Of a stretch of 46,197 bases of DNA, positions 1 to 46,197 are shown in pieces (position 1 is the first letter of the stretch; every line of letters begins with the position of its first letter). Under the pieces are notes generated by a model, which worked only from the letters and a program-made list of their open reading frames with translations, made no database searches and was not told the DNA's origin. The DNA comes from Bacillus sp. 522_BSPC. Its GTDB lineage: Bacteria; Bacillota; Bacilli; Bacillales; Cytobacillaceae. The position numbers and the translations under genes were made by a program. Location: positions 1 through 46,197 of the forward strand of contig NZ_JVDT01000011.1 in the NCBI RefSeq assembly GCF_001076885.1, in the 5' to 3' direction.

Positions 1-40
1 GTCCTCCGCTCCATTTCACTTCGTTTTTAAACCTTTTTCT

Positions 41-131
41 AAAATAATAAACACGATCATTTATACAATAAATTACGTAAGTGTTCGTTTTTATTGTTAG
101 TAGAAATACTTATATCCCAGCCTCTTCCGAC
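41..131 (-). repeat. Dispersed ~90-bp repeat, copy A (pxpA 3' end and terminator)
   Basis: This stretch aligns almost without gaps to 21473-21561 (copy B). Both contain the block AATACTTATATCCCAGC followed by (C/T)TCTTCC, and a half-degraded hairpin of AACACG/TGTTCG type. In copy A the repeat supplies the last codons (EEAGI-stop) of pxpA and a U-rich hairpin, so it probably acts as the gene's terminator. The GGCTGGGATATAA core recalls intergenic repeats known from other Bacillales (from memory, unverified). Confidence 0.6.
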
Positions 132-889
132 TGTTTGAAATTTTGAATGCTTATATTAGACTGAAGGAGCGTTTTTCTGATTGTTTTTACGATAGATAAG
201 CCCTCATTTGAATCTCCGTGAATACAAATTGTATCTGCTTGAATCGGTATCTCTTCTTCTTGAACTGAAACAACCTTTTTCTCCTTGACCATATGAAGTA
301 TTTGCTTTGCTGCATAATTTGGATCATGGATAAGCGCTTGTTCCTGTGTACGTGGAGTTAAGCTACCATCTGACTGATAGGTGCGGTCTGCAAATACCTC
401 ATTAGCAACATTTAAGCCATATCGCTTACCTGCCCTGATTATTTCACTATTCGCTAATCCAAAAAGGATATATTCAGGATTCACCTTATAAACCGCTTTA
501 GCAATAGCCTCTGCTAAGTGGATATCCTTTGCTGCCATATTGTATAATGCACCATGGGGTTTTACGTGCTGCATGGCTCCCCCTTCTGATTTCACAATTG
601 CCTCTAATGCCCCTATTTGATAAACAACAAGATCATAAATTTCATTAGGTGATATATTTATTTCTCTTCTTCCAAAGCCTAGTACATCATTAAAGCCTGG
701 ATGTGCTCCAATCGCAACTTTATTCTCAAGCGCAAGCTTTACCGTTTTTCTCATGGTCGTTGGATCTCCAGCATGAAAGCCACAGGCAATATTAACACTT
801 GTCACAAATGGTATAATCCCTTCATCATTCCCAATACGATAAGCACCATAGCTTTCTCCTAAATCACAATTAATATCAATAGACGACAT
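110..889 (-). CDS. pxpA: 5-oxoprolinase subunit A (LamB/YcsF family)
   Basis: This 259-residue protein belongs to the LamB/YcsF family, now known as PxpA. With PxpB and PxpC it forms the ATP-dependent prokaryotic 5-oxoprolinase that opens 5-oxoproline to glutamate in the cytosol. Family hallmarks visible are the N-terminal [12 protein letters not shown], the [11 protein letters not shown] block (about residues 33-43), GAHPGFND (61-68) and VKPHGALYN (about 109-117). Length is normal. The start is fixed by GGAAGGAG nine bases before the ATG. pxpB and pxpC are not in the window, so the gene is an orphan here or its partners lie to the left. It is separated from the upstream nag operon by a terminator. 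Its last five codons lie inside a dispersed repeat, so the native C-terminus may have been replaced. Confidence 0.93.
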
Positions 890-1005
890 AATGGCTCGCT
901 CCTTCCACTTTTATATTCAACATTTAATGTATTTTCCTATCTATGGTGATTCTAGATAACCGACAGTTAAACCTGCTAATTTCTCAGTTTTCTTAAGTCT
1001 ACAAA

Positions 1006-1043
1006 AAATGCGGTAGTCCTAAAAAAGAGGGACCACCGCATTT
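1006..1043 (-). terminator. Rho-independent terminator of the nag operon
   Basis: A 14-bp stem (AAATGCGGTAGTCC against GGACCACCGCATTT, one A-C mismatch) encloses an A/G-rich loop. On the minus strand it is followed by a run of T after CCGCA. It lies between nagP and pxpA. Confidence 0.85.
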
Positions 1044-1113
1044 GAATTTCCATTAGAAGATTCTTCTTTAGACTATTATTTTCAACTAGGGCTGTTTCAC
1101 CTTCTAATGTTTA

Positions 1114-2562
1114 TTACTCTCTAATCTTTTCAATCTCATCTGCAACAAATTGAACTTGTGTTCCTACAATTACTTGAATGCTTGTTTTTCCCACTATATT
1201 GATCCCTGGTACACCGGTTGCTTTAATTTTCTGTTGATCAACAGCATCCATGTCCTTCACTTCAACCCGTAAACGTGTTACACAATTATCAACAGAAGTG
1301 ACATTATTGTCGCCACCAAGACCTTTATAAATTTCAGAAGCCATCACAGCAAATTTATTATCTGTAGTCACTGCAACCTGATCTAATGATTCATTCACTA
1401 ACTCATCATCTTCTCTACCAGGTGTTTTAAAATTAAATTTAGTAATAAGAAAACGGAATAATGTATAGTAGATAACGGCAAATACTAGTCCTTGAACCAT
1501 TAGCATATATGGATTATTTGCTAGCGGCAAACGTGAACTTAAGAAGAAATCAATAAATCCACCACTAAATCCGAAGCCTGCTGTCCAATGAAAACTTGCG
1601 GCAATAAAAAGAGAGAGACCTGTTAATGCTGCATGAACTACATAAAGGGCAGGTGCTGCAAACATAAATGCAAATTCAATTGGTTCTGTAACTCCTGTTA
1701 TAAACGCTGCTACCCCTGCTGCAAGCATCAAGGAAGCCACTTGTTTTTTTCTTTTTGTTTTTGCAGTATGATACATAGCAAGCGCTGCTGCTGGAAGTCC
1801 AAACATCATCACTGGGAAGAAGCCAGCTTGATACATACCAGTTACACCTTTTACCCCATTATTAGACCAGAAATTATTAATATCGTTAATTCCTGCAATA
1901 TCAAACCAGAATACAGCATTTAAGGCATGATGCAACCCTGTTGGAATAAGTAGACGGTTAAAGAAACCATATATACCAGCACCTACTGCTCCAAGCTTAC
2001 TAATTGCTTCACCAAAAGAAACAAGCCCTGAAAAAATTGCTGGCCAAACAAATAATAAAATGACGGAAATGATTAGCATCGAAACAGCACTAAGTATAGG
2101 AACAAGCCTTTTTCCGCTAAAGAAGGCAAATGCTGTCGGGAGCTGTGTCTTACTAAAACGATTATATAAAGCTGCAGCAACAGCACCTGCTAATATACCG
2201 ATAAATGCATTTTCAATTTTAGAGAAAGCCAAGTTCACCTCTTCTACAGGAATCCCTTGTAACATTGCTACAGAGGCAGGAGATAGCAAAGTTTTCACAA
2301 CCAAATAGGAAACTAAACCACTCATAGCAGATGCGCCATCTTTATCTTTTGATAACCCTAGTGCAACACCTATTGCAAATAAGATTGCTATATTATCTAA
2401 TATGGACGAACCAGCTTTAATAAAAAAGGAAGCAATTGGGCTTTCGGCTCCCCATCCACTTGGATCAATTGCATAACCAATACCCATTAATAACGCTGCT
2501 GCTGGTAAAACAGCCACTGGCAGCATTAATGCACGCCCGAGCTTTTGTAAGTATGATTTCAT
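1114..2562 (-). CDS. nagP: PTS transporter EIICB, N-acetylglucosamine type
   Basis: This is a 482-residue PTS permease of the glucose/N-acetylglucosamine family with domain order IIC then IIB. The IIC part (about 1-375) is strongly hydrophobic and contains the GLHHALNAVFWF and TGVTEPIEFAFMF signatures. The C-terminal IIB domain (about 400-482) carries the phosphorylated cysteine in DNCVTRLRVEV (Cys427). No IIA domain is fused, so phosphate must come from a separate IIA such as that of the glucose PTS (inference). It is the last gene of the nagA-nagB-nagR-murQ cluster, 124 bp after murQ. The IIC-IIB order argues for GlcNAc rather than MurP, which is IIB-IIC. The expected product is GlcNAc-6-phosphate, the NagA substrate. 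Substrate assignment rests on context; glucosamine or glucose cannot be excluded. Confidence 0.85.
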   Translation of the reverse strand: MKSYLQKLGRALMLPVAVLPAAALLMGIGYAIDPSGWGAESPIASFFIKAGSSILDNIAILFAIGVALGLSKDKDGASAMSGLVSYLVVKTLLSPASVAMLQGIPVEEVNLAFSKIENAFIGILAGAVAAALYNRFSKTQLPTAFAFFSGKRLVPILSAVSMLIISVILLFVWPAIFSGLVSFGEAISKLGAVGAGIYGFFNRLLIPTGLHHALNAVFWFDIAGINDINNFWSNNGVKGVTGMYQAGFFPVMMFGLPAAALAMYHTAKTKRKKQVASLMLAAGVAAFITGVTEPIEFAFMFAAPALYVVHAALTGLSLFIAASFHWTAGFGFSGGFIDFFLSSRLPLANNPYMLMVQGLVFAVIYYTLFRFLITKFNFKTPGREDDELVNESLDQVAVTTDNKFAVMASEIYKGLGGDNNVTSVDNCVTRLRVEVKDMDAVDQQKIKATGVPGINIVGKTSIQVIVGTQVQFVADEIEKIRE

Positions 2563-2686
2563 TTAACTTCCCCCTAAAAAATAATTAAATAAGTTAAAAT
2601 AATGCCACCAACTACTGCAGTTTTATAAGATTAAATCTCTCGATTACTTTCTCTTTTTAGGCATCCCTCCTTTAAATAGTCATTCT

Positions 2687-3592
2687 CTAATTTTTTTGAT
2701 AATACAATTGAATAGCATGCTTAATATGCCCGTCAGCTTCACCAAGATAATGAAGCGAATCCTCCTTTGTTCCACCTGTTAAAACACGAAAAATAGATAC
2801 TTTCAAATTGTGATCATTCTCTTTTAGTATTCTTGCAGCATCTGCCTCACTAAGATCTGTCGCATTCATCAATGTTTGTACAGCCCGATATACAAGCTTA
2901 TTATTAATGAGCTTCATATCCACCATTTCATTGCGGTATACCTTCCCTACTCTCACCATTGACGCGGTTGATAGCATATTCAACACCATTTTTTGAGCTG
3001 TTCCCGCTTTTAAACGTGTAGATCCTCTAATAACTTCTGGACCTGTTATCGCTTCAATTCCATAATCACAAATAGAGGAGAGCTTTGTATTTTCATTATT
3101 GCTTATCCCGATTGTCAATCCATTTCTTTCTTTTCCATAATGAATGGCTGCAAGGACAAACGGTGTGGACCCACTAGCGGTCACACCAATTAATACATCT
3201 CTCTCTGAAAAATCATGATTTTCCAAGGTTGATTGTATAAGCTGTTCGTCATCTTCTGTCTCTTCTAAAGAGGTCCACATTGCCTCATAACCACCTGCTA
3301 AGATTCCTATCCATCGATCCTCTTCAATCGAAAAAGTAGGAACAAGCTCAACAGCGTCTACTACTCCTAACCTTCCACTAGTACCTGCACCAATCACAAA
3401 AATTCTCCCGCCAAGCTTCCATCGATCTACCATTCCATCAACAGCTAAGGCAATCATTGGCAATGCTTCTTTTACCGCATTTGTAATTCCGTCATCTTCT
3501 TGGTTCATAAACTGAACAATTTCAAAAGAACTCCATTCATCTAATAACAGGCTTTTTTCATTACTGGTTTCTGTCGTTCTATGCTTCTTCAT
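2687..3592 (-). CDS. murQ: N-acetylmuramic acid 6-phosphate etherase
   Basis: MurQ cleaves the D-lactyl ether of MurNAc-6-phosphate to give GlcNAc-6-phosphate and lactate, feeding recycled peptidoglycan into NagA. The 301-residue sequence has the SIS fold with the phosphate-binding block FVIGAGTSGRLGVVDAVE (about 65-82, including the catalytic Glu) and the second motif GVTASGSTPFV. The C-terminal NHDLKV-like helix motif is present as ENDHNLKVS. Length is typical. The ATG start overlaps the nagR stop as ATGA, indicating translational coupling. No MurNAc PTS (murP) is in the window, so MurNAc-6-P must come from elsewhere, or the linked permease also carries MurNAc (inference). Confidence 0.93.
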   Translation of the reverse strand: MKKHRTTETSNEKSLLLDEWSSFEIVQFMNQEDDGITNAVKEALPMIALAVDGMVDRWKLGGRIFVIGAGTSGRLGVVDAVELVPTFSIEEDRWIGILAGGYEAMWTSLEETEDDEQLIQSTLENHDFSERDVLIGVTASGSTPFVLAAIHYGKERNGLTIGISNNENTKLSSICDYGIEAITGPEVIRGSTRLKAGTAQKMVLNMLSTASMVRVGKVYRNEMVDMKLINNKLVYRAVQTLMNATDLSEADAARILKENDHNLKVSIFRVLTGGTKEDSLHYLGEADGHIKHAIQLYYQKN

Positions 3593-4314
3593 GATTGGGA
3601 CCTCTTCATATCAATCACAAATTTATAACGATCGCCACGATAAATAGATTTAACATATTCAAAAGGCGTACCATTTTCCAAATAACTATATCGTTCCATC
3701 AATAATGCAGGTGCTCCTTCTTTAATCCCAAGAGGTATACTTTCATTTTTTTGAGACAAGGTTGACTCTATTGTCTGGGTGGCATGACTAATCTTTAATT
3801 GTAAAGTCTTTTCCACATACTCATAAATAGAACCATGCAAAGTTTCTTCCTGAAGCTCTTTAATCAAAGCTGTCGGAATATACGAGGTTTCAAGTGCCAT
3901 AGGAATTTCATCTGCTATTCGCAAGCGACTAAACTCATAGACCATCTCTTCCTCTTCTATCCTTAATTTAGAAGCAACCCTTCTTGGACAAGGTATCGTC
4001 TTAAAATCTAAAATTTTTGTTTTCGGAGTTAATCCTCTTGAACGCATATCTTCTGAAAAACTTGTCAGCCCAGAAAGCTCCTGTTCTACTTTAGGAGTAG
4101 CAACAAAAGTTCCTTTTCCTCTTTGACGAACAAGAACACCTTCTGCTACTAAATTATTTATTGCTTGACGTACCGTCATCCTGCTAATCCCGTATTTTTC
4201 CGAAAATTCCCGTTCTGAACTAATCGGATCCCCTGGTGTTAATTCTTTAATGATTTCTTTTATTTCCATCTCTAATTGATAATAAATGGGGATATGCGAA
4301 TCTTTTATGATCAA
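3589..4314 (-). CDS. nagR: GntR/HutC-family repressor, NagR (YvoA) type
   Basis: This 241-residue regulator has an N-terminal winged helix (IPIYYQLEMEIKEII, then SEREFSEKYGISRMTVRQAI, about residues 8-58) and a UTRA effector domain (about 90-235). In B. subtilis the homologue NagR/YvoA binds glucosamine-6-P or GlcNAc-6-P and releases dre operators. Position inside nagA-nagB-nagR-murQ-nagP and the dre-like palindrome before nagA (6316-6329) fit that role. The start is TTG, overlapping the nagB stop as TTGA, and it ends in an ATGA overlap with murQ, so expression should be coupled to both neighbours. Confidence 0.9.
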   Translation of the reverse strand: MIIKDSHIPIYYQLEMEIKEIIKELTPGDPISSEREFSEKYGISRMTVRQAINNLVAEGVLVRQRGKGTFVATPKVEQELSGLTSFSEDMRSRGLTPKTKILDFKTIPCPRRVASKLRIEEEEMVYEFSRLRIADEIPMALETSYIPTALIKELQEETLHGSIYEYVEKTLQLKISHATQTIESTLSQKNESIPLGIKEGAPALLMERYSYLENGTPFEYVKSIYRGDRYKFVIDMKRSQS

Positions 4315-5063
4315 CTAAACACACTCCCTTTTTTTTCTTTTAAAATCGAAAGTGCTTCCTGATCAGCAATTACCGTAACATCCGGATGTTTTTTCAAAAT
4401 AGATGCAGGTAGATTCTCGTTCACATCTGTTTGGAATAACTGATTTAAAATTGGAGCTTTTTTCACTCCGGAAACAAGTAACACGATTTGTCGACTTTTC
4501 ATGATGGTGGATATCCCCATAGAGATGGCATGTGTTGGCACGTCTTCCATTTTAGTAAAATAGCGTGCATTTGCTTCTCTTGTAGAGTCAGCTAGTTTTA
4601 CAATACCTGTAGTAGAAGAAAAAGAAGTCCCCGGCTCATTAAAACCGATATGCCCATTCTCCCCAATTCCTAAAATTTGCATATCTATTCCACCTACTGA
4701 TTCAATAAGCTTTTCATAATTTCTACCTGCCTCTTCATCGTGAACACTTTTAGCAGATGGCAAGTATGTTTGATTTTCTGGAATATTAATATGGTTAAAT
4801 AAGTGCTCTTTCATAAAATAGCTATAGCTTTGTGGATTGTCCTTGTCCAACCCAATATATTCATCTAAATTGAGCGTAATAACTTGCTCATAAGAAGTTT
4901 TATTTTGGGTGAAATCCTTCATTAAATATTGATACATACCTACCGGAGTACCACCAGTTGCAAGTCCTAAAACACTATTTGTCTTCGTTTGGACTTGCTC
5001 AATAATTATTTCCGCAGCTAATTTGCTCATTTCATCATAATTTTGTACTTCAATTAGTTTCAT
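4311..5063 (-). CDS. nagB: Glucosamine-6-phosphate deaminase
   Basis: NagB converts glucosamine-6-phosphate to fructose-6-phosphate and ammonia. The true start is ATG at 5063 (MKLIEVQNYDEM), with GGAGGAG about seven bases upstream, giving 250 residues. A longer in-frame reading to 5105 runs into the end of nagA and is not supported. Signatures visible are LGLATGGTPVGMY (about 32-44), LNLDEYIGL (catalytic Asp region), and GIGENGHIGFNEPG. The start overlaps the nagA stop as ATGA. The short C-terminus is typical of Bacillus enzymes without the allosteric tail. Confidence 0.95.
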   Translation of the reverse strand: MKLIEVQNYDEMSKLAAEIIIEQVQTKTNSVLGLATGGTPVGMYQYLMKDFTQNKTSYEQVITLNLDEYIGLDKDNPQSYSYFMKEHLFNHINIPENQTYLPSAKSVHDEEAGRNYEKLIESVGGIDMQILGIGENGHIGFNEPGTSFSSTTGIVKLADSTREANARYFTKMEDVPTHAISMGISTIMKSRQIVLLVSGVKKAPILNQLFQTDVNENLPASILKKHPDVTVIADQEALSILKEKKGSVFS

Positions 5064-6268
5064 GCTGTTACTCCTCCATTTGAATAAACGATTTGTCCAT
5101 TGCAAATTGTTAATGCAACTTGATTATTTTCATCTAATACGACTAAATCTGCATCCTTGCCTTTTGCAATACTTCCTTTTCTATCTAAAATTCCTATTTG
5201 CTTAGCTGGATTATAAGAAGCCATCTTTACTACATCCTGTAATGTACATCCTGTAAAATTCATCATATTATTGATAGCATCATTCATTTTTAGAGTACTT
5301 CCAGCAAGGGCACCATTTTCCAATAAAGCCTTCCCATCCTTCACAATTACCTTTTGTCCGCCTAATGAGGAAATACCATCGTCAAGCCATTTTGCACGCA
5401 TACTATCTGTAATTAGAATGATATGATTAACACCCTTTTGGAAAAAAGCAAGCTTAACGATTTCTGGATGAATATGTACACCATCAACAATCATTTCTGC
5501 CACTAACTCTGAATGAAGCAAAGCTGCACCTGCAACTCCAGGATCACGATGATGGAGGCCTCTCATGCCATTAAAAAGATGTGTAACATGATTAACTCCC
5601 GCTTGAATGCTTGATAGTACTTGATCGTAAACAGCATCTGAATGCCCCATTGATGGGACAATATTTTCACCCTTTAAATAGCGAACAAGTTCGAAGTTTT
5701 CATCTTCCTCAGGTGCCATTGTAACAAGCTTGATGTGATTTTGGGCTAGTCTTTGCCATTTTTTAAAGAGGGCTACATCAGGCTTTTTAACAGACTGGAT
5801 TGGCTGCGCTCCTACTCTTTTTTCTGAGATAAACGGACCTTCCAAATGAATTCCGATTATTTCTGCTTTTCCAGTTTGATTAGCAGATCCGAGATACTGA
5901 GCAATAGTAGACAGCGCCTTTTCGATACTTTCTGCATCTTGCGTCATCGTCGTTGCTAAAAAGCTTGTTGTCCCTTCCTTTGGTAAAGTATCGGCCATTC
6001 TTTCTAAGGCATTACATGAACCATCCATCGCATCCGCATCATTTGCTCCATGGATATGGATATCAATGAATCCTGGAATTAAATTCATCCCCATAGGGAA
6101 ATCTATTATTCGCATATTACTCCAGTCTTCTTCATGAAAGGATTCCATTAAGCCTATCGTATCGATTTTTCCCCCCTTTATTACCATATACCCTTTTGGA
6201 AAAATTTCTGATTCTGTGTAAATGCATAAGTTTTTTAAAACTAGTTCCTGTTGTTCATCTGTTTTCAT
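5060..6268 (-). CDS. nagA: N-acetylglucosamine-6-phosphate deacetylase
   Basis: NagA removes the acetyl group from GlcNAc-6-phosphate and is the first gene of the nag operon. The 402-residue amidohydrolase shows the metal-site motif PGFIDIHIHGANDADAMD (about 56-73), EGPFISEKRVGA with a conserved metal-binding Glu, GHSDA and THLFNGMRGLHHRDPG (His ligands), and ITDSM with the catalytic Asp. A modest RBS (AGAAGGG) precedes the ATG. The 336-bp leader holds a NagR-type operator and a cre-like site, so both inducer and carbon catabolite control are expected. Confidence 0.93.
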   Translation of the reverse strand: MKTDEQQELVLKNLCIYTESEIFPKGYMVIKGGKIDTIGLMESFHEEDWSNMRIIDFPMGMNLIPGFIDIHIHGANDADAMDGSCNALERMADTLPKEGTTSFLATTMTQDAESIEKALSTIAQYLGSANQTGKAEIIGIHLEGPFISEKRVGAQPIQSVKKPDVALFKKWQRLAQNHIKLVTMAPEEDENFELVRYLKGENIVPSMGHSDAVYDQVLSSIQAGVNHVTHLFNGMRGLHHRDPGVAGAALLHSELVAEMIVDGVHIHPEIVKLAFFQKGVNHIILITDSMRAKWLDDGISSLGGQKVIVKDGKALLENGALAGSTLKMNDAINNMMNFTGCTLQDVVKMASYNPAKQIGILDRKGSIAKGKDADLVVLDENNQVALTICNGQIVYSNGGVTA

Positions 6269-6315
6269 GATTTCATTAATCCCTTCTAAAATTGATTTAT
6301 CAACTATATATCTAG

Positions 6316-6329
6316 ATGTCTAGACCAGT
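6316..6329 (-). promoter_or_regulatory. NagR (dre-type) operator upstream of nagA
   Basis: On the minus strand this reads ACTGGTCTAGACAT, with the perfect palindrome GTCTAGAC at 6318-6325. It matches the TGGTCTAGACCA type of NagR/YvoA operator in all but the outer bases. It lies about 50 bp before the nagA start, consistent with autoregulation by the NagR encoded in this operon. Confidence 0.65.
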
Positions 6330-6440
6330 TATTCCGTTCCTTTATCATTATCACATATACTACTAAAAGTATGCCTAGAAATCTCTAAACTTGTCAGGAA
6401 ATTTAACAAACTTTTTTTATTTTTAATAAACACACTGATT

Positions 6441-6454
6441 AGTAATCGCTTTCA
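6441..6454 (-). promoter_or_regulatory. cre-like site (CcpA) upstream of nagA
   Basis: The minus strand reads TGAAAGCGATTACT, one mismatch (last base) from the cre consensus TGWAANCGNTNWCA. It lies about 170 bp upstream of nagA in the otherwise gene-free stretch 6269-6604, suggesting CcpA control of the nag operon. Confidence 0.6.
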
Positions 6455-6510
6455 TAACGAATTATAATTTATTTCTTTTTCCCGAGTCAACCTTCATTTG
6501 TTCTTAAAAG

Positions 6511-6552
6511 GATAACCGCCGAAGCATAATGTTGCAAACTTCAGCTGTTATC
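6511..6552 (-). terminator. Terminator of the LacI-family gene
   Basis: A 14-bp stem (GATAACAGCTGAAG against CTTCGGCGGTTATC on the minus strand; one mismatch, one G-U) is followed by CTTTTAAG. It sits about 50 bp after the regulator stop and separates it from the nag promoter. Confidence 0.7.
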
Positions 6553-6604
6553 ACCTATTTTATCCTTATTATATTCATACAGCTTACCTGAACGATAGGC
6601 ATTC

Positions 6605-7585
6605 CTAAACCTGCCTTACACTTTCCCTATAAATGATTTCAAAACCAGATACTGTTTTCAATGGGGTATCCTCTCCTCTTATTAGACTAAGCATCTTCCT
6701 AGCGGCAAGGTTTCCAGCATCTTCATAAAAAAACTTAGCAGTGGTTAAGCCAGGATGAATCATTTCTGTCATTTCGTATCCTCCAAAACCAGTAATGGAT
6801 AGATCATTCGGAATAGAAATCCCCATCGAATAAACCGCTTTCATTGCACCGATTGCAAAATTATCTGTAGCACAAACAATGATACTAGGACAGAATGTAT
6901 TCATTATGTCATAAACAACGGAAGACGCTTCTACATTATTTCTATTTATTTCAAAAAATCTTACATCTATATCTGCTATATCCTCCAAACTTTTTTTAAA
7001 ACCTTCTTTTCGATCAATTCCTACCGCAACATTTTTTTCATTGACTCCAAGAAATGCAATTCTTTTATGTCCCTGAGATAGAATATATTTCCCTACTTCA
7101 TAGGCTGCTTCATAATCATTATGAATTAAACTATGAATCTCCTTATGCTGTTGACCGACAATTAGCACAGGAATATCTCCTTCCTTTATTTTCGATAAGT
7201 GACGGTCCGTTATTTCCGTCGCTAATAAAATAATCCCTGCAACCTTTTGCCTTACTAATGAGTGAATATTTTCAATTTCTCGTTCTAAATCTAGATTGGA
7301 ATGAGAAATAAGCATTTGATAATTCATGGTCTTTAATTCTTCATCTATTCCAATTAAGGTGCGCGAAGAAGCATATGAATCTAATCTAGGAACAATAGTC
7401 CCAATAATATTTGGTTTCTTTGCCTTTAAGCTTTGAGCAAATGCATTAGGCGAATAGCCCGTTTCTTTAATAATATGCTGTATTTTCCGTTTTGTTGCTT
7501 CACTTACAGAACCATCATTTAAATAACGAGATACCGTACTTTTCGCTACACCTGCAAGTCTTGCAATATCCCCAATTGTTGTCAC
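6605..7585 (-). CDS. LacI-family transcriptional regulator
   Basis: This DNA-binding repressor of about 326 residues has the LacI helix-turn-helix at the very N-terminus (TIGDIARLAGVAKSTVSRYL), the hinge helix region NAFAQSLKAKK (about 49-60), and a periplasmic-binding-protein-like effector domain. The motif IGAMKAVYSMGISIPNDLSITGFGG near the C-terminus is typical of the family. The start is probably GTG at 7585, seven bases after AAGGAGG; an overlapping TTG at 7588 is the alternative. No sugar-metabolism genes are cotranscribed, so its target is unknown. It resembles sucrose/beta-fructoside repressors, but this is only an impression. Confidence 0.85.
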   Translation of the reverse strand: MTTIGDIARLAGVAKSTVSRYLNDGSVSEATKRKIQHIIKETGYSPNAFAQSLKAKKPNIIGTIVPRLDSYASSRTLIGIDEELKTMNYQMLISHSNLDLEREIENIHSLVRQKVAGIILLATEITDRHLSKIKEGDIPVLIVGQQHKEIHSLIHNDYEAAYEVGKYILSQGHKRIAFLGVNEKNVAVGIDRKEGFKKSLEDIADIDVRFFEINRNNVEASSVVYDIMNTFCPSIIVCATDNFAIGAMKAVYSMGISIPNDLSITGFGGYEMTEMIHPGLTTAKFFYEDAGNLAARKMLSLIRGEDTPLKTVSGFEIIYRESVRQV

Positions 7586-7761
7586 CAATAAACCTCCTTA
7601 TCTCTTACAAACCTTATTAATTAATCCCCTTACTTTTCCAATTAATACTATAGAAAGCTCTTTCATTTTATTACACTTATGTACTTGATTACATCTAGCT
7701 AGTTTCACTTTGGTCCCTTTTCTTTTCTACCTTTATTATACAGGATAATAATACAAACGTA

Positions 7762-7791
7762 TTAACTATTTTTTCTATTTAGACGTATACT
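7762..7791 (+). promoter_or_regulatory. Possible sigma-A promoter for the GT2 gene
   Basis: TTAACT and TATACT are separated by 18 bp, about 55 bp before the GT2 start. This is the best -35/-10 pair seen in the 7589-7844 intergenic region, which otherwise holds only AT-rich sequence. Confidence 0.35.
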
Positions 7792-7844
7792 CTCCTGCTT
7801 GTTGATTCATAATGATTGCTAGTAGGAGTTTCTTTTAGGTTAAT

Positions 7845-9410
7845 ATGAAGGTAGGGAAACCAATGAAAAAGATATCATCTCTTCACAAAAATAAATATAA
7901 CTTTGATTTATATCAAAGTGAAAACTATTTAAATCAGCCCCTTATCTCTGTCATTACACCCGTATATAATAATGAAAAAACAATCAAGCATACAATTGAA
8001 TCTGTTTTAAATCAATCTATTATGCCGCAGATTGAATATATAATTGTTGACGATGGCTCTAAAGATCAGACTCGTTCTATCTTAAAAACGTTCGTTAAAG
8101 AACATCCCAATATTAAACTCGCCTTTCTTGCAAAAAACAGCGGTACCCCTGCTTATCCTAGAAATTTGGGAATCGAACTTTCAACTGCCCCCTATCTAAC
8201 TTTTTTAGATGCGGATGATTGGTTTGAAAAAACTGGCTTAGAAAAGCTTTATAGTGTATTAAATGAAACAGATGATGACTATGTAGTGGGAAAAACAATT
8301 AGAGTTACTTCCAATAAAAGTGCCATTGTAGCAGAACATGAATCTTGGAAAGAAAGGAGAAGTATTCCCCCAACGAGTATCCCACATATTTTTCATCATT
8401 TAGGACCGAGAGCAAGATTAATGAAAGCCAGTATTGTTAAAGATAATCAAATTAAATTCCCTGAGATGAAATATGCGGAGGACAAGCAATTTTTCATGGA
8501 ATTACTAACGAATTGCAAGAAAATCTCGACCACGAAAGCGATTATTTATTATTTAAATCGTTTAGATGAAAATAATGAGTCTTTGACTAAGCAAACAAAT
8601 GTTTTAAATAAAATGCATTGTAATAGAAAAGTCATTCACTATTTTAAAAAGAAGGAGATGGATGCAGAATTAAAGAAAATGATTTTTAATCGACTTTATG
8701 AATTTGATTGCTTTAATGGTTTTATGAATCGATATCATACGCTAGGAAACGAGAACACTCAAACATTTAAGGGAAAAATAGATGAATTTTTAAAAAGAAA
8801 AGCATATATAGCAACCATGAAAAAAATATTACGTACGACTTCTTCCTTTGATTATGAAATCAGCGATCATTTTCATCATCCTTATAATGTTGTTTGTTAT
8901 CAATTATTTCAGCAAAAGCGCTATAAAGATATTGAAACATTATTTAAATGGATGAACCAAGAAAAAAACAAAAAACATATTGTAAAAAAAGGTACAGCTT
9001 ATTGGGCAACCCCTTTAAGTCAGCCCTATAACTATATTAAAGTTCCCATGTATGCAGAATTAGTAAATTGTGAATATACGAATGGTTTCTTCCGGTTCGA
9101 TATTGGTATAGCCGGCGATTACCCGGAAGACATGGAACAGATACTTTTCCGTGACCGAAATAATATGCATAGACAGTATTTCTTTCAGATTGAACCATAT
9201 GAAGGAGCTTTAAAAAGAATTATGATACCTGAAGCATTCTTTGCTTCTTTTGGGAAATCGGTCTATACCATTTATTTATCGTATCGAGATTATCATAAAG
9301 TACAGTTGCATATTCCCAATCCAAAACTTAGGCTAAAAAAACGCCAAACAGATAAGCATCATTTTTACAAAACGATTCATAATCATTTGGCGTTAAAGGT
9401 TCTTGGATAG
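7845..9410 (+). CDS. Glycosyltransferase family 2 protein with long C-terminal extension
   Basis: The first ~230 residues are a GT-A family 2 domain: LISVITPVYNNEKTIKHTIESVLNQ (about 33-57), YIIVDDGSKDQT, and the DXD-like metal site FLDADDWFEKTG (about residues 122-133), followed by MKYAEDKQFFMELL. The remaining ~290 residues are a helical and then beta-rich region without a fold I can name. This layout is seen in wall teichoic acid or capsule glycosyltransferases of Bacillales such as TarS/TarP-like enzymes, where extra domains bind polymer or oligomerise (inference). There is no signal peptide or membrane segment, so it is cytosolic. An alternative start at 7863 (MKKISS) has a comparable RBS (AAGGTAGGG). 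It is monocistronic and not in a wall-polymer cluster, so its acceptor is unknown. Confidence 0.8.
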   Translation: MKVGKPMKKISSLHKNKYNFDLYQSENYLNQPLISVITPVYNNEKTIKHTIESVLNQSIMPQIEYIIVDDGSKDQTRSILKTFVKEHPNIKLAFLAKNSGTPAYPRNLGIELSTAPYLTFLDADDWFEKTGLEKLYSVLNETDDDYVVGKTIRVTSNKSAIVAEHESWKERRSIPPTSIPHIFHHLGPRARLMKASIVKDNQIKFPEMKYAEDKQFFMELLTNCKKISTTKAIIYYLNRLDENNESLTKQTNVLNKMHCNRKVIHYFKKKEMDAELKKMIFNRLYEFDCFNGFMNRYHTLGNENTQTFKGKIDEFLKRKAYIATMKKILRTTSSFDYEISDHFHHPYNVVCYQLFQQKRYKDIETLFKWMNQEKNKKHIVKKGTAYWATPLSQPYNYIKVPMYAELVNCEYTNGFFRFDIGIAGDYPEDMEQILFRDRNNMHRQYFFQIEPYEGALKRIMIPEAFFASFGKSVYTIYLSYRDYHKVQLHIPNPKLRLKKRQTDKHHFYKTIHNHLALKVLG

Positions 9411-9428
9411 ACAAAATTAGTTTGATCC

Positions 9429-9509
9429 TAGTCGTCCACTCGCTTTCCATCAGGCGAGCGGGCGACTATCCAAAATTCTAATTTCCTTCTATAAAAACGG
9501 GAAGGAAAT
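9429..9509. terminator. Two hairpins between the convergent GT2 and galT genes
   Basis: The first hairpin (9429-9468) pairs TAGTCGTCC-CTCGC with GCGAG-GGGCGACTA. The second (9481-9509) pairs ATTTCCTTC with GAAGGAAAT. They probably end the two converging transcripts; neither has a long T run. Confidence 0.6.
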
Positions 9510-9521
9510 AGTCCATTATTT

Positions 9522-11051
9522 TCACTTTGTTTTTTGCAATGTTGCTACAAATCGTTGAAATGCTTTCTTTCCTTTGTCATCTCTTTTAAATACACCTGCA
9601 TGATGCAAAATGGTCTCAAACACTATCCCTATTTCTTTTTGTAAGATGGAGTGTACATTTTTTCTTGTCATTTGCGGATTTTTTTCTTTAACAACCTTTG
9701 CCCAATTTAGATGTTTTATAATAGCAGGCTCGTCTTTGATGTTCACTTCGAAATCTGCTTGTAAAATTTTGTCTGCAAGCATGCTCATCTCTTCTTTTAA
9801 GCGACCTGGCAAGACTGCTAAGCCCATCACTTCAATGAGACCGATATTTTCCTGTTTAATTGCATGGACTTCCTCATGTGGATGAAAGATGCCATGTGGA
9901 TGCTCTTCACATGTGCGGTTATTGCGGAGCACTAAGTCTATTTCAAAGAATCCATTTCGCATTCTAGCAATCGGTGTAATCGTGTTATGGCGAGTATCTG
10001 CTGTGTATGCAATAATATCTACCGTTTCATCACTATAACCCATCCATTGTTTTAATATATAATCAGATGCCTCTACTAATTCTTGTCTATCTGTTCCTTG
10101 TAATCGAAGAACAGACATCGGCCATTTGACAATACCTGCTTGAATAGAAGGAAACCGGTCCATTGTAAACGCTGTTTCTACTTCCGCCTTTGCCATCGGA
10201 AATTCATGAAATCCTCCTTGAAAATGCTCATGGGTCAAAATCGATCCTCCAACAATTGGTAGGTCTGCATTGGAACCTATAAAATAATGAGGGTATTGTT
10301 TGACAAAGCCTAGTAATCTAGCAAATGTATGTTTAGAAATTGTCATTGGTTCATGCTTCTCGGAAAAACATATAGCATGTTCCTTGTAATACACATATGG
10401 CGAAAACTGCAGAAACCACTGTTCCTCTTCTAACGTTACAGGTATAATGCGATGATTTTGTCTTGCAGGATGATTTACTCTTCCCGCATAACCAGCATTT
10501 TCTTTACATAGCAAACATTTTGGATAGGAGCCTTGCTTTACTTTTTTGGCAGCTGCAATTTCTTTCGGGTCTTTCTCTGGTTTTGATAAATTAATCGTAA
10601 TCTCTAAATCCCCATAACCCGTTTCTGCCAGCCATTCTTCATTTTTGGCAATTCGATCGGTTCGGATATAATCCACCTTTTTCGAAAAATCATAAAACCA
10701 GCTCGTTGCTTGCTCTGCTCCCTTTTCTTTATAAAGCCTTTCAAATCTATTATTTATTTCAGATGGCAATGGAACAAAGCAACCCATTAATTTTGTATCC
10801 AATAAATCGCGGTAGGTAATCGTCGACTCTAGTAAGCGATTATTTTCTGCTGCCCAATCTAAAATTTCATCTAAAATAATTCGCAAATCTGTATCTGCTA
10901 CTTCATTTTTTTCAGATGGAACAAAATCATCCAATTCTAGTATTTCGAGTAATTTATTTCGTACTACATCTATATCCCATTTATTTAATAACCCTGATTT
11001 TAGTCCATAATGAAGCAATTGTTCTACATGATGATAAATAGTTGTTGTCAT
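9522..11051 (-). CDS. galT: UDP-glucose--hexose-1-phosphate uridylyltransferase (Firmicute type)
   Basis: GalT exchanges UMP between UDP-glucose and galactose-1-phosphate in the Leloir pathway. The 509-residue length and sequence belong to the long low-GC Gram-positive GalT type rather than the ~350-residue E. coli type. Visible features include SYPKCLLCKENAGYAGR (about 185-200), ARQNHRIIPV, and GGSILTHEHFQGG (His-x-His-like active site region). It is the last gene of galK-galE-galT; a 34-bp gap with AAAGGAG precedes the ATG. Confidence 0.93.
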   Translation of the reverse strand: MTTTIYHHVEQLLHYGLKSGLLNKWDIDVVRNKLLEILELDDFVPSEKNEVADTDLRIILDEILDWAAENNRLLESTITYRDLLDTKLMGCFVPLPSEINNRFERLYKEKGAEQATSWFYDFSKKVDYIRTDRIAKNEEWLAETGYGDLEITINLSKPEKDPKEIAAAKKVKQGSYPKCLLCKENAGYAGRVNHPARQNHRIIPVTLEEEQWFLQFSPYVYYKEHAICFSEKHEPMTISKHTFARLLGFVKQYPHYFIGSNADLPIVGGSILTHEHFQGGFHEFPMAKAEVETAFTMDRFPSIQAGIVKWPMSVLRLQGTDRQELVEASDYILKQWMGYSDETVDIIAYTADTRHNTITPIARMRNGFFEIDLVLRNNRTCEEHPHGIFHPHEEVHAIKQENIGLIEVMGLAVLPGRLKEEMSMLADKILQADFEVNIKDEPAIIKHLNWAKVVKEKNPQMTRKNVHSILQKEIGIVFETILHHAGVFKRDDKGKKAFQRFVATLQKTK

Positions 11052-11085
11052 CTACTATTGCTCCTTTCTTCTTAGTCATTCCCCA

Positions 11086-12078
11086 TTATCTATCTTGATA
11101 GCCTTCTGGATTTTCCTGGAACCATCTCCATGCACTACCAATCATTTTTTCTAAAGAAGTATACTGTGGATTCCAGCCTAATTCTTCTTTTGCCTTTTCT
11201 GAAGAAGCAACTAATCGGGCAGGATCTCCTGCTCTTCTAGGTGCAAGCACAGTTGGGATAGGATGGCCGGTTACCTTTCTTGCTGCTTCCATTACCTCTT
11301 TCACAGTAAATCCAGTTCCGCTACCTAAATTGTATATCCCACTTGTCCCCTCTTTTTCCAATTTATCCAAAGCAAGTATATGAGCATTCGCTAAATCAGT
11401 GACATGAATATAATCTCTTATACATGTTCCGTCATGCGTATCATAATCATCGCCAAAGATGCTAATTGCTTCTCTACTTCCTAATGCCACTTGTAAAATA
11501 ATCGGAATCAGATGTGTTTCAGGAAAATGATCTTCTCCTAATTTACCATCCATATGTGCTCCTGCAACATTAAAGTATCTTAGAGCAACAAAATGAATCC
11601 CATACGCCTCTTCCGTCCACTTTAACATTTTCTCAATCGCAAGCTTTGTCTCACCATATGGATTCGTCGGAGTAGTAGGATCACTTTCTTGTATCGGAAA
11701 ATTCTTCGCTTCCCCATACGTTGCAGCAGTTGACGAGAATACCATTTTCTTCACACCATTTGACTGCATTGCCTTTAAAAGCGACATCGCACCATATACA
11801 TTATTGTCATAGTACTTCAATGGATTGTTTACACTTTCTCCTACTAAGGAGTCGGCAGCAAAATGGACAACCGCATCAATCGAATGTTTCTTAAACACAG
11901 CATCTAGGAATTGTGCATCTCGCAAATCACCAATATAAAGTGCTGCATTTTCTAATACGGCTGCTTTATGTCCTGTTTGGAGATTATCGACAACAACTAC
12001 TTCTTCCCCTCTGTCTAATAGTTCAGACACCATATGACTTCCAATATACCCAGCACCACCACATACTAGAATTGCCAT
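11086..12078 (-). CDS. galE: UDP-glucose 4-epimerase
   Basis: GalE interconverts UDP-galactose and UDP-glucose using bound NAD. The 330-residue extended SDR shows the Rossmann motif GGAGYIGS (residues 7-14), the conserved FSSTAATYG strand, and the catalytic pair Tyr141/Lys145 in NPYGETK. C-terminal GDPARLVASSEKA matches the family substrate-binding loop. It follows galK by 28 bp with a strong GAGGAGGAG RBS, and is followed by galT. Confidence 0.95.
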   Translation of the reverse strand: MAILVCGGAGYIGSHMVSELLDRGEEVVVVDNLQTGHKAAVLENAALYIGDLRDAQFLDAVFKKHSIDAVVHFAADSLVGESVNNPLKYYDNNVYGAMSLLKAMQSNGVKKMVFSSTAATYGEAKNFPIQESDPTTPTNPYGETKLAIEKMLKWTEEAYGIHFVALRYFNVAGAHMDGKLGEDHFPETHLIPIILQVALGSREAISIFGDDYDTHDGTCIRDYIHVTDLANAHILALDKLEKEGTSGIYNLGSGTGFTVKEVMEAARKVTGHPIPTVLAPRRAGDPARLVASSEKAKEELGWNPQYTSLEKMIGSAWRWFQENPEGYQDR

Positions 12079-12106
12079 TTCTTACTCCTCCTCTTATTAT
12101 TAGCTT

Positions 12107-13282
12107 CTATTCTTCCACCATTTCTTTTGCACCATCACCAACTTGAACAACATAAAAGTCTGCCTTTAATCCTGTCTGCTCCTCGTATTTCGCCCCTACC
12201 GTTTCGATGAAGGCATCAATATATTTGTTGTTCACAATGCTGATTGTACAACCACCAAAGCCTGCACCTGTCATACGAGAACCTATGACACCTTCTTGTT
12301 CCCATGCTGCCTCCACTAAAGCATCCAATTCTTTCCCAGTAACTTCATAATCATCCCTTAAGGAGACATGGGATGCGTTCATCAATTGTCCAAATCCCGC
12401 AATATCGCCTTCTTGTAGTTTCTTTACCGCCATAATTGTTCTGGCATTTTCATATACAGCATGCTTTGCTCTTAATCGATCAATATCTTGCTTAATGAAA
12501 TGAGCATTTGCATCAAATTCCTCCTTAGTTAACTCTCCAAGCGAACGAATATCTAGCTCTTCTTGCAAGTCTTTTAGTGCTCTCTCACATTCCCCTCGTC
12601 TCTCATTATATTTAGAATCAGCAAGCCCCCTGCGCTTATTGGTATTTGCAATAATTAGCGACGCATCCTCTAAATCGAGTGGACTGTAGGTATAATCAAG
12701 CGTATCGCAATCTAGTAAAATGGCATGTTTTTCTTTTCCCATTCCAATTGCGAATTGATCCATGATGCCACAGCTTACACCAATAAACTCATTCTCTGCC
12801 TGCTGACACATTTTCACTAGCGAAATTCGATCAATCGCAAAAGAGTAGAGCTCATTTATCATGATAGCTGTTACTACTTCAATAGAAGCAGAGGACGATA
12901 GGCCCGCACCATTTGGTATTGCTCCTTCATATAAAACATCAAATCCAGAATCTAGTTTATATCCATGTTGTGCAAGTATTGCAATAACTCCTTTTGGGTA
13001 ATTCGCCCAATCATCTCCTTGATCGTAGACTAGATTATCTAAGGATATCTTTATCACACCTAAATTGGAAAAATTGGTAGAATAGAAGTGAATCATTCTA
13101 TCATATCTTTTTCGAACAATTGCTGTTGTTCCAATGGATAAGGCACAAGGAAAGACATGCCCTCCATTATAATCTGTATGTTCTCCTATTAAATTCACAC
13201 GTCCTGGTGCAAAAAAAGTACGTATTCTTGTTTCCCCTTCGTTAAAAATATCAGTAAAAGTTGTATATAGGTTATTTGCCAT
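12107..13282 (-). CDS. galK: Galactokinase
   Basis: GalK phosphorylates galactose at C1 with ATP. The 391-residue GHMP kinase has the substrate signature PGRVNLIGEHTDYNGG (about 26-41), the ATP loop PNGAGLSSSAS, and the C-terminal GHMP motif TGAGFGGCTIS. AAAGGAGAG eight bases upstream fixes the ATG. It is the first gene of galK-galE-galT and is divergent from the AraC-type gene at 13531, its probable regulator. Confidence 0.95.
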   Translation of the reverse strand: MANNLYTTFTDIFNEGETRIRTFFAPGRVNLIGEHTDYNGGHVFPCALSIGTTAIVRKRYDRMIHFYSTNFSNLGVIKISLDNLVYDQGDDWANYPKGVIAILAQHGYKLDSGFDVLYEGAIPNGAGLSSSASIEVVTAIMINELYSFAIDRISLVKMCQQAENEFIGVSCGIMDQFAIGMGKEKHAILLDCDTLDYTYSPLDLEDASLIIANTNKRRGLADSKYNERRGECERALKDLQEELDIRSLGELTKEEFDANAHFIKQDIDRLRAKHAVYENARTIMAVKKLQEGDIAGFGQLMNASHVSLRDDYEVTGKELDALVEAAWEQEGVIGSRMTGAGFGGCTISIVNNKYIDAFIETVGAKYEEQTGLKADFYVVQVGDGAKEMVEE

Positions 13283-13341
13283 TTGTGTCTCTCCTTTATA
13301 TATGAACGATTATTTTCCCTCTCGTTATCAATAATTTATTG

Positions 13342-13377
13342 AACCGTTTACATTTTTATTTTATGCTTCAAACCGTT
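13342..13377. promoter_or_regulatory. Direct repeat of AACCGTT in the galK/araC-type intergenic region
   Basis: AACCGTT occurs at 13342-13348 and again at 13371-13377, 29 bp apart (about three helical turns), with similar flanks. Spaced direct repeats are the usual target of AraC-family activators, so this is a candidate operator for the neighbouring regulator. The first copy also resembles part of a cre site. Confidence 0.4.
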
Positions 13378-13530
13378 CTCTCTCAATGGTAAAATAAGAA
13401 AGGGAAAAGGGTAATATTTTGCTATTCAGCAGAAAAATTTCTGATAAAATTAATATTAGCTCAAATTACCATTCATCTATACAGGCAAGTATCTACCTAT
13501 GTTATCTCGACTTAGAAAGGGGCTTTCTCA

Positions 13531-14400
13531 TTGCCTAAAAAAGATAATAATGTATTTGCATACAGATTTACGGAAAAAATTACAAAAGAGGTTGCCCAAA
13601 TTTGGTCGATTGGATGGGAAAATCAAACATCTTATCTTTATAATTGGAAAGGAAAAAAGCGTAAAGAGGATAGCATGTATATTTTCCAATATACTATTTC
13701 TGGAATGGGAGCAATTGAAGTTGGAGGAAAAGATCATCGATTAACCGCTGGAAAAGCATTTCTGATTGATATTTCAGAGGAATACAGATATTATCTACCA
13801 CAAAATAGCGAGCAATGGGAATTCATTTTTATTACTTTATATGGGGAATCGGTAAAAAAATGCTGGCATTCCTTCACAGAGAATAATCAATTCATTATCC
13901 AATTAGCTTCTGATTCTAGACCCATACAGCAGCTTCTTCACATTTATCAATTAGCAAATGAGAAGAATATAACGAATGCGTACCAAGCATCTAGTCTTGC
14001 TTATTCCTTTATAATGGAAGTGTATCAATACAAGAAGAATATGGGAGACATTCCATTGCCTGAAAGTATATTAAATGCAACATTATTTGCGCAAAATCAC
14101 TATGATAAACCAATTGGTCCTGATGATATGGCTGAGGCAGCCAAACTTTCCCGCTTCCATTTTACCCGTTTATTTAAAAAAGTGCTTGGGATTACACCTA
14201 TCCAATACTTAACAAATATCCGGATAATAAAAGGGGCAGAGCTATTATATCAAACCAAATATTCCATTGAGGATATTTCCGTTCAGGTAGGCTTTGCAAA
14301 TGCAAACTATTTTACGAAGGTGTTTCGAAAATCAACGGGCATGACACCTGGAGAATTTCGAAAGAAGAATATTCGTCCAAGCGAAGATATTCTTCTTTAA
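13531..14400 (+). CDS. AraC-family transcriptional regulator, probable gal activator
   Basis: This is a 289-residue regulator. Residues ~40-95 form a cupin-like sugar-sensing domain (IFQYTISGMGAIEVGG, then LTAGKAFLID). Residues ~185-283 hold two AraC-type helix-turn-helices ending in VGFANANYFTKVFRKSTGMTPGEFRK. The start is TTG at 13531, eight bases after AAAGGGG. It is divergent from galK with 248 bp between them, so it probably activates galKET in response to galactose or a galactoside; the effector is inferred. Confidence 0.88.
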   Translation: MPKKDNNVFAYRFTEKITKEVAQIWSIGWENQTSYLYNWKGKKRKEDSMYIFQYTISGMGAIEVGGKDHRLTAGKAFLIDISEEYRYYLPQNSEQWEFIFITLYGESVKKCWHSFTENNQFIIQLASDSRPIQQLLHIYQLANEKNITNAYQASSLAYSFIMEVYQYKKNMGDIPLPESILNATLFAQNHYDKPIGPDDMAEAAKLSRFHFTRLFKKVLGITPIQYLTNIRIIKGAELLYQTKYSIEDISVQVGFANANYFTKVFRKSTGMTPGEFRKKNIRPSEDILL

Positions 14401-14403
14401 TAC

Positions 14404-14655
14404 TTATTTTTCATCAAACATTTCCAGGCTGAACATTCCTTTTTCATAAATGAAGTTCAGTTTCTTCCCTGGTGTTAGCATATTTTCCAGAATATCTTTT
14501 GAAGCTTGGAGAGCAATAGACATTCGATTAAACTGTTCTTGCTCCTCTTCTTGCAATGTATCCGAATTTTGACATAAAATTGCTTCCAGTTGGTTTTGAT
14601 AATGGAGTATTTGATTATAAATAGTCTCATACATCGTTTCCATTTCGTTATTCAT
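14404..14655 (-). CDS. Small hypothetical protein
   Basis: This 83-residue acidic protein has no recognised family. The first two thirds look like two amphipathic helices rich in Gln, Glu and Leu (YNQILHYQNQLEAIL, then EEEQEQFNRMSIALQ); the C-terminus is mixed. AAGGAGC seven bases before the ATG supports translation. It is convergent with the AraC-type gene (3 bp apart), with no signal peptide or cysteine motif. Function is unknown. Confidence 0.7.
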   Translation of the reverse strand: MNNEMETMYETIYNQILHYQNQLEAILCQNSDTLQEEEQEQFNRMSIALQASKDILENMLTPGKKLNFIYEKGMFSLEMFDEK

Positions 14656-14810
14656 TCAAACAGCTCCTTACACTTAGGATGGTTTCATCTTAGCATATTT
14701 TTGCTTTGTTTTTACACTATTTAGAGCAAAAATGTATAGCTAACCCTTATATATAGACAATCAAATTCAACCAGCCTCTAAAGGAAAGCAAATTAATTTA
14801 AAATAATACA

Positions 14811-14824
14811 TGAAAACAGTTTCA
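14811..14824 (+). promoter_or_regulatory. cre-like site upstream of gntK
   Basis: TGAAAACAGTTTCA matches the cre consensus TGWAANCGNTNWCA with one substitution (A for the central G) and is nearly palindromic. It lies 106 bp before gntK. Confidence 0.5.
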
Positions 14825-14857
14825 AAATTAATATATATCCTTTAAAATATAGATAAA

Positions 14858-14869
14858 GAAATTTTTTTC
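14858..14869 (+). promoter_or_regulatory. RpiR-type operator candidate upstream of gntK
   Basis: GAAATTTTTTTC is an A/T palindrome bounded by GA and TC. It matches the sites at 19058-19164 and 22963-22976 that flank the other gluconate genes. A weaker copy (GAAATATTTTTTAC) follows at 14889. Confidence 0.5.
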
Positions 14870-14929
14870 TATATAAAATGTTTTCTATGAAATATTTTTT
14901 ACACTTTTCCATATAAAGGAGTTTTTATA

Positions 14930-16474
14930 ATGAGTTCAACATCCCTATATTTAGGTGTAGACATTGGCACAACAAGTACAAAATCTGTTCTATTTGCTGA
15001 AGCTGGCAAAGTCTTAAGCATGCATCATGTAGAATATCCACTACACAGCCCTGCACCTGCAATTGCCGAACAGGATCCTGAACAAATTTTTCAGGCTGTA
15101 TTAGAAACAATGAGTACAGCTATTCAAAAAGCCAAAGTGGATGCAAAGAACCTAAAATTAGTTTCCTTCAGCTCTGCCATGCATAGCGTTATTGCATTAG
15201 GCGAAAATGGAAAACCATTAACACGCTGTATTACGTGGGCAGATAGCCGTGCTTCTACTTGGGCGAAAAAAATCAAAGAGGAGCATAATGGCTTAGACAT
15301 ATATCGCAGAACGGGAACACCAATTCACCCTATGTCTCCTTTAGCCAAATTAACATGGCTAAGAAATGATCAACCAGACATTTTTACAAAAGCAACTAAA
15401 TTTATTGGCATAAAGGAATATATATTCTATCGCTTATTTGATGAGTTTGTTATCGATTATTCTATTGCTTCTGCGACTGGAATGTTTAATCTTGAACAGT
15501 TAAATTGGGATCAGGAAGCTTTAGAAGTTGCTGGTGTAACTCCTGAGCAGTTGGCGAAGCCAGTTCCTACTACTCATTATTTAACAGGGCTTAAGGATAA
15601 ATATGCTAAAGAGATTGGAATTCCTGCAGAAACTCCATTTGTTGTTGGGGCAAGTGATGGTGTTCTTTCTAATCTGGGAGTAAATGCTATTGACCCTGGT
15701 GTAGTTGCAGTGACAATTGGTACAAGCGGAGCGATTCGGACTGTAACCGATAAACCAGTCACAGATCCTAAAGGAAGAATCTTTTGCTATTGCTTAACAG
15801 AAGATCACTGGGTAGTTGGCGGACCTGTTAATAATGGTGGAATGACTTTCCGTTGGGTTCGTGATGAATTGGCCTCTTCGGAAGTTGAAACGGCAAAAAG
15901 ACTTGGAATTGATCCATATGAAGTTTTAACAAAGATTGCTTCCCGGGTCACACCTGGTGCGGATGGTTTATTATTCCATCCATATCTAGCTGGAGAAAGA
16001 GCGCCTTTGTGGAATTCCAATGCAAGAGGATCTTTCTTTGGACTCGGATTACATCATAAAAAAGAACATATGGTAAGAGCTGTATTAGAGGGAGTTATCT
16101 TAAATCTTTATACGGTTATGCTTGCCCTTCAAGAAGTTATTGGAGCACCAAAGCAAATTCAAGCAACAGGTGGATTTGCCCGTTCTGAACTATGGAGACA
16201 AATGATGGCAGATATTTTTGATCAAGAAGTAGTCGTTCCAGAAAGCTTTGAAAGCTCTTGTCTTGGTGCTATCGTTTTAGGCATGTATGCATTAGGGGAA
16301 ATTGACGACTTTTCCATTATGAAACAATTAGTCGGTAGTACACATTCCCATCAGCCAATTCAAGAAAATGTTGACATTTATCAAGATTTAACAGCTATTT
16401 ATATCCGTATATCTCGAGCATTAGAGCAAGAATATGATGCAATCGCATCGTTTCAAAATAAATGGGTGAAATAA
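14930..16474 (+). CDS. gntK: Gluconokinase (FGGY family)
   Basis: This 514-residue FGGY carbohydrate kinase most resembles Bacillus GntK, which makes 6-phosphogluconate from gluconate and ATP. Visible motifs are the N-terminal phosphate loop YLGVDIGTTSTKSVLF (about 7-22), CITWADSRAS (about 99-108, substrate-contacting), PFVVGASDGVLSNLG (catalytic Asp) and the ATP-site TGGFARSELWRQMMAD. AAAGGAG fixes the ATG. Gluconate rather than xylulose or glycerol is favoured by the nearby 6-phosphogluconate dehydrogenase, RpiR-type regulator and GntP permease, although these are on other transcripts. Confidence 0.9.
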   Translation: MSSTSLYLGVDIGTTSTKSVLFAEAGKVLSMHHVEYPLHSPAPAIAEQDPEQIFQAVLETMSTAIQKAKVDAKNLKLVSFSSAMHSVIALGENGKPLTRCITWADSRASTWAKKIKEEHNGLDIYRRTGTPIHPMSPLAKLTWLRNDQPDIFTKATKFIGIKEYIFYRLFDEFVIDYSIASATGMFNLEQLNWDQEALEVAGVTPEQLAKPVPTTHYLTGLKDKYAKEIGIPAETPFVVGASDGVLSNLGVNAIDPGVVAVTIGTSGAIRTVTDKPVTDPKGRIFCYCLTEDHWVVGGPVNNGGMTFRWVRDELASSEVETAKRLGIDPYEVLTKIASRVTPGADGLLFHPYLAGERAPLWNSNARGSFFGLGLHHKKEHMVRAVLEGVILNLYTVMLALQEVIGAPKQIQATGGFARSELWRQMMADIFDQEVVVPESFESSCLGAIVLGMYALGEIDDFSIMKQLVGSTHSHQPIQENVDIYQDLTAIYIRISRALEQEYDAIASFQNKWVK

Positions 16475-16520
16475 CCTTTGAAAAAGATGTCTACAGTTAG
16501 TAAGTAGCTAAAGGAACTGG

Positions 16521-16619
16521 GAGAAAAGATTACATTGTAGTCTTTTCTCTTACAATATTATTTGTACACCAAATGACATGGCAAAACGCTCGGACCTCCA
16601 ATCATTTTGCCGTTTTTTT
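16521..16619 (+). terminator. Tandem hairpins after gntK
   Basis: A first hairpin pairs GAGAAAAGA with TCTTTTCTC (16521-16549). A second (16580-16611) pairs GGCAAAA with TTTTGCC and is followed by GTTTTTTTA, a classic terminator. The rest of the gene-free stretch to 16882 shows nothing further. Confidence 0.75.
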
Positions 16620-16883
16620 ACATGCTACTCACCTAAAAAAAGGCACAATATCCTTATGAGGTTCCATGTGCTAGTTCGTTTATGTGTCTTTCTCTTCTAC
16701 TCCCATATTTTATTCATTAATAATACGGGTATAATTCAATCTATTGTTGAAAATTAAAGATCTTCAATTAATAGTTTCATTGCTAATCCACTAAACTCCG
16801 ATAGTTATGAGTCCCTTCTTTTTAATTGAACTACCCGTCAACTTCTAGATTAATCCTTCTTAAACTTAATTACGATATAAATA

Positions 16884-16915
16884 AAAAAGCCTTATCCCTT
16901 ATATATCAAGGTTTT
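16884..16915 (-). terminator. Probable terminator of the downstream-most C45 gene
   Basis: On the minus strand, AAAACCTT pairs with AAGGCTTT (one mismatch) and is followed by TTTATTT, just after the acyltransferase stop codon at 16935. Confidence 0.5.
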
Positions 16916-16934
16916 AGACATTAACTAGCATACA

Positions 16935-17969
16935 TCATTTAAACGAATTACTTTTCTCGATTAAACCAGTCATTTTATTGCTGGCAATATCTTTCCCATT
17001 CACCCAATTATTAAAATTAAAATCCAAAGCTTCCTTCCCTTGAGCTATAGAAGTAATAATTCTCGATTTATTAAAGGAATAGGAAAAGGTATGAAGTGTT
17101 CCAAATAGGTTTTCATAATCTGTAAAAAATACAGGGGAGCGTTTATTTGCGAAAATTTTAAACATCTCGTCTTGTGTTAGTTTATCTCCATAAAATGATT
17201 GTAAATAATTATTTCTTTTGATCGAACCATCAATAGATAATCTATTTTTTTCTTGGAGTTCCTGCGTTTGAAAATGATTAACACATGATAAAAGGGAATC
17301 ATCATTTCTGATACAAATTTTTTCCGGGGTTGCTTCAATAACCGCAATGTTGCCTTTTTTATCACCCAAGGAAAAATTATAACACGCTGAATGCGGTAAT
17401 TCTTTTAGCAGAGCAAATGCATCATCGACTGTGGAGCAAGTATCCAATGCCATCCTGATTGCTGTCCAAGGTGAAATACCTTTTGTATATCCATTATAAC
17501 TTACAAAGTTTAGTCCCATTACTAATCCTTCCTGATTAGCTCCATCGTGTCTCCCTAAAATTTGGAGATTATATCCTGCTGTGGCAAGTGCTGTCTTTGA
17601 TTGGACTAAACTAAAAATACCATCATAAAAATCGGGGGAAAAATCATAGTTCCTAACATAATATTGATCTGTAAGTATAGCCGTGCACCCCATCGCATCT
17701 ATCTTTGGAACATCATAACCACTAAACATGGATGCAGCTCTAATAGATGAAATTCCCAATCCTTGTGCTAGTCCTTCCAACTCTTCTAGTAGATGGGGAG
17801 TATAGGATGAAAATATGGAGCGCATATTTTTATAGTCAATGTCATGCTCGAAAATCTTATTCCACATCGGAACAAGAGAACTATCCAGTATGTGCTGTCC
17901 TGTTTTCATCCCAATATTAAAAGAACTATCTTCTCTAATTTGAACTATCTTCACCTCAAATTTCTTCAT
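16935..17969 (-). CDS. C45-family (acyl-CoA:6-APA acyltransferase-like) N-terminal-nucleophile hydrolase
   Basis: This 344-residue protein has the fold of the penicillin-acyltransferase (AAT/C45) and linear-amide hydrolase group. The predicted autoprocessing site and nucleophile is Cys95 in AMGCTAILTDQYYVRNYDFS; the RNYD block and GRHDGANQEGLVMGLNF are family hallmarks. The propeptide would be cleaved at Gly94-Cys95. Start ATG at 17969 follows TTGGAGG by eight bases; a TTG 15 bases upstream overlaps that RBS and is rejected. There is no signal peptide, so the enzyme is cytosolic. Substrates of such bacterial proteins are mostly unknown (amide or N-acyl compounds). A clear paralogue lies at 20166-21215, and both sit among gluconate genes. 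Confidence 0.8.
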   Translation of the reverse strand: MKKFEVKIVQIREDSSFNIGMKTGQHILDSSLVPMWNKIFEHDIDYKNMRSIFSSYTPHLLEELEGLAQGLGISSIRAASMFSGYDVPKIDAMGCTAILTDQYYVRNYDFSPDFYDGIFSLVQSKTALATAGYNLQILGRHDGANQEGLVMGLNFVSYNGYTKGISPWTAIRMALDTCSTVDDAFALLKELPHSACYNFSLGDKKGNIAVIEATPEKICIRNDDSLLSCVNHFQTQELQEKNRLSIDGSIKRNNYLQSFYGDKLTQDEMFKIFANKRSPVFFTDYENLFGTLHTFSYSFNKSRIITSIAQGKEALDFNFNNWVNGKDIASNKMTGLIEKSNSFK

Positions 17970-18099
17970 AACTAGTACCTCCAACTTTTAGTTCTGGTTT
18001 ATTTTCATATGAATCTCACCTCCATGATACTTGCAATTAAAGATAATTTCCTGTCAATGGCTGCTCTTTTTAGTCTGTTCTAGTTGTCCATTTTTTCAA

Positions 18100-18138
18100 A
18101 AAAGTCCTTCAGCAAAACATACTTGCTAAAGGACTTTT
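18100..18138 (-). terminator. Terminator of the 6-phosphogluconate dehydrogenase gene
   Basis: AAAAGTCCTT-AGCAA pairs with TTGCT-AAGGACTTTT around a short loop. On the minus strand the stem is followed by further T residues. Confidence 0.85.
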
Positions 18139-18142
18139 CGTT

Positions 18143-19039
18143 TTATTTAGATTCTACACTATGGCCGCCAAATTCATTTCGTAAAGACGCAACAACTTTA
18201 CCTGAAAATGTATCTTCATCTAATGAACGATAGCGCATCATTAAAGATAATGCTGTAACTGGCATAGCCGTTTGTAAATCTAATGCTGTTTCCAGTGTCC
18301 ATTTTCCTTCACCAGAAGAATGCATTACACCTTTAATACCTTCAAGCTTTGGATCTTTAGAAAAAGCATTTTGCGTTAATTCCATTAACCAAGAACGAAT
18401 GACAGAACCGTTATTCCAAACCTTTGCCACACCTTCGTTATCAAAATCATACTCACTTTTTTCCAGTAGCTCAAAACCTTCTGCAATGGATTGCATCATG
18501 CCATACTCAATTCCATTATGAACCATTTTCAGAAAATGGCCGCTTCCAGATACACCAGCATACGTATAGCCATTTTCCACACATAAATCCTTAAACAATT
18601 CTTCAACCTTATCAAATATTTCTTTATTGCCGCCAATCATCATACAAGCGCCATTTCGAGCCCCGTCTACACCGCCACTTGTACCAACATCTAAATAGAA
18701 AACGCCAAGTTCTTCTAAATCAAGCCCTCTTCTTTTCGAGTCTTTATAATGAGAATTACCACCATCAATAATAATATCCCCTGTTTCCACATACTTCTTT
18801 ACTTCGCACAACACATTTTCTGTCACTTCTCCGGCAGGAACCATTAGCCAAATTACTCTTGGTGTAGGCAGATTTTTCACTAAATCCTCAATTGTATTTA
18901 CTCCTGTTACATTTTTATGAGAAATTTCTTTTACAGCGCTTTCATTTATATCAAAAGCTGTTACACTATACTTATGATCCACCATATTTAAAGCTAAGTT
19001 ATATCCCATTTTTCCTAAACCAATAAGACCGATGTTCAT
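18143..19039 (-). CDS. gntZ: 6-phosphogluconate dehydrogenase, short decarboxylating form (GntZ/YqeC type)
   Basis: This enzyme oxidatively decarboxylates 6-phosphogluconate to ribulose-5-phosphate. At 298 residues it is the short form, commonly NAD-dependent, not the ~470-residue Gnd. It has the dinucleotide motif IGLIGLGKMGYNLA (3-16), with an acidic residue (FDIN) after strand 2 that favours NAD over NADP. DGGNSHYKDSKRR and SGSGHFLKMVHNGIEYGMMQ carry the catalytic Lys and substrate contacts. GGAGAG precedes the ATG. It is divergent from the RpiR-type gene across 180 bp with four operator-like palindromes. Confidence 0.9.
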   Translation of the reverse strand: MNIGLIGLGKMGYNLALNMVDHKYSVTAFDINESAVKEISHKNVTGVNTIEDLVKNLPTPRVIWLMVPAGEVTENVLCEVKKYVETGDIIIDGGNSHYKDSKRRGLDLEELGVFYLDVGTSGGVDGARNGACMMIGGNKEIFDKVEELFKDLCVENGYTYAGVSGSGHFLKMVHNGIEYGMMQSIAEGFELLEKSEYDFDNEGVAKVWNNGSVIRSWLMELTQNAFSKDPKLEGIKGVMHSSGEGKWTLETALDLQTAMPVTALSLMMRYRSLDEDTFSGKVVASLRNEFGGHSVESK

Positions 19040-19057
19040 TCGTTATTCTCTCCTTTT

Positions 19058-19164
19058 GAAAAAATATTTCTCTATATAAATTATTATACGAAATTTTTTT
19101 CGAAAATAATACCCCTTTACGAATATTTTTCGAAAAAAAATGTTATAATAAGAAAAATTTTTTC
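19058..19164. promoter_or_regulatory. Cluster of four RpiR-type operator-like palindromes
   Basis: Between divergent gntZ and the RpiR-type gene lie GAAAAAATATTTC (19058-19070), CGAAATTTTTTTCG (19089-19102), CGAATATTTTTCG (19120-19132) and GAAAAATTTTTTC (19152-19164), centred about 31 bp apart. Similar sites occur upstream of gntK and gntP, defining a probable regulon of the adjacent regulator. Confidence 0.6.
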
Positions 19165-19219
19165 AAGAGACTAATTGTGTTATACTACAACTATATTAAT
19201 TTGGAAAGGATAGAAGTCT

Positions 19220-20065
19220 ATGGCGCAAAATTGTCTTGGGAAAATTCGTTCCTATTACGCTAGACTAAGTGAAAAAGAAAAAAAAATCGCTGATTACATT
19301 CTTGAGAATCCTGAAAAAATCATTCATTCCACCATCAATGAATTAGCAGAAGATTTAGGCGTTGCGGACGCAACGGTTTTTCGGTTCTGTAAGCGGATTG
19401 GTTTTAAAGGCTATCAAGCAATGAAAATAGCTTTAGCTTCTGAAGTAATTGAACCAATTCAGCAAATTCATGAGGAAATTAGCGAAAATGATAGTGTCAA
19501 AACCGTTACTGAAAAAGTATTTAAATCCAATGTACGAACACTTGAAAATACATTGGAAATACTAAACGGCCATTCTATTCAAAAAGCAGTTGAATTATTA
19601 TTACATGCAAAACGAGTAGAGTTTTATGGTACAGGTGGTTCAGCTGTTATTGCAATGGATGCTTTCCATAAATTTGTACGAACTGGAATTAAAGCGTTTT
19701 CATTCATAGACTCTCATTTTCAGCTAATGTCTTCTTCTCAACTATCAGAACAGGACGTCGCTGTCATTATTTCACACTCTGGTACTAACAAAGATACTAT
19801 TAGCATAATGAAAACAGCTAAAAGTAATGGTGCTAAAACCATTGGAATTACTGGGTATCCCAGATCACCAATCGGTCAGAATTCAGATGTAGCTCTATTC
19901 ACAAGCTCTGAGGAAACGGAATACCGTTCGGAAGCTTTATCTTCAAGAATTGGTCAGCTTAGTTTAATTGATGCATTATATGTAAATGTGATGATTTTAA
20001 ATAAAAATATTGCAAATCAATCATTAGAAAGAATCAGAAATGCTATATCTGATACAAGAATATAA
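19220..20065 (+). CDS. RpiR-family transcriptional regulator of gluconate genes
   Basis: This 281-residue protein has an N-terminal RpiR helix-turn-helix (about 1-80: LSEKEKKIADYILENPEKI, DLGVADATVFRFCKRIGFKGYQ) and a C-terminal SIS sugar-phosphate domain (about 110-260: FYGTGGSAVIAMDAFHKFVRTG, VAVIISHSGTNKDTI). It likely senses a phosphosugar such as 6-phosphogluconate and controls gntK, gntZ and gntP (inference from genes and shared palindromes). This is unlike the GntR-family regulator of the B. subtilis gnt operon. AAAGGA nine bases upstream supports the ATG. Confidence 0.88.
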   Translation: MAQNCLGKIRSYYARLSEKEKKIADYILENPEKIIHSTINELAEDLGVADATVFRFCKRIGFKGYQAMKIALASEVIEPIQQIHEEISENDSVKTVTEKVFKSNVRTLENTLEILNGHSIQKAVELLLHAKRVEFYGTGGSAVIAMDAFHKFVRTGIKAFSFIDSHFQLMSSSQLSEQDVAVIISHSGTNKDTISIMKTAKSNGAKTIGITGYPRSPIGQNSDVALFTSSEETEYRSEALSSRIGQLSLIDALYVNVMILNKNIANQSLERIRNAISDTRI

Positions 20066-20110
20066 GGAAACGAACGATTCTTACTACTTACGTGTTTTAA
20101 CAAAGCTAAA

Positions 20111-20151
20111 AAAGGGAGTTAGTTATGGTTAATCCATAATTAGCTCCCTTT
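20111..20151. terminator. Bidirectional terminator between rpiR-type and C45 genes
   Basis: A stem of about 18 bp (AAAGGGAGTTAGTTATGG against CCATAATTAGCTCCCTTT) has A-rich and T-rich flanks on both sides and serves both convergent genes. Confidence 0.85.
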
Positions 20152-20165
20152 ATCTATTCAAACTA

Positions 20166-21215
20166 TTATAATATCTCCATATTAATAAAAGGAGTATCAA
20201 ATTCAAGCTGTCCTTTAATTCTTTTTAAATTTAGTTTTTCTCCCTTCAAAAAGGAATCCAAATCAATGATTAGAGGCATTCGATCACTACCAATCGCAAA
20301 CCATGCTTTTTTCTCATGAGGGAGATATGCTGCGGTGTGAAGCGTTCCAGACCAAGCATTATACTTATTTGAAAACACTTCTTTATCCTTATCATTCAAT
20401 ATGCGAAAAGCTTCATATACATTGGAATAACTGCCTTGTTGTCCTTCTATTATCTGCTTTCTTCTTATGGAGTCATCCATTTGATATTGGTTTTCTTCCT
20501 TTAAGATTTCGAAATGATTGGTACTTATATTCGATTTTCTAGCAATAACTGACCTTGGAGTTGCTTCTACCACGTATGCTTCTCCACAATTGTCTAATAA
20601 TACATAGCTAAAAGAAGTTCGATGAGGAATTTCCTTTAATAAAGCAATTGATTCTTCCACATTTGCACATGTTTCTAAGATTATTCGACCAATCATATTA
20701 CATATAAAACCATCCCCAGAACCAACTCGATTAATAAAATTATAGCCCATCACTAGACCTTTTTCATTCATGCCATCGATTCTTCCAGTTATTTGCATAG
20801 ATGGACCAATAACAGCATAACCCGTATCAGTTGGCTGATATATCATGTAACGCCCTTCGTATGAACCAGGATGACTATCATAGTTTCTAATTAAGTAATT
20901 CGATCCTGCTAAGATCGAACAGCCACTTCTTGCATATTCGACGTAATGGCCACCAAATTCCCTTAATGCATCTTCGAGTTTCCAGTGGAGAGCGTCTGCT
21001 AGGCCATTGATTTCTGCTAGCATTCCCGGAATAAACTTATTAAGAAGCTGGATGGATTCTTTTTCATTTATGGTAAAATAACGTTTCCGCTTTGATGTCC
21101 AATGCTTTATTCGATTAGGCAAAATAGGAGATTCCTTCAATAATTGTCCTTGCACATATCCAAAATCATAATGATTTCCACGAAATTGAATGAAATCACT
21201 ATATACTTGTTTCAT
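20166..21215 (-). CDS. C45-family N-terminal-nucleophile acyltransferase/hydrolase, second paralogue
   Basis: This ~349-residue homologue of the protein at 16935-17969 has the nucleophile Cys99 in ARSGCSILAGSNYLIRNYD and the conserved blocks GRIDGMNEKGLVMGYNF and LLKEIPHRTSFSYVL. The most likely start is ATG at 21215, eight bases after AAAGGGG; in-frame ATGs at 21221 and 21242 are badly placed relative to that RBS. The two paralogues align over their length but differ strongly, so duplication is not recent. There is no secretion signal. The protein is convergent with the RpiR-type gene and may belong to the same regulatory island. Its substrate is unknown. Confidence 0.8.
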   Translation of the reverse strand: MKQVYSDFIQFRGNHYDFGYVQGQLLKESPILPNRIKHWTSKRKRYFTINEKESIQLLNKFIPGMLAEINGLADALHWKLEDALREFGGHYVEYARSGCSILAGSNYLIRNYDSHPGSYEGRYMIYQPTDTGYAVIGPSMQITGRIDGMNEKGLVMGYNFINRVGSGDGFICNMIGRIILETCANVEESIALLKEIPHRTSFSYVLLDNCGEAYVVEATPRSVIARKSNISTNHFEILKEENQYQMDDSIRRKQIIEGQQGSYSNVYEAFRILNDKDKEVFSNKYNAWSGTLHTAAYLPHEKKAWFAIGSDRMPLIIDLDSFLKGEKLNLKRIKGQLEFDTPFINMEIL

Positions 21216-21472
21216 CAACATTTCCCCTTTAATTGCTTCCATATGGAGAATATAACTATACTATATTTTTAGAGAATAACAAGTAAATTGCTTTTGGTAA
21301 ATGTTTTTTCAAAATTGAGATATCTGTTTGCTTAAAATAAAAGAATATTCTAAATTTAAACTAAAAACATTTCCTGTTAATTAACATAAAGAGGGTACTC
21401 ATCGCTCGCCCAATAGAAAGCATAGTGTTTTCATGTTGCGGATTAACACATACTTTTATTTAAACCTTCTTT

Positions 21473-21561
21473 AAAATAAAAACACGAAAAATTATACATG
21501 TTTTGTATAACTGTTCGTGTTTATCACTAGCGGGAATACTTATATCCCAGCTTCTTCCACT
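21473..21561 (-). repeat. Dispersed ~90-bp repeat, copy B (gntP terminator)
   Basis: This copy is homologous to 41-131. It holds a near-perfect hairpin at 21480-21522 (AAACACGAA-TTATACA against TGTATAA-TTCGTGTTT) followed on the minus strand by a T-rich tail, so it should terminate gntP. It also carries a decayed copy of the pxpA 3' codons (GAAGAAGCTGGGATATAA). The remainder of 21243-21472 shows only AT-rich sequence. Confidence 0.6.
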
Positions 21562-21573
21562 ATAGGGATTCTA

Positions 21574-22905
21574 TTAAACAATTAAATCTAATATTAACAC
21601 TCCTGCAAATGCGACGAATGATAATACCGTTTCTAGAACTGTCCAAGTTTTAAATGTTTCTTCTACTGTTAACCCAAGGTATTCTTTTACCATCCAGAAT
21701 CCAGCGTCATTTACATGAGAGAACATTAGAGAACCTGCACCTGTTGCGATAACCAACAGCTCCACATTTACTCCTGACATTCCAGCAATAATTGGGGAAA
21801 CAATTCCTGCAGCTGTCGTTAAAGCAACTGTTGCTGAACCTGTAGCTATTCGAATTAATCCTGCAATTATGAAAGCTAATACTAGTGGTGATAAAGATAA
21901 GCTTTCCGACATTGTTCCAATCGTACTCCCTACTCCACTATCAATCAACACCTGTTTGAACGCTCCACCTGCTCCAATGATTAATAAAATGGAACCAACT
22001 GGTAAAAAACAGTCTTCTGTAAATTTTTTAATACTATCTTTATTCATTCCTTGACGTATACCAAGGAAATAGAAGGCAAAGAATACAGCAATTAATAGTG
22101 CTAATAATGGACTACCTAGAAAGGCAAGTACATTTCTTACCCCTTCTGAAAAGATCGTCAAATAAGGTGCAGCTGTTCCAATTATCATTAAAATAACAGG
22201 TAATAAAATAGATAAAAATGATACGCCAGTACTTGGCAATTTATCTTGTGCTATTGGTTCTGCAGTGATAAGAGAAGATTCTCCCTTTGGAAAAACACGC
22301 TTATTAATCCACTTCGCAAATAATGGTCCACCAATGATTCCAGCAGGTAACGCAATAATCAGTGAATATAATAATACAGTTCCTAAATTAGCATCAAAAA
22401 TTCCGATTGCCGCAATCGCACCAGGGTGTGGCGGAACAAGGCCATGGACGATTGACAATCCAGCAATACCAGGCAATGCTATCAATAGAATATTCTTCTT
22501 TGTTGCTTTTTGAATAGATATAACTAATGGCAATAATATTAAAATACCAACCTCAAAAAATACGGGAATTCCGATAATAAAGCCAGAGAAAAACATTGCC
22601 CATGGTAATTTCTTTTCCCCAAAAACGTTTACAAAAAAGTTAGCAATTTTTAATCCTGCTCCAGATTCTGAAAGCATTTTCCCCAAAATAGTCCCTAATG
22701 CTAATATTCCTACTAAGTGACCTAAAACGCCGCCTACACCAGTTTCATAAGCGCTTACAATCTTGTCAAAAGATAATCCTGAAAAAATGGCTAGAAATAA
22801 ACTTGCTACTGTTAAACTGATAAAAGCATGCCACTTTAATAGTGAAACTCCTAAAATAACAATAACTATGGAAAGTAATGCAATAATTAATAAATAGGCA
22901 TCCAT
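21574..22905 (-). CDS. gntP: Gluconate:H+ symporter (GntP family)
   Basis: This 443-residue membrane protein has about 12-14 hydrophobic segments, typical of the GntP family. Recognisable family blocks are HLVGILALGTILGKMLSESGAG, GLVPPHPGAIAA, IRIATGSATVALTTAAGIV and SHVNDAGFWMVKEYLGLT. It imports gluconate or a related aldonate for GntK. The upstream region (22906-23010) contains a cre-like site and an RpiR-type palindrome, matching gntK control. It is transcribed alone and ends in the repeat-borne hairpin. Confidence 0.92.
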   Translation of the reverse strand: MDAYLLIIALLSIVIVILGVSLLKWHAFISLTVASLFLAIFSGLSFDKIVSAYETGVGGVLGHLVGILALGTILGKMLSESGAGLKIANFFVNVFGEKKLPWAMFFSGFIIGIPVFFEVGILILLPLVISIQKATKKNILLIALPGIAGLSIVHGLVPPHPGAIAAIGIFDANLGTVLLYSLIIALPAGIIGGPLFAKWINKRVFPKGESSLITAEPIAQDKLPSTGVSFLSILLPVILMIIGTAAPYLTIFSEGVRNVLAFLGSPLLALLIAVFFAFYFLGIRQGMNKDSIKKFTEDCFLPVGSILLIIGAGGAFKQVLIDSGVGSTIGTMSESLSLSPLVLAFIIAGLIRIATGSATVALTTAAGIVSPIIAGMSGVNVELLVIATGAGSLMFSHVNDAGFWMVKEYLGLTVEETFKTWTVLETVLSFVAFAGVLILDLIV

Positions 22906-22930
22906 CTTTGTACCCCTTTTCCCTTACGTT

Positions 22931-22944
22931 TGAAAGTGTTTTCA
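22931..22944 (-). promoter_or_regulatory. cre-like site upstream of gntP
   Basis: TGAAAGTGTTTTCA matches the cre consensus apart from T for the central C, and is close to palindromic. It is 26 bp before the gntP start, where CcpA binding would block transcription. Confidence 0.5.
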
Positions 22945-22962
22945 TTTGATGTTTTTATTATA

Positions 22963-23009
22963 CGAAAAATTTTTTCTTTTATCAACCCATTATTAAAGAA
23001 AATTTTTTA
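22963..23009 (-). promoter_or_regulatory. RpiR-type operator candidates upstream of gntP
   Basis: CGAAAAATTTTTTC (22963-22976) matches the sites in the gntZ-rpiR region; a weaker copy (GAAAATTTTTTA) follows at 22998-23009. The rest of the gene-free region to 23330 shows no further feature. Confidence 0.5.
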
Positions 23010-23330
23010 TTCTTAATATTTCTGAAAAATTGAGTTTTCTACTTTTCATTCTTTTCACCTTTAAGTGGGGAACTTTAAAAAAATTTCATTAAAGACTAAA
23101 GAATACCACCGCCTATTTCGCCATATATAATGGAGAATCAACTTATATACTACTAGCTGCTAAGCTAATTGATGGCACTAGTTAAGACTATATAAACGGG
23201 TGAAGAATCTTCGAGTGCACCAAAATTTTTTTGATGCTTTTTAATTACAACAATTACCTATTTCATATTGGACAACCAACTAATGAAAGGATTTTACATA
23301 TTATAAAGGAAAAATGAAGGAGCTTCACTT

Positions 23331-23558
23331 ATGCAGCCAACGGTCATTACAGGACTTAACGGCGTGATTTATCAAAACTTTCCTCAGCCAGCATATGGAG
23401 CTTGGAATCAACAGCTGTTAGGAAATAAAGATAATTATTACTACATGATTGGAGGCCAACTTTATAAGATTGCTCCAAGACCACAAGGGACACAAGCATA
23501 TTATCCATATTTAGGTCCCAATGTTCCTTTGAATAGAAGCAAAAGACAGTGGTATTAA
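23331..23558 (+). CDS. Small Tyr/Pro/Gly-rich hypothetical protein
   Basis: This 75-residue protein is rich in Tyr (10), Pro, Gln and Gly (for example DNYYYMIGGQLYKIAPR and QAYYPYLGPNVP), with no cysteine, signal peptide or membrane segment. AAGGAGC seven bases before the ATG is a strong RBS. The composition recalls small spore-coat or cell-surface proteins, but I recognise no family. It is monocistronic, upstream of the tRNA gene, and its function is unknown. Confidence 0.7.
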   Translation: MQPTVITGLNGVIYQNFPQPAYGAWNQQLLGNKDNYYYMIGGQLYKIAPRPQGTQAYYPYLGPNVPLNRSKRQWY

Positions 23559-23715
23559 TTTTAAATTCCTTTTACCAAAAGATATGTAATTATTTCTGTT
23601 TTCTACATTACTTAATAAAAAATATTAGGTAGTCACTTTCGTTTAAATTGACATAGAATTACTTAAGAGTATGAGTGGAATAAAAGAACTTATTCCGTCT
23701 GTAAACATACAAAAA

Positions 23716-23747
23716 GCTCAAACCACTTAGTAAAAAGAGATTTGAGC
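23716..23747 (-). terminator. Terminator downstream of tRNA-Val
   Basis: GCTCAAA pairs with TTTGAGC; on the minus strand the stem is followed by TTTTTG. It lies 15 bp past the tRNA 3' end. Confidence 0.7.
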
Positions 23748-23761
23748 CTTCCTAAAATTTA

Positions 23762-23833
23762 TGACCTGTACTGGGTTCGAACCAGTGACCCCTTGCCTGT
23801 CAAGCAAGTGCTCTCCCACTGAGCTAACAAGTC
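23762..23833 (-). tRNA. tRNA-Val (anticodon GAC)
   Basis: The 72-nt cloverleaf folds fully: acceptor GACTTGT/ACAGGTC (one G-U), D-arm GCTC/GAGC, anticodon stem CTTGC/GCAAG with loop TTGACAG (anticodon GAC), variable GGGTC, and T-arm ACTGG-TTCGAAC-CCAGT, with discriminator A. The CCA tail is not encoded. It stands alone rather than in a tRNA cluster. No integrase or repeated 3' end lies nearby, so there is no sign it is an attachment site. Confidence 0.95.
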
Positions 23834-23900
23834 ATGTTAATTAGTATTTTTCATCTTAAGCCTATCATATCATGTCCTCTCTCCATTTTCTATAAAAAAT

Positions 23901-23931
23901 AAAAAAGTGACGGCATCTCCATCACTTTTTT
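23901..23931 (-). terminator. Terminator of the FMN reductase gene
   Basis: AAAAAAGTGA pairs with TCACTTTTTT around an 11-nt loop. The T run on the minus strand follows the stop codon of the gene at 23937. Confidence 0.8.
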
Positions 23932-23936
23932 AACCC

Positions 23937-24464
23937 TTATTGCATTTCTCCAAGCAGCTGTTCTAATTGATTGGTAATCCTGTTTCCTGAATCTTCATCT
24001 AATAAATAGGTTTGATTGACTTGCTTTGTAATTTGATTATCGGTAACATAGGCTCCTGTTAAGATATTGGTTGCACCTAAATTTGCTAACACAGGTTTCA
24101 ATGCGTAATCTATTACTAATAAATGAGCATAGCTTCCTCCAAGCATTAAAGGAAGTATCGTTTTATTTCGAAGACTCTTTTGTGGCAATAGATCTAGAAA
24201 TGTCTTAATGATGCCTGAATAAGAAGCCTGAAATACAGGTGATAGGACAATCACTCCATCACTTTGTTCTACGTTTTGTCTTGCTTCCTTAATTTCTTTA
24301 TTCATAAAATCAGCGGTAATTAAGGCAGCGCTTGGCAATTCATGTACTTGTATGACGTGGACTTCAACCTTCTCTTTTTCTAAAAAGTCAGCAGTATATT
24401 GTAAGATACCTGTTAATCTTGAGTCTATTTTGTGTCCACCAGCTATGATGGTTACTTTCGTCAT
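23937..24464 (-). CDS. NAD(P)H-dependent FMN reductase (SsuE/flavodoxin-like)
   Basis: This 175-residue flavodoxin-fold protein begins KVTIIAGGHKIDSRLTGILQY (phosphate-binding loop for FMN near residues 9-15) and contains VIVLSPVFQASYSGIIKTFLDLLP (about 72-95), the isoalloxazine-side loop of the SsuE/MsuE group. Such enzymes supply reduced FMN to monooxygenases or reduce quinones and azo dyes. No sulfonate genes are nearby, so a stress or quinone role is as likely as sulfur metabolism. It is divergent from a DoxX gene, sharing a 263-bp intergenic region. Confidence 0.8.
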   Translation of the reverse strand: MTKVTIIAGGHKIDSRLTGILQYTADFLEKEKVEVHVIQVHELPSAALITADFMNKEIKEARQNVEQSDGVIVLSPVFQASYSGIIKTFLDLLPQKSLRNKTILPLMLGGSYAHLLVIDYALKPVLANLGATNILTGAYVTDNQITKQVNQTYLLDEDSGNRITNQLEQLLGEMQ

Positions 24465-24640
24465 TGATGTCTCCCCTTTATAAAAATCTTCTATGTGAAT
24501 AACAGTTTTTTTCCTTGTGCAATTATTTTATCATGAATAACAGTTTATGTGCTTAAACCCTGTTTCTAAACAATTATGTTACATAAATCACTTTTCTTAT
24601 CAAGAAAGTTCACATTTAAGACATATTCTTTTGAATGATT

Positions 24641-24656
24641 TGTGAATTGATTCACA
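24641..24656 (+). promoter_or_regulatory. Fnr/Rex-like palindrome upstream of doxX-type gene
   Basis: TGTGAATTGATTCACA is a perfect TGTGA-N6-TCACA inverted repeat, the core of Fnr/CRP-type sites. Extended left by a T it is also close to the Rex consensus TTGTGAA-N4-TTCACAA. It lies about 80 bp before the DoxX start in the intergenic region shared with the FMN reductase, suggesting redox or oxygen control. Confidence 0.45.
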
Positions 24657-24736
24657 TTATTGTTTTATTTTAATAAGTATTTGATATATTTAACTTGTAA
24701 ATAATAAAAACGAAAAATAAGAAAAGGATGATTCTT

Positions 24737-25267
24737 ATGTTTATCGGATTTTTAAGAGAAAATAAAATTGCAGCTGGCATTTTAACCATTATTCGTTTAT
24801 TCCTTGGCTATTCTTGGTTTACTTCTGGATTTGGTAAACTTACTGGTGGGGGTTTTGATGCTTCTGGATTTTTAACAAATGCAGTTACTAACCCAGTCAT
24901 GGGTCCAGATGGCGGAGCAGTCTATGGCTGGTACACTAGTTTTGTAGAAGGATTTGCATTACCGAATGTAGGTTTATTTAATGTTCTCGTTCCTATTGGA
25001 GAAACATTAGTCGGTCTTGGGTTAATTTTAGGTTGTTTCACAACTGCTGCAGCATTCTTTGGAGTATTAATGAATTTCTGTTTCTTGCTTGCTGGCACCA
25101 TTTCTCATAACCCAACAGATATCTTATTGGGCATGATTATCATGATTGCTGGAGCAAATGCAGGATATTACGGTCTTGATCGCTGGGTACTGCCTTATGT
25201 TAGAAAAGCAATCTTTAAAAATGAAGATGATAACAAAGAATTGAATAAAAAACCTCGTTTGACATAA
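24737..25267 (+). CDS. DoxX-family membrane protein
   Basis: This ~176-residue protein has four predicted membrane segments (about 10-30, 73-93, 97-120 and 127-147) and the DoxX signature LGYSWFTSGFGKLTGGGF near the N-terminus. DoxX-type proteins in Bacillus (CatD, MhqP) are linked to quinone, catechol and thiol stress. The ATG at 24737 is eight bases after AAGGA; an ATG at 24728 is too close to that RBS. It is divergent from a flavin reductase and convergent with nrdG. Confidence 0.82.
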   Translation: MFIGFLRENKIAAGILTIIRLFLGYSWFTSGFGKLTGGGFDASGFLTNAVTNPVMGPDGGAVYGWYTSFVEGFALPNVGLFNVLVPIGETLVGLGLILGCFTTAAAFFGVLMNFCFLLAGTISHNPTDILLGMIIMIAGANAGYYGLDRWVLPYVRKAIFKNEDDNKELNKKPRLT

Positions 25268-25275
25268 ATGAAAGT

Positions 25276-25298
25276 GCACTTACTAAAATAGTAAGTGC
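25276..25298. terminator. Terminator between doxX-type gene and nrdG
   Basis: A perfect 10-bp stem (GCACTTACTA/TAGTAAGTGC) with a 3-nt loop is followed by CTTTCTTTTCT on the plus strand. It serves the DoxX gene and probably nrdG. Confidence 0.8.
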
Positions 25299-25312
25299 CT
25301 TTCTTTTCTGTT

Positions 25313-25801
25313 CTATTCGCCATATAAAACCAGTTTATGCTGCTTTAAACTTCTTTGACAATCTATCACTCGTTGGTTTTTACTTCCTTTATAAAGGAGA
25401 CTTAAATCTCTTTGTTCGATTAGAAACCGGCCATCAACTAAAACATCTAAATATATACTTAATTCCGCAAACTCTTCCTTAAATTCTGTCACTAGCTCTT
25501 CCCAGAGAAATCCTGTATAGCACCAAATATTTTTATTATTTTCTTTGCATTTTTTAGCTAATCGTATAAGTTCTCTTATTTGTAGCATTGGCTCTCCACC
25601 ACTAAAGGTAATATCATTTAATGGATTTCGATTCAATTGACTCATCATTTCGTCAATTGACATCTCGATTCCTCCATCTATTCGCCAGCTCTCTGGATTA
25701 TGACACCCTCTACAATAATGAGTACACCCCGCAAAAAAAATAGTAGTTCTTAATCCTGGACCATCGACAACACTATCTTCAACTATTGATAATACTCTCA
25801 A
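25313..25801 (-). CDS. nrdG: Anaerobic ribonucleotide reductase activating protein
   Basis: NrdG is the radical-SAM activase that generates the glycyl radical on NrdD. The 162-residue sequence begins RVLSIVEDSVVDGPGLRTTIFF and carries the [4Fe-4S] motif CTHYCRGC (Cys27, Cys31, Cys34) followed by HNPESW. DITFSGGEPMLQ is the SAM-binding GGE motif. Its start is TTG, overlapping the nrdD stop codon as TTGA; the only other upstream codons in frame soon hit a stop. Because the overlap is with the 71-nt third exon of nrdD, coupled translation should depend on removal of intron 2. Confidence 0.92.
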   Translation of the reverse strand: MRVLSIVEDSVVDGPGLRTTIFFAGCTHYCRGCHNPESWRIDGGIEMSIDEMMSQLNRNPLNDITFSGGEPMLQIRELIRLAKKCKENNKNIWCYTGFLWEELVTEFKEEFAELSIYLDVLVDGRFLIEQRDLSLLYKGSKNQRVIDCQRSLKQHKLVLYGE

Positions 25802-25868
25802 CGATGTTTAACCCTTTCCCGCTCTTCTGCACGCTTAGCTGTATTCCAACGATCAAGTGATCCAACAA
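25798..25868 (-). CDS. nrdD: nrdD exon 3 (C-terminus of NrdD)
   Basis: This 71-nt exon encodes the end of NrdD, reading (L)VGSLDRWNTAKRAEERERVKHR then TGA. Joined to exon 2 it recreates the family C-terminal sequence RITGYLVGSLDRWN. It has no start of its own and is easy to miss. The stop overlaps the TTG of nrdG. The 5' boundary follows the intron end CTATCGCTAT type sequence (…CGCTAT at 25869). Confidence 0.88.
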
Positions 25869-25954
25869 ATAGCGATAGGTAAGTCTTTGGTTCCTCCTGT
25901 TGTCAGGTTTTCCTCCGTAAACAATCATTTCAGATTGAACTTTTCCCCCGCTCC

Positions 25955-25988
25955 ACACCGTACGTGAACCTTTCAGCTCATACGGCGT
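25955..25988 (-). other. Domain V of group II intron 2
   Basis: This 34-nt hairpin with a CTGAAAGG terminal region is the catalytic domain V. It is identical at every base to 29996-30029 in intron 1, while much of the rest of the two introns differs. Confidence 0.8.
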
Positions 25989-26079
25989 TCCATCGTTTTC
26001 ACATTCTATTTGTTTTAAACATTACTTACACACTTCGAAGAAGATATATTTCACTGTATATTCGTTTCTTTACCCAACG

Positions 26080-28017
26080 CTAAATTTCTTCTACAATACT
26101 TTCTACTTTGGCTATTAATCTTAATTTGTTCAGTTTTCTTAGCTGTTTCTCATTTAATCCCAATATCTTTAGATATTTATTAAGTGTCTCTTTTTTTGTT
26201 GCGTGAATTAGTTTATGCACTGTTTCTGAGACAATTAATAAATTCGAGTAGTTGTCACTGCCTCCATATTGTTTCGGAACCTTATGATGACAATGTATAT
26301 CATGCGCTTCTAACAATTCATTTGTCACTGCACATTTTCCATATTGTGCAGCATACAATGATATTCTATTATCTGCGTATTCTATAGACTGACCCTTTAC
26401 TGGATTTCGCATTAACCATCTTAGTACGCCCGTATCAAACTTTAAATTTTGATGTTTTAATGCTCTTCCTTCTTTTGTATATCTATTAATCTTTCGAGTT
26501 CTTGACATTGGGATTTTATTTGAAACAAAACCTATCGGAAGAATATAGTGATTTCTCAGATATCTTAATCTTCTAGATTTACCATACCATTTTAGAACAC
26601 TTGACTTGTATATACCGATATCTTTCATATTACCTTTTGGTTCTTTGCTTAAGCCTATTCTTGTTAGCCTATTCTTAAGCATATGACCTGTTCTCCATTC
26701 AATATTACGGCAATCTACTGATATATGTGTCGCTATACGATAATAATTATGAACACCCATTACTAATGCATTATATCTGCTTATTGCTTGATATTGTTTT
26801 TCTTTTTCTTGTGTGTTCTCAATTTTCTCGATTGCTTCTCTTATCTGTATTATGATTCTTTCCTTTGCCTTATCGCACATATAGGATCTAACAACCCATT
26901 TATTCTTTTTTGGGCTTAAGTGGACTTTTAGCTTATAACCAAGGAACTCTGAATATTTCTTACGAAGATTGACTATTTTCGATTTTTCTTTACATATGTC
27001 AAGTTTCAATCTTTCTTCTAGCCATTTCTTTGTTCCTTCAAAGGTTCTTATTGCTTCATTATAGCTTTTGCAAAAGATTTTAAAATCATCTGCATATCTT
27101 ACTATAAATATTGGTTTTAACTTTGAGTCTTTTTTAAGCTTCGAATATTTTGCTGAGTTATCAACTGAACCATTTTTCCTTATATAAGGTTTGTATGGAC
27201 TACGCATAGGAAAGCTTTCCCATTGTGATTCAATCCATTTATCTAGTTCATTTAATACTACATTTGCTAACAAAGGTGATAATATTCCACCTTGTGATGT
27301 TCCTTTTGTCGGATATATTACTTTTCCGTTTTCAAGTACCACAGGTGCTTTTAGCATTGCTTTAATTATTGATAACAACTTCTTATCTCTGACTCCTAGT
27401 GTCCAAAGTTGTTTTATTAATTTACTATGCCAAACATTATCAAAGAATCCTTTGATGTCCACATCTACCACGTAGTGCATGTTTGAATTTTGCATTAATT
27501 GCATAACTCTTGCTATTGCATTTTCAGCAGAACGGTCAGGTCTGAAACCATAGGAGTGATAATAAAATTTAGCTTCAACTATTGGTTCTATTACTTGCTT
27601 TATACATTGCTGTACAATGCGGTCAATAATGGTTGGTATTCCTAAAAGTCTTTTCTTACCATCCCTTTTTGGTATTTCTACCCTTCTTACTGTATTTGGT
27701 CGGTAATTACTGAACTTTCTATTGATTAATTTTAAGTAGTCTTCTTCATTTAGCTTTGATAAGTCATCAATTGTTCTACCATCTATTCCTGGAGTATTGC
27801 TTCCGTCATTCTTCTTTATATTTCTATATGCCAACATTATGTTCTCTGGTGTTGTTATCAACTCAATTAAACTGTTGAAATTTTTTCCTTTTGTGCTATC
27901 TTCATATAATCTATCAAATGTTGTTTGCATATCGTAATATTCCGAGTGACGTATTTGACTTATCTTCGGTAACTTCTTTTTCAGTGTTTTATTCTGCTTC
28001 GAAGTCAACACAGGCAT
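26080..28017 (-). CDS. ltrA: Group II intron-encoded reverse transcriptase-maturase-HNH protein (intron 2)
   Basis: This 645-residue protein promotes splicing and mobility of intron 2. An RT domain (about 50-370) shows NTPGIDGRTIDDL, GKKRLLGIPTIIDRIVQQ, the YGFRPDRSAENA block, GTSQGGILSPLLANVVLNELD and the catalytic FIVRYADDFKIF. A maturase (X) region follows, and a C-terminal HNH endonuclease (about 565-615) with CAVTN, HDIHCHHKVPKQYGGSDNYSNLLIV. No inactivating change is seen, so the intron may be mobile. ATG 28017 abuts AAAGGAGGG; GTG at 28011, six bases further, may be the true start. Related to, but clearly distinct from, the protein in intron 1. Confidence 0.93.
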   Translation of the reverse strand: MPVLTSKQNKTLKKKLPKISQIRHSEYYDMQTTFDRLYEDSTKGKNFNSLIELITTPENIMLAYRNIKKNDGSNTPGIDGRTIDDLSKLNEEDYLKLINRKFSNYRPNTVRRVEIPKRDGKKRLLGIPTIIDRIVQQCIKQVIEPIVEAKFYYHSYGFRPDRSAENAIARVMQLMQNSNMHYVVDVDIKGFFDNVWHSKLIKQLWTLGVRDKKLLSIIKAMLKAPVVLENGKVIYPTKGTSQGGILSPLLANVVLNELDKWIESQWESFPMRSPYKPYIRKNGSVDNSAKYSKLKKDSKLKPIFIVRYADDFKIFCKSYNEAIRTFEGTKKWLEERLKLDICKEKSKIVNLRKKYSEFLGYKLKVHLSPKKNKWVVRSYMCDKAKERIIIQIREAIEKIENTQEKEKQYQAISRYNALVMGVHNYYRIATHISVDCRNIEWRTGHMLKNRLTRIGLSKEPKGNMKDIGIYKSSVLKWYGKSRRLRYLRNHYILPIGFVSNKIPMSRTRKINRYTKEGRALKHQNLKFDTGVLRWLMRNPVKGQSIEYADNRISLYAAQYGKCAVTNELLEAHDIHCHHKVPKQYGGSDNYSNLLIVSETVHKLIHATKKETLNKYLKILGLNEKQLRKLNKLRLIAKVESIVEEI

Positions 28018-28748
28018 CCCTCCTTTATTGGATGGATTTTCTTTGTCATACTCGAAGCTGTGTTTATAATGTTTTCAATTTAAAATGTAAATACGACTTG
28101 AGGCTATCCCTCCATGGATTATTATCTCCACTTCAACGGTACTATGCCTCTGCTCTCACCAAGATTAAAGATAGTTATATCCTTATGAATTTCCTATCTA
28201 ACGCTTCACTAGCCTACAACTGCCTCAACGTTCTTGGCTTTCCACGTTCCAACAATCCTATCATTTAAGTTCCTTAGGTGCTTCCTTTGAGCCTGATTGC
28301 TTGACATCGCCTTTAACGATGTAAGGATTTTCGTGGTTACCGTGCTACTCATCCTCACAATCTCCAATTACCATGGAGCCATACATTTCTGTATGGTATC
28401 ACTAAGACCCTTTCATTCGGAAGTTCGTCAGTACCTTTCTTATGAAGCTTGTACATTCTCACCATAGAACTTGACACCCGACCTATCATTTACAACCTCC
28501 ACCTCTGGAGATATTTCCTCATCAAACTTATATTGTTTATGTTAGGGTAAACTTCAGTCGACTTCACCGAGCTTCTGACCAATCATTTGTTGTACGATTC
28601 TTAGCCAGTCGGAGTATCAGTGGGGACATTTCAGGGCGTTACTCCATCATTCTATCCCTTAGATTGTCAGTTCTCCAAAGTTTGTCTCATTACTTAATGT
28701 AATAATTCAACTTCGTGCTTAACCTTTTCAGTTAAGAACGTGTCACAC

Positions 28749-29946
28749 GATATCCAGTAATTCTTCGTATCCGTTCAATCTTTGTCTCTTCCTTTTCTCC
28801 ACACTTAGGACATTCGTTATCAATAATCCCTTTATAGCCACAGCTTATGCAACGATCCACTGGATGATTAATACTTCCATAGCCAATCCCTGATTCTTTC
28901 ATTGTCCGGACGATTTTCTCCATCGCATCCATATTTTTACTAGCATCACCATCTAGTTCGACATATGTTATATGACCCGCATTCGTTAAAGAATGAAATG
29001 GTGCTTCCCGTTTAATTTTTTCATAAATAGATATTGGATAATAGACGGGGATATGAAAACTATTAGTAAAATAATCTCTATCCGTCACTCCTCTAATAAT
29101 TCCAAACTTCTTTCTAGTTGCCCGTAATGCTTTTCCCGCAAAGGATTCCGCAGGTGTTGCAAGCAGTGAATAGTTCAGCTGATATTTTTCCATTGCTTGA
29201 TCCGCTTTTTGGCGCATAAACTGAACAATGCGCAAACCAAGCTCATACGCCTTTTCGCTTTCTCCATGGTGAAAACCAAGCAAAGAAACTAAACACTCTG
29301 CTAAACCAACAAACCCAATCGATAATGTTCCTTGCTTTAAAAGTTCATCTAGTTGAGCATCCATCTGTAGCTCTTCTCCACCTTGCCAAACTCCTTGTCC
29401 ATATAAAAATTTAAAATTTGCTACTTTTTTCTTTCCTTGGTAATGATATCTTTCTAGCAGTTGTTCAATAACCAAGTCTATCGTTTCATTCAATTTATAA
29501 AAAAACGATTCTATTGTATTGGACTCTAAGCCAAGCAAAGGGAGATTAATACTTGTGAAAGATAAATTCCCTCTTCCAATTGTTTGTTCCCTTCCATGGA
29601 TATTTCCCATTACTCTTGTTCGGCATCCCATTGTTGCAACTTCTGAATGAGGAGTACCGTCATAATACGCTAAATTAAATGGCGCATCGATAAAAACAAA
29701 GTTAGGAAATAATCTTTTACTTGTTGTCTCAATTGCTAAACGAAATAAATCATAGTTTGGATCTTCTTTTTGATAATTTATTCCATCCTTCACTTTAAAT
29801 ACGATGATAGGAAAAATTGCCGTTTCGCCAGCACCAAGACCTGCTTGTGTTGCGAGTAGCAAGTTCTTTGTTAACATTCTTCCTTCCCTCGATAGATCTG
29901 TCCCTAAATTTACTGAAACAAATGGAGTCTGCCCCCCACCTCTTGA
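28749..29946 (-). CDS. nrdD: nrdD exon 2 (central and catalytic part of NrdD)
   Basis: This 1,198-nt exon encodes residues 193-591 plus one base of codon 592 of the anaerobic ribonucleoside-triphosphate reductase. It begins SRGGGQTPFVSVNLGTDLS, continuing the NSMH at the end of exon 1. It includes LLLATQAGLGAGETAIFP, and near the end the zinc-binding four-cysteine motif CISCGYKGIIDNECPKCG. It stops just after RRITGY, where Gly590 is the predicted glycyl-radical residue. An in-frame ATG at 29877 could be mistaken for the start of a short independent gene; it is internal. Confidence 0.9.
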
Positions 29947-29995
29947 ATAGTGATAGGTAACATTTTGAAGTTATCACCATGTTTTCCCCCACTCT

Positions 29996-30029
29996 ACACC
30001 GTACGTGAACCTTTCAGCTCATACGGCGT
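29996..30029 (-). other. Domain V of group II intron 1
   Basis: This 34-nt catalytic hairpin is identical to that of intron 2. It lies 49 bp before the 3' splice site, leaving room for domain VI. Confidence 0.8.
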
Positions 30030-30058
30030 GCCATCGAAATAGTAAAATCAAAAATTTA

Positions 30059-31918
30059 CTAAAAGGTAATGTTGTAATTTCCCACTAGCTTTCGGAGTTC
30101 GTTAATCTTTTTCATTTCCTCCTCCTGAAGGCTATATCTCTTAATGAGACGCTTCTGTGTCCTGTCATTATTAGTGTGTACTAGCAAGTGAATATTGGTA
30201 AGGAGATATACTAGGTTACTGTATTCATCCGTTCCACCTTTTTGTCTTGGTATTTTATGATGACATTCCATATCATTGATTGTTAGTTCTAATCCTGTAA
30301 CAAAACATCTACCGTGTTGAGCAGAATATAGCGAAATTCGGTTATCATTATATTCAATACTTCGATAGACTATAGGATTTTCCATAATATGTTTAAGGAC
30401 GAATTGGTTAATATTGATTAATTTATCATGAACAAGCTTTCTACCTTCATCTGTATAATTGGATATTCTTCTATTAAATAAGGTTGGTCGCCTGAACTTG
30501 ATACCTGAGATTGGATATAATGCAATTTTATGCATAAAGTATTGTTTTCGATGAGCATATTGACCATAGTGCTTTTTGTATGTTTCAGAAAAATGCCCTC
30601 GATGTGAAACACATTTTTTCCATCTCTGTTTTAATCTGTATAACGTATCGTTCTCAATGTCACTGAAGTCCCTGTTAACGTTGGTTGCAATACTGTAGTA
30701 GTTGTGCACCCCAATAATAAGTGAGTTTAGCTTATACACTTCTTTTGGAGTGTTGCTATTTTCTATTTCGTCTATTTTCTTACGTATCTCTGATTTAATT
30801 CGAATTTTCTCTTCGTCAACCATATGTGATTTGATAACGTAGCGTTTTTTCTTCCTTTGTACTTTAATCTTAATGCCAAGGAACTCTGTATAGTTTTTCT
30901 TAAGATTTACAATACTTGATTTCCTTTCGTTAACTTCTAAGTTTAACCTTTCCTTAAGCCAGTTGATAGTTGCAATATAAAGCTTTTTGGCATTTTCATA
31001 GCTATTAGTTAGGATTCGGAAGTCATCTGCATATCGGACGAAAAAGCACTGTTTTAATTTGGTTCCGTTTCTAAGTGCATTCAATTTATTTGAATTATTT
31101 TTGTAAGGTAAATTTTTAAAGTTCCCCTTACCATTTCCTCCACAGCGCTGTTTTGCAGGAAATTCAATCCATTGTGAAGCAATCCACCAGTCAAGCTCAT
31201 TTAGTACAATGTTTGACAGAAGTGGGGAGAGGATTCCTCCCTGAGGTACACCTTTTGATGATTTTCCCTCATTTTTCATTTCTGCTTTTAACATTTTACT
31301 AATTATTGAGATTAACTTTTTGTCTTGAATGCCTAAGCTCCAAATTTGTTTTAGAAGTTTTCCGTGATTAACATTATCGAAAAATCCTTTAATATCGACA
31401 TCTACAGAGTATAAACATTTGGAGGAGTGAACATAGCTGTAAAATTTTGCAATTGCGTGTTGAGTACTCCTATTTGGTCTGAAACCATAGCTTTCATTAA
31501 AGAATTTAGCTTCACAGATAGGTTCCAAGACTTGTTTTATACATTGTTGGATAAGCCTGTCTTCAATTGTCGGAATTCCTAAAGGACGTAAATCCCCATT
31601 TGGTTTAGGAATCAATTTCCTTTTTACTGTTTGTGGTTGATAGTTGTTAAGCCTTCTTCTAACGTAAGAGATGACGTCGTTAACATTTTCCACACCAATA
31701 TCTAAGATAGTTCGTCTGTTCGTACCACTAGTTTTACTCCCTCTATTTTTCTTAATGTTTCTGTATGCTAGTTTGATATTTTCCTCGCTAATAATAATTT
31801 CATAGAGGTTTTTGAACACATTGCCTTCATTAGATTCGAGATATAGCTGGTCATAGACTTCCTGAATATTGTAATATTCATTGTACCGTAGACTTTTCTT
31901 CTTTTTAGCCATAGTCAT
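30059..31918 (-). CDS. ltrA: Group II intron-encoded reverse transcriptase-maturase-HNH protein (intron 1)
   Basis: This 619-residue protein has an RT domain (about 35-340) with PNGDLRPLGIPTIEDRLIQQ, YGFRPNRSTQHA, GVPQGGILSPLLSNIVLNELD and catalytic FFVRYADDFRIL. A maturase region follows, and a C-terminal HNH domain (about 540-590) with CFVTGLELTINDMECHHKIPRQKGGTDEYSNL. All key residues are present. It should splice intron 1 from the nrdD transcript and could support retrohoming. ATG 31918 or the ATG two codons later (31912) may be the start. It is the same subfamily as the intron 2 protein but too diverged for a recent duplication. Confidence 0.93.
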   Translation of the reverse strand: MTMAKKKKSLRYNEYYNIQEVYDQLYLESNEGNVFKNLYEIIISEENIKLAYRNIKKNRGSKTSGTNRRTILDIGVENVNDVISYVRRRLNNYQPQTVKRKLIPKPNGDLRPLGIPTIEDRLIQQCIKQVLEPICEAKFFNESYGFRPNRSTQHAIAKFYSYVHSSKCLYSVDVDIKGFFDNVNHGKLLKQIWSLGIQDKKLISIISKMLKAEMKNEGKSSKGVPQGGILSPLLSNIVLNELDWWIASQWIEFPAKQRCGGNGKGNFKNLPYKNNSNKLNALRNGTKLKQCFFVRYADDFRILTNSYENAKKLYIATINWLKERLNLEVNERKSSIVNLKKNYTEFLGIKIKVQRKKKRYVIKSHMVDEEKIRIKSEIRKKIDEIENSNTPKEVYKLNSLIIGVHNYYSIATNVNRDFSDIENDTLYRLKQRWKKCVSHRGHFSETYKKHYGQYAHRKQYFMHKIALYPISGIKFRRPTLFNRRISNYTDEGRKLVHDKLININQFVLKHIMENPIVYRSIEYNDNRISLYSAQHGRCFVTGLELTINDMECHHKIPRQKGGTDEYSNLVYLLTNIHLLVHTNNDRTQKRLIKRYSLQEEEMKKINELRKLVGNYNITF

Positions 31919-32611
31919 AAGTCGGTGTTACCACCTCTCTTAGTCATACTCGAACCTTATGATTATTACAAAAGAACCATGATTTTACTATTTCGACTAG
32001 AGGCTATCCCTCCACCATGTTTCCATGGCTTCAAAGGTACTGTGCCTCCGCTCTCACTCGGATTTAATACCTTATAACAAATTGCTTTTGAACCGTATTT
32101 ACGCCTCATTGGTGGTTAATCCTCTGCGTTCCGAGCTTTCCCCGTTCCGATATTCTTATCCTTTCATATACCCTTAGGTTCCATCTATGAGCCTGCTTGA
32201 ACGTCATCACCTTTAATGATGAAGGGTGTTTCATAATGCACCATTTTACTAAACCCCTCAAGCACCTAACAATGTAGGCATATGCATTTCTACATATCAC
32301 ACTATAGACTCTTTAGGTCAATGGTTCGTCGGTGGTTTGCCAACCACATTCTAACCATAGGTATTTTATGGACTCCCGGCATATGTGCTACGCTATTCAC
32401 CTCTGAATAGGTTTCGAATCAAAAAGATTTTCGGTTGCTCTCTGCCGACTTCACCGAGCTTCGTACCATCAAATGTTAACCCATTATCAGGCACGTCGGA
32501 GTATCAGAGGAAGCATTTCAAGGCGTTACCCTATCATTCTACTTCTCAGAATATCAGTTCTAACAATAAAAAAATTGTTGTACCAGCTTTTCACTAGTAA
32601 ACGGGTCACAC

Positions 32612-33187
32612 ATGCATCGAGTTACAATTATGTATAAATGCCTCACAAGCTTGGTAAGTTTCTCTTTCTGTCCATTTCCAAGCACTACGTTCCAACTCTT
32701 CACTGTCATCTATTAAGTCACTTAAACGAAGCTTATTTTGGCAGTATGTTTTATATACATATGGTGCTAGATCATAGTCTAACATTGGGATAGATTGTCC
32801 CCCGTGTTGCTGATTTTGGTTAGCTTGTAAAATGATGGATGTAAGCGCCATTGCACTCATAATAGATTTTGGCTCTCTCATAAATCCATGACCAGTATTA
32901 AACCCATTTTTTAAGAGTTTAGCTAATGGGATTTGACAGCAAGTTGTCGTACCAGAAGAAAAAAAATCAAGATCATGAATATGAATATATCCTTCTTGAT
33001 GTGCCTCTCTCACCTCTTTCTTTAACAAATGCTCCATTGTATAATACTTGGAAGCAGTAGCAGCAAATTGCATCATATGACTCATCGGTGACATCCCATC
33101 AATATTTGCATTTTCTTGGATAAAGTCTTGATTATTGTTTTTCATTATTTCATCAAACTCACTTACTAATTGGACATTCTTGCCCAT
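32612..33187 (-). CDS. nrdD: nrdD exon 1 (N-terminus of NrdD)
   Basis: This exon encodes residues 1-192 of the anaerobic ribonucleotide reductase, which makes dNTPs from NTPs without oxygen. The start is fixed: GGAG is eight bases upstream and an in-frame TAG directly precedes the ATG. The protein thus begins MGKNVQLVSEFDEIM and has no N-terminal ATP-cone. GYIHIHDLDFF (67-77) and TTCCQIPLAKLL (with conserved Cys83/Cys84) are family hallmarks. The exon ends FIHNCNSMH exactly in the conserved HNxNTMHSR motif, where intron 1 sits. Full spliced length is 614 residues. Confidence 0.92.
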
Positions 33188-33245
33188 CTAACTCACTCCA
33201 TTCATAAAGGAATCTTTACCCATTATAATGGCATTTCTTTTAATA

Positions 33246-33293
33246 AATCTATATATTGTGTTAAATTCACAAAATATACACAATATATAGATT
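33246..33293 (-). promoter_or_regulatory. Pair of NrdR boxes upstream of nrdD
   Basis: AATCTATATATTGTGT (33246-33261) and its exact reverse complement ACACAATATATAGATT (33278-33293) are centred 32 bp apart. Both fit the NrdR box type ACAC-ATAT-GTGT, and the three-helical-turn spacing is that of known NrdR box pairs. They lie 59-106 bp before nrdD, so the repressor NrdR probably controls the locus. Confidence 0.7.
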
Positions 33294-33398
33294 AACTTAA
33301 GTTTCCCCTTCTGTGAACCTGACCTCCTACTATCCATGAAGAATTATTATTGATACACTATTGGTAAATTCAGTGACAAAGAAAGGATAAGGATAACG

Positions 33399-34121
33399 AT
33401 GACTAAAGGGACAATAAAAGAGGAAACTTTATTTAGCAAAGAATTAGGCGAAGAAATAACATTACTAATCAATCTTCCTCCTGCCTTCTCCCCTCTTTAT
33501 AAATACCATTTGCTAATCGCACAGGATGGGAAAGATTATTTTCAATTCGGTCGAATTGGAAGAGTGGCTGATGAATTACATGCAAATCATCAAATAGCGG
33601 AGACTATCATTGTTGGAGTCCCTTATTCGTCTGTCCATGATCGTCGGGAAAAATATCATCCAGATGGCCCTCAAAATACAGCATATATCCGCTTCTTGGC
33701 ACATGAACTTGTTCCTTATCTAGATGAACAGTTTCCAACTTATCATATGGGATTAGGACGTGGGCTGATTGGAGATTCATTAGGCGCTACCGTATCCTTA
33801 ATGACTGCATTAAAATATCCACATACCTTTGGCAAACTCTTGCTGCAATCTCCATTAGTAAATGAGAAGGTATTACAAGCCGTTCGCAAGTTCGATTCCT
33901 ATCATTTACTAGAAATTGATCATATTATAGGTACAGGTGAAACTGCCGTAAAGACAACAATCCAAACAACAGAAGATTTCCTTACACCAAATAGAGAGAT
34001 GGCGCATCATCTTAAATCAACAAACTCTGATTATACTTTTGAAGAATTTGATGGAGATCATACATGGAAGCATTGGCAACCATATATAGCCAAAATGCTA
34101 ATAAGAATGTTTCCTTCCTAA
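33399..34121 (+). CDS. yjcH: YjcH-like esterase (alpha/beta hydrolase)
   Basis: This 240-residue protein is an esterase-D/enterochelin-esterase-like alpha/beta hydrolase. The nucleophile elbow is GDSLGA (LIGDSLGATVSL, about residues 127-138), with a C-terminal His in FDGDHTWKHWQP. It matches the B. subtilis YjcH neighbourhood, since yjcG and yjcF follow. Substrate is unknown. AAAGGATAAGGATAACG precedes the ATG. It is divergent from nrdD. Confidence 0.82.
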   Translation: MTKGTIKEETLFSKELGEEITLLINLPPAFSPLYKYHLLIAQDGKDYFQFGRIGRVADELHANHQIAETIIVGVPYSSVHDRREKYHPDGPQNTAYIRFLAHELVPYLDEQFPTYHMGLGRGLIGDSLGATVSLMTALKYPHTFGKLLLQSPLVNEKVLQAVRKFDSYHLLEIDHIIGTGETAVKTTIQTTEDFLTPNREMAHHLKSTNSDYTFEEFDGDHTWKHWQPYIAKMLIRMFPS

Positions 34122-34348
34122 TTGGAAACTAATTTCGTTTAGCTTTTTTAAGCAATCGTGAAAGTCACTCCTCGTATAAAGACATGAGGGGTTGCTTGCT
34201 AAACATTAGATTTTTTCTGAAATCTTTGAACTTAAAAGAATAATTTTGTTATAATATCTTACATATAGAACATTGAAATCGTAATAATAGATAGTCCATT
34301 TTCTATATCTTTAAATAATGTTTTTATAATGAAATGGAGGTCCATCAA

Positions 34349-34861
34349 ATGAAATATGGTATTGCTATTTTTCCTGGAAAAGACTTGCAGGATTTGGCCA
34401 ATTCCCTTCGTAAACGATATGATCCGAAGTATGCTTTAATCCCGCCACATATTACATTAATTGGTGATTTTGAAGCGGGAAACGAAGAAATTGGAGAAGT
34501 AAGTAAGAAACTTGCAACGATTGCAAGTCATTATCATTCTATTCCTATAAAAGTATCAAAAGTAAGTTCTTTTAAACCCGTCAGCAATGTGGTCTATTTA
34601 AAGATTGAACCAAATTCTGATTTAGAACACCTTCATCAAGAGCTAATTAGTACATTGGGAGTTAGTCCAGAGCATCCATTTGTTCCACATATTACTCTTG
34701 GCCAAAATTTATCGAGTGATGAGCATTTGGATTTATACAGCAATTTACGGATGCAAAACTTTCATTTTGAGGAAAAATCAGACCGCTTCCATTTGCTTTA
34801 TGAATTGGAAAATGGATCATGGACTGTTTATGAAACTTTTAGGTTAGGAAAGGAATCGTGA
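34349..34861 (+). CDS. yjcG: 2'-5' RNA ligase-like phosphoesterase YjcG
   Basis: This 170-residue 2H phosphoesterase has two H-x-T motifs, PPHITLIGDF (about 34-43) and VPHITLGQ (about 115-122), the catalytic histidine pair of the family. The start ATG at 34349 follows GGAGG by eight bases; the upstream ATG at 34334 would place the RBS inside the gene. Role in Bacillus is unknown; cyclic phosphate hydrolysis on RNA or nucleotides is typical of the fold. It is followed within five bases by yjcF. Confidence 0.88.
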   Translation: MKYGIAIFPGKDLQDLANSLRKRYDPKYALIPPHITLIGDFEAGNEEIGEVSKKLATIASHYHSIPIKVSKVSSFKPVSNVVYLKIEPNSDLEHLHQELISTLGVSPEHPFVPHITLGQNLSSDEHLDLYSNLRMQNFHFEEKSDRFHLLYELENGSWTVYETFRLGKES

Positions 34862-34865
34862 AAAA

Positions 34866-35291
34866 GTGGAAGTAATCGTCGTGAAAACAGATAAAGAATT
34901 AGAAGATGCATACTTTGTACGTAAAACAGTATTTGTAAAAGAACAACATGTACCAGTCGAAGAAGAAATAGATGAATTCGAACAGAACAGTACACATTTT
35001 GTACTTTATGATGACAATAAAAAACCAATAGGTGCTGGTCGCTATCGATCATTCGATGAGTATGGAAAAGTGGAAAGAATATGTATCCTATCTACCAATC
35101 GAAAAGGTGGCGCTGGGAAAGCGGTCATGAATAAAATAGAAGAATATGCCTTAAATAACGGTACTCCTGCTTTAAAGCTTAATGCTCAAACACATGCTAT
35201 TCCATTTTATAGCAAACTAGGATATGAAGTTATTTCCGAGGAATTTTTAGATGCCGGTATTCCTCATAAAACAATGATAAAAAAATTATAA
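34866..35291 (+). CDS. yjcF: GNAT-family N-acetyltransferase YjcF
   Basis: This 141-residue GCN5-type acetyltransferase has VERICILSTNRKGGAGKAVMNKIEEYA (about 65-90, acetyl-CoA binding) and YSKLGYEVISEEFLDAGIPHKTM near the C-terminus, as in ElaA/YjcF-like proteins. The start is GTG at 34866, preceded by AGGAAAGGA at the end of yjcG, so translation is probably coupled. Substrate is unknown. Confidence 0.88.
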   Translation: MEVIVVKTDKELEDAYFVRKTVFVKEQHVPVEEEIDEFEQNSTHFVLYDDNKKPIGAGRYRSFDEYGKVERICILSTNRKGGAGKAVMNKIEEYALNNGTPALKLNAQTHAIPFYSKLGYEVISEEFLDAGIPHKTMIKKL

Positions 35292-35299
35292 TGTTATTT

Positions 35300-35369
35300 G
35301 GTTGTCCCAAGATGCAATCTTTCCTCTAAAAGGATATCGATTATAGCATCATAATTGGGCAGCCTTTTT
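35300..35369 (+). terminator. Terminator of the yjcH-G-F operon
   Basis: GGTTGTCCCAA-GATGC pairs (with G-U) with GCATC-TTGGGCAGCC around a long loop, and TTTTTATTT follows. Confidence 0.65.
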
Positions 35370-35441
35370 ATTTACAACCTAAAGCTTTAGGTTTAACTTT
35401 CATGGATTTGCCTAAAATAGATGTTGGAAAGGGTGGGTTGC

Positions 35442-36125
35442 ATGGAATTCAAACATATATTTAGTGAACTTATTATCGGGTATTTTTTGTTGCTTCTTTT
35501 AACAAAAATCTTAGGAAAAACCCAAATCACTCAGATTACTACCTTTGACTTTGTTTCTGTTTTGGTACTAGGGGAGCTTGTAGGGAATGCTATGTATGAT
35601 ACAGAAACAGGAATTAAAGAAATTACCTATTCTATCCTGCTTTGGGGAGCTTTAATCTATGTTACAGAATTTATTACACAAAAATTCCGAAAAACTAGAC
35701 AGCTATTCGAAGGAAAGCCATCTATTGTTATAAATAAAGGCAAAATTGATTTTCATGAACTTAAGAAAAACCATTTGGATATAAACCAGTTACAACATTT
35801 ACTCCGTGCAAAAGATGTATTTTCGATTGCCGAGTGTGCTTATGCTATTTTAGAAACGGACGGCACCATAAGTGTATTAAAGAAATCTGCATATTCAAAT
35901 CCGACTAAGCAAGATATGAAAATACCAATTGAAACCACTTCACTTCCGATAAGTGTCATTTTAGATGGTGAAATCATAAGAGAAAACTTACCTCGAATAG
36001 GCTGGTCCGAGGACCAATTAATGAAAGAATTAAACAGCCAAAATATTCCATCTTATAAAGATATCCTTTATGCAGAATGGCGCGAAGGCTCTCCCTTATA
36101 TGTACAGAGCTATGATATGAAGTAA
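35442..36125 (+). CDS. DUF421 (YetF-like) membrane protein
   Basis: This ~227-residue protein has three N-terminal membrane helices (about 5-25, 35-52 and 62-80), then a cytosolic DUF421 domain with GKPSIVINKGKIDF, LLRAKDVFSIAECAYAILETDG and ILDGEI. Proteins of this family (YetF, YkjA, YrbG) occur in spore-formers and accompany accessory spoVA2mob operons; a spoVA operon lies 4 kb away on the other strand. Start ATG 35442 follows GGAAAGGGTGG; the ATG at 35421 lies upstream of that RBS and is less likely. Function is not established. Confidence 0.85.
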   Translation: MEFKHIFSELIIGYFLLLLLTKILGKTQITQITTFDFVSVLVLGELVGNAMYDTETGIKEITYSILLWGALIYVTEFITQKFRKTRQLFEGKPSIVINKGKIDFHELKKNHLDINQLQHLLRAKDVFSIAECAYAILETDGTISVLKKSAYSNPTKQDMKIPIETTSLPISVILDGEIIRENLPRIGWSEDQLMKELNSQNIPSYKDILYAEWREGSPLYVQSYDMK

Positions 36126-36131
36126 TTTCCT

Positions 36132-36389
36132 TTATACTTGTGCATGAAAATAAGTACCCTTTCCAGTTAATTGAGCAATTAGCTGCTCATTGGCTACTTT
36201 TAATTCATGCATGTTGTTTTTTGGAGAAAAAGGCTTGGAAGAAGATTTCTCCTCTTGATTAGCTGGAAGATTAGCAATCTTGGCCACAGGATATGTAGCT
36301 TCTTTTTTATAGATTTTTGTTTTGCTGACAATATCTCTCACCGCATACTGCTCTGCTTGAAAATGAGTGATTGGTAAGATATATCCCAT
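36132..36389 (-). CDS. Small hypothetical protein
   Basis: This 85-residue protein starts MGYILPITHFQAEQYAVRD with AAAGGA nine bases upstream. A longer reading from 36440 lacks a suitable RBS. The middle is Lys/Ser-rich and low-complexity (NQEEKSSSKPFSPKNN); the C-terminus is helical. I recognise similar starts among Bacillus proteins of unknown function but cannot name it. It is divergent from the helicase gene and convergent with the DUF421 gene. Confidence 0.65.
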   Translation of the reverse strand: MGYILPITHFQAEQYAVRDIVSKTKIYKKEATYPVAKIANLPANQEEKSSSKPFSPKNNMHELKVANEQLIAQLTGKGTYFHAQV

Positions 36390-36549
36390 CTTAATCAGTC
36401 CTTTCCTTCTATATATAGAATCTTTTCCCTTCTTTCCCACATGTTAAACCATTTTTCTACACTTTAAACAATCCTTTGTTTTTGATATGATAGATATTAT
36501 TTCACAACAGATATGGATAGATGTATTAAAAATAGATTCGAGGTTTCCT

Positions 36550-38868
36550 ATGTTAACAGCTTTAAATTATGATAGATTCATTTCATTAAATACAATTGAT
36601 AGACAAGAATTGCAGAAAGTTTATGAAGCTGGCAAAAATGGGCTTCTTGCCTGCACTGTATGTGGAGAGGCGGTAAAGCTTTATTTAGGAATAAAGAGTG
36701 CTCCCTATTTTTATCATTATTCTTCTAAACAACCATGTGCGACAGAAGACTTATCCAATGTTCAGGAAGAACAAGCTGCTACCATTGATATAGACGATGA
36801 AAAAACAAATGGATTTCGATTACCAAAGAGCAGAAGTATTTTAAAAATTGTTACCGAAAGCCCAACTTTTAAACCGCCTATGACTATTAAAGCAACGATT
36901 CATACATCTGAATTAGCGAATAGTCTACCAGTTACTTATCCAAAGGAATCTTATTTAAATATGCTCGCGCAAAACGGTTATTCAGTTGATGCTACCCAAA
37001 GTAAAGCTGTTACAATCGACGAGGGACCGATTCTTATTCTAGCAGGAGCAGGAAGTGGTAAGACGCGAGTATTAACAATGCGAGCCGCTTTTCTAATTCA
37101 CGAGAAAAAAGTTGATCCGTCGACAATTATGCTCGTTACTTTCACCAATAAAGCCGCAAACGAAATGAAGGAACGATTATTACACTACCCAATGATGAAC
37201 AAAAGTGTAGTACAAAAGATTGTTTCTGGAACTTTCCATAGTATTCTCTATCAAATATTGATTTTTCATGAACGAGAAAAATGGCAACGTAATAAACTAC
37301 TAAGCAGTAATTGGCAAAGAGAGCTTTTATTAAAGGAAATAGCAAGGGAAGAGCAAATGGATGAGAAAGACTTCCCATTTGATGCAGCCCTTCAATTAAT
37401 AAGCGCCTGGAAAAACAGCATGCTATCCCCCAATAATGTGGAGCCTGATAATGACTGGGAACAAAAAGTTGTACAGTTATATACCGGCTATGAGACGAAA
37501 AAACAACAACGAAATCTATATGATTTTGATGATATGCTTCTTGGCGGCTATCGTTTTTTTGTGGATAACCCAGCTATTTTAGCAACCTATCAAAAACGCT
37601 TTACTCATTTCTTATTAGATGAATTTCAAGACATAAATAAAGTGCAATATGAGTGGATAAAGCTAATGGCAGGTTCAGCTAAATCCATTTATGCAGTGGG
37701 TGATGATGATCAATCTATCTATTCTTTTCGAGGCAGTGATCCAAAATACCTGTTAGATTTTGAAAAAGATTATCCAAATTCACAGACAATTATTCTTGAT
37801 TATAATTACCGCTCTTCACAAGAAATTGTGTCTGCAGCAAAATCAACCATTAGCAAAAATACAAAGAGACGTGCTAAAAAAATGATTACAGGATATTCAG
37901 GAAAGCCCCCAATTGGGTTCTATCCTTATGACGAAGAAGAAGAAGCGACGATGATTTTGACAGATATTCAGGAAAAGATAAAATTAGGTTATGAGCCAAA
38001 GGATTTTGCAATTCTCTTTCGTACAAACACGAATAGTCGTGCCATGTTTGAGCGATTAGCATCCTCTAGTTTACCATTTAGATTGGAACAGGATACTGGT
38101 TCCTTCTACCAAAGGTTTATCGTAAAAAGCATGTTGTCCTATTTAAAACTCATTGATGATCCAGATAACCAACAAGCTGTTGGTGATATCCTGCCTACTC
38201 TCTTTTTGAAAAAATCCGTTTTGCAGGATATTAAAGCAACGAGTATTTTAGAAGATTGCAGCTTTTTAGATTGCCTCCATTTTATTAAAACAGGGTTTGC
38301 CTTTCAAGAAAGCAAGCTAAAAAAAATTCCAAATACATTAAAGGGATTAATAAATCGTTCTCCGCTTGATGCCATTAATTATATAGAAAAAGAATTAGGC
38401 TTTCAGGAATTTATTAAAAAACGAGGAAATGAAGGGAATCAATGGGATAAAGGGTCTGACGATATTCGCGATTTAAAGGTCGTTGCACGAAAATTTAATT
38501 CCATTAAAGAATTTGTGCAATATACGGATCATATGATGGCGATGAATGAAGAATTACGCAAGCAATATAAAAATGAATCCAACGTAATTACCTTAAGTAC
38601 TATTCATCGTGCAAAAGGATTAGAGTATAAAACCGTATATATACTCGGTGCGGTTGATGGGTCTATCCCTCATGACTTTGCATTAGAGTCATCCCGAAAT
38701 AATAATATTTTCCCCCTTGAAGAAGAGCGTCGGCTTCTTTATGTTGCGATGACAAGGGCACAAAAAGAACTATTTCTGTCCATTCCTATGTATCTAAGAG
38801 GAAAAAAAGCTAAGGAATCACGTTTTTTATTGCCCTTGTCGATGTCTCCTTTTGTTCAATTAGATTAA
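36550..38868 (+). CDS. yjcD: UvrD/PcrA-family ATP-dependent DNA helicase, YjcD type
   Basis: This ~772-residue superfamily 1A helicase has motif I LAGAGSGKTRVLT (about 164-176), motif Ia TFTNKAANEMKER, motif II FLLDEFQDINKVQ, motif III AVGDDDQSIYSFRGSD, motif IV NYRSSQEIV and motif VI LLYVAMTRAQKELF. The first ~60 residues are unusual for PcrA: LLACTVCGEAVKLYLGIKSAPYFYHYS resembles the CoiA/competence-type cysteine-rich region, as in Bacillus YjcD. GAGG precedes ATG 36550 by six bases; the upstream ATG at 36487 has no RBS. Biological role is unknown; DNA repair is the family default. Confidence 0.9.
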   Translation: MLTALNYDRFISLNTIDRQELQKVYEAGKNGLLACTVCGEAVKLYLGIKSAPYFYHYSSKQPCATEDLSNVQEEQAATIDIDDEKTNGFRLPKSRSILKIVTESPTFKPPMTIKATIHTSELANSLPVTYPKESYLNMLAQNGYSVDATQSKAVTIDEGPILILAGAGSGKTRVLTMRAAFLIHEKKVDPSTIMLVTFTNKAANEMKERLLHYPMMNKSVVQKIVSGTFHSILYQILIFHEREKWQRNKLLSSNWQRELLLKEIAREEQMDEKDFPFDAALQLISAWKNSMLSPNNVEPDNDWEQKVVQLYTGYETKKQQRNLYDFDDMLLGGYRFFVDNPAILATYQKRFTHFLLDEFQDINKVQYEWIKLMAGSAKSIYAVGDDDQSIYSFRGSDPKYLLDFEKDYPNSQTIILDYNYRSSQEIVSAAKSTISKNTKRRAKKMITGYSGKPPIGFYPYDEEEEATMILTDIQEKIKLGYEPKDFAILFRTNTNSRAMFERLASSSLPFRLEQDTGSFYQRFIVKSMLSYLKLIDDPDNQQAVGDILPTLFLKKSVLQDIKATSILEDCSFLDCLHFIKTGFAFQESKLKKIPNTLKGLINRSPLDAINYIEKELGFQEFIKKRGNEGNQWDKGSDDIRDLKVVARKFNSIKEFVQYTDHMMAMNEELRKQYKNESNVITLSTIHRAKGLEYKTVYILGAVDGSIPHDFALESSRNNNIFPLEEERRLLYVAMTRAQKELFLSIPMYLRGKKAKESRFLLPLSMSPFVQLD

Positions 38869-38918
38869 TTTTAAAAGCCATCGTAAAACACTATTGTTCA
38901 TTGGACAAACAAAAAATA

Positions 38919-38951
38919 GGGTAACTTTTCAGAGATTTTGATCAGTTACCC
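38919..38951. terminator. Terminator between yjcD and spoVIF
   Basis: GGGTAACT pairs with AGTTACCC around a 17-nt loop. On both strands T-rich sequence follows, so it serves the two convergent genes. Confidence 0.8.
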
Positions 38952-38960
38952 GTTTTCCTC

Positions 38961-39215
38961 TTACTTTTTGTTAATCATTTTAGATAGCGTATTAAAATCC
39001 AGCTGCTTGCCGTCTTTTACAATAGATTCAACTATTTTATCCTCTGTTTGCTTTGGTACAGATTTACCAGCAATTTGTGATACTCTTCGAATAACACTTC
39101 TCACTGTTTTTTCATCTTTAAAATTTGCGTTTTGTAAGGAATTTGCTAGTTCCAAAATATCTTTCATATTTACGCCAGTTTTTGATTCTATGTTTTTAAA
39201 GAAATTATTGTTCAT
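38961..39215 (-). CDS. spoVIF: Stage VI sporulation protein F
   Basis: This 84-residue protein matches SpoVIF (YjcC): NNFFKNIESKTGVNMKDILELANSLQNANFKDEKTVRSVIRRVSQ. SpoVIF acts in late spore coat assembly with the GerE/sigma-K programme. Length is normal, AAGGAGG precedes the ATG, and its position next to yjcD and yjcZ fits B. subtilis gene order. Confidence 0.92.
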   Translation of the reverse strand: MNNNFFKNIESKTGVNMKDILELANSLQNANFKDEKTVRSVIRRVSQIAGKSVPKQTEDKIVESIVKDGKQLDFNTLSKMINKK

Positions 39216-39365
39216 ACACGTGTTTCCTCCTTAGGTGAGCTACTTTACATTGTATGAAGCAATAGAAAAAAGGTGAAAACCCGGTGAAGAGAAAAGGCAA
39301 AAATGATTAAGAAGCGTAGCAGATTATTGCTATTAAAAATCCATACTAAAATCCAAAAATATAAA

Positions 39366-39392
39366 AGGAGCTCTCTTTAAAAGAGAGCTCCT
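39366..39392 (-). terminator. Terminator of yjcZ
   Basis: A perfect 12-bp stem AGGAGCTCTCTT/AAGAGAGCTCCT with a 3-nt loop is followed on the minus strand by TTTTATATTTT. Confidence 0.9.
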
Positions 39393-39402
39393 CTTCCCAT
39401 GA

Positions 39403-39522
39403 TTAGTTGTAGAAGCTAGCTCCTACGATTACTAACAAGATAAATAAAACAACGATTAAAGCAAAAGAAGAGATTCCTCCTCCGCTATAGCCGCCACCAT
39501 AGCCATATCCGCCATAACACAT
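39403..39522 (-). CDS. yjcZ: YjcZ-family small sporulation protein
   Basis: This 39-residue protein starts [16 protein letters not shown] and continues with one hydrophobic helix, [20 protein letters not shown], the pattern of the YjcZ family of tiny Gly/Tyr-rich membrane proteins made during sporulation. A longer in-frame reading to 39651 has no RBS and a non-family N-terminus. The RBS used is probably GAGGTG about nine bases upstream. Function is unknown. Confidence 0.88.
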
Positions 39523-39713
39523 TCCTACTTCACCTCGCTTCTCCTTGTACTCATTATCAGAATATGGAGAATTGAAGTTTATGTATAGGCAAGCTACTAA
39601 TAACGAATAGAATGTACGATTGTCATGAGTGTCCCTTCCTTTACTTTCCATGCATAAGGAACTATCATAAATTTCCTACCATTAATCAAAAAGTAAAGAA
39701 TTTTCACATATTC

Positions 39714-40070
39714 TTACCCTTTTGGTTTAAAAATTAGAGCACCGATAAAACCGAATATAATAGCCGCAGATATCCCTGAACTCGTTACTTCAAACATCCC
39801 TGTTAATACACCAACAATGCCATGCTTTTCAGCTTCTTGCATTGCTCCATGTACTAATGCATTTCCAAAACTCGTTATCGGAATGGTAGCACCTGCACCT
39901 GCAAAATCGGCAAATGGCTCATATAATCCAAATCCATCCAGTACCGCACCTACTACGACTAATGTTGTTAACGTATGTGCAGGAGTTAGCTTAGCAACAT
40001 CAAACATAAGCTGTCCAATAACACAAATTATACCTCCTATAACAAAGGCCCAAAAAAACATTGGGAGCAT
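39714..40070 (-). CDS. spoVAE: Stage V sporulation protein AE (SpoVAEb type)
   Basis: This 118-residue integral membrane protein (three to four helices) has the family block [31 protein letters not shown]. With SpoVAC and SpoVAD it forms the inner-membrane channel that moves Ca-dipicolinate in sporulation and germination. AAAGGAGG precedes the ATG. It is the last gene of the operon, 71 bp after spoVAD, and that gap holds a perfect hairpin. Confidence 0.93.
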
Positions 40071-40108
40071 CCCTATTCCTCCTTTTTCCTATATTTCTTC
40101 CATGCGAC

Positions 40109-40139
40109 AATCAGTAGGAAAGAAATTATCCTACTGATT
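40109..40139 (-). other. Intercistronic hairpin between spoVAD and spoVAE
   Basis: A perfect 11-bp stem (AATCAGTAGGA/TCCTACTGATT) with a 9-nt loop starts two bases after the spoVAD stop. No T run follows on the coding strand, so it is more likely an mRNA stability or partial-termination element than a full terminator. Confidence 0.6.
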
Positions 40140-40141
40140 TA

Positions 40142-41152
40142 TTAAATTTCAATCGATACAGCGTGAGCGATACAAGGTATCGTTTCATTTTGTTGCACGG
40201 TTAATGGGGAAAGAAGCGCACCTGTTGCGACTAGAAGAATCCTTTTGTAGGTGCCTTTTTTCATTTCATTTAATAAATGTCCATAGAACACAGTTGCTGA
40301 ACATCCCGCTCCACTTCCTCCAGATTGGACCGGCTGATCTTTTGTATAAACCAATAACCCACAGTCTTTAAATTTATTTTCATCTATACTCAATCCTTTT
40401 TCTTTTAATAAAGCTATCGCGGTTTCTCTCCCGATTCTTCCTAAATCACCTGTGACAATTAAATCATAGTGAGAGGGATCAATTTTTAAATCTTGAAAGT
40501 GTGCAAGTATTGTATCTACAGCTGCTGGAGCCATTGCTCCCCCCATATTAAATGGATCTGCTAATCCCATATCAACCACTTTGCCAATTGTGGCAGAGGT
40601 TGTGTAAGGTAATTGCCCAACTGATTGTCTACTTGTCACTAACGCCACACCTGCACCAGTTACAGTCCATTGTGCTGTCGGTGGTTTTTGCCCACCATAT
40701 TCAGTTGGATAACGAAACTGCTTTTCAACCGCTGCATTATGACTAGAGGCACCTGTTAATACATTCGTAGCACCCTGATAATTCACCATGAAGGAAGCAA
40801 GAGCAAGACCTTCCATAGATGTAGAGCAGGCACCAAATAAACCGAAATAAGGGATTTTCAAGTCTCTTGCCGCAAAGCTTGAAGGGGTAATTTGATTAAT
40901 TAAATCACCAGCTAAAAAAAACTGGATATCTTTTGGCTTTACTTCCCCTTTTTTTAAAGCTGTCTGTGCAGCTTCCTCTAGTAAGATCCGATGAGCCTGT
41001 TCATAAGAGGTTTTCCCCATCCATAAATCATCATGTAAAATATCAAAATCATTAGCTAACCTTCCATTTGCTTCAAAGGGACCTCCTGATACGCCGGTAG
41101 CTTTTATTACTGGATGATTTTGAAATACCCAGGACTGTTTACCTTGAAGCAT
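40142..41152 (-). CDS. spoVAD: Stage V sporulation protein AD
   Basis: This 336-residue thiolase-fold protein binds dipicolinic acid at the outer face of the spore inner membrane. Visible hallmarks include GVSGGPFEANG, the FGACSTSMEGLALAS loop (cysteine at the thiolase position, about 108), THW-like AQWTVTGAGVALV and GGSGAGCSATVFYGHLL. It overlaps the spoVAC stop by one base (TAATG), indicating coupling. Confidence 0.95.
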   Translation of the reverse strand: MLQGKQSWVFQNHPVIKATGVSGGPFEANGRLANDFDILHDDLWMGKTSYEQAHRILLEEAAQTALKKGEVKPKDIQFFLAGDLINQITPSSFAARDLKIPYFGLFGACSTSMEGLALASFMVNYQGATNVLTGASSHNAAVEKQFRYPTEYGGQKPPTAQWTVTGAGVALVTSRQSVGQLPYTTSATIGKVVDMGLADPFNMGGAMAPAAVDTILAHFQDLKIDPSHYDLIVTGDLGRIGRETAIALLKEKGLSIDENKFKDCGLLVYTKDQPVQSGGSGAGCSATVFYGHLLNEMKKGTYKRILLVATGALLSPLTVQQNETIPCIAHAVSIEI

Positions 41153-41634
41153 TAGAATCCCCCCGTCATTAGAATGAATATTGTTTTAATAAGCGCGACC
41201 ACAAAGGCTGAAAATACACCGAATAAAATAACGGAACCAGCGAGCTTAAAAATATTTCCCCCAACTCCAAGTACAAATCCTTCTGTACGATGTTCAATCG
41301 CTGCTGAAATGATGCTATTACCAAATCCTGATACAGGTACAGCACTTCCTGCTCCTGCAAACTGGCCCAAACGATCATAAATACCAAAACCAGTTAATAA
41401 CATCGAAAGAAATATGACTGTAGCTGTTGTAGGGTTGCTTGATGTTTGTTCTGTAAAATGGAAAAAGTAAATGTAGAAATAAGAAATAATCTGGCCAATC
41501 ATACATATTAATCCGCCGACAAAAAATGCTTTTATGCAATTTTTTAAAACCGGCCGTTTTGTTTCATATTGTTGTTCAAATTTTTCATATTGCTGTTGCT
41601 CTGGTGTTTTGTTTTTTTTCTTACTGTCTGCCAT
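41152..41634 (-). CDS. spoVAC: Stage V sporulation protein AC
   Basis: This 160-residue membrane protein begins with a charged N-terminus (about 1-30) then four to five helices, with the SpoVA signature FGIYDRLGQFAGAGSAVPVSGFGNSIISAA (close to that in SpoVAE). SpoVAC acts as a mechanosensitive channel component for Ca-DPA release. AAGGAGGGG precedes the ATG; the gene begins 12 bp after the lipoprotein gene. Confidence 0.94.
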   Translation of the reverse strand: MADSKKKNKTPEQQQYEKFEQQYETKRPVLKNCIKAFFVGGLICMIGQIISYFYIYFFHFTEQTSSNPTTATVIFLSMLLTGFGIYDRLGQFAGAGSAVPVSGFGNSIISAAIEHRTEGFVLGVGGNIFKLAGSVILFGVFSAFVVALIKTIFILMTGGF

Positions 41635-41646
41635 TTTATCCCCTCC

Positions 41647-42129
41647 TTACGTTAACTCATTATTTAATTTAATAATTTCTTTCAAACGCTTGTCTGCTTT
41701 TTCTTCACTAAATTCCGAATCTTGGATTTTATCCCTTAAGCGCATTGTCTCTAAGAAAATTTTAAAGTCACTAGAAACCGTAAATTTCTCCTCTGGATAT
41801 TTAGATTTCAGCTTTTCCGTTAATTCTTTTTCAATACTTTTCATTTTAAAACGAGCCATCTGTTTCACTTTATAGGCTACTAACGTATCCTTCTTGCCTT
41901 TAACTACTGCTACATCATAAATGGACGAAATGGTATTTGTTTCTTCCTTTATCCCTTGGACCAATTCTTTTTGACCTACTTCGTCGGATTCTGTATAGAT
42001 AACAACTGGTTCTGGATCTACCTTTTTCAGCATAGACCATCTGCTATTCGGCGTTTCTTTCTCACAACCAGTTAAGAAAACACATAAGCTAAAAATCAAT
42101 ATCAAAAAAGCGTGCTTTTTATTCGTCAT
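41647..42129 (-). CDS. YhcN/YlaJ-family sporulation lipoprotein
   Basis: This 160-residue protein has a lipoprotein signal peptide (basic MTNKK, hydrophobic segment, lipobox LTGC with Cys22) and the YhcN/YlaJ domain (IYDVAVVKGKKDTLVAYKVKQMARFKMKSIEKELTEKL region). Such lipoproteins sit in the spore inner membrane and head several accessory spoVA operons, where they affect germination. Here it is the first gene of yhcN-like-spoVAC-spoVAD-spoVAE. AAGGGAAGA supports the ATG. Confidence 0.88.
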   Translation of the reverse strand: MTNKKHAFLILIFSLCVFLTGCEKETPNSRWSMLKKVDPEPVVIYTESDEVGQKELVQGIKEETNTISSIYDVAVVKGKKDTLVAYKVKQMARFKMKSIEKELTEKLKSKYPEEKFTVSSDFKIFLETMRLRDKIQDSEFSEEKADKRLKEIIKLNNELT

Positions 42130-42252
42130 ATTCTTCCCTTCCTATGTAAATGATGAATTGATGTTTATATTTTCTTCTTTTTAAGCTTTAATTATTAGAG
42201 GTTTCTCTAACAATTAAAATCCAATTTTTACAAACTCTTTTTTAAAATAAAA

Positions 42253-42276
42253 AATACCCGCTCAAAGTCGGGTATT
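42253..42276 (-). terminator. Terminator of the 36-codon CNC-motif gene
   Basis: AATACCCG pairs with CGGGTATT; on the minus strand TTTTTATTTT follows. It lies immediately after the small gene at 42281-42391, supporting that gene as a transcription unit. Confidence 0.85.
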
Positions 42277-42280
42277 CTCC

Positions 42281-42391
42281 TTATTTTGCAGATTTTTTTC
42301 CGCAATTACATCCTGATTTTTTCTTTTTTGTTTTAGTTGTTGCTTTCGGCTTTTCTGTCCCTTTTACTTTAAATACTTTTTTCTCCAGCAA
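42281..42391 (-). CDS. 36-residue Lys-rich protein with C-terminal CNC motif
   Basis: This is too short for ordinary gene calling but well framed: GGAGGG six bases before a TTG start, a stop at 42281, and a strong terminator 5 bp later. The peptide runs MLEKKVFKVKGTEKPKA, then a Thr/Lys repeat-like stretch, and ends KSGCNCGKKSAK. Of 36 residues about 15 are Lys, so it is very basic, with only two cysteines (CxC). It lies between a spore lipoprotein gene and a yngL-like gene on the same strand. A small spore or DNA/metal-binding peptide is possible; I recognise no family. Confidence 0.68.
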   Translation of the reverse strand: MLEKKVFKVKGTEKPKATTKTKKKKSGCNCGKKSAK

Positions 42392-42509
42392 CTCAATCCC
42401 TCCAATAATAATATCTATACACGAATAAAAACACTGTTCTCAAACGTGCCTTAACACATTGTATGACGGAATGAAATGCATGTGTAAACAACTAGCCTAC
42501 CTAATGCAG

Positions 42510-42866
42510 TTAATCAACAAACACTCTTTGTAAGATAGCTTCAATTAAGGAAGCTCCTCCTGCTATCGCAAAGACAAGCACAAAAGGTCCACAAATGCTT
42601 GGAAAGATATAATATAAAAGGGTAAGGAAGATTGCGACCCACACACCAGTACACCAATAGCAGCTAATTAACTCTCCAAAGAAACCACGGATTTTTCCAG
42701 ATTTAGGAACTATATAAACTTCTGTTTGCCCATCATTATTCTGTTCCTCTACTTCATCTAAAAACAACTTACGGAAAGATTCTGTCATTCGATCAAAAAC
42801 AATTAATCTCGTTAGACGAAAGCTTGCCAAAATTAATAAAAAAAACTCCATCCATTGGATATCCAT
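42510..42866 (-). CDS. DUF1360 protein, YngL-like sporulation-associated membrane protein
   Basis: This 118-residue membrane protein has an N-terminal helix with FFLLILASFRLTRLIVFD (about 8-25) and the DUF1360 hallmark ISCYWCTGVWVAIFLTLLYYIF (about 68-88), then a third helix. GGAGGGG nine bases upstream fixes the ATG. YngL-type proteins are made during sporulation in Bacillus; molecular function is unknown. Confidence 0.85.
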   Translation of the reverse strand: MDIQWMEFFLLILASFRLTRLIVFDRMTESFRKLFLDEVEEQNNDGQTEVYIVPKSGKIRGFFGELISCYWCTGVWVAIFLTLLYYIFPSICGPFVLVFAIAGGASLIEAILQRVFVD

Positions 42867-42949
42867 CTAGATTCTCCCCTCCAATCGACCAAGAAATAGT
42901 AAACGGATAGTCAGATGCCCAAATTTTGAGAAAAAAGGCGTTTGTCCGT

Positions 42950-42978
42950 AACCCATAAGGCTCTTCGGCAATATGTTA
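42950..42978 (+). promoter_or_regulatory. Possible sigma-K promoter of the cotY/cotZ gene
   Basis: AACC at 42950-42953 and CAATATGTTA at 42969-42978 approximate the sigma-K elements (AC, then CATA-N3-TA with about 16 bp between), 49 bp before the coat gene. The -10 has an extra A, so this is tentative. Confidence 0.3.
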
Positions 42979-43026
42979 GTAATGTAAGAAACATAAAGAA
43001 AGAAACAAACAAGGAGGAAAACAATT

Positions 43027-43515
43027 ATGGGTTGTGGAAAAAAAGAAGATATTTACGGTACATCCAGCTGTGTTTGCGAAGTGGTTCGTGCCATTAAAGA
43101 TATCCAAGATAACGCTGAAGACACTTGCGAATGCGAAACTAACTGTTTCTCAGAGCCACTAGGATCACTTGTATCTCCAACAAAGCGTAAAAAAGCTGAT
43201 ACTCGTGTATTCGTTTTAAGTTCTGCTGATGGCTCTCCATTCCATGCATTTTATACAGGTTCAGACTGCAACTGCGTTTCTATCTTTTTCCGAGTAGAGG
43301 ATGTTTTTGATAACTGCTGTGCAGTATTAAGAGTACTTGCTCCAATCGGTAAAGACGGAGAAACACTTGATATCGTTGGACACAAAGGAATCGATTTAAG
43401 CAAAATTTGTGAATTAGAAGGTTTTGTTCGCACTTCAAGTTGCATTACAGTTGACTTAAAATGCTTCTGCGCAGTTCAATGTATCGCTGACGTTGACTTA
43501 AATGTTTGTGACTAA
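43027..43515 (+). CDS. cotZ: Cysteine-rich spore coat/exosporium protein, CotY/CotZ (ExsY) family
   Basis: This 162-residue protein contains 16 cysteines and begins MGCGKKEDIYGTSSCVCEVVRAIKDIQD, as in CotY/CotZ of B. subtilis and ExsY/CotY of B. cereus. These self-assemble through disulfides into the spore crust or exosporium basal layer. The C-terminal SSCITVDLKCFCAVQCIADVD is also typical. An AAGGAGG-type RBS precedes the ATG. Only one member is present here, so CotY versus CotZ cannot be decided. Confidence 0.9.
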   Translation: MGCGKKEDIYGTSSCVCEVVRAIKDIQDNAEDTCECETNCFSEPLGSLVSPTKRKKADTRVFVLSSADGSPFHAFYTGSDCNCVSIFFRVEDVFDNCCAVLRVLAPIGKDGETLDIVGHKGIDLSKICELEGFVRTSSCITVDLKCFCAVQCIADVDLNVCD

Positions 43516-43544
43516 TAACGATAAAATTTATATGCTTTACCCTC

Positions 43545-43575
43545 GGAGGACGTCTATCTGGCTCCTCCATTTTTA
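43545..43575 (+). terminator. Terminator of the cotY/cotZ gene
   Basis: GGAGGA pairs with TCCTCC around a 12-nt loop and is followed by ATTTTTAT. The remaining gene-free stretch to 43909 shows no credible gene or RNA. Confidence 0.65.
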
Positions 43576-43909
43576 TGTTTACTCCTTTCTTTTTTCCATT
43601 ACATTTTATGCACGGAAAAGAGTTACCATGTTACCAGACAAACCTATTCATCGCGATTCACAAATTTGTTGAATATTGGACAATAAAAGGGGGGCCGCAT
43701 AATAAGCAGTTTCGATTATGTGGTGAAATTTTTTTTAAAAAGAATTCAAAATTACATATTATCTCAAAGCAAAAACGCATTTCATTCCCCTCTCAGTATG
43801 ATAAGCGGTGATTATAAAGCTAATCTTTTTCAAGAGAAGGCATCTATCATAGGGAGGAAAAAATACTGAATTTGTCAAAAACGCCTTGTTTGATTAGTAA
43901 TCCTTGTGT

Positions 43910-44203
43910 TTAGTCTTTGAATGATAACCCGTTTTCTTTTAATACAGACCTAAGTTTTGGTAAAGAAGCTGGTCCCATTCCGTGAAATTGCAAAATATCT
44001 TTCTCGCTATATTTTGATAGCTCCTTCAGCGATGTTATCCCATTGTTTTCCAATGCACGTCTTGCTGGTGCCGATAGCAATGAAAGAAATCCATTATTAG
44101 GTTTGCGTTCTGTCTCACAAATCGGGCAGGTTGGACAATCGCTGCTTTTAAAGTATTTGTGTCCCTTATCGCATGTTCTTAAAATTTTTTTTGAAGTAGT
44201 CAT
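43910..44203 (-). CDS. RNA polymerase alpha C-terminal domain-like (helix-hairpin-helix) protein
   Basis: This 97-residue protein has an N-terminal zinc-ribbon-like part (CDKGHKYFKSSDCPTCPICE, about 11-30) and a C-terminal alpha-CTD-like helix-hairpin-helix fold (ALENNGITSLKELSKYSEKDILQFHGMGPASLPKLRSVLKENG region, about 50-93). Similar stand-alone proteins occur in Bacillus genomes; binding to DNA is expected, but function is unknown. AAAGGGAGACAT precedes the ATG. Confidence 0.82.
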   Translation of the reverse strand: MTTSKKILRTCDKGHKYFKSSDCPTCPICETERKPNNGFLSLLSAPARRALENNGITSLKELSKYSEKDILQFHGMGPASLPKLRSVLKENGLSFKD

Positions 44204-44381
44204 AAAATGTCTCCCTTTTTGCTATTATTTTTTCCTTCAATATATCTAGTTAAAGAATTTAATTCATCCTTTTTTCCGCAGTTCTCAATCTACCAAAGTT
44301 TACCTAATTCAATACTTTTATATTCGTTTAATTTAATATTAACATTAAACTCCGAATGTTGATAAATTACCAAAAGAAAAA

Positions 44382-44490
44382 GGAGTTATTCCAAATCAAT
44401 GAACGGTTATAAATATATCATTAGCAGTAACCAATTTCGTAGATTACTGTATGTAATATATTTATACACCATCTAATTTGAAATAACTCC
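44382..44490. repeat. 109-bp imperfect inverted repeat downstream of cotO
   Basis: The left arm beginning GGAGTTATTCCAAAT and the reverse complement of the right arm (GGAGTTATTTCAAAT) match over about 50 bp, including TATAAATATAT and CAGTAA(C/T)C blocks, with a short apex at about 44434. RNA from either strand would form one long hairpin. It could be a MITE-like element or the cotO terminator. The rest of 44204-44508 holds nothing notable. Confidence 0.65.
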
Positions 44491-44508
44491 ATTAATGCGA
44501 TGAATTAA

Positions 44509-45027
44509 TTAAATACCAATCATTCTTACTTCTTGAATCACAGCTATTTTTAAGGTGACGATCGACTGATCCATTAGTTTTATATCAACATTTCCGTCTG
44601 TTAAACCAACTATAAATCCACGAATATTCTCATTAGCCGTTATAACAATACACGGGACTGGTGGCAACTGCTTAGGAAAATTAAGTAAGTACTCTAATTT
44701 CTCGACTATCTCCATCTCTTTAAAGCTTTTTAACCGTTTAAAGGCAGGTTTTCTTGGAGATTTTTCCACTTGCTGCTCCTGATAATTTTGCATTTGTTCC
44801 TGGGTATTCATTGTGGAGGCTTGCTTTTCCGCTCCTTCTTTTGAGAGCTCTTTTGTTTCTTTGATCTCTTGGAGCATTTCTTCTTTTTGCTTTTTCTCCA
44901 TCAGTTCTTTGTATTGCTTCTGTTTAGCAATTTTTGCAGAATAGCTTACTTGCATATTGCCTTCCATCTTTTTGGTACCAGACTGAGAAAGATAAGGCTT
45001 ACTATTCTCACTGTACACAATTTTCAC
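44509..45027 (-). CDS. cotO: Spore coat protein CotO
   Basis: This 172-residue protein matches CotO (YjbX). The first ~110 residues are charged, coiled-coil-like and rich in Lys, Glu and Gln (KQKQYKELMEKKQKEEMLQEI). The C-terminal ~60 residues form the conserved domain (VEKLEYLLNFPKQLPPVPCIVIT, then RGFIVGLTDGNVDIKL). CotO is an outer-coat morphogenetic protein under CotE/CotH control. It is adjacent to fabI, as in B. subtilis. Confidence 0.88.
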   Translation of the reverse strand: MKIVYSENSKPYLSQSGTKKMEGNMQVSYSAKIAKQKQYKELMEKKQKEEMLQEIKETKELSKEGAEKQASTMNTQEQMQNYQEQQVEKSPRKPAFKRLKSFKEMEIVEKLEYLLNFPKQLPPVPCIVITANENIRGFIVGLTDGNVDIKLMDQSIVTLKIAVIQEVRMIGI

Positions 45028-45159
45028 CTCCTAAAACATTAACCATATTTTTTATAGGATTCATCCTAATGTATGCATGATTTGCCTAATACGTAACTTT
45101 AATTATCAAAAAATGAAAAGAAGTGTATGTGGAAAGACGAAGTGGTTTGGTCAAAAAAT

Positions 45160-45189
45160 AAGACAACCCATCAGCTGATGAGTTGTCTT
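45160..45189 (-). terminator. Terminator of fabI
   Basis: AAGACAAC-CATCAG pairs with CTGATG-GTTGTCTT (one mismatch, tight apex) 9 bp past the fabI stop, followed on the minus strand by ATTTTTTG. Confidence 0.8.
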
Positions 45190-45197
45190 TAATTGAA

Positions 45198-45971
45198 TTA
45201 ACCAACAATGTGGAAACCTGAATCTACATGAATATTCTCTCCAGTTATTCCTCTTGCTAGATCACTAAACAAGAACAATGCTGTATCTCCTACTTCTTCT
45301 GGAGTTGTTGTTCTTCTAAGTGGAGAACGCTCCTCGATTTCTTTTAAAATGGAATTGAAATCACTAATTCCTTTTGCAGATAATGTGCGAATTGGCCCTG
45401 CGGAAATAGAGTTCACACGAATACCTTCTTTTCCTAAATCAGCAGCTAAATAACGAACGCTTGCATCCAAGGAAGCTTTTGCAACACCCATTACATTATA
45501 ATTTCTAATTGCACGCTCTCCGCCTAAATAAGTTAATGTAACAATACTTCCGCCTTCTGTCATTAAGCCTTTTGCTTCTTTAGCAACCGCGGTTAATGAA
45601 TAGGAACTAATATTGTGCGCAAGTAAAAAACCGTCTCTTGTTGTATTCATATAGTCGCCTTGTAATTCTTCTTTATGAGCAAAAGCGATGCAATGAGCAA
45701 TCCCATGAATTACCCCAACTTCTTTTTTTATTGCTTCAAAGCAAGTGGCAATTTCTTGATCATTAGTAACATCACATGGTAACACAATACTATCTGATGA
45801 ATCTAAAGTAGCAACAAGGTCACGAACGCTTTTTTCTAATCTTTCCCCTGCATAAGTGAAAATTAACCGAGCACCAGCTTTATGCAAGGAAGTCGCAATT
45901 CCCCATGCAATACTTCTTTTATTTGCAACACCCATGACAACATAGGTTTTGCCCTTTAATGAAAAAGTCAT
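45198..45971 (-). CDS. fabI: Enoyl-[acyl-carrier-protein] reductase (NADH), FabI
   Basis: FabI catalyses the last step of each fatty-acid elongation cycle. The 257-residue SDR has the divergent N-terminal GVANKRSIAWGIA (14-26) characteristic of FabI, and the active-site Tyr148, Tyr158 and Lys165 in LTYLGGERAIRNYNVMGVAK. A perfect FapR operator lies upstream, placing it in the malonyl-CoA-controlled fatty-acid regulon. It is the triclosan-target type enzyme. Confidence 0.96.
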   Translation of the reverse strand: MTFSLKGKTYVVMGVANKRSIAWGIATSLHKAGARLIFTYAGERLEKSVRDLVATLDSSDSIVLPCDVTNDQEIATCFEAIKKEVGVIHGIAHCIAFAHKEELQGDYMNTTRDGFLLAHNISSYSLTAVAKEAKGLMTEGGSIVTLTYLGGERAIRNYNVMGVAKASLDASVRYLAADLGKEGIRVNSISAGPIRTLSAKGISDFNSILKEIEERSPLRRTTTPEEVGDTALFLFSDLARGITGENIHVDSGFHIVG

Positions 45972-46002
45972 TCTTATTCCTCCTATATACTATTACAAGT
46001 TA

Positions 46003-46019
46003 TTAGTACCTAGTACTAA
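46003..46019 (-). promoter_or_regulatory. FapR operator upstream of fabI
   Basis: TTAGTACCTAGTACTAA is a perfect 7-3-7 inverted repeat matching the FapR box (TTAGTAC half sites). It lies 32 bp before the fabI start. FapR releases it on binding malonyl-CoA. Confidence 0.85.
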
Positions 46020-46043
46020 TTTTACTACAAAAAAATAAAAAAA

Positions 46044-46070
46044 GAAAGCACTCATACAATAGGCACTTTC
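46044..46070 (-). terminator. Possible terminator of a gene entering from the right
   Basis: On the minus strand GAAAGTGC pairs with GTGCTTTC (two G-U pairs) and a long T run follows. It implies a minus-strand gene ending near 46106. Confidence 0.5.
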
Positions 46071-46105
46071 GTCATTTTTGTCATTAGCATACCGTATCGT
46101 CGTTA

Positions 46106-46197
46106 TTATCTGTTGCTTTTTTGGGATTTTAGCTTTGCATTTTTTGTTAAAAAGGGCTTAGAGGCGCTTTCTCTGTTACCCTTTCGTCCTTCTTTTT
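46106..46197 (-). CDS. Possible partial gene, C-terminal end only
   Basis: One minus-strand frame is open from the window edge to tandem stops (TAATAA) and ends in a basic tail (KPFLTKNAKLKSQKSNR). A terminator-like hairpin follows. With about 30 residues visible, no family can be given; another frame that stops at 46147-46149 cannot be excluded. Confidence 0.3.
   Translation of the reverse strand, partial: KEGRKGNRESASKPFLTKNAKLKSQKSNR

Follow-up and report, generated by a model that had tools for sequence, protein, structure and literature searches.

The DNA analyzed here, a 46,197-nucleotide stretch of Bacillus sp. 522_BSPC (the window), carries nrdD, the gene of an oxygen-independent enzyme for DNA building blocks, in three exons separated by two group II introns and followed by the nrdG activase gene (Table 1). 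The initial annotation had given the same exon and intron coordinates, lengths, reading frame and rejoined motifs, and all of them held. Upon joining, the exons (576 + 1198 + 71 nt) sum to 1845 nt, corresponding to 614 amino acids plus a stop codon, in frame. The rejoined protein is a full-length match to class III ribonucleotide reductases (1014 bits against NCBIfam PRK14704, cut-off 736; 656 bits against Pfam NRDD), retains the glycyl-radical motif (Gly_radical, 44.3 bits) and can be aligned to PDB entries 8p23 and 1h78. Both introns interrupt active-site codons: intron 1 splits a conserved motif between NSMH and SRGGGQ, and intron 2 splits another between ITGY and LVG, beside the glycyl radical. 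nrdD is single-copy in this genome.

Table 1. Coordinates of the nrdD exons, the two introns and their parts, and nrdG (window numbering).
Feature	Position	Strand	Remarks
nrdD exon 1	32612..33187	-	576 nt, ends ...NSMH, phase 0
Group II intron 1	29947..32611	-	2665 nt, GTGTG...CTAT
Intron 1 ribozyme core D1-D4	32365..32562	-	RF02004, 182.1 bits
Intron 1 EBS1 guide GUGCAU	32236..32241	-	exon ATGCAT, 5 Watson-Crick + 1 wobble
Intron 1 protein (IEP1), RT / maturase / HNH	30059..31918	-	619 aa
Intron 1 DV-DVI	29947..30031	-	RF00029, 56.4 bits; branch-point A 29954 inferred from fold
nrdD exon 2	28749..29946	-	1198 nt, SRGGGQ...RRITGY, ends in phase 1
Group II intron 2	25869..28748	-	2880 nt, GTGTG...CTAT
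Intron 2 ribozyme core D1-D4	28467..28675	-	RF02004, 172.0 bits
Intron 2 EBS2 AGUGAU	28398..28403	-	exon ATTACT (-13 to -8), one wobble
Intron 2 EBS1 guide GGUAAC	28336..28341	-	exon GATATC
Intron 2 protein (IEP2), RT / maturase / HNH-type	26080..28017	-	645 aa from this ATG
Intron 2 DV-DVI	25869..25990	-	RF00029, 56.7 bits; branch-point A 25876 inferred from fold
nrdD exon 3	25798..25868	-	71 nt, LVGSLDRWN... to stop
nrdG activase gene	25313..25801	-	TTG start overlaps nrdD stop (TTGA)

Ribozymes, exon pairing and intron-encoded proteins

The match of both introns to group II structure is far beyond chance. In an Rfam search at the gathering threshold (cut-offs 34.5 bits for RF02004 and 40 bits for RF00029), the final base of each RF00029 match coincided exactly with the previously proposed intron 3' end, and the boundaries of both introns (GTGTG...AT) are those of group II introns (5' GUGYG, 3' AY). 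Domains V and VI fold as expected, and each domain VI carries its bulged A 8 nt from the intron 3' end; the fold of the long domain VI of intron 2 was not clearly better than those of shuffled sequences (z -1.22).

The EBS1 loop was placed by an alignment of 27 related introns and then paired to both nrdD exons. In intron 2, EBS1-IBS1 pairing comprises four Watson-Crick pairs, one wobble and an A-A mismatch at -5 (5/6 paired), and EBS2-IBS2 contributes six pairs, with EBS2 at a position homologous to the EBS2 read by eye in the aligned related introns. An initial EBS2 guess, the loop after the adjacent stem, was dropped once the other exons in the intron alignment had been read. For intron 1, neither a pairing search nor the alignment of related introns yielded a convincing EBS2. 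The original proposal of two complete, related but distinct introns thus stands on the points tested, except for EBS2 of intron 1.

Each intron encodes a group II RT/maturase (NCBIfam TIGR04416, cut-off 300; 327 bits for IEP1, 349 bits for IEP2), and YADD as well as HNH-type residues, the latter by motif search, are found in both proteins. Pfam HNH matched IEP1 barely above its cut-off (21.7 vs 21.4) and gave no match on IEP2 at E<=0.001. Of the two RT-maturase-HNH genes called at the outset, the RT/maturase assignment therefore applies to both, and the HNH assignment applies to both by motif and to the first by Pfam. The two proteins are 47% identical, and a branch with support 99/99 in the protein tree separates IEP2 from 22 rows including IEP1; together with the differing guides, this leads us to reject the idea that either nrdD intron is a duplicate of the other, and it gives the two introns separate ancestries.

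The intron machinery itself is ordinary. The best relatives of IEP1 in 193 family genomes reach 52% over its length, relatives of IEP2 in gut clostridia reach 54% over length, and the solved relatives of IEP1 include LtrA of the Lactococcus intron Ll.LtrB (E 2.9e-39). At E<=1e-205, IEP1 found only itself across 398 class genomes. One frame in G855, a family genome, showed 60% to IEP1 over residues 5-371. Viral contigs contained four relatives of IEP1/IEP2 in one search and one in the other, and none of these viral loci matched NrdD in tblastn.

Empty nrdD sites in relatives and introns in other genes

nrdD is unbroken in 12/12 other sampled genomes of the genus, the closest being 94% identical. 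For a broader survey, NrdD was searched in 61 relatives and in 398 genomes each from the class and the phylum (one genome per species), of which 22, at least 155 and at least 220, respectively, gave a match under the limits used, the own genome included. Base-level reading covered 81 NrdD loci, two of them the window's own. Of the remaining 79 loci, which include a few distant paralogues, 77 had a readable and empty site 1 and 75 such a site 2. No second intron-bearing nrdD was found among the matches listed for relatives, class and phylum, and none of these matches, at one genome per species, showed the same intron at the allelic nrdD site. Conversely, tblastn of NrdD against 155 intron-relative loci gave five matches, all the window's own. 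Candidate site-2 introns in three clostridial loci (L143, L147, L151), where HSPs end near residue 592, were rejected, as the sequence continues as protein, and in L112 the reading frame jumps at residues 48-49. In three further loci (L152, L153, L158) the aligned frame stops short of the glycyl-radical motif.

The nrdD insertions fit into a pattern across the genome that is invisible from the window alone. An inventory built from intron-protein homology, and hence a minimum, contains eight introns of this class, 8/8 in frame inside protein genes: nrdD (twice), nrdJ, pcrA, topB, recJ, polC and a DHH-like gene. The class thus interrupts at least six protein genes beyond nrdD, mostly of DNA replication and repair, and an addA intron of the class was found in relatives. 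pcrA and polC are each the only copy found in the genome, and each bears an intron; B. subtilis does not survive depletion of PcrA, according to PMC8865920. The polC site is intron-bearing in 6/13 genus genomes, Bacillus sp. 522_BSPC included, and in this strain and three other species the polC intron is without a protein gene. This genome-wide set in protein genes is more unusual than the two nrdD introns alone.

Between genomes G000 and G001, the shared pcrA intron is 97.5% identical (exons 91.4/89.1) and the shared nrdJ intron 96.5% (exons 89.4/88.5), an excess that fits mobile introns but could also come from ribozyme constraint. G001 carries a second, identical copy of the nrdJ intron.

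Imperfect guide-target pairs lie on third codon positions in 20 of 27 cases (shuffled-frame p 5e-5; post hoc test), codon-position and fixed-position effects being partly confounded because phase 1 accounts for 17 of the 19 in-gene introns in the test; the count retains a poorly paired polC intron (polC_G010, 4/6) and the G937 row (YRYGNMFY), whose loop is doubtful. Given this bias toward third codon positions, the guides look as if they were tuned to protein motifs, tolerating synonymous changes.

Judged by substitution rates, nrdD itself appears to remain under purifying selection, with no sign of relaxation: dN/dS against the nearest relative is 0.088, and dN to the outgroup is 0.070 for the intron-bearing gene vs 0.073 for its intronless sister, a test that is weak if the insertions are very recent.

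Probable origin and splicing of the nrdD introns

Taken together, we consider it very probable that nrdD has independently acquired two site-specific, mobile and spliced group II introns that belong to a set of at least eight introns of one class in this genome. Both introns would have been gained after the lineage split from its nearest sampled relative. Each would be co-transcribed with nrdD and excised by its ribozyme together with its own RT/maturase, branching from its bulged A, with the 5' splice site chosen by pairing of EBS1 (in intron 2, also EBS2) with the upstream exon; two such events would yield the 614-aa NrdD. The same guide may direct the released intron RNA to nrdD alleles that lack the intron, where RT and the HNH-type nuclease would complete insertion. 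Splicing competence of the nrdD introns gains support from the presence of class introns in pcrA and polC, for each of which a single copy was found, and from the unrelaxed selection on nrdD. Counting against this explanation are the IBS1 mismatch of intron 2, the EBS2 gap of intron 1 and the missing Pfam HNH match of IEP2; against homing into nrdD counts that, among the matches listed, a second intron-bearing nrdD was not found.

Alternatively, the introns might splice poorly in an nrdD that is dying or silenced, with dNTPs supplied by other ribonucleotide reductases. Indeed, another large-subunit gene (C287, 755 aa) forms a single open frame with a cobalamin riboswitch upstream, IBS1-EBS1 pairing is weak in intron 2, and low exon-ligation efficiency is cited for some introns in PMC3522654. 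However, the nrdD exons are intact, dN/dS is low, dN is not above that of the intronless sister, and the cell tolerates class introns in pcrA and polC, of which no further copies were found, making this reading unlikely. Still less probable is a regulatory switch, in which conditional splicing, for example at low oxygen, sets NrdD/NrdG output. nrdD is required only in the absence of oxygen, and nrdG may feel nrdD splicing through the overlap of its start with the nrdD stop; yet all 12 sampled congeners manage without the introns, an Rfam search identified no regulatory element, and class introns are equally present in pcrA and polC.

Shared class and shared gene could point to one nrdD intron having arisen from the other by local retrotransposition, an origin made highly improbable by the 47% protein identity, the 99/99 branch between the proteins and the different guides. 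An assembly chimera, conceivable in a draft genome of 291 contigs, is just as improbable, since the junctions are exact and in frame twice over and sibling introns of other genes occur in relatives assembled into 2-3 contigs (G001, G009).

Beyond the acquisition of two mobile, spliced introns by nrdD, a wider reading seems possible to us, if as a whole somewhat doubtful: the introns may form an intein-like guild, each lineage homing to a single catalytic motif in a conserved gene, in most cases one of DNA metabolism. Guide bases at third positions would wobble, so that synonymous host changes could not hide the target. Splicing of polC may borrow maturases from other introns, possibly those of nrdD or pcrA, and with the polC intron protein lost, chromosome replication may depend on such borrowing.

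Known systems and significance

Precedents exist both for group II introns in a ribonucleotide reductase gene and for an intron in nrdD. A 2003 study reportedly described three group II introns, and inteins too, in one bacterial ribonucleotide reductase gene, the host being Trichodesmium and the enzyme of another class; that case resembles nrdD in holding several group II introns and differs in its inteins. The nrdD intron of phage T4 (sunY, I-TevII) is likewise mobile and self-splicing, and by our reading its site precedes that of intron 1 by 20 nt in aligned nrdD, but its ribozyme belongs to group I, its endonuclease is of the GIY-YIG type and its homing is DNA-based. Inteins of replication and repair enzymes prefer conserved catalytic motifs of DNA-metabolism proteins, a preference shared with the introns described here, and differ in splicing protein rather than RNA. 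That such elements occupy conserved parts of host proteins has been suggested, according to PMC2814812. In Geobacillus kaustophilus, recA has a group II intron (Chee and Takami 2005, as cited in PMC3522654), which is likewise a case of a Bacillus relative with such an intron in a DNA housekeeping gene, there recA.

According to PMC6003770 and PMC3522654, housekeeping genes of bacteria are "seldom" or "virtually never" interrupted by group II introns, and low exon-ligation efficiency is among the reasons for this rarity discussed in PMC3522654. With eight introns in protein genes, including pcrA and polC, efficient bacterial group II splicing becomes testable in a Bacillus relative. In addition, the codon-position pattern is a concrete prediction of how such introns keep finding conserved genes. 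Finally, the polC intron, having no protein gene of its own, offers a natural test case for maturase sharing, often proposed as a step toward spliceosomal introns.

Structure of the split nrdD gene

The nrdD gene, on the minus strand (33187-25798), consists of three exons and two group II introns, as the initial annotation had read from the sequence and as a covariance-model search with Rfam confirmed. In both introns, Rfam detected a D1-D4 core (RF02004) and a DV-DVI region (RF00029), the latter matches stopping exactly on the 3' ends that had been proposed, 29947 and 25869. The spliced exons encode a 614-residue, full-length NrdD (NCBIfam PRK14704, 1014 bits; Pfam NRDD, 656 bits; Gly_radical, 44 bits), in agreement with the predicted in-frame rejoining, while without splicing the first reading frame ends one codon into intron 1 (193 residues). 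The intron-encoded proteins, IEP1 and IEP2, both exceed the threshold of the NCBIfam group II RT/maturase model and both contain a YADD motif. The HNH part of their earlier assignment held at the motif level, with an HNH-type C-terminus in both, but the Pfam HNH model matched IEP1 only and not IEP2. The observation on nrdD is right, and its interpretation as two group II introns is supported.

Folding yielded DV and DVI as expected in both introns, with a bulged A eight bases before the 3' end; the fold of the long DVI of intron 2 was not clearly better than that of shuffled sequence (z -1.22). An alignment of the 5' regions of 27 related introns placed the guide loop EBS1, which pairs with the upstream exon in the rows read by eye and also by script. 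In intron 1, EBS1 GUGCAU pairs with exon ATGCAT; in intron 2, GGUAAC pairs with GATATC with one A-A mismatch. In addition, AGUGAU of intron 2, located at the position read by eye as the putative EBS2 of its relatives, pairs with exon ATTACT, and a search for EBS2 in intron 1 gave no convincing candidate. In the alignment to PDB entries 8p23 and 1h78, intron 2 adjoins the glycyl-radical glycine.

Multiple group II introns within one RNR gene are on record by the title of Liu et al. 2003 (reference list of PMC4649490), and a Geobacillus recA intron is cited in PMC3522654 and PMC4424553. Among open-licence papers retrieved for group II introns with nrdD, anaerobic RNR or polC, no title or abstract opening describes the present arrangement. 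T4 nrdD carries a group I intron, which by our own reading of the aligned gene lies 20 nt upstream of where intron 1 is inserted. RNR large-subunit genes are also split in four congeners (G004, G005, G006 and G010; loci L176-L179), by a group I intron at L176 (75.6 bits) and with a sub-threshold group I match at L179. The nrdD of Eggerthella phage EL753P1 (OP172808.1; L168) contains an intein-like in-frame insert of ~330 residues following MGC, and its glycyl-radical tail, TGYLTGSADRW, lies ~560 nt downstream of the end of the main-frame match.

Origin of the nrdD introns

The gene is single-copy in this genome, in three pieces, and is in one piece in 12/12 other sampled genomes of the genus; in the nearest congener it is unbroken and encodes a protein 94% identical. 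In a base-level reading of 79 loci from other genomes, a few of them distant paralogues, 77 had a readable, empty site 1 and 75 a readable, empty site 2. The introns had been described as related but distinct, and this is borne out: IEP1 and IEP2 are 47% identical, and in a tree of 31 rows a 99/99 branch parts IEP2 from 22 rows that include IEP1. IEP1 itself clusters with the proteins encoded by the pcrA and addA introns (support 94/92, just below the tool's star). The best IEP2 relatives, 54% identical, reside in introns of gut clostridia, according to a pattern-based scan of 84,980 species (one genome each, our genome left out) that detects close relatives only. Because the sites are empty in relatives, the proteins are 47% identical and separated by the 99/99 branch, and IEP2 has relatives of its own, the introns represent two separate gains, both most simply dated after the divergence from the nearest sampled relative. 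Relative to that genome, dN/dS of nrdD is 0.088, and its dN to an outgroup is no higher than that of the intronless sister (0.070 vs 0.073).

The closest stretch to IEP1 seen was a group II protein in another genome (G855 C29:26959-28044; 60% identity to residues 5-371), within a 681-residue frame. In several species of gut clostridia (L071-L087), IEP2-relative introns occupy a YGNDN/ site in a gene that by eye resembles a mobile element; in the rows read, targets vary at third codon positions and EBS1 is kept. The nrdD frames at L152, L153 and L158 (genomes G452, G498 and G570) stop upstream of the glycyl-radical motif. At 25798-25801, the nrdD stop codon is overlapped by the TTG start of nrdG. 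In the three congeners read at this point, ATG stands in the same overlap, and the nrdG start may have been weakened by a change synonymous in nrdD.

Introns of the same class across the genome

Intron-protein homology and Rfam identified eight RF02004-class introns in this genome, and in 8/8 the exons joined across the intron ends form a continuous reading frame. Two more group II introns, on contigs C119 and C135, belong to RF02001 (Rfam). DEYQD of PcrA is its Walker B motif. The split pcrA, topB, recJ and polC are the sole versions found of these genes, save for distant paralogues (33-34% identity) of pcrA and topB. A UvrD/PcrA-like helicase gene in the window (36487-38868), 34% identical to PcrA, is a paralogue that occurs in 13/13 genus genomes searched.

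Coordinates of nrdD and of the RF02004-class introns (C, contig; L, fetched locus; a slash marks the insertion point)
Feature	Location	Site	Host gene
nrdD exon 1	33187-32612
nrdD intron 1	32611-29947 (2665 nt)	between H192 and S193, NSMH/SRGGGQ	nrdD
nrdD exon 2	29946-28749
nrdD intron 2	28748-25869 (2880 nt)	one base into the codon following ITGY	nrdD
nrdD exon 3	25868-25798
nrdJ intron	C86 (L174)		B12-dependent RNR, NCBIfam PRK08115 1693 bits
pcrA intron	C222 (L182)	DEYQD/T	host match 1183 bits
topB intron	C134 (L183)	SDHHA/I	topoisomerase III, PRK07726 761 bits, topB 670
recJ intron	C273 (L185)	GDYDA/DGVTST	recJ 515 bits (cut-off 397), second exon alone
polC intron	C57 (L189:2174-3308)	PDIDL/NFSGEY	PRK00448 938 bits (cut-off 873), second exon alone
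DHH-like gene intron	C176 (L184)		below every family cut-off; Pfam DHH 25.2 bits (cut-off 28.1)

The protein gene of the recJ intron is broken up, with pieces in different frames. Introns occupy the same polC codon in 6/13 genus genomes, ours included, and were also read in a genome from a different genus of the family (relatives' loci, L293-L298). Four of the seven polC introns read lack a protein gene (757, 773, 1421 and, in our genome, 1135 nt), one of 2676 nt has a truncated frame (longest inner frame, 387 residues), and two are full-length. In relatives, unlike in this genome, many introns of the class are intergenic, and a large part of 59 distinct junctions have no 60-residue frame across them; location inside genes is therefore not a rule of the RF02004 class.

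The relative G001 has the pcrA and nrdJ introns too, and between the two genomes these introns are more alike than their flanking exons (pcrA, 97.5% vs 91.4/89.1%; nrdJ, 96.5% vs 89.4/88.5%), to which constraint on the ribozyme could contribute. G001 also harbors the nrdJ intron a second time, as a 100% identical copy at a different site (C1:1954583-1956394; L064), preceded by bases that resemble the nrdJ target. Together, the identities and the second copy suggest movement.

Guide pairing and codon position

We compared 19 in-gene introns, eight from this genome and 11 from relatives, hand-picked among these eight, those of congeners and the set of 59 junctions. A site that recurred, for instance YGNDN of clostridia, was taken once, and one polC site contributes three introns. 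With six IBS1-EBS1 pairs per intron, 20/27 non-Watson-Crick pairs lie opposite third codon positions (p 5e-5, with the frame of each intron shifted at random 100,000 times), in a post hoc design in which 17/19 introns are phase 1, rows are related and the register was picked by best score. For the eight introns of this genome, the count was 11/13 (p 7.6e-4). The EBS1 base is G in 21/38 cases opposite third positions vs 14/76 elsewhere. In 25 intergenic introns, 9/24 imperfect pairs were at -2 or -5, close to the one third given by chance.

Guide-target wobble pairs are counted in PMC3522654, in the part consulted without a link to codon position; besides these counts, the literature, as far as covered, yielded no codon-position account of guide wobble, which is not proof of novelty. 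Beyond the nrdD pair, the interest lies in three features: the genome-wide concentration of these introns in conserved genes, a polC intron that has no protein gene, and the codon pattern. The best reading of that pattern, which we do not claim as proven, is that these introns are under selection for tolerance of synonymous drift within conserved motifs of proteins.
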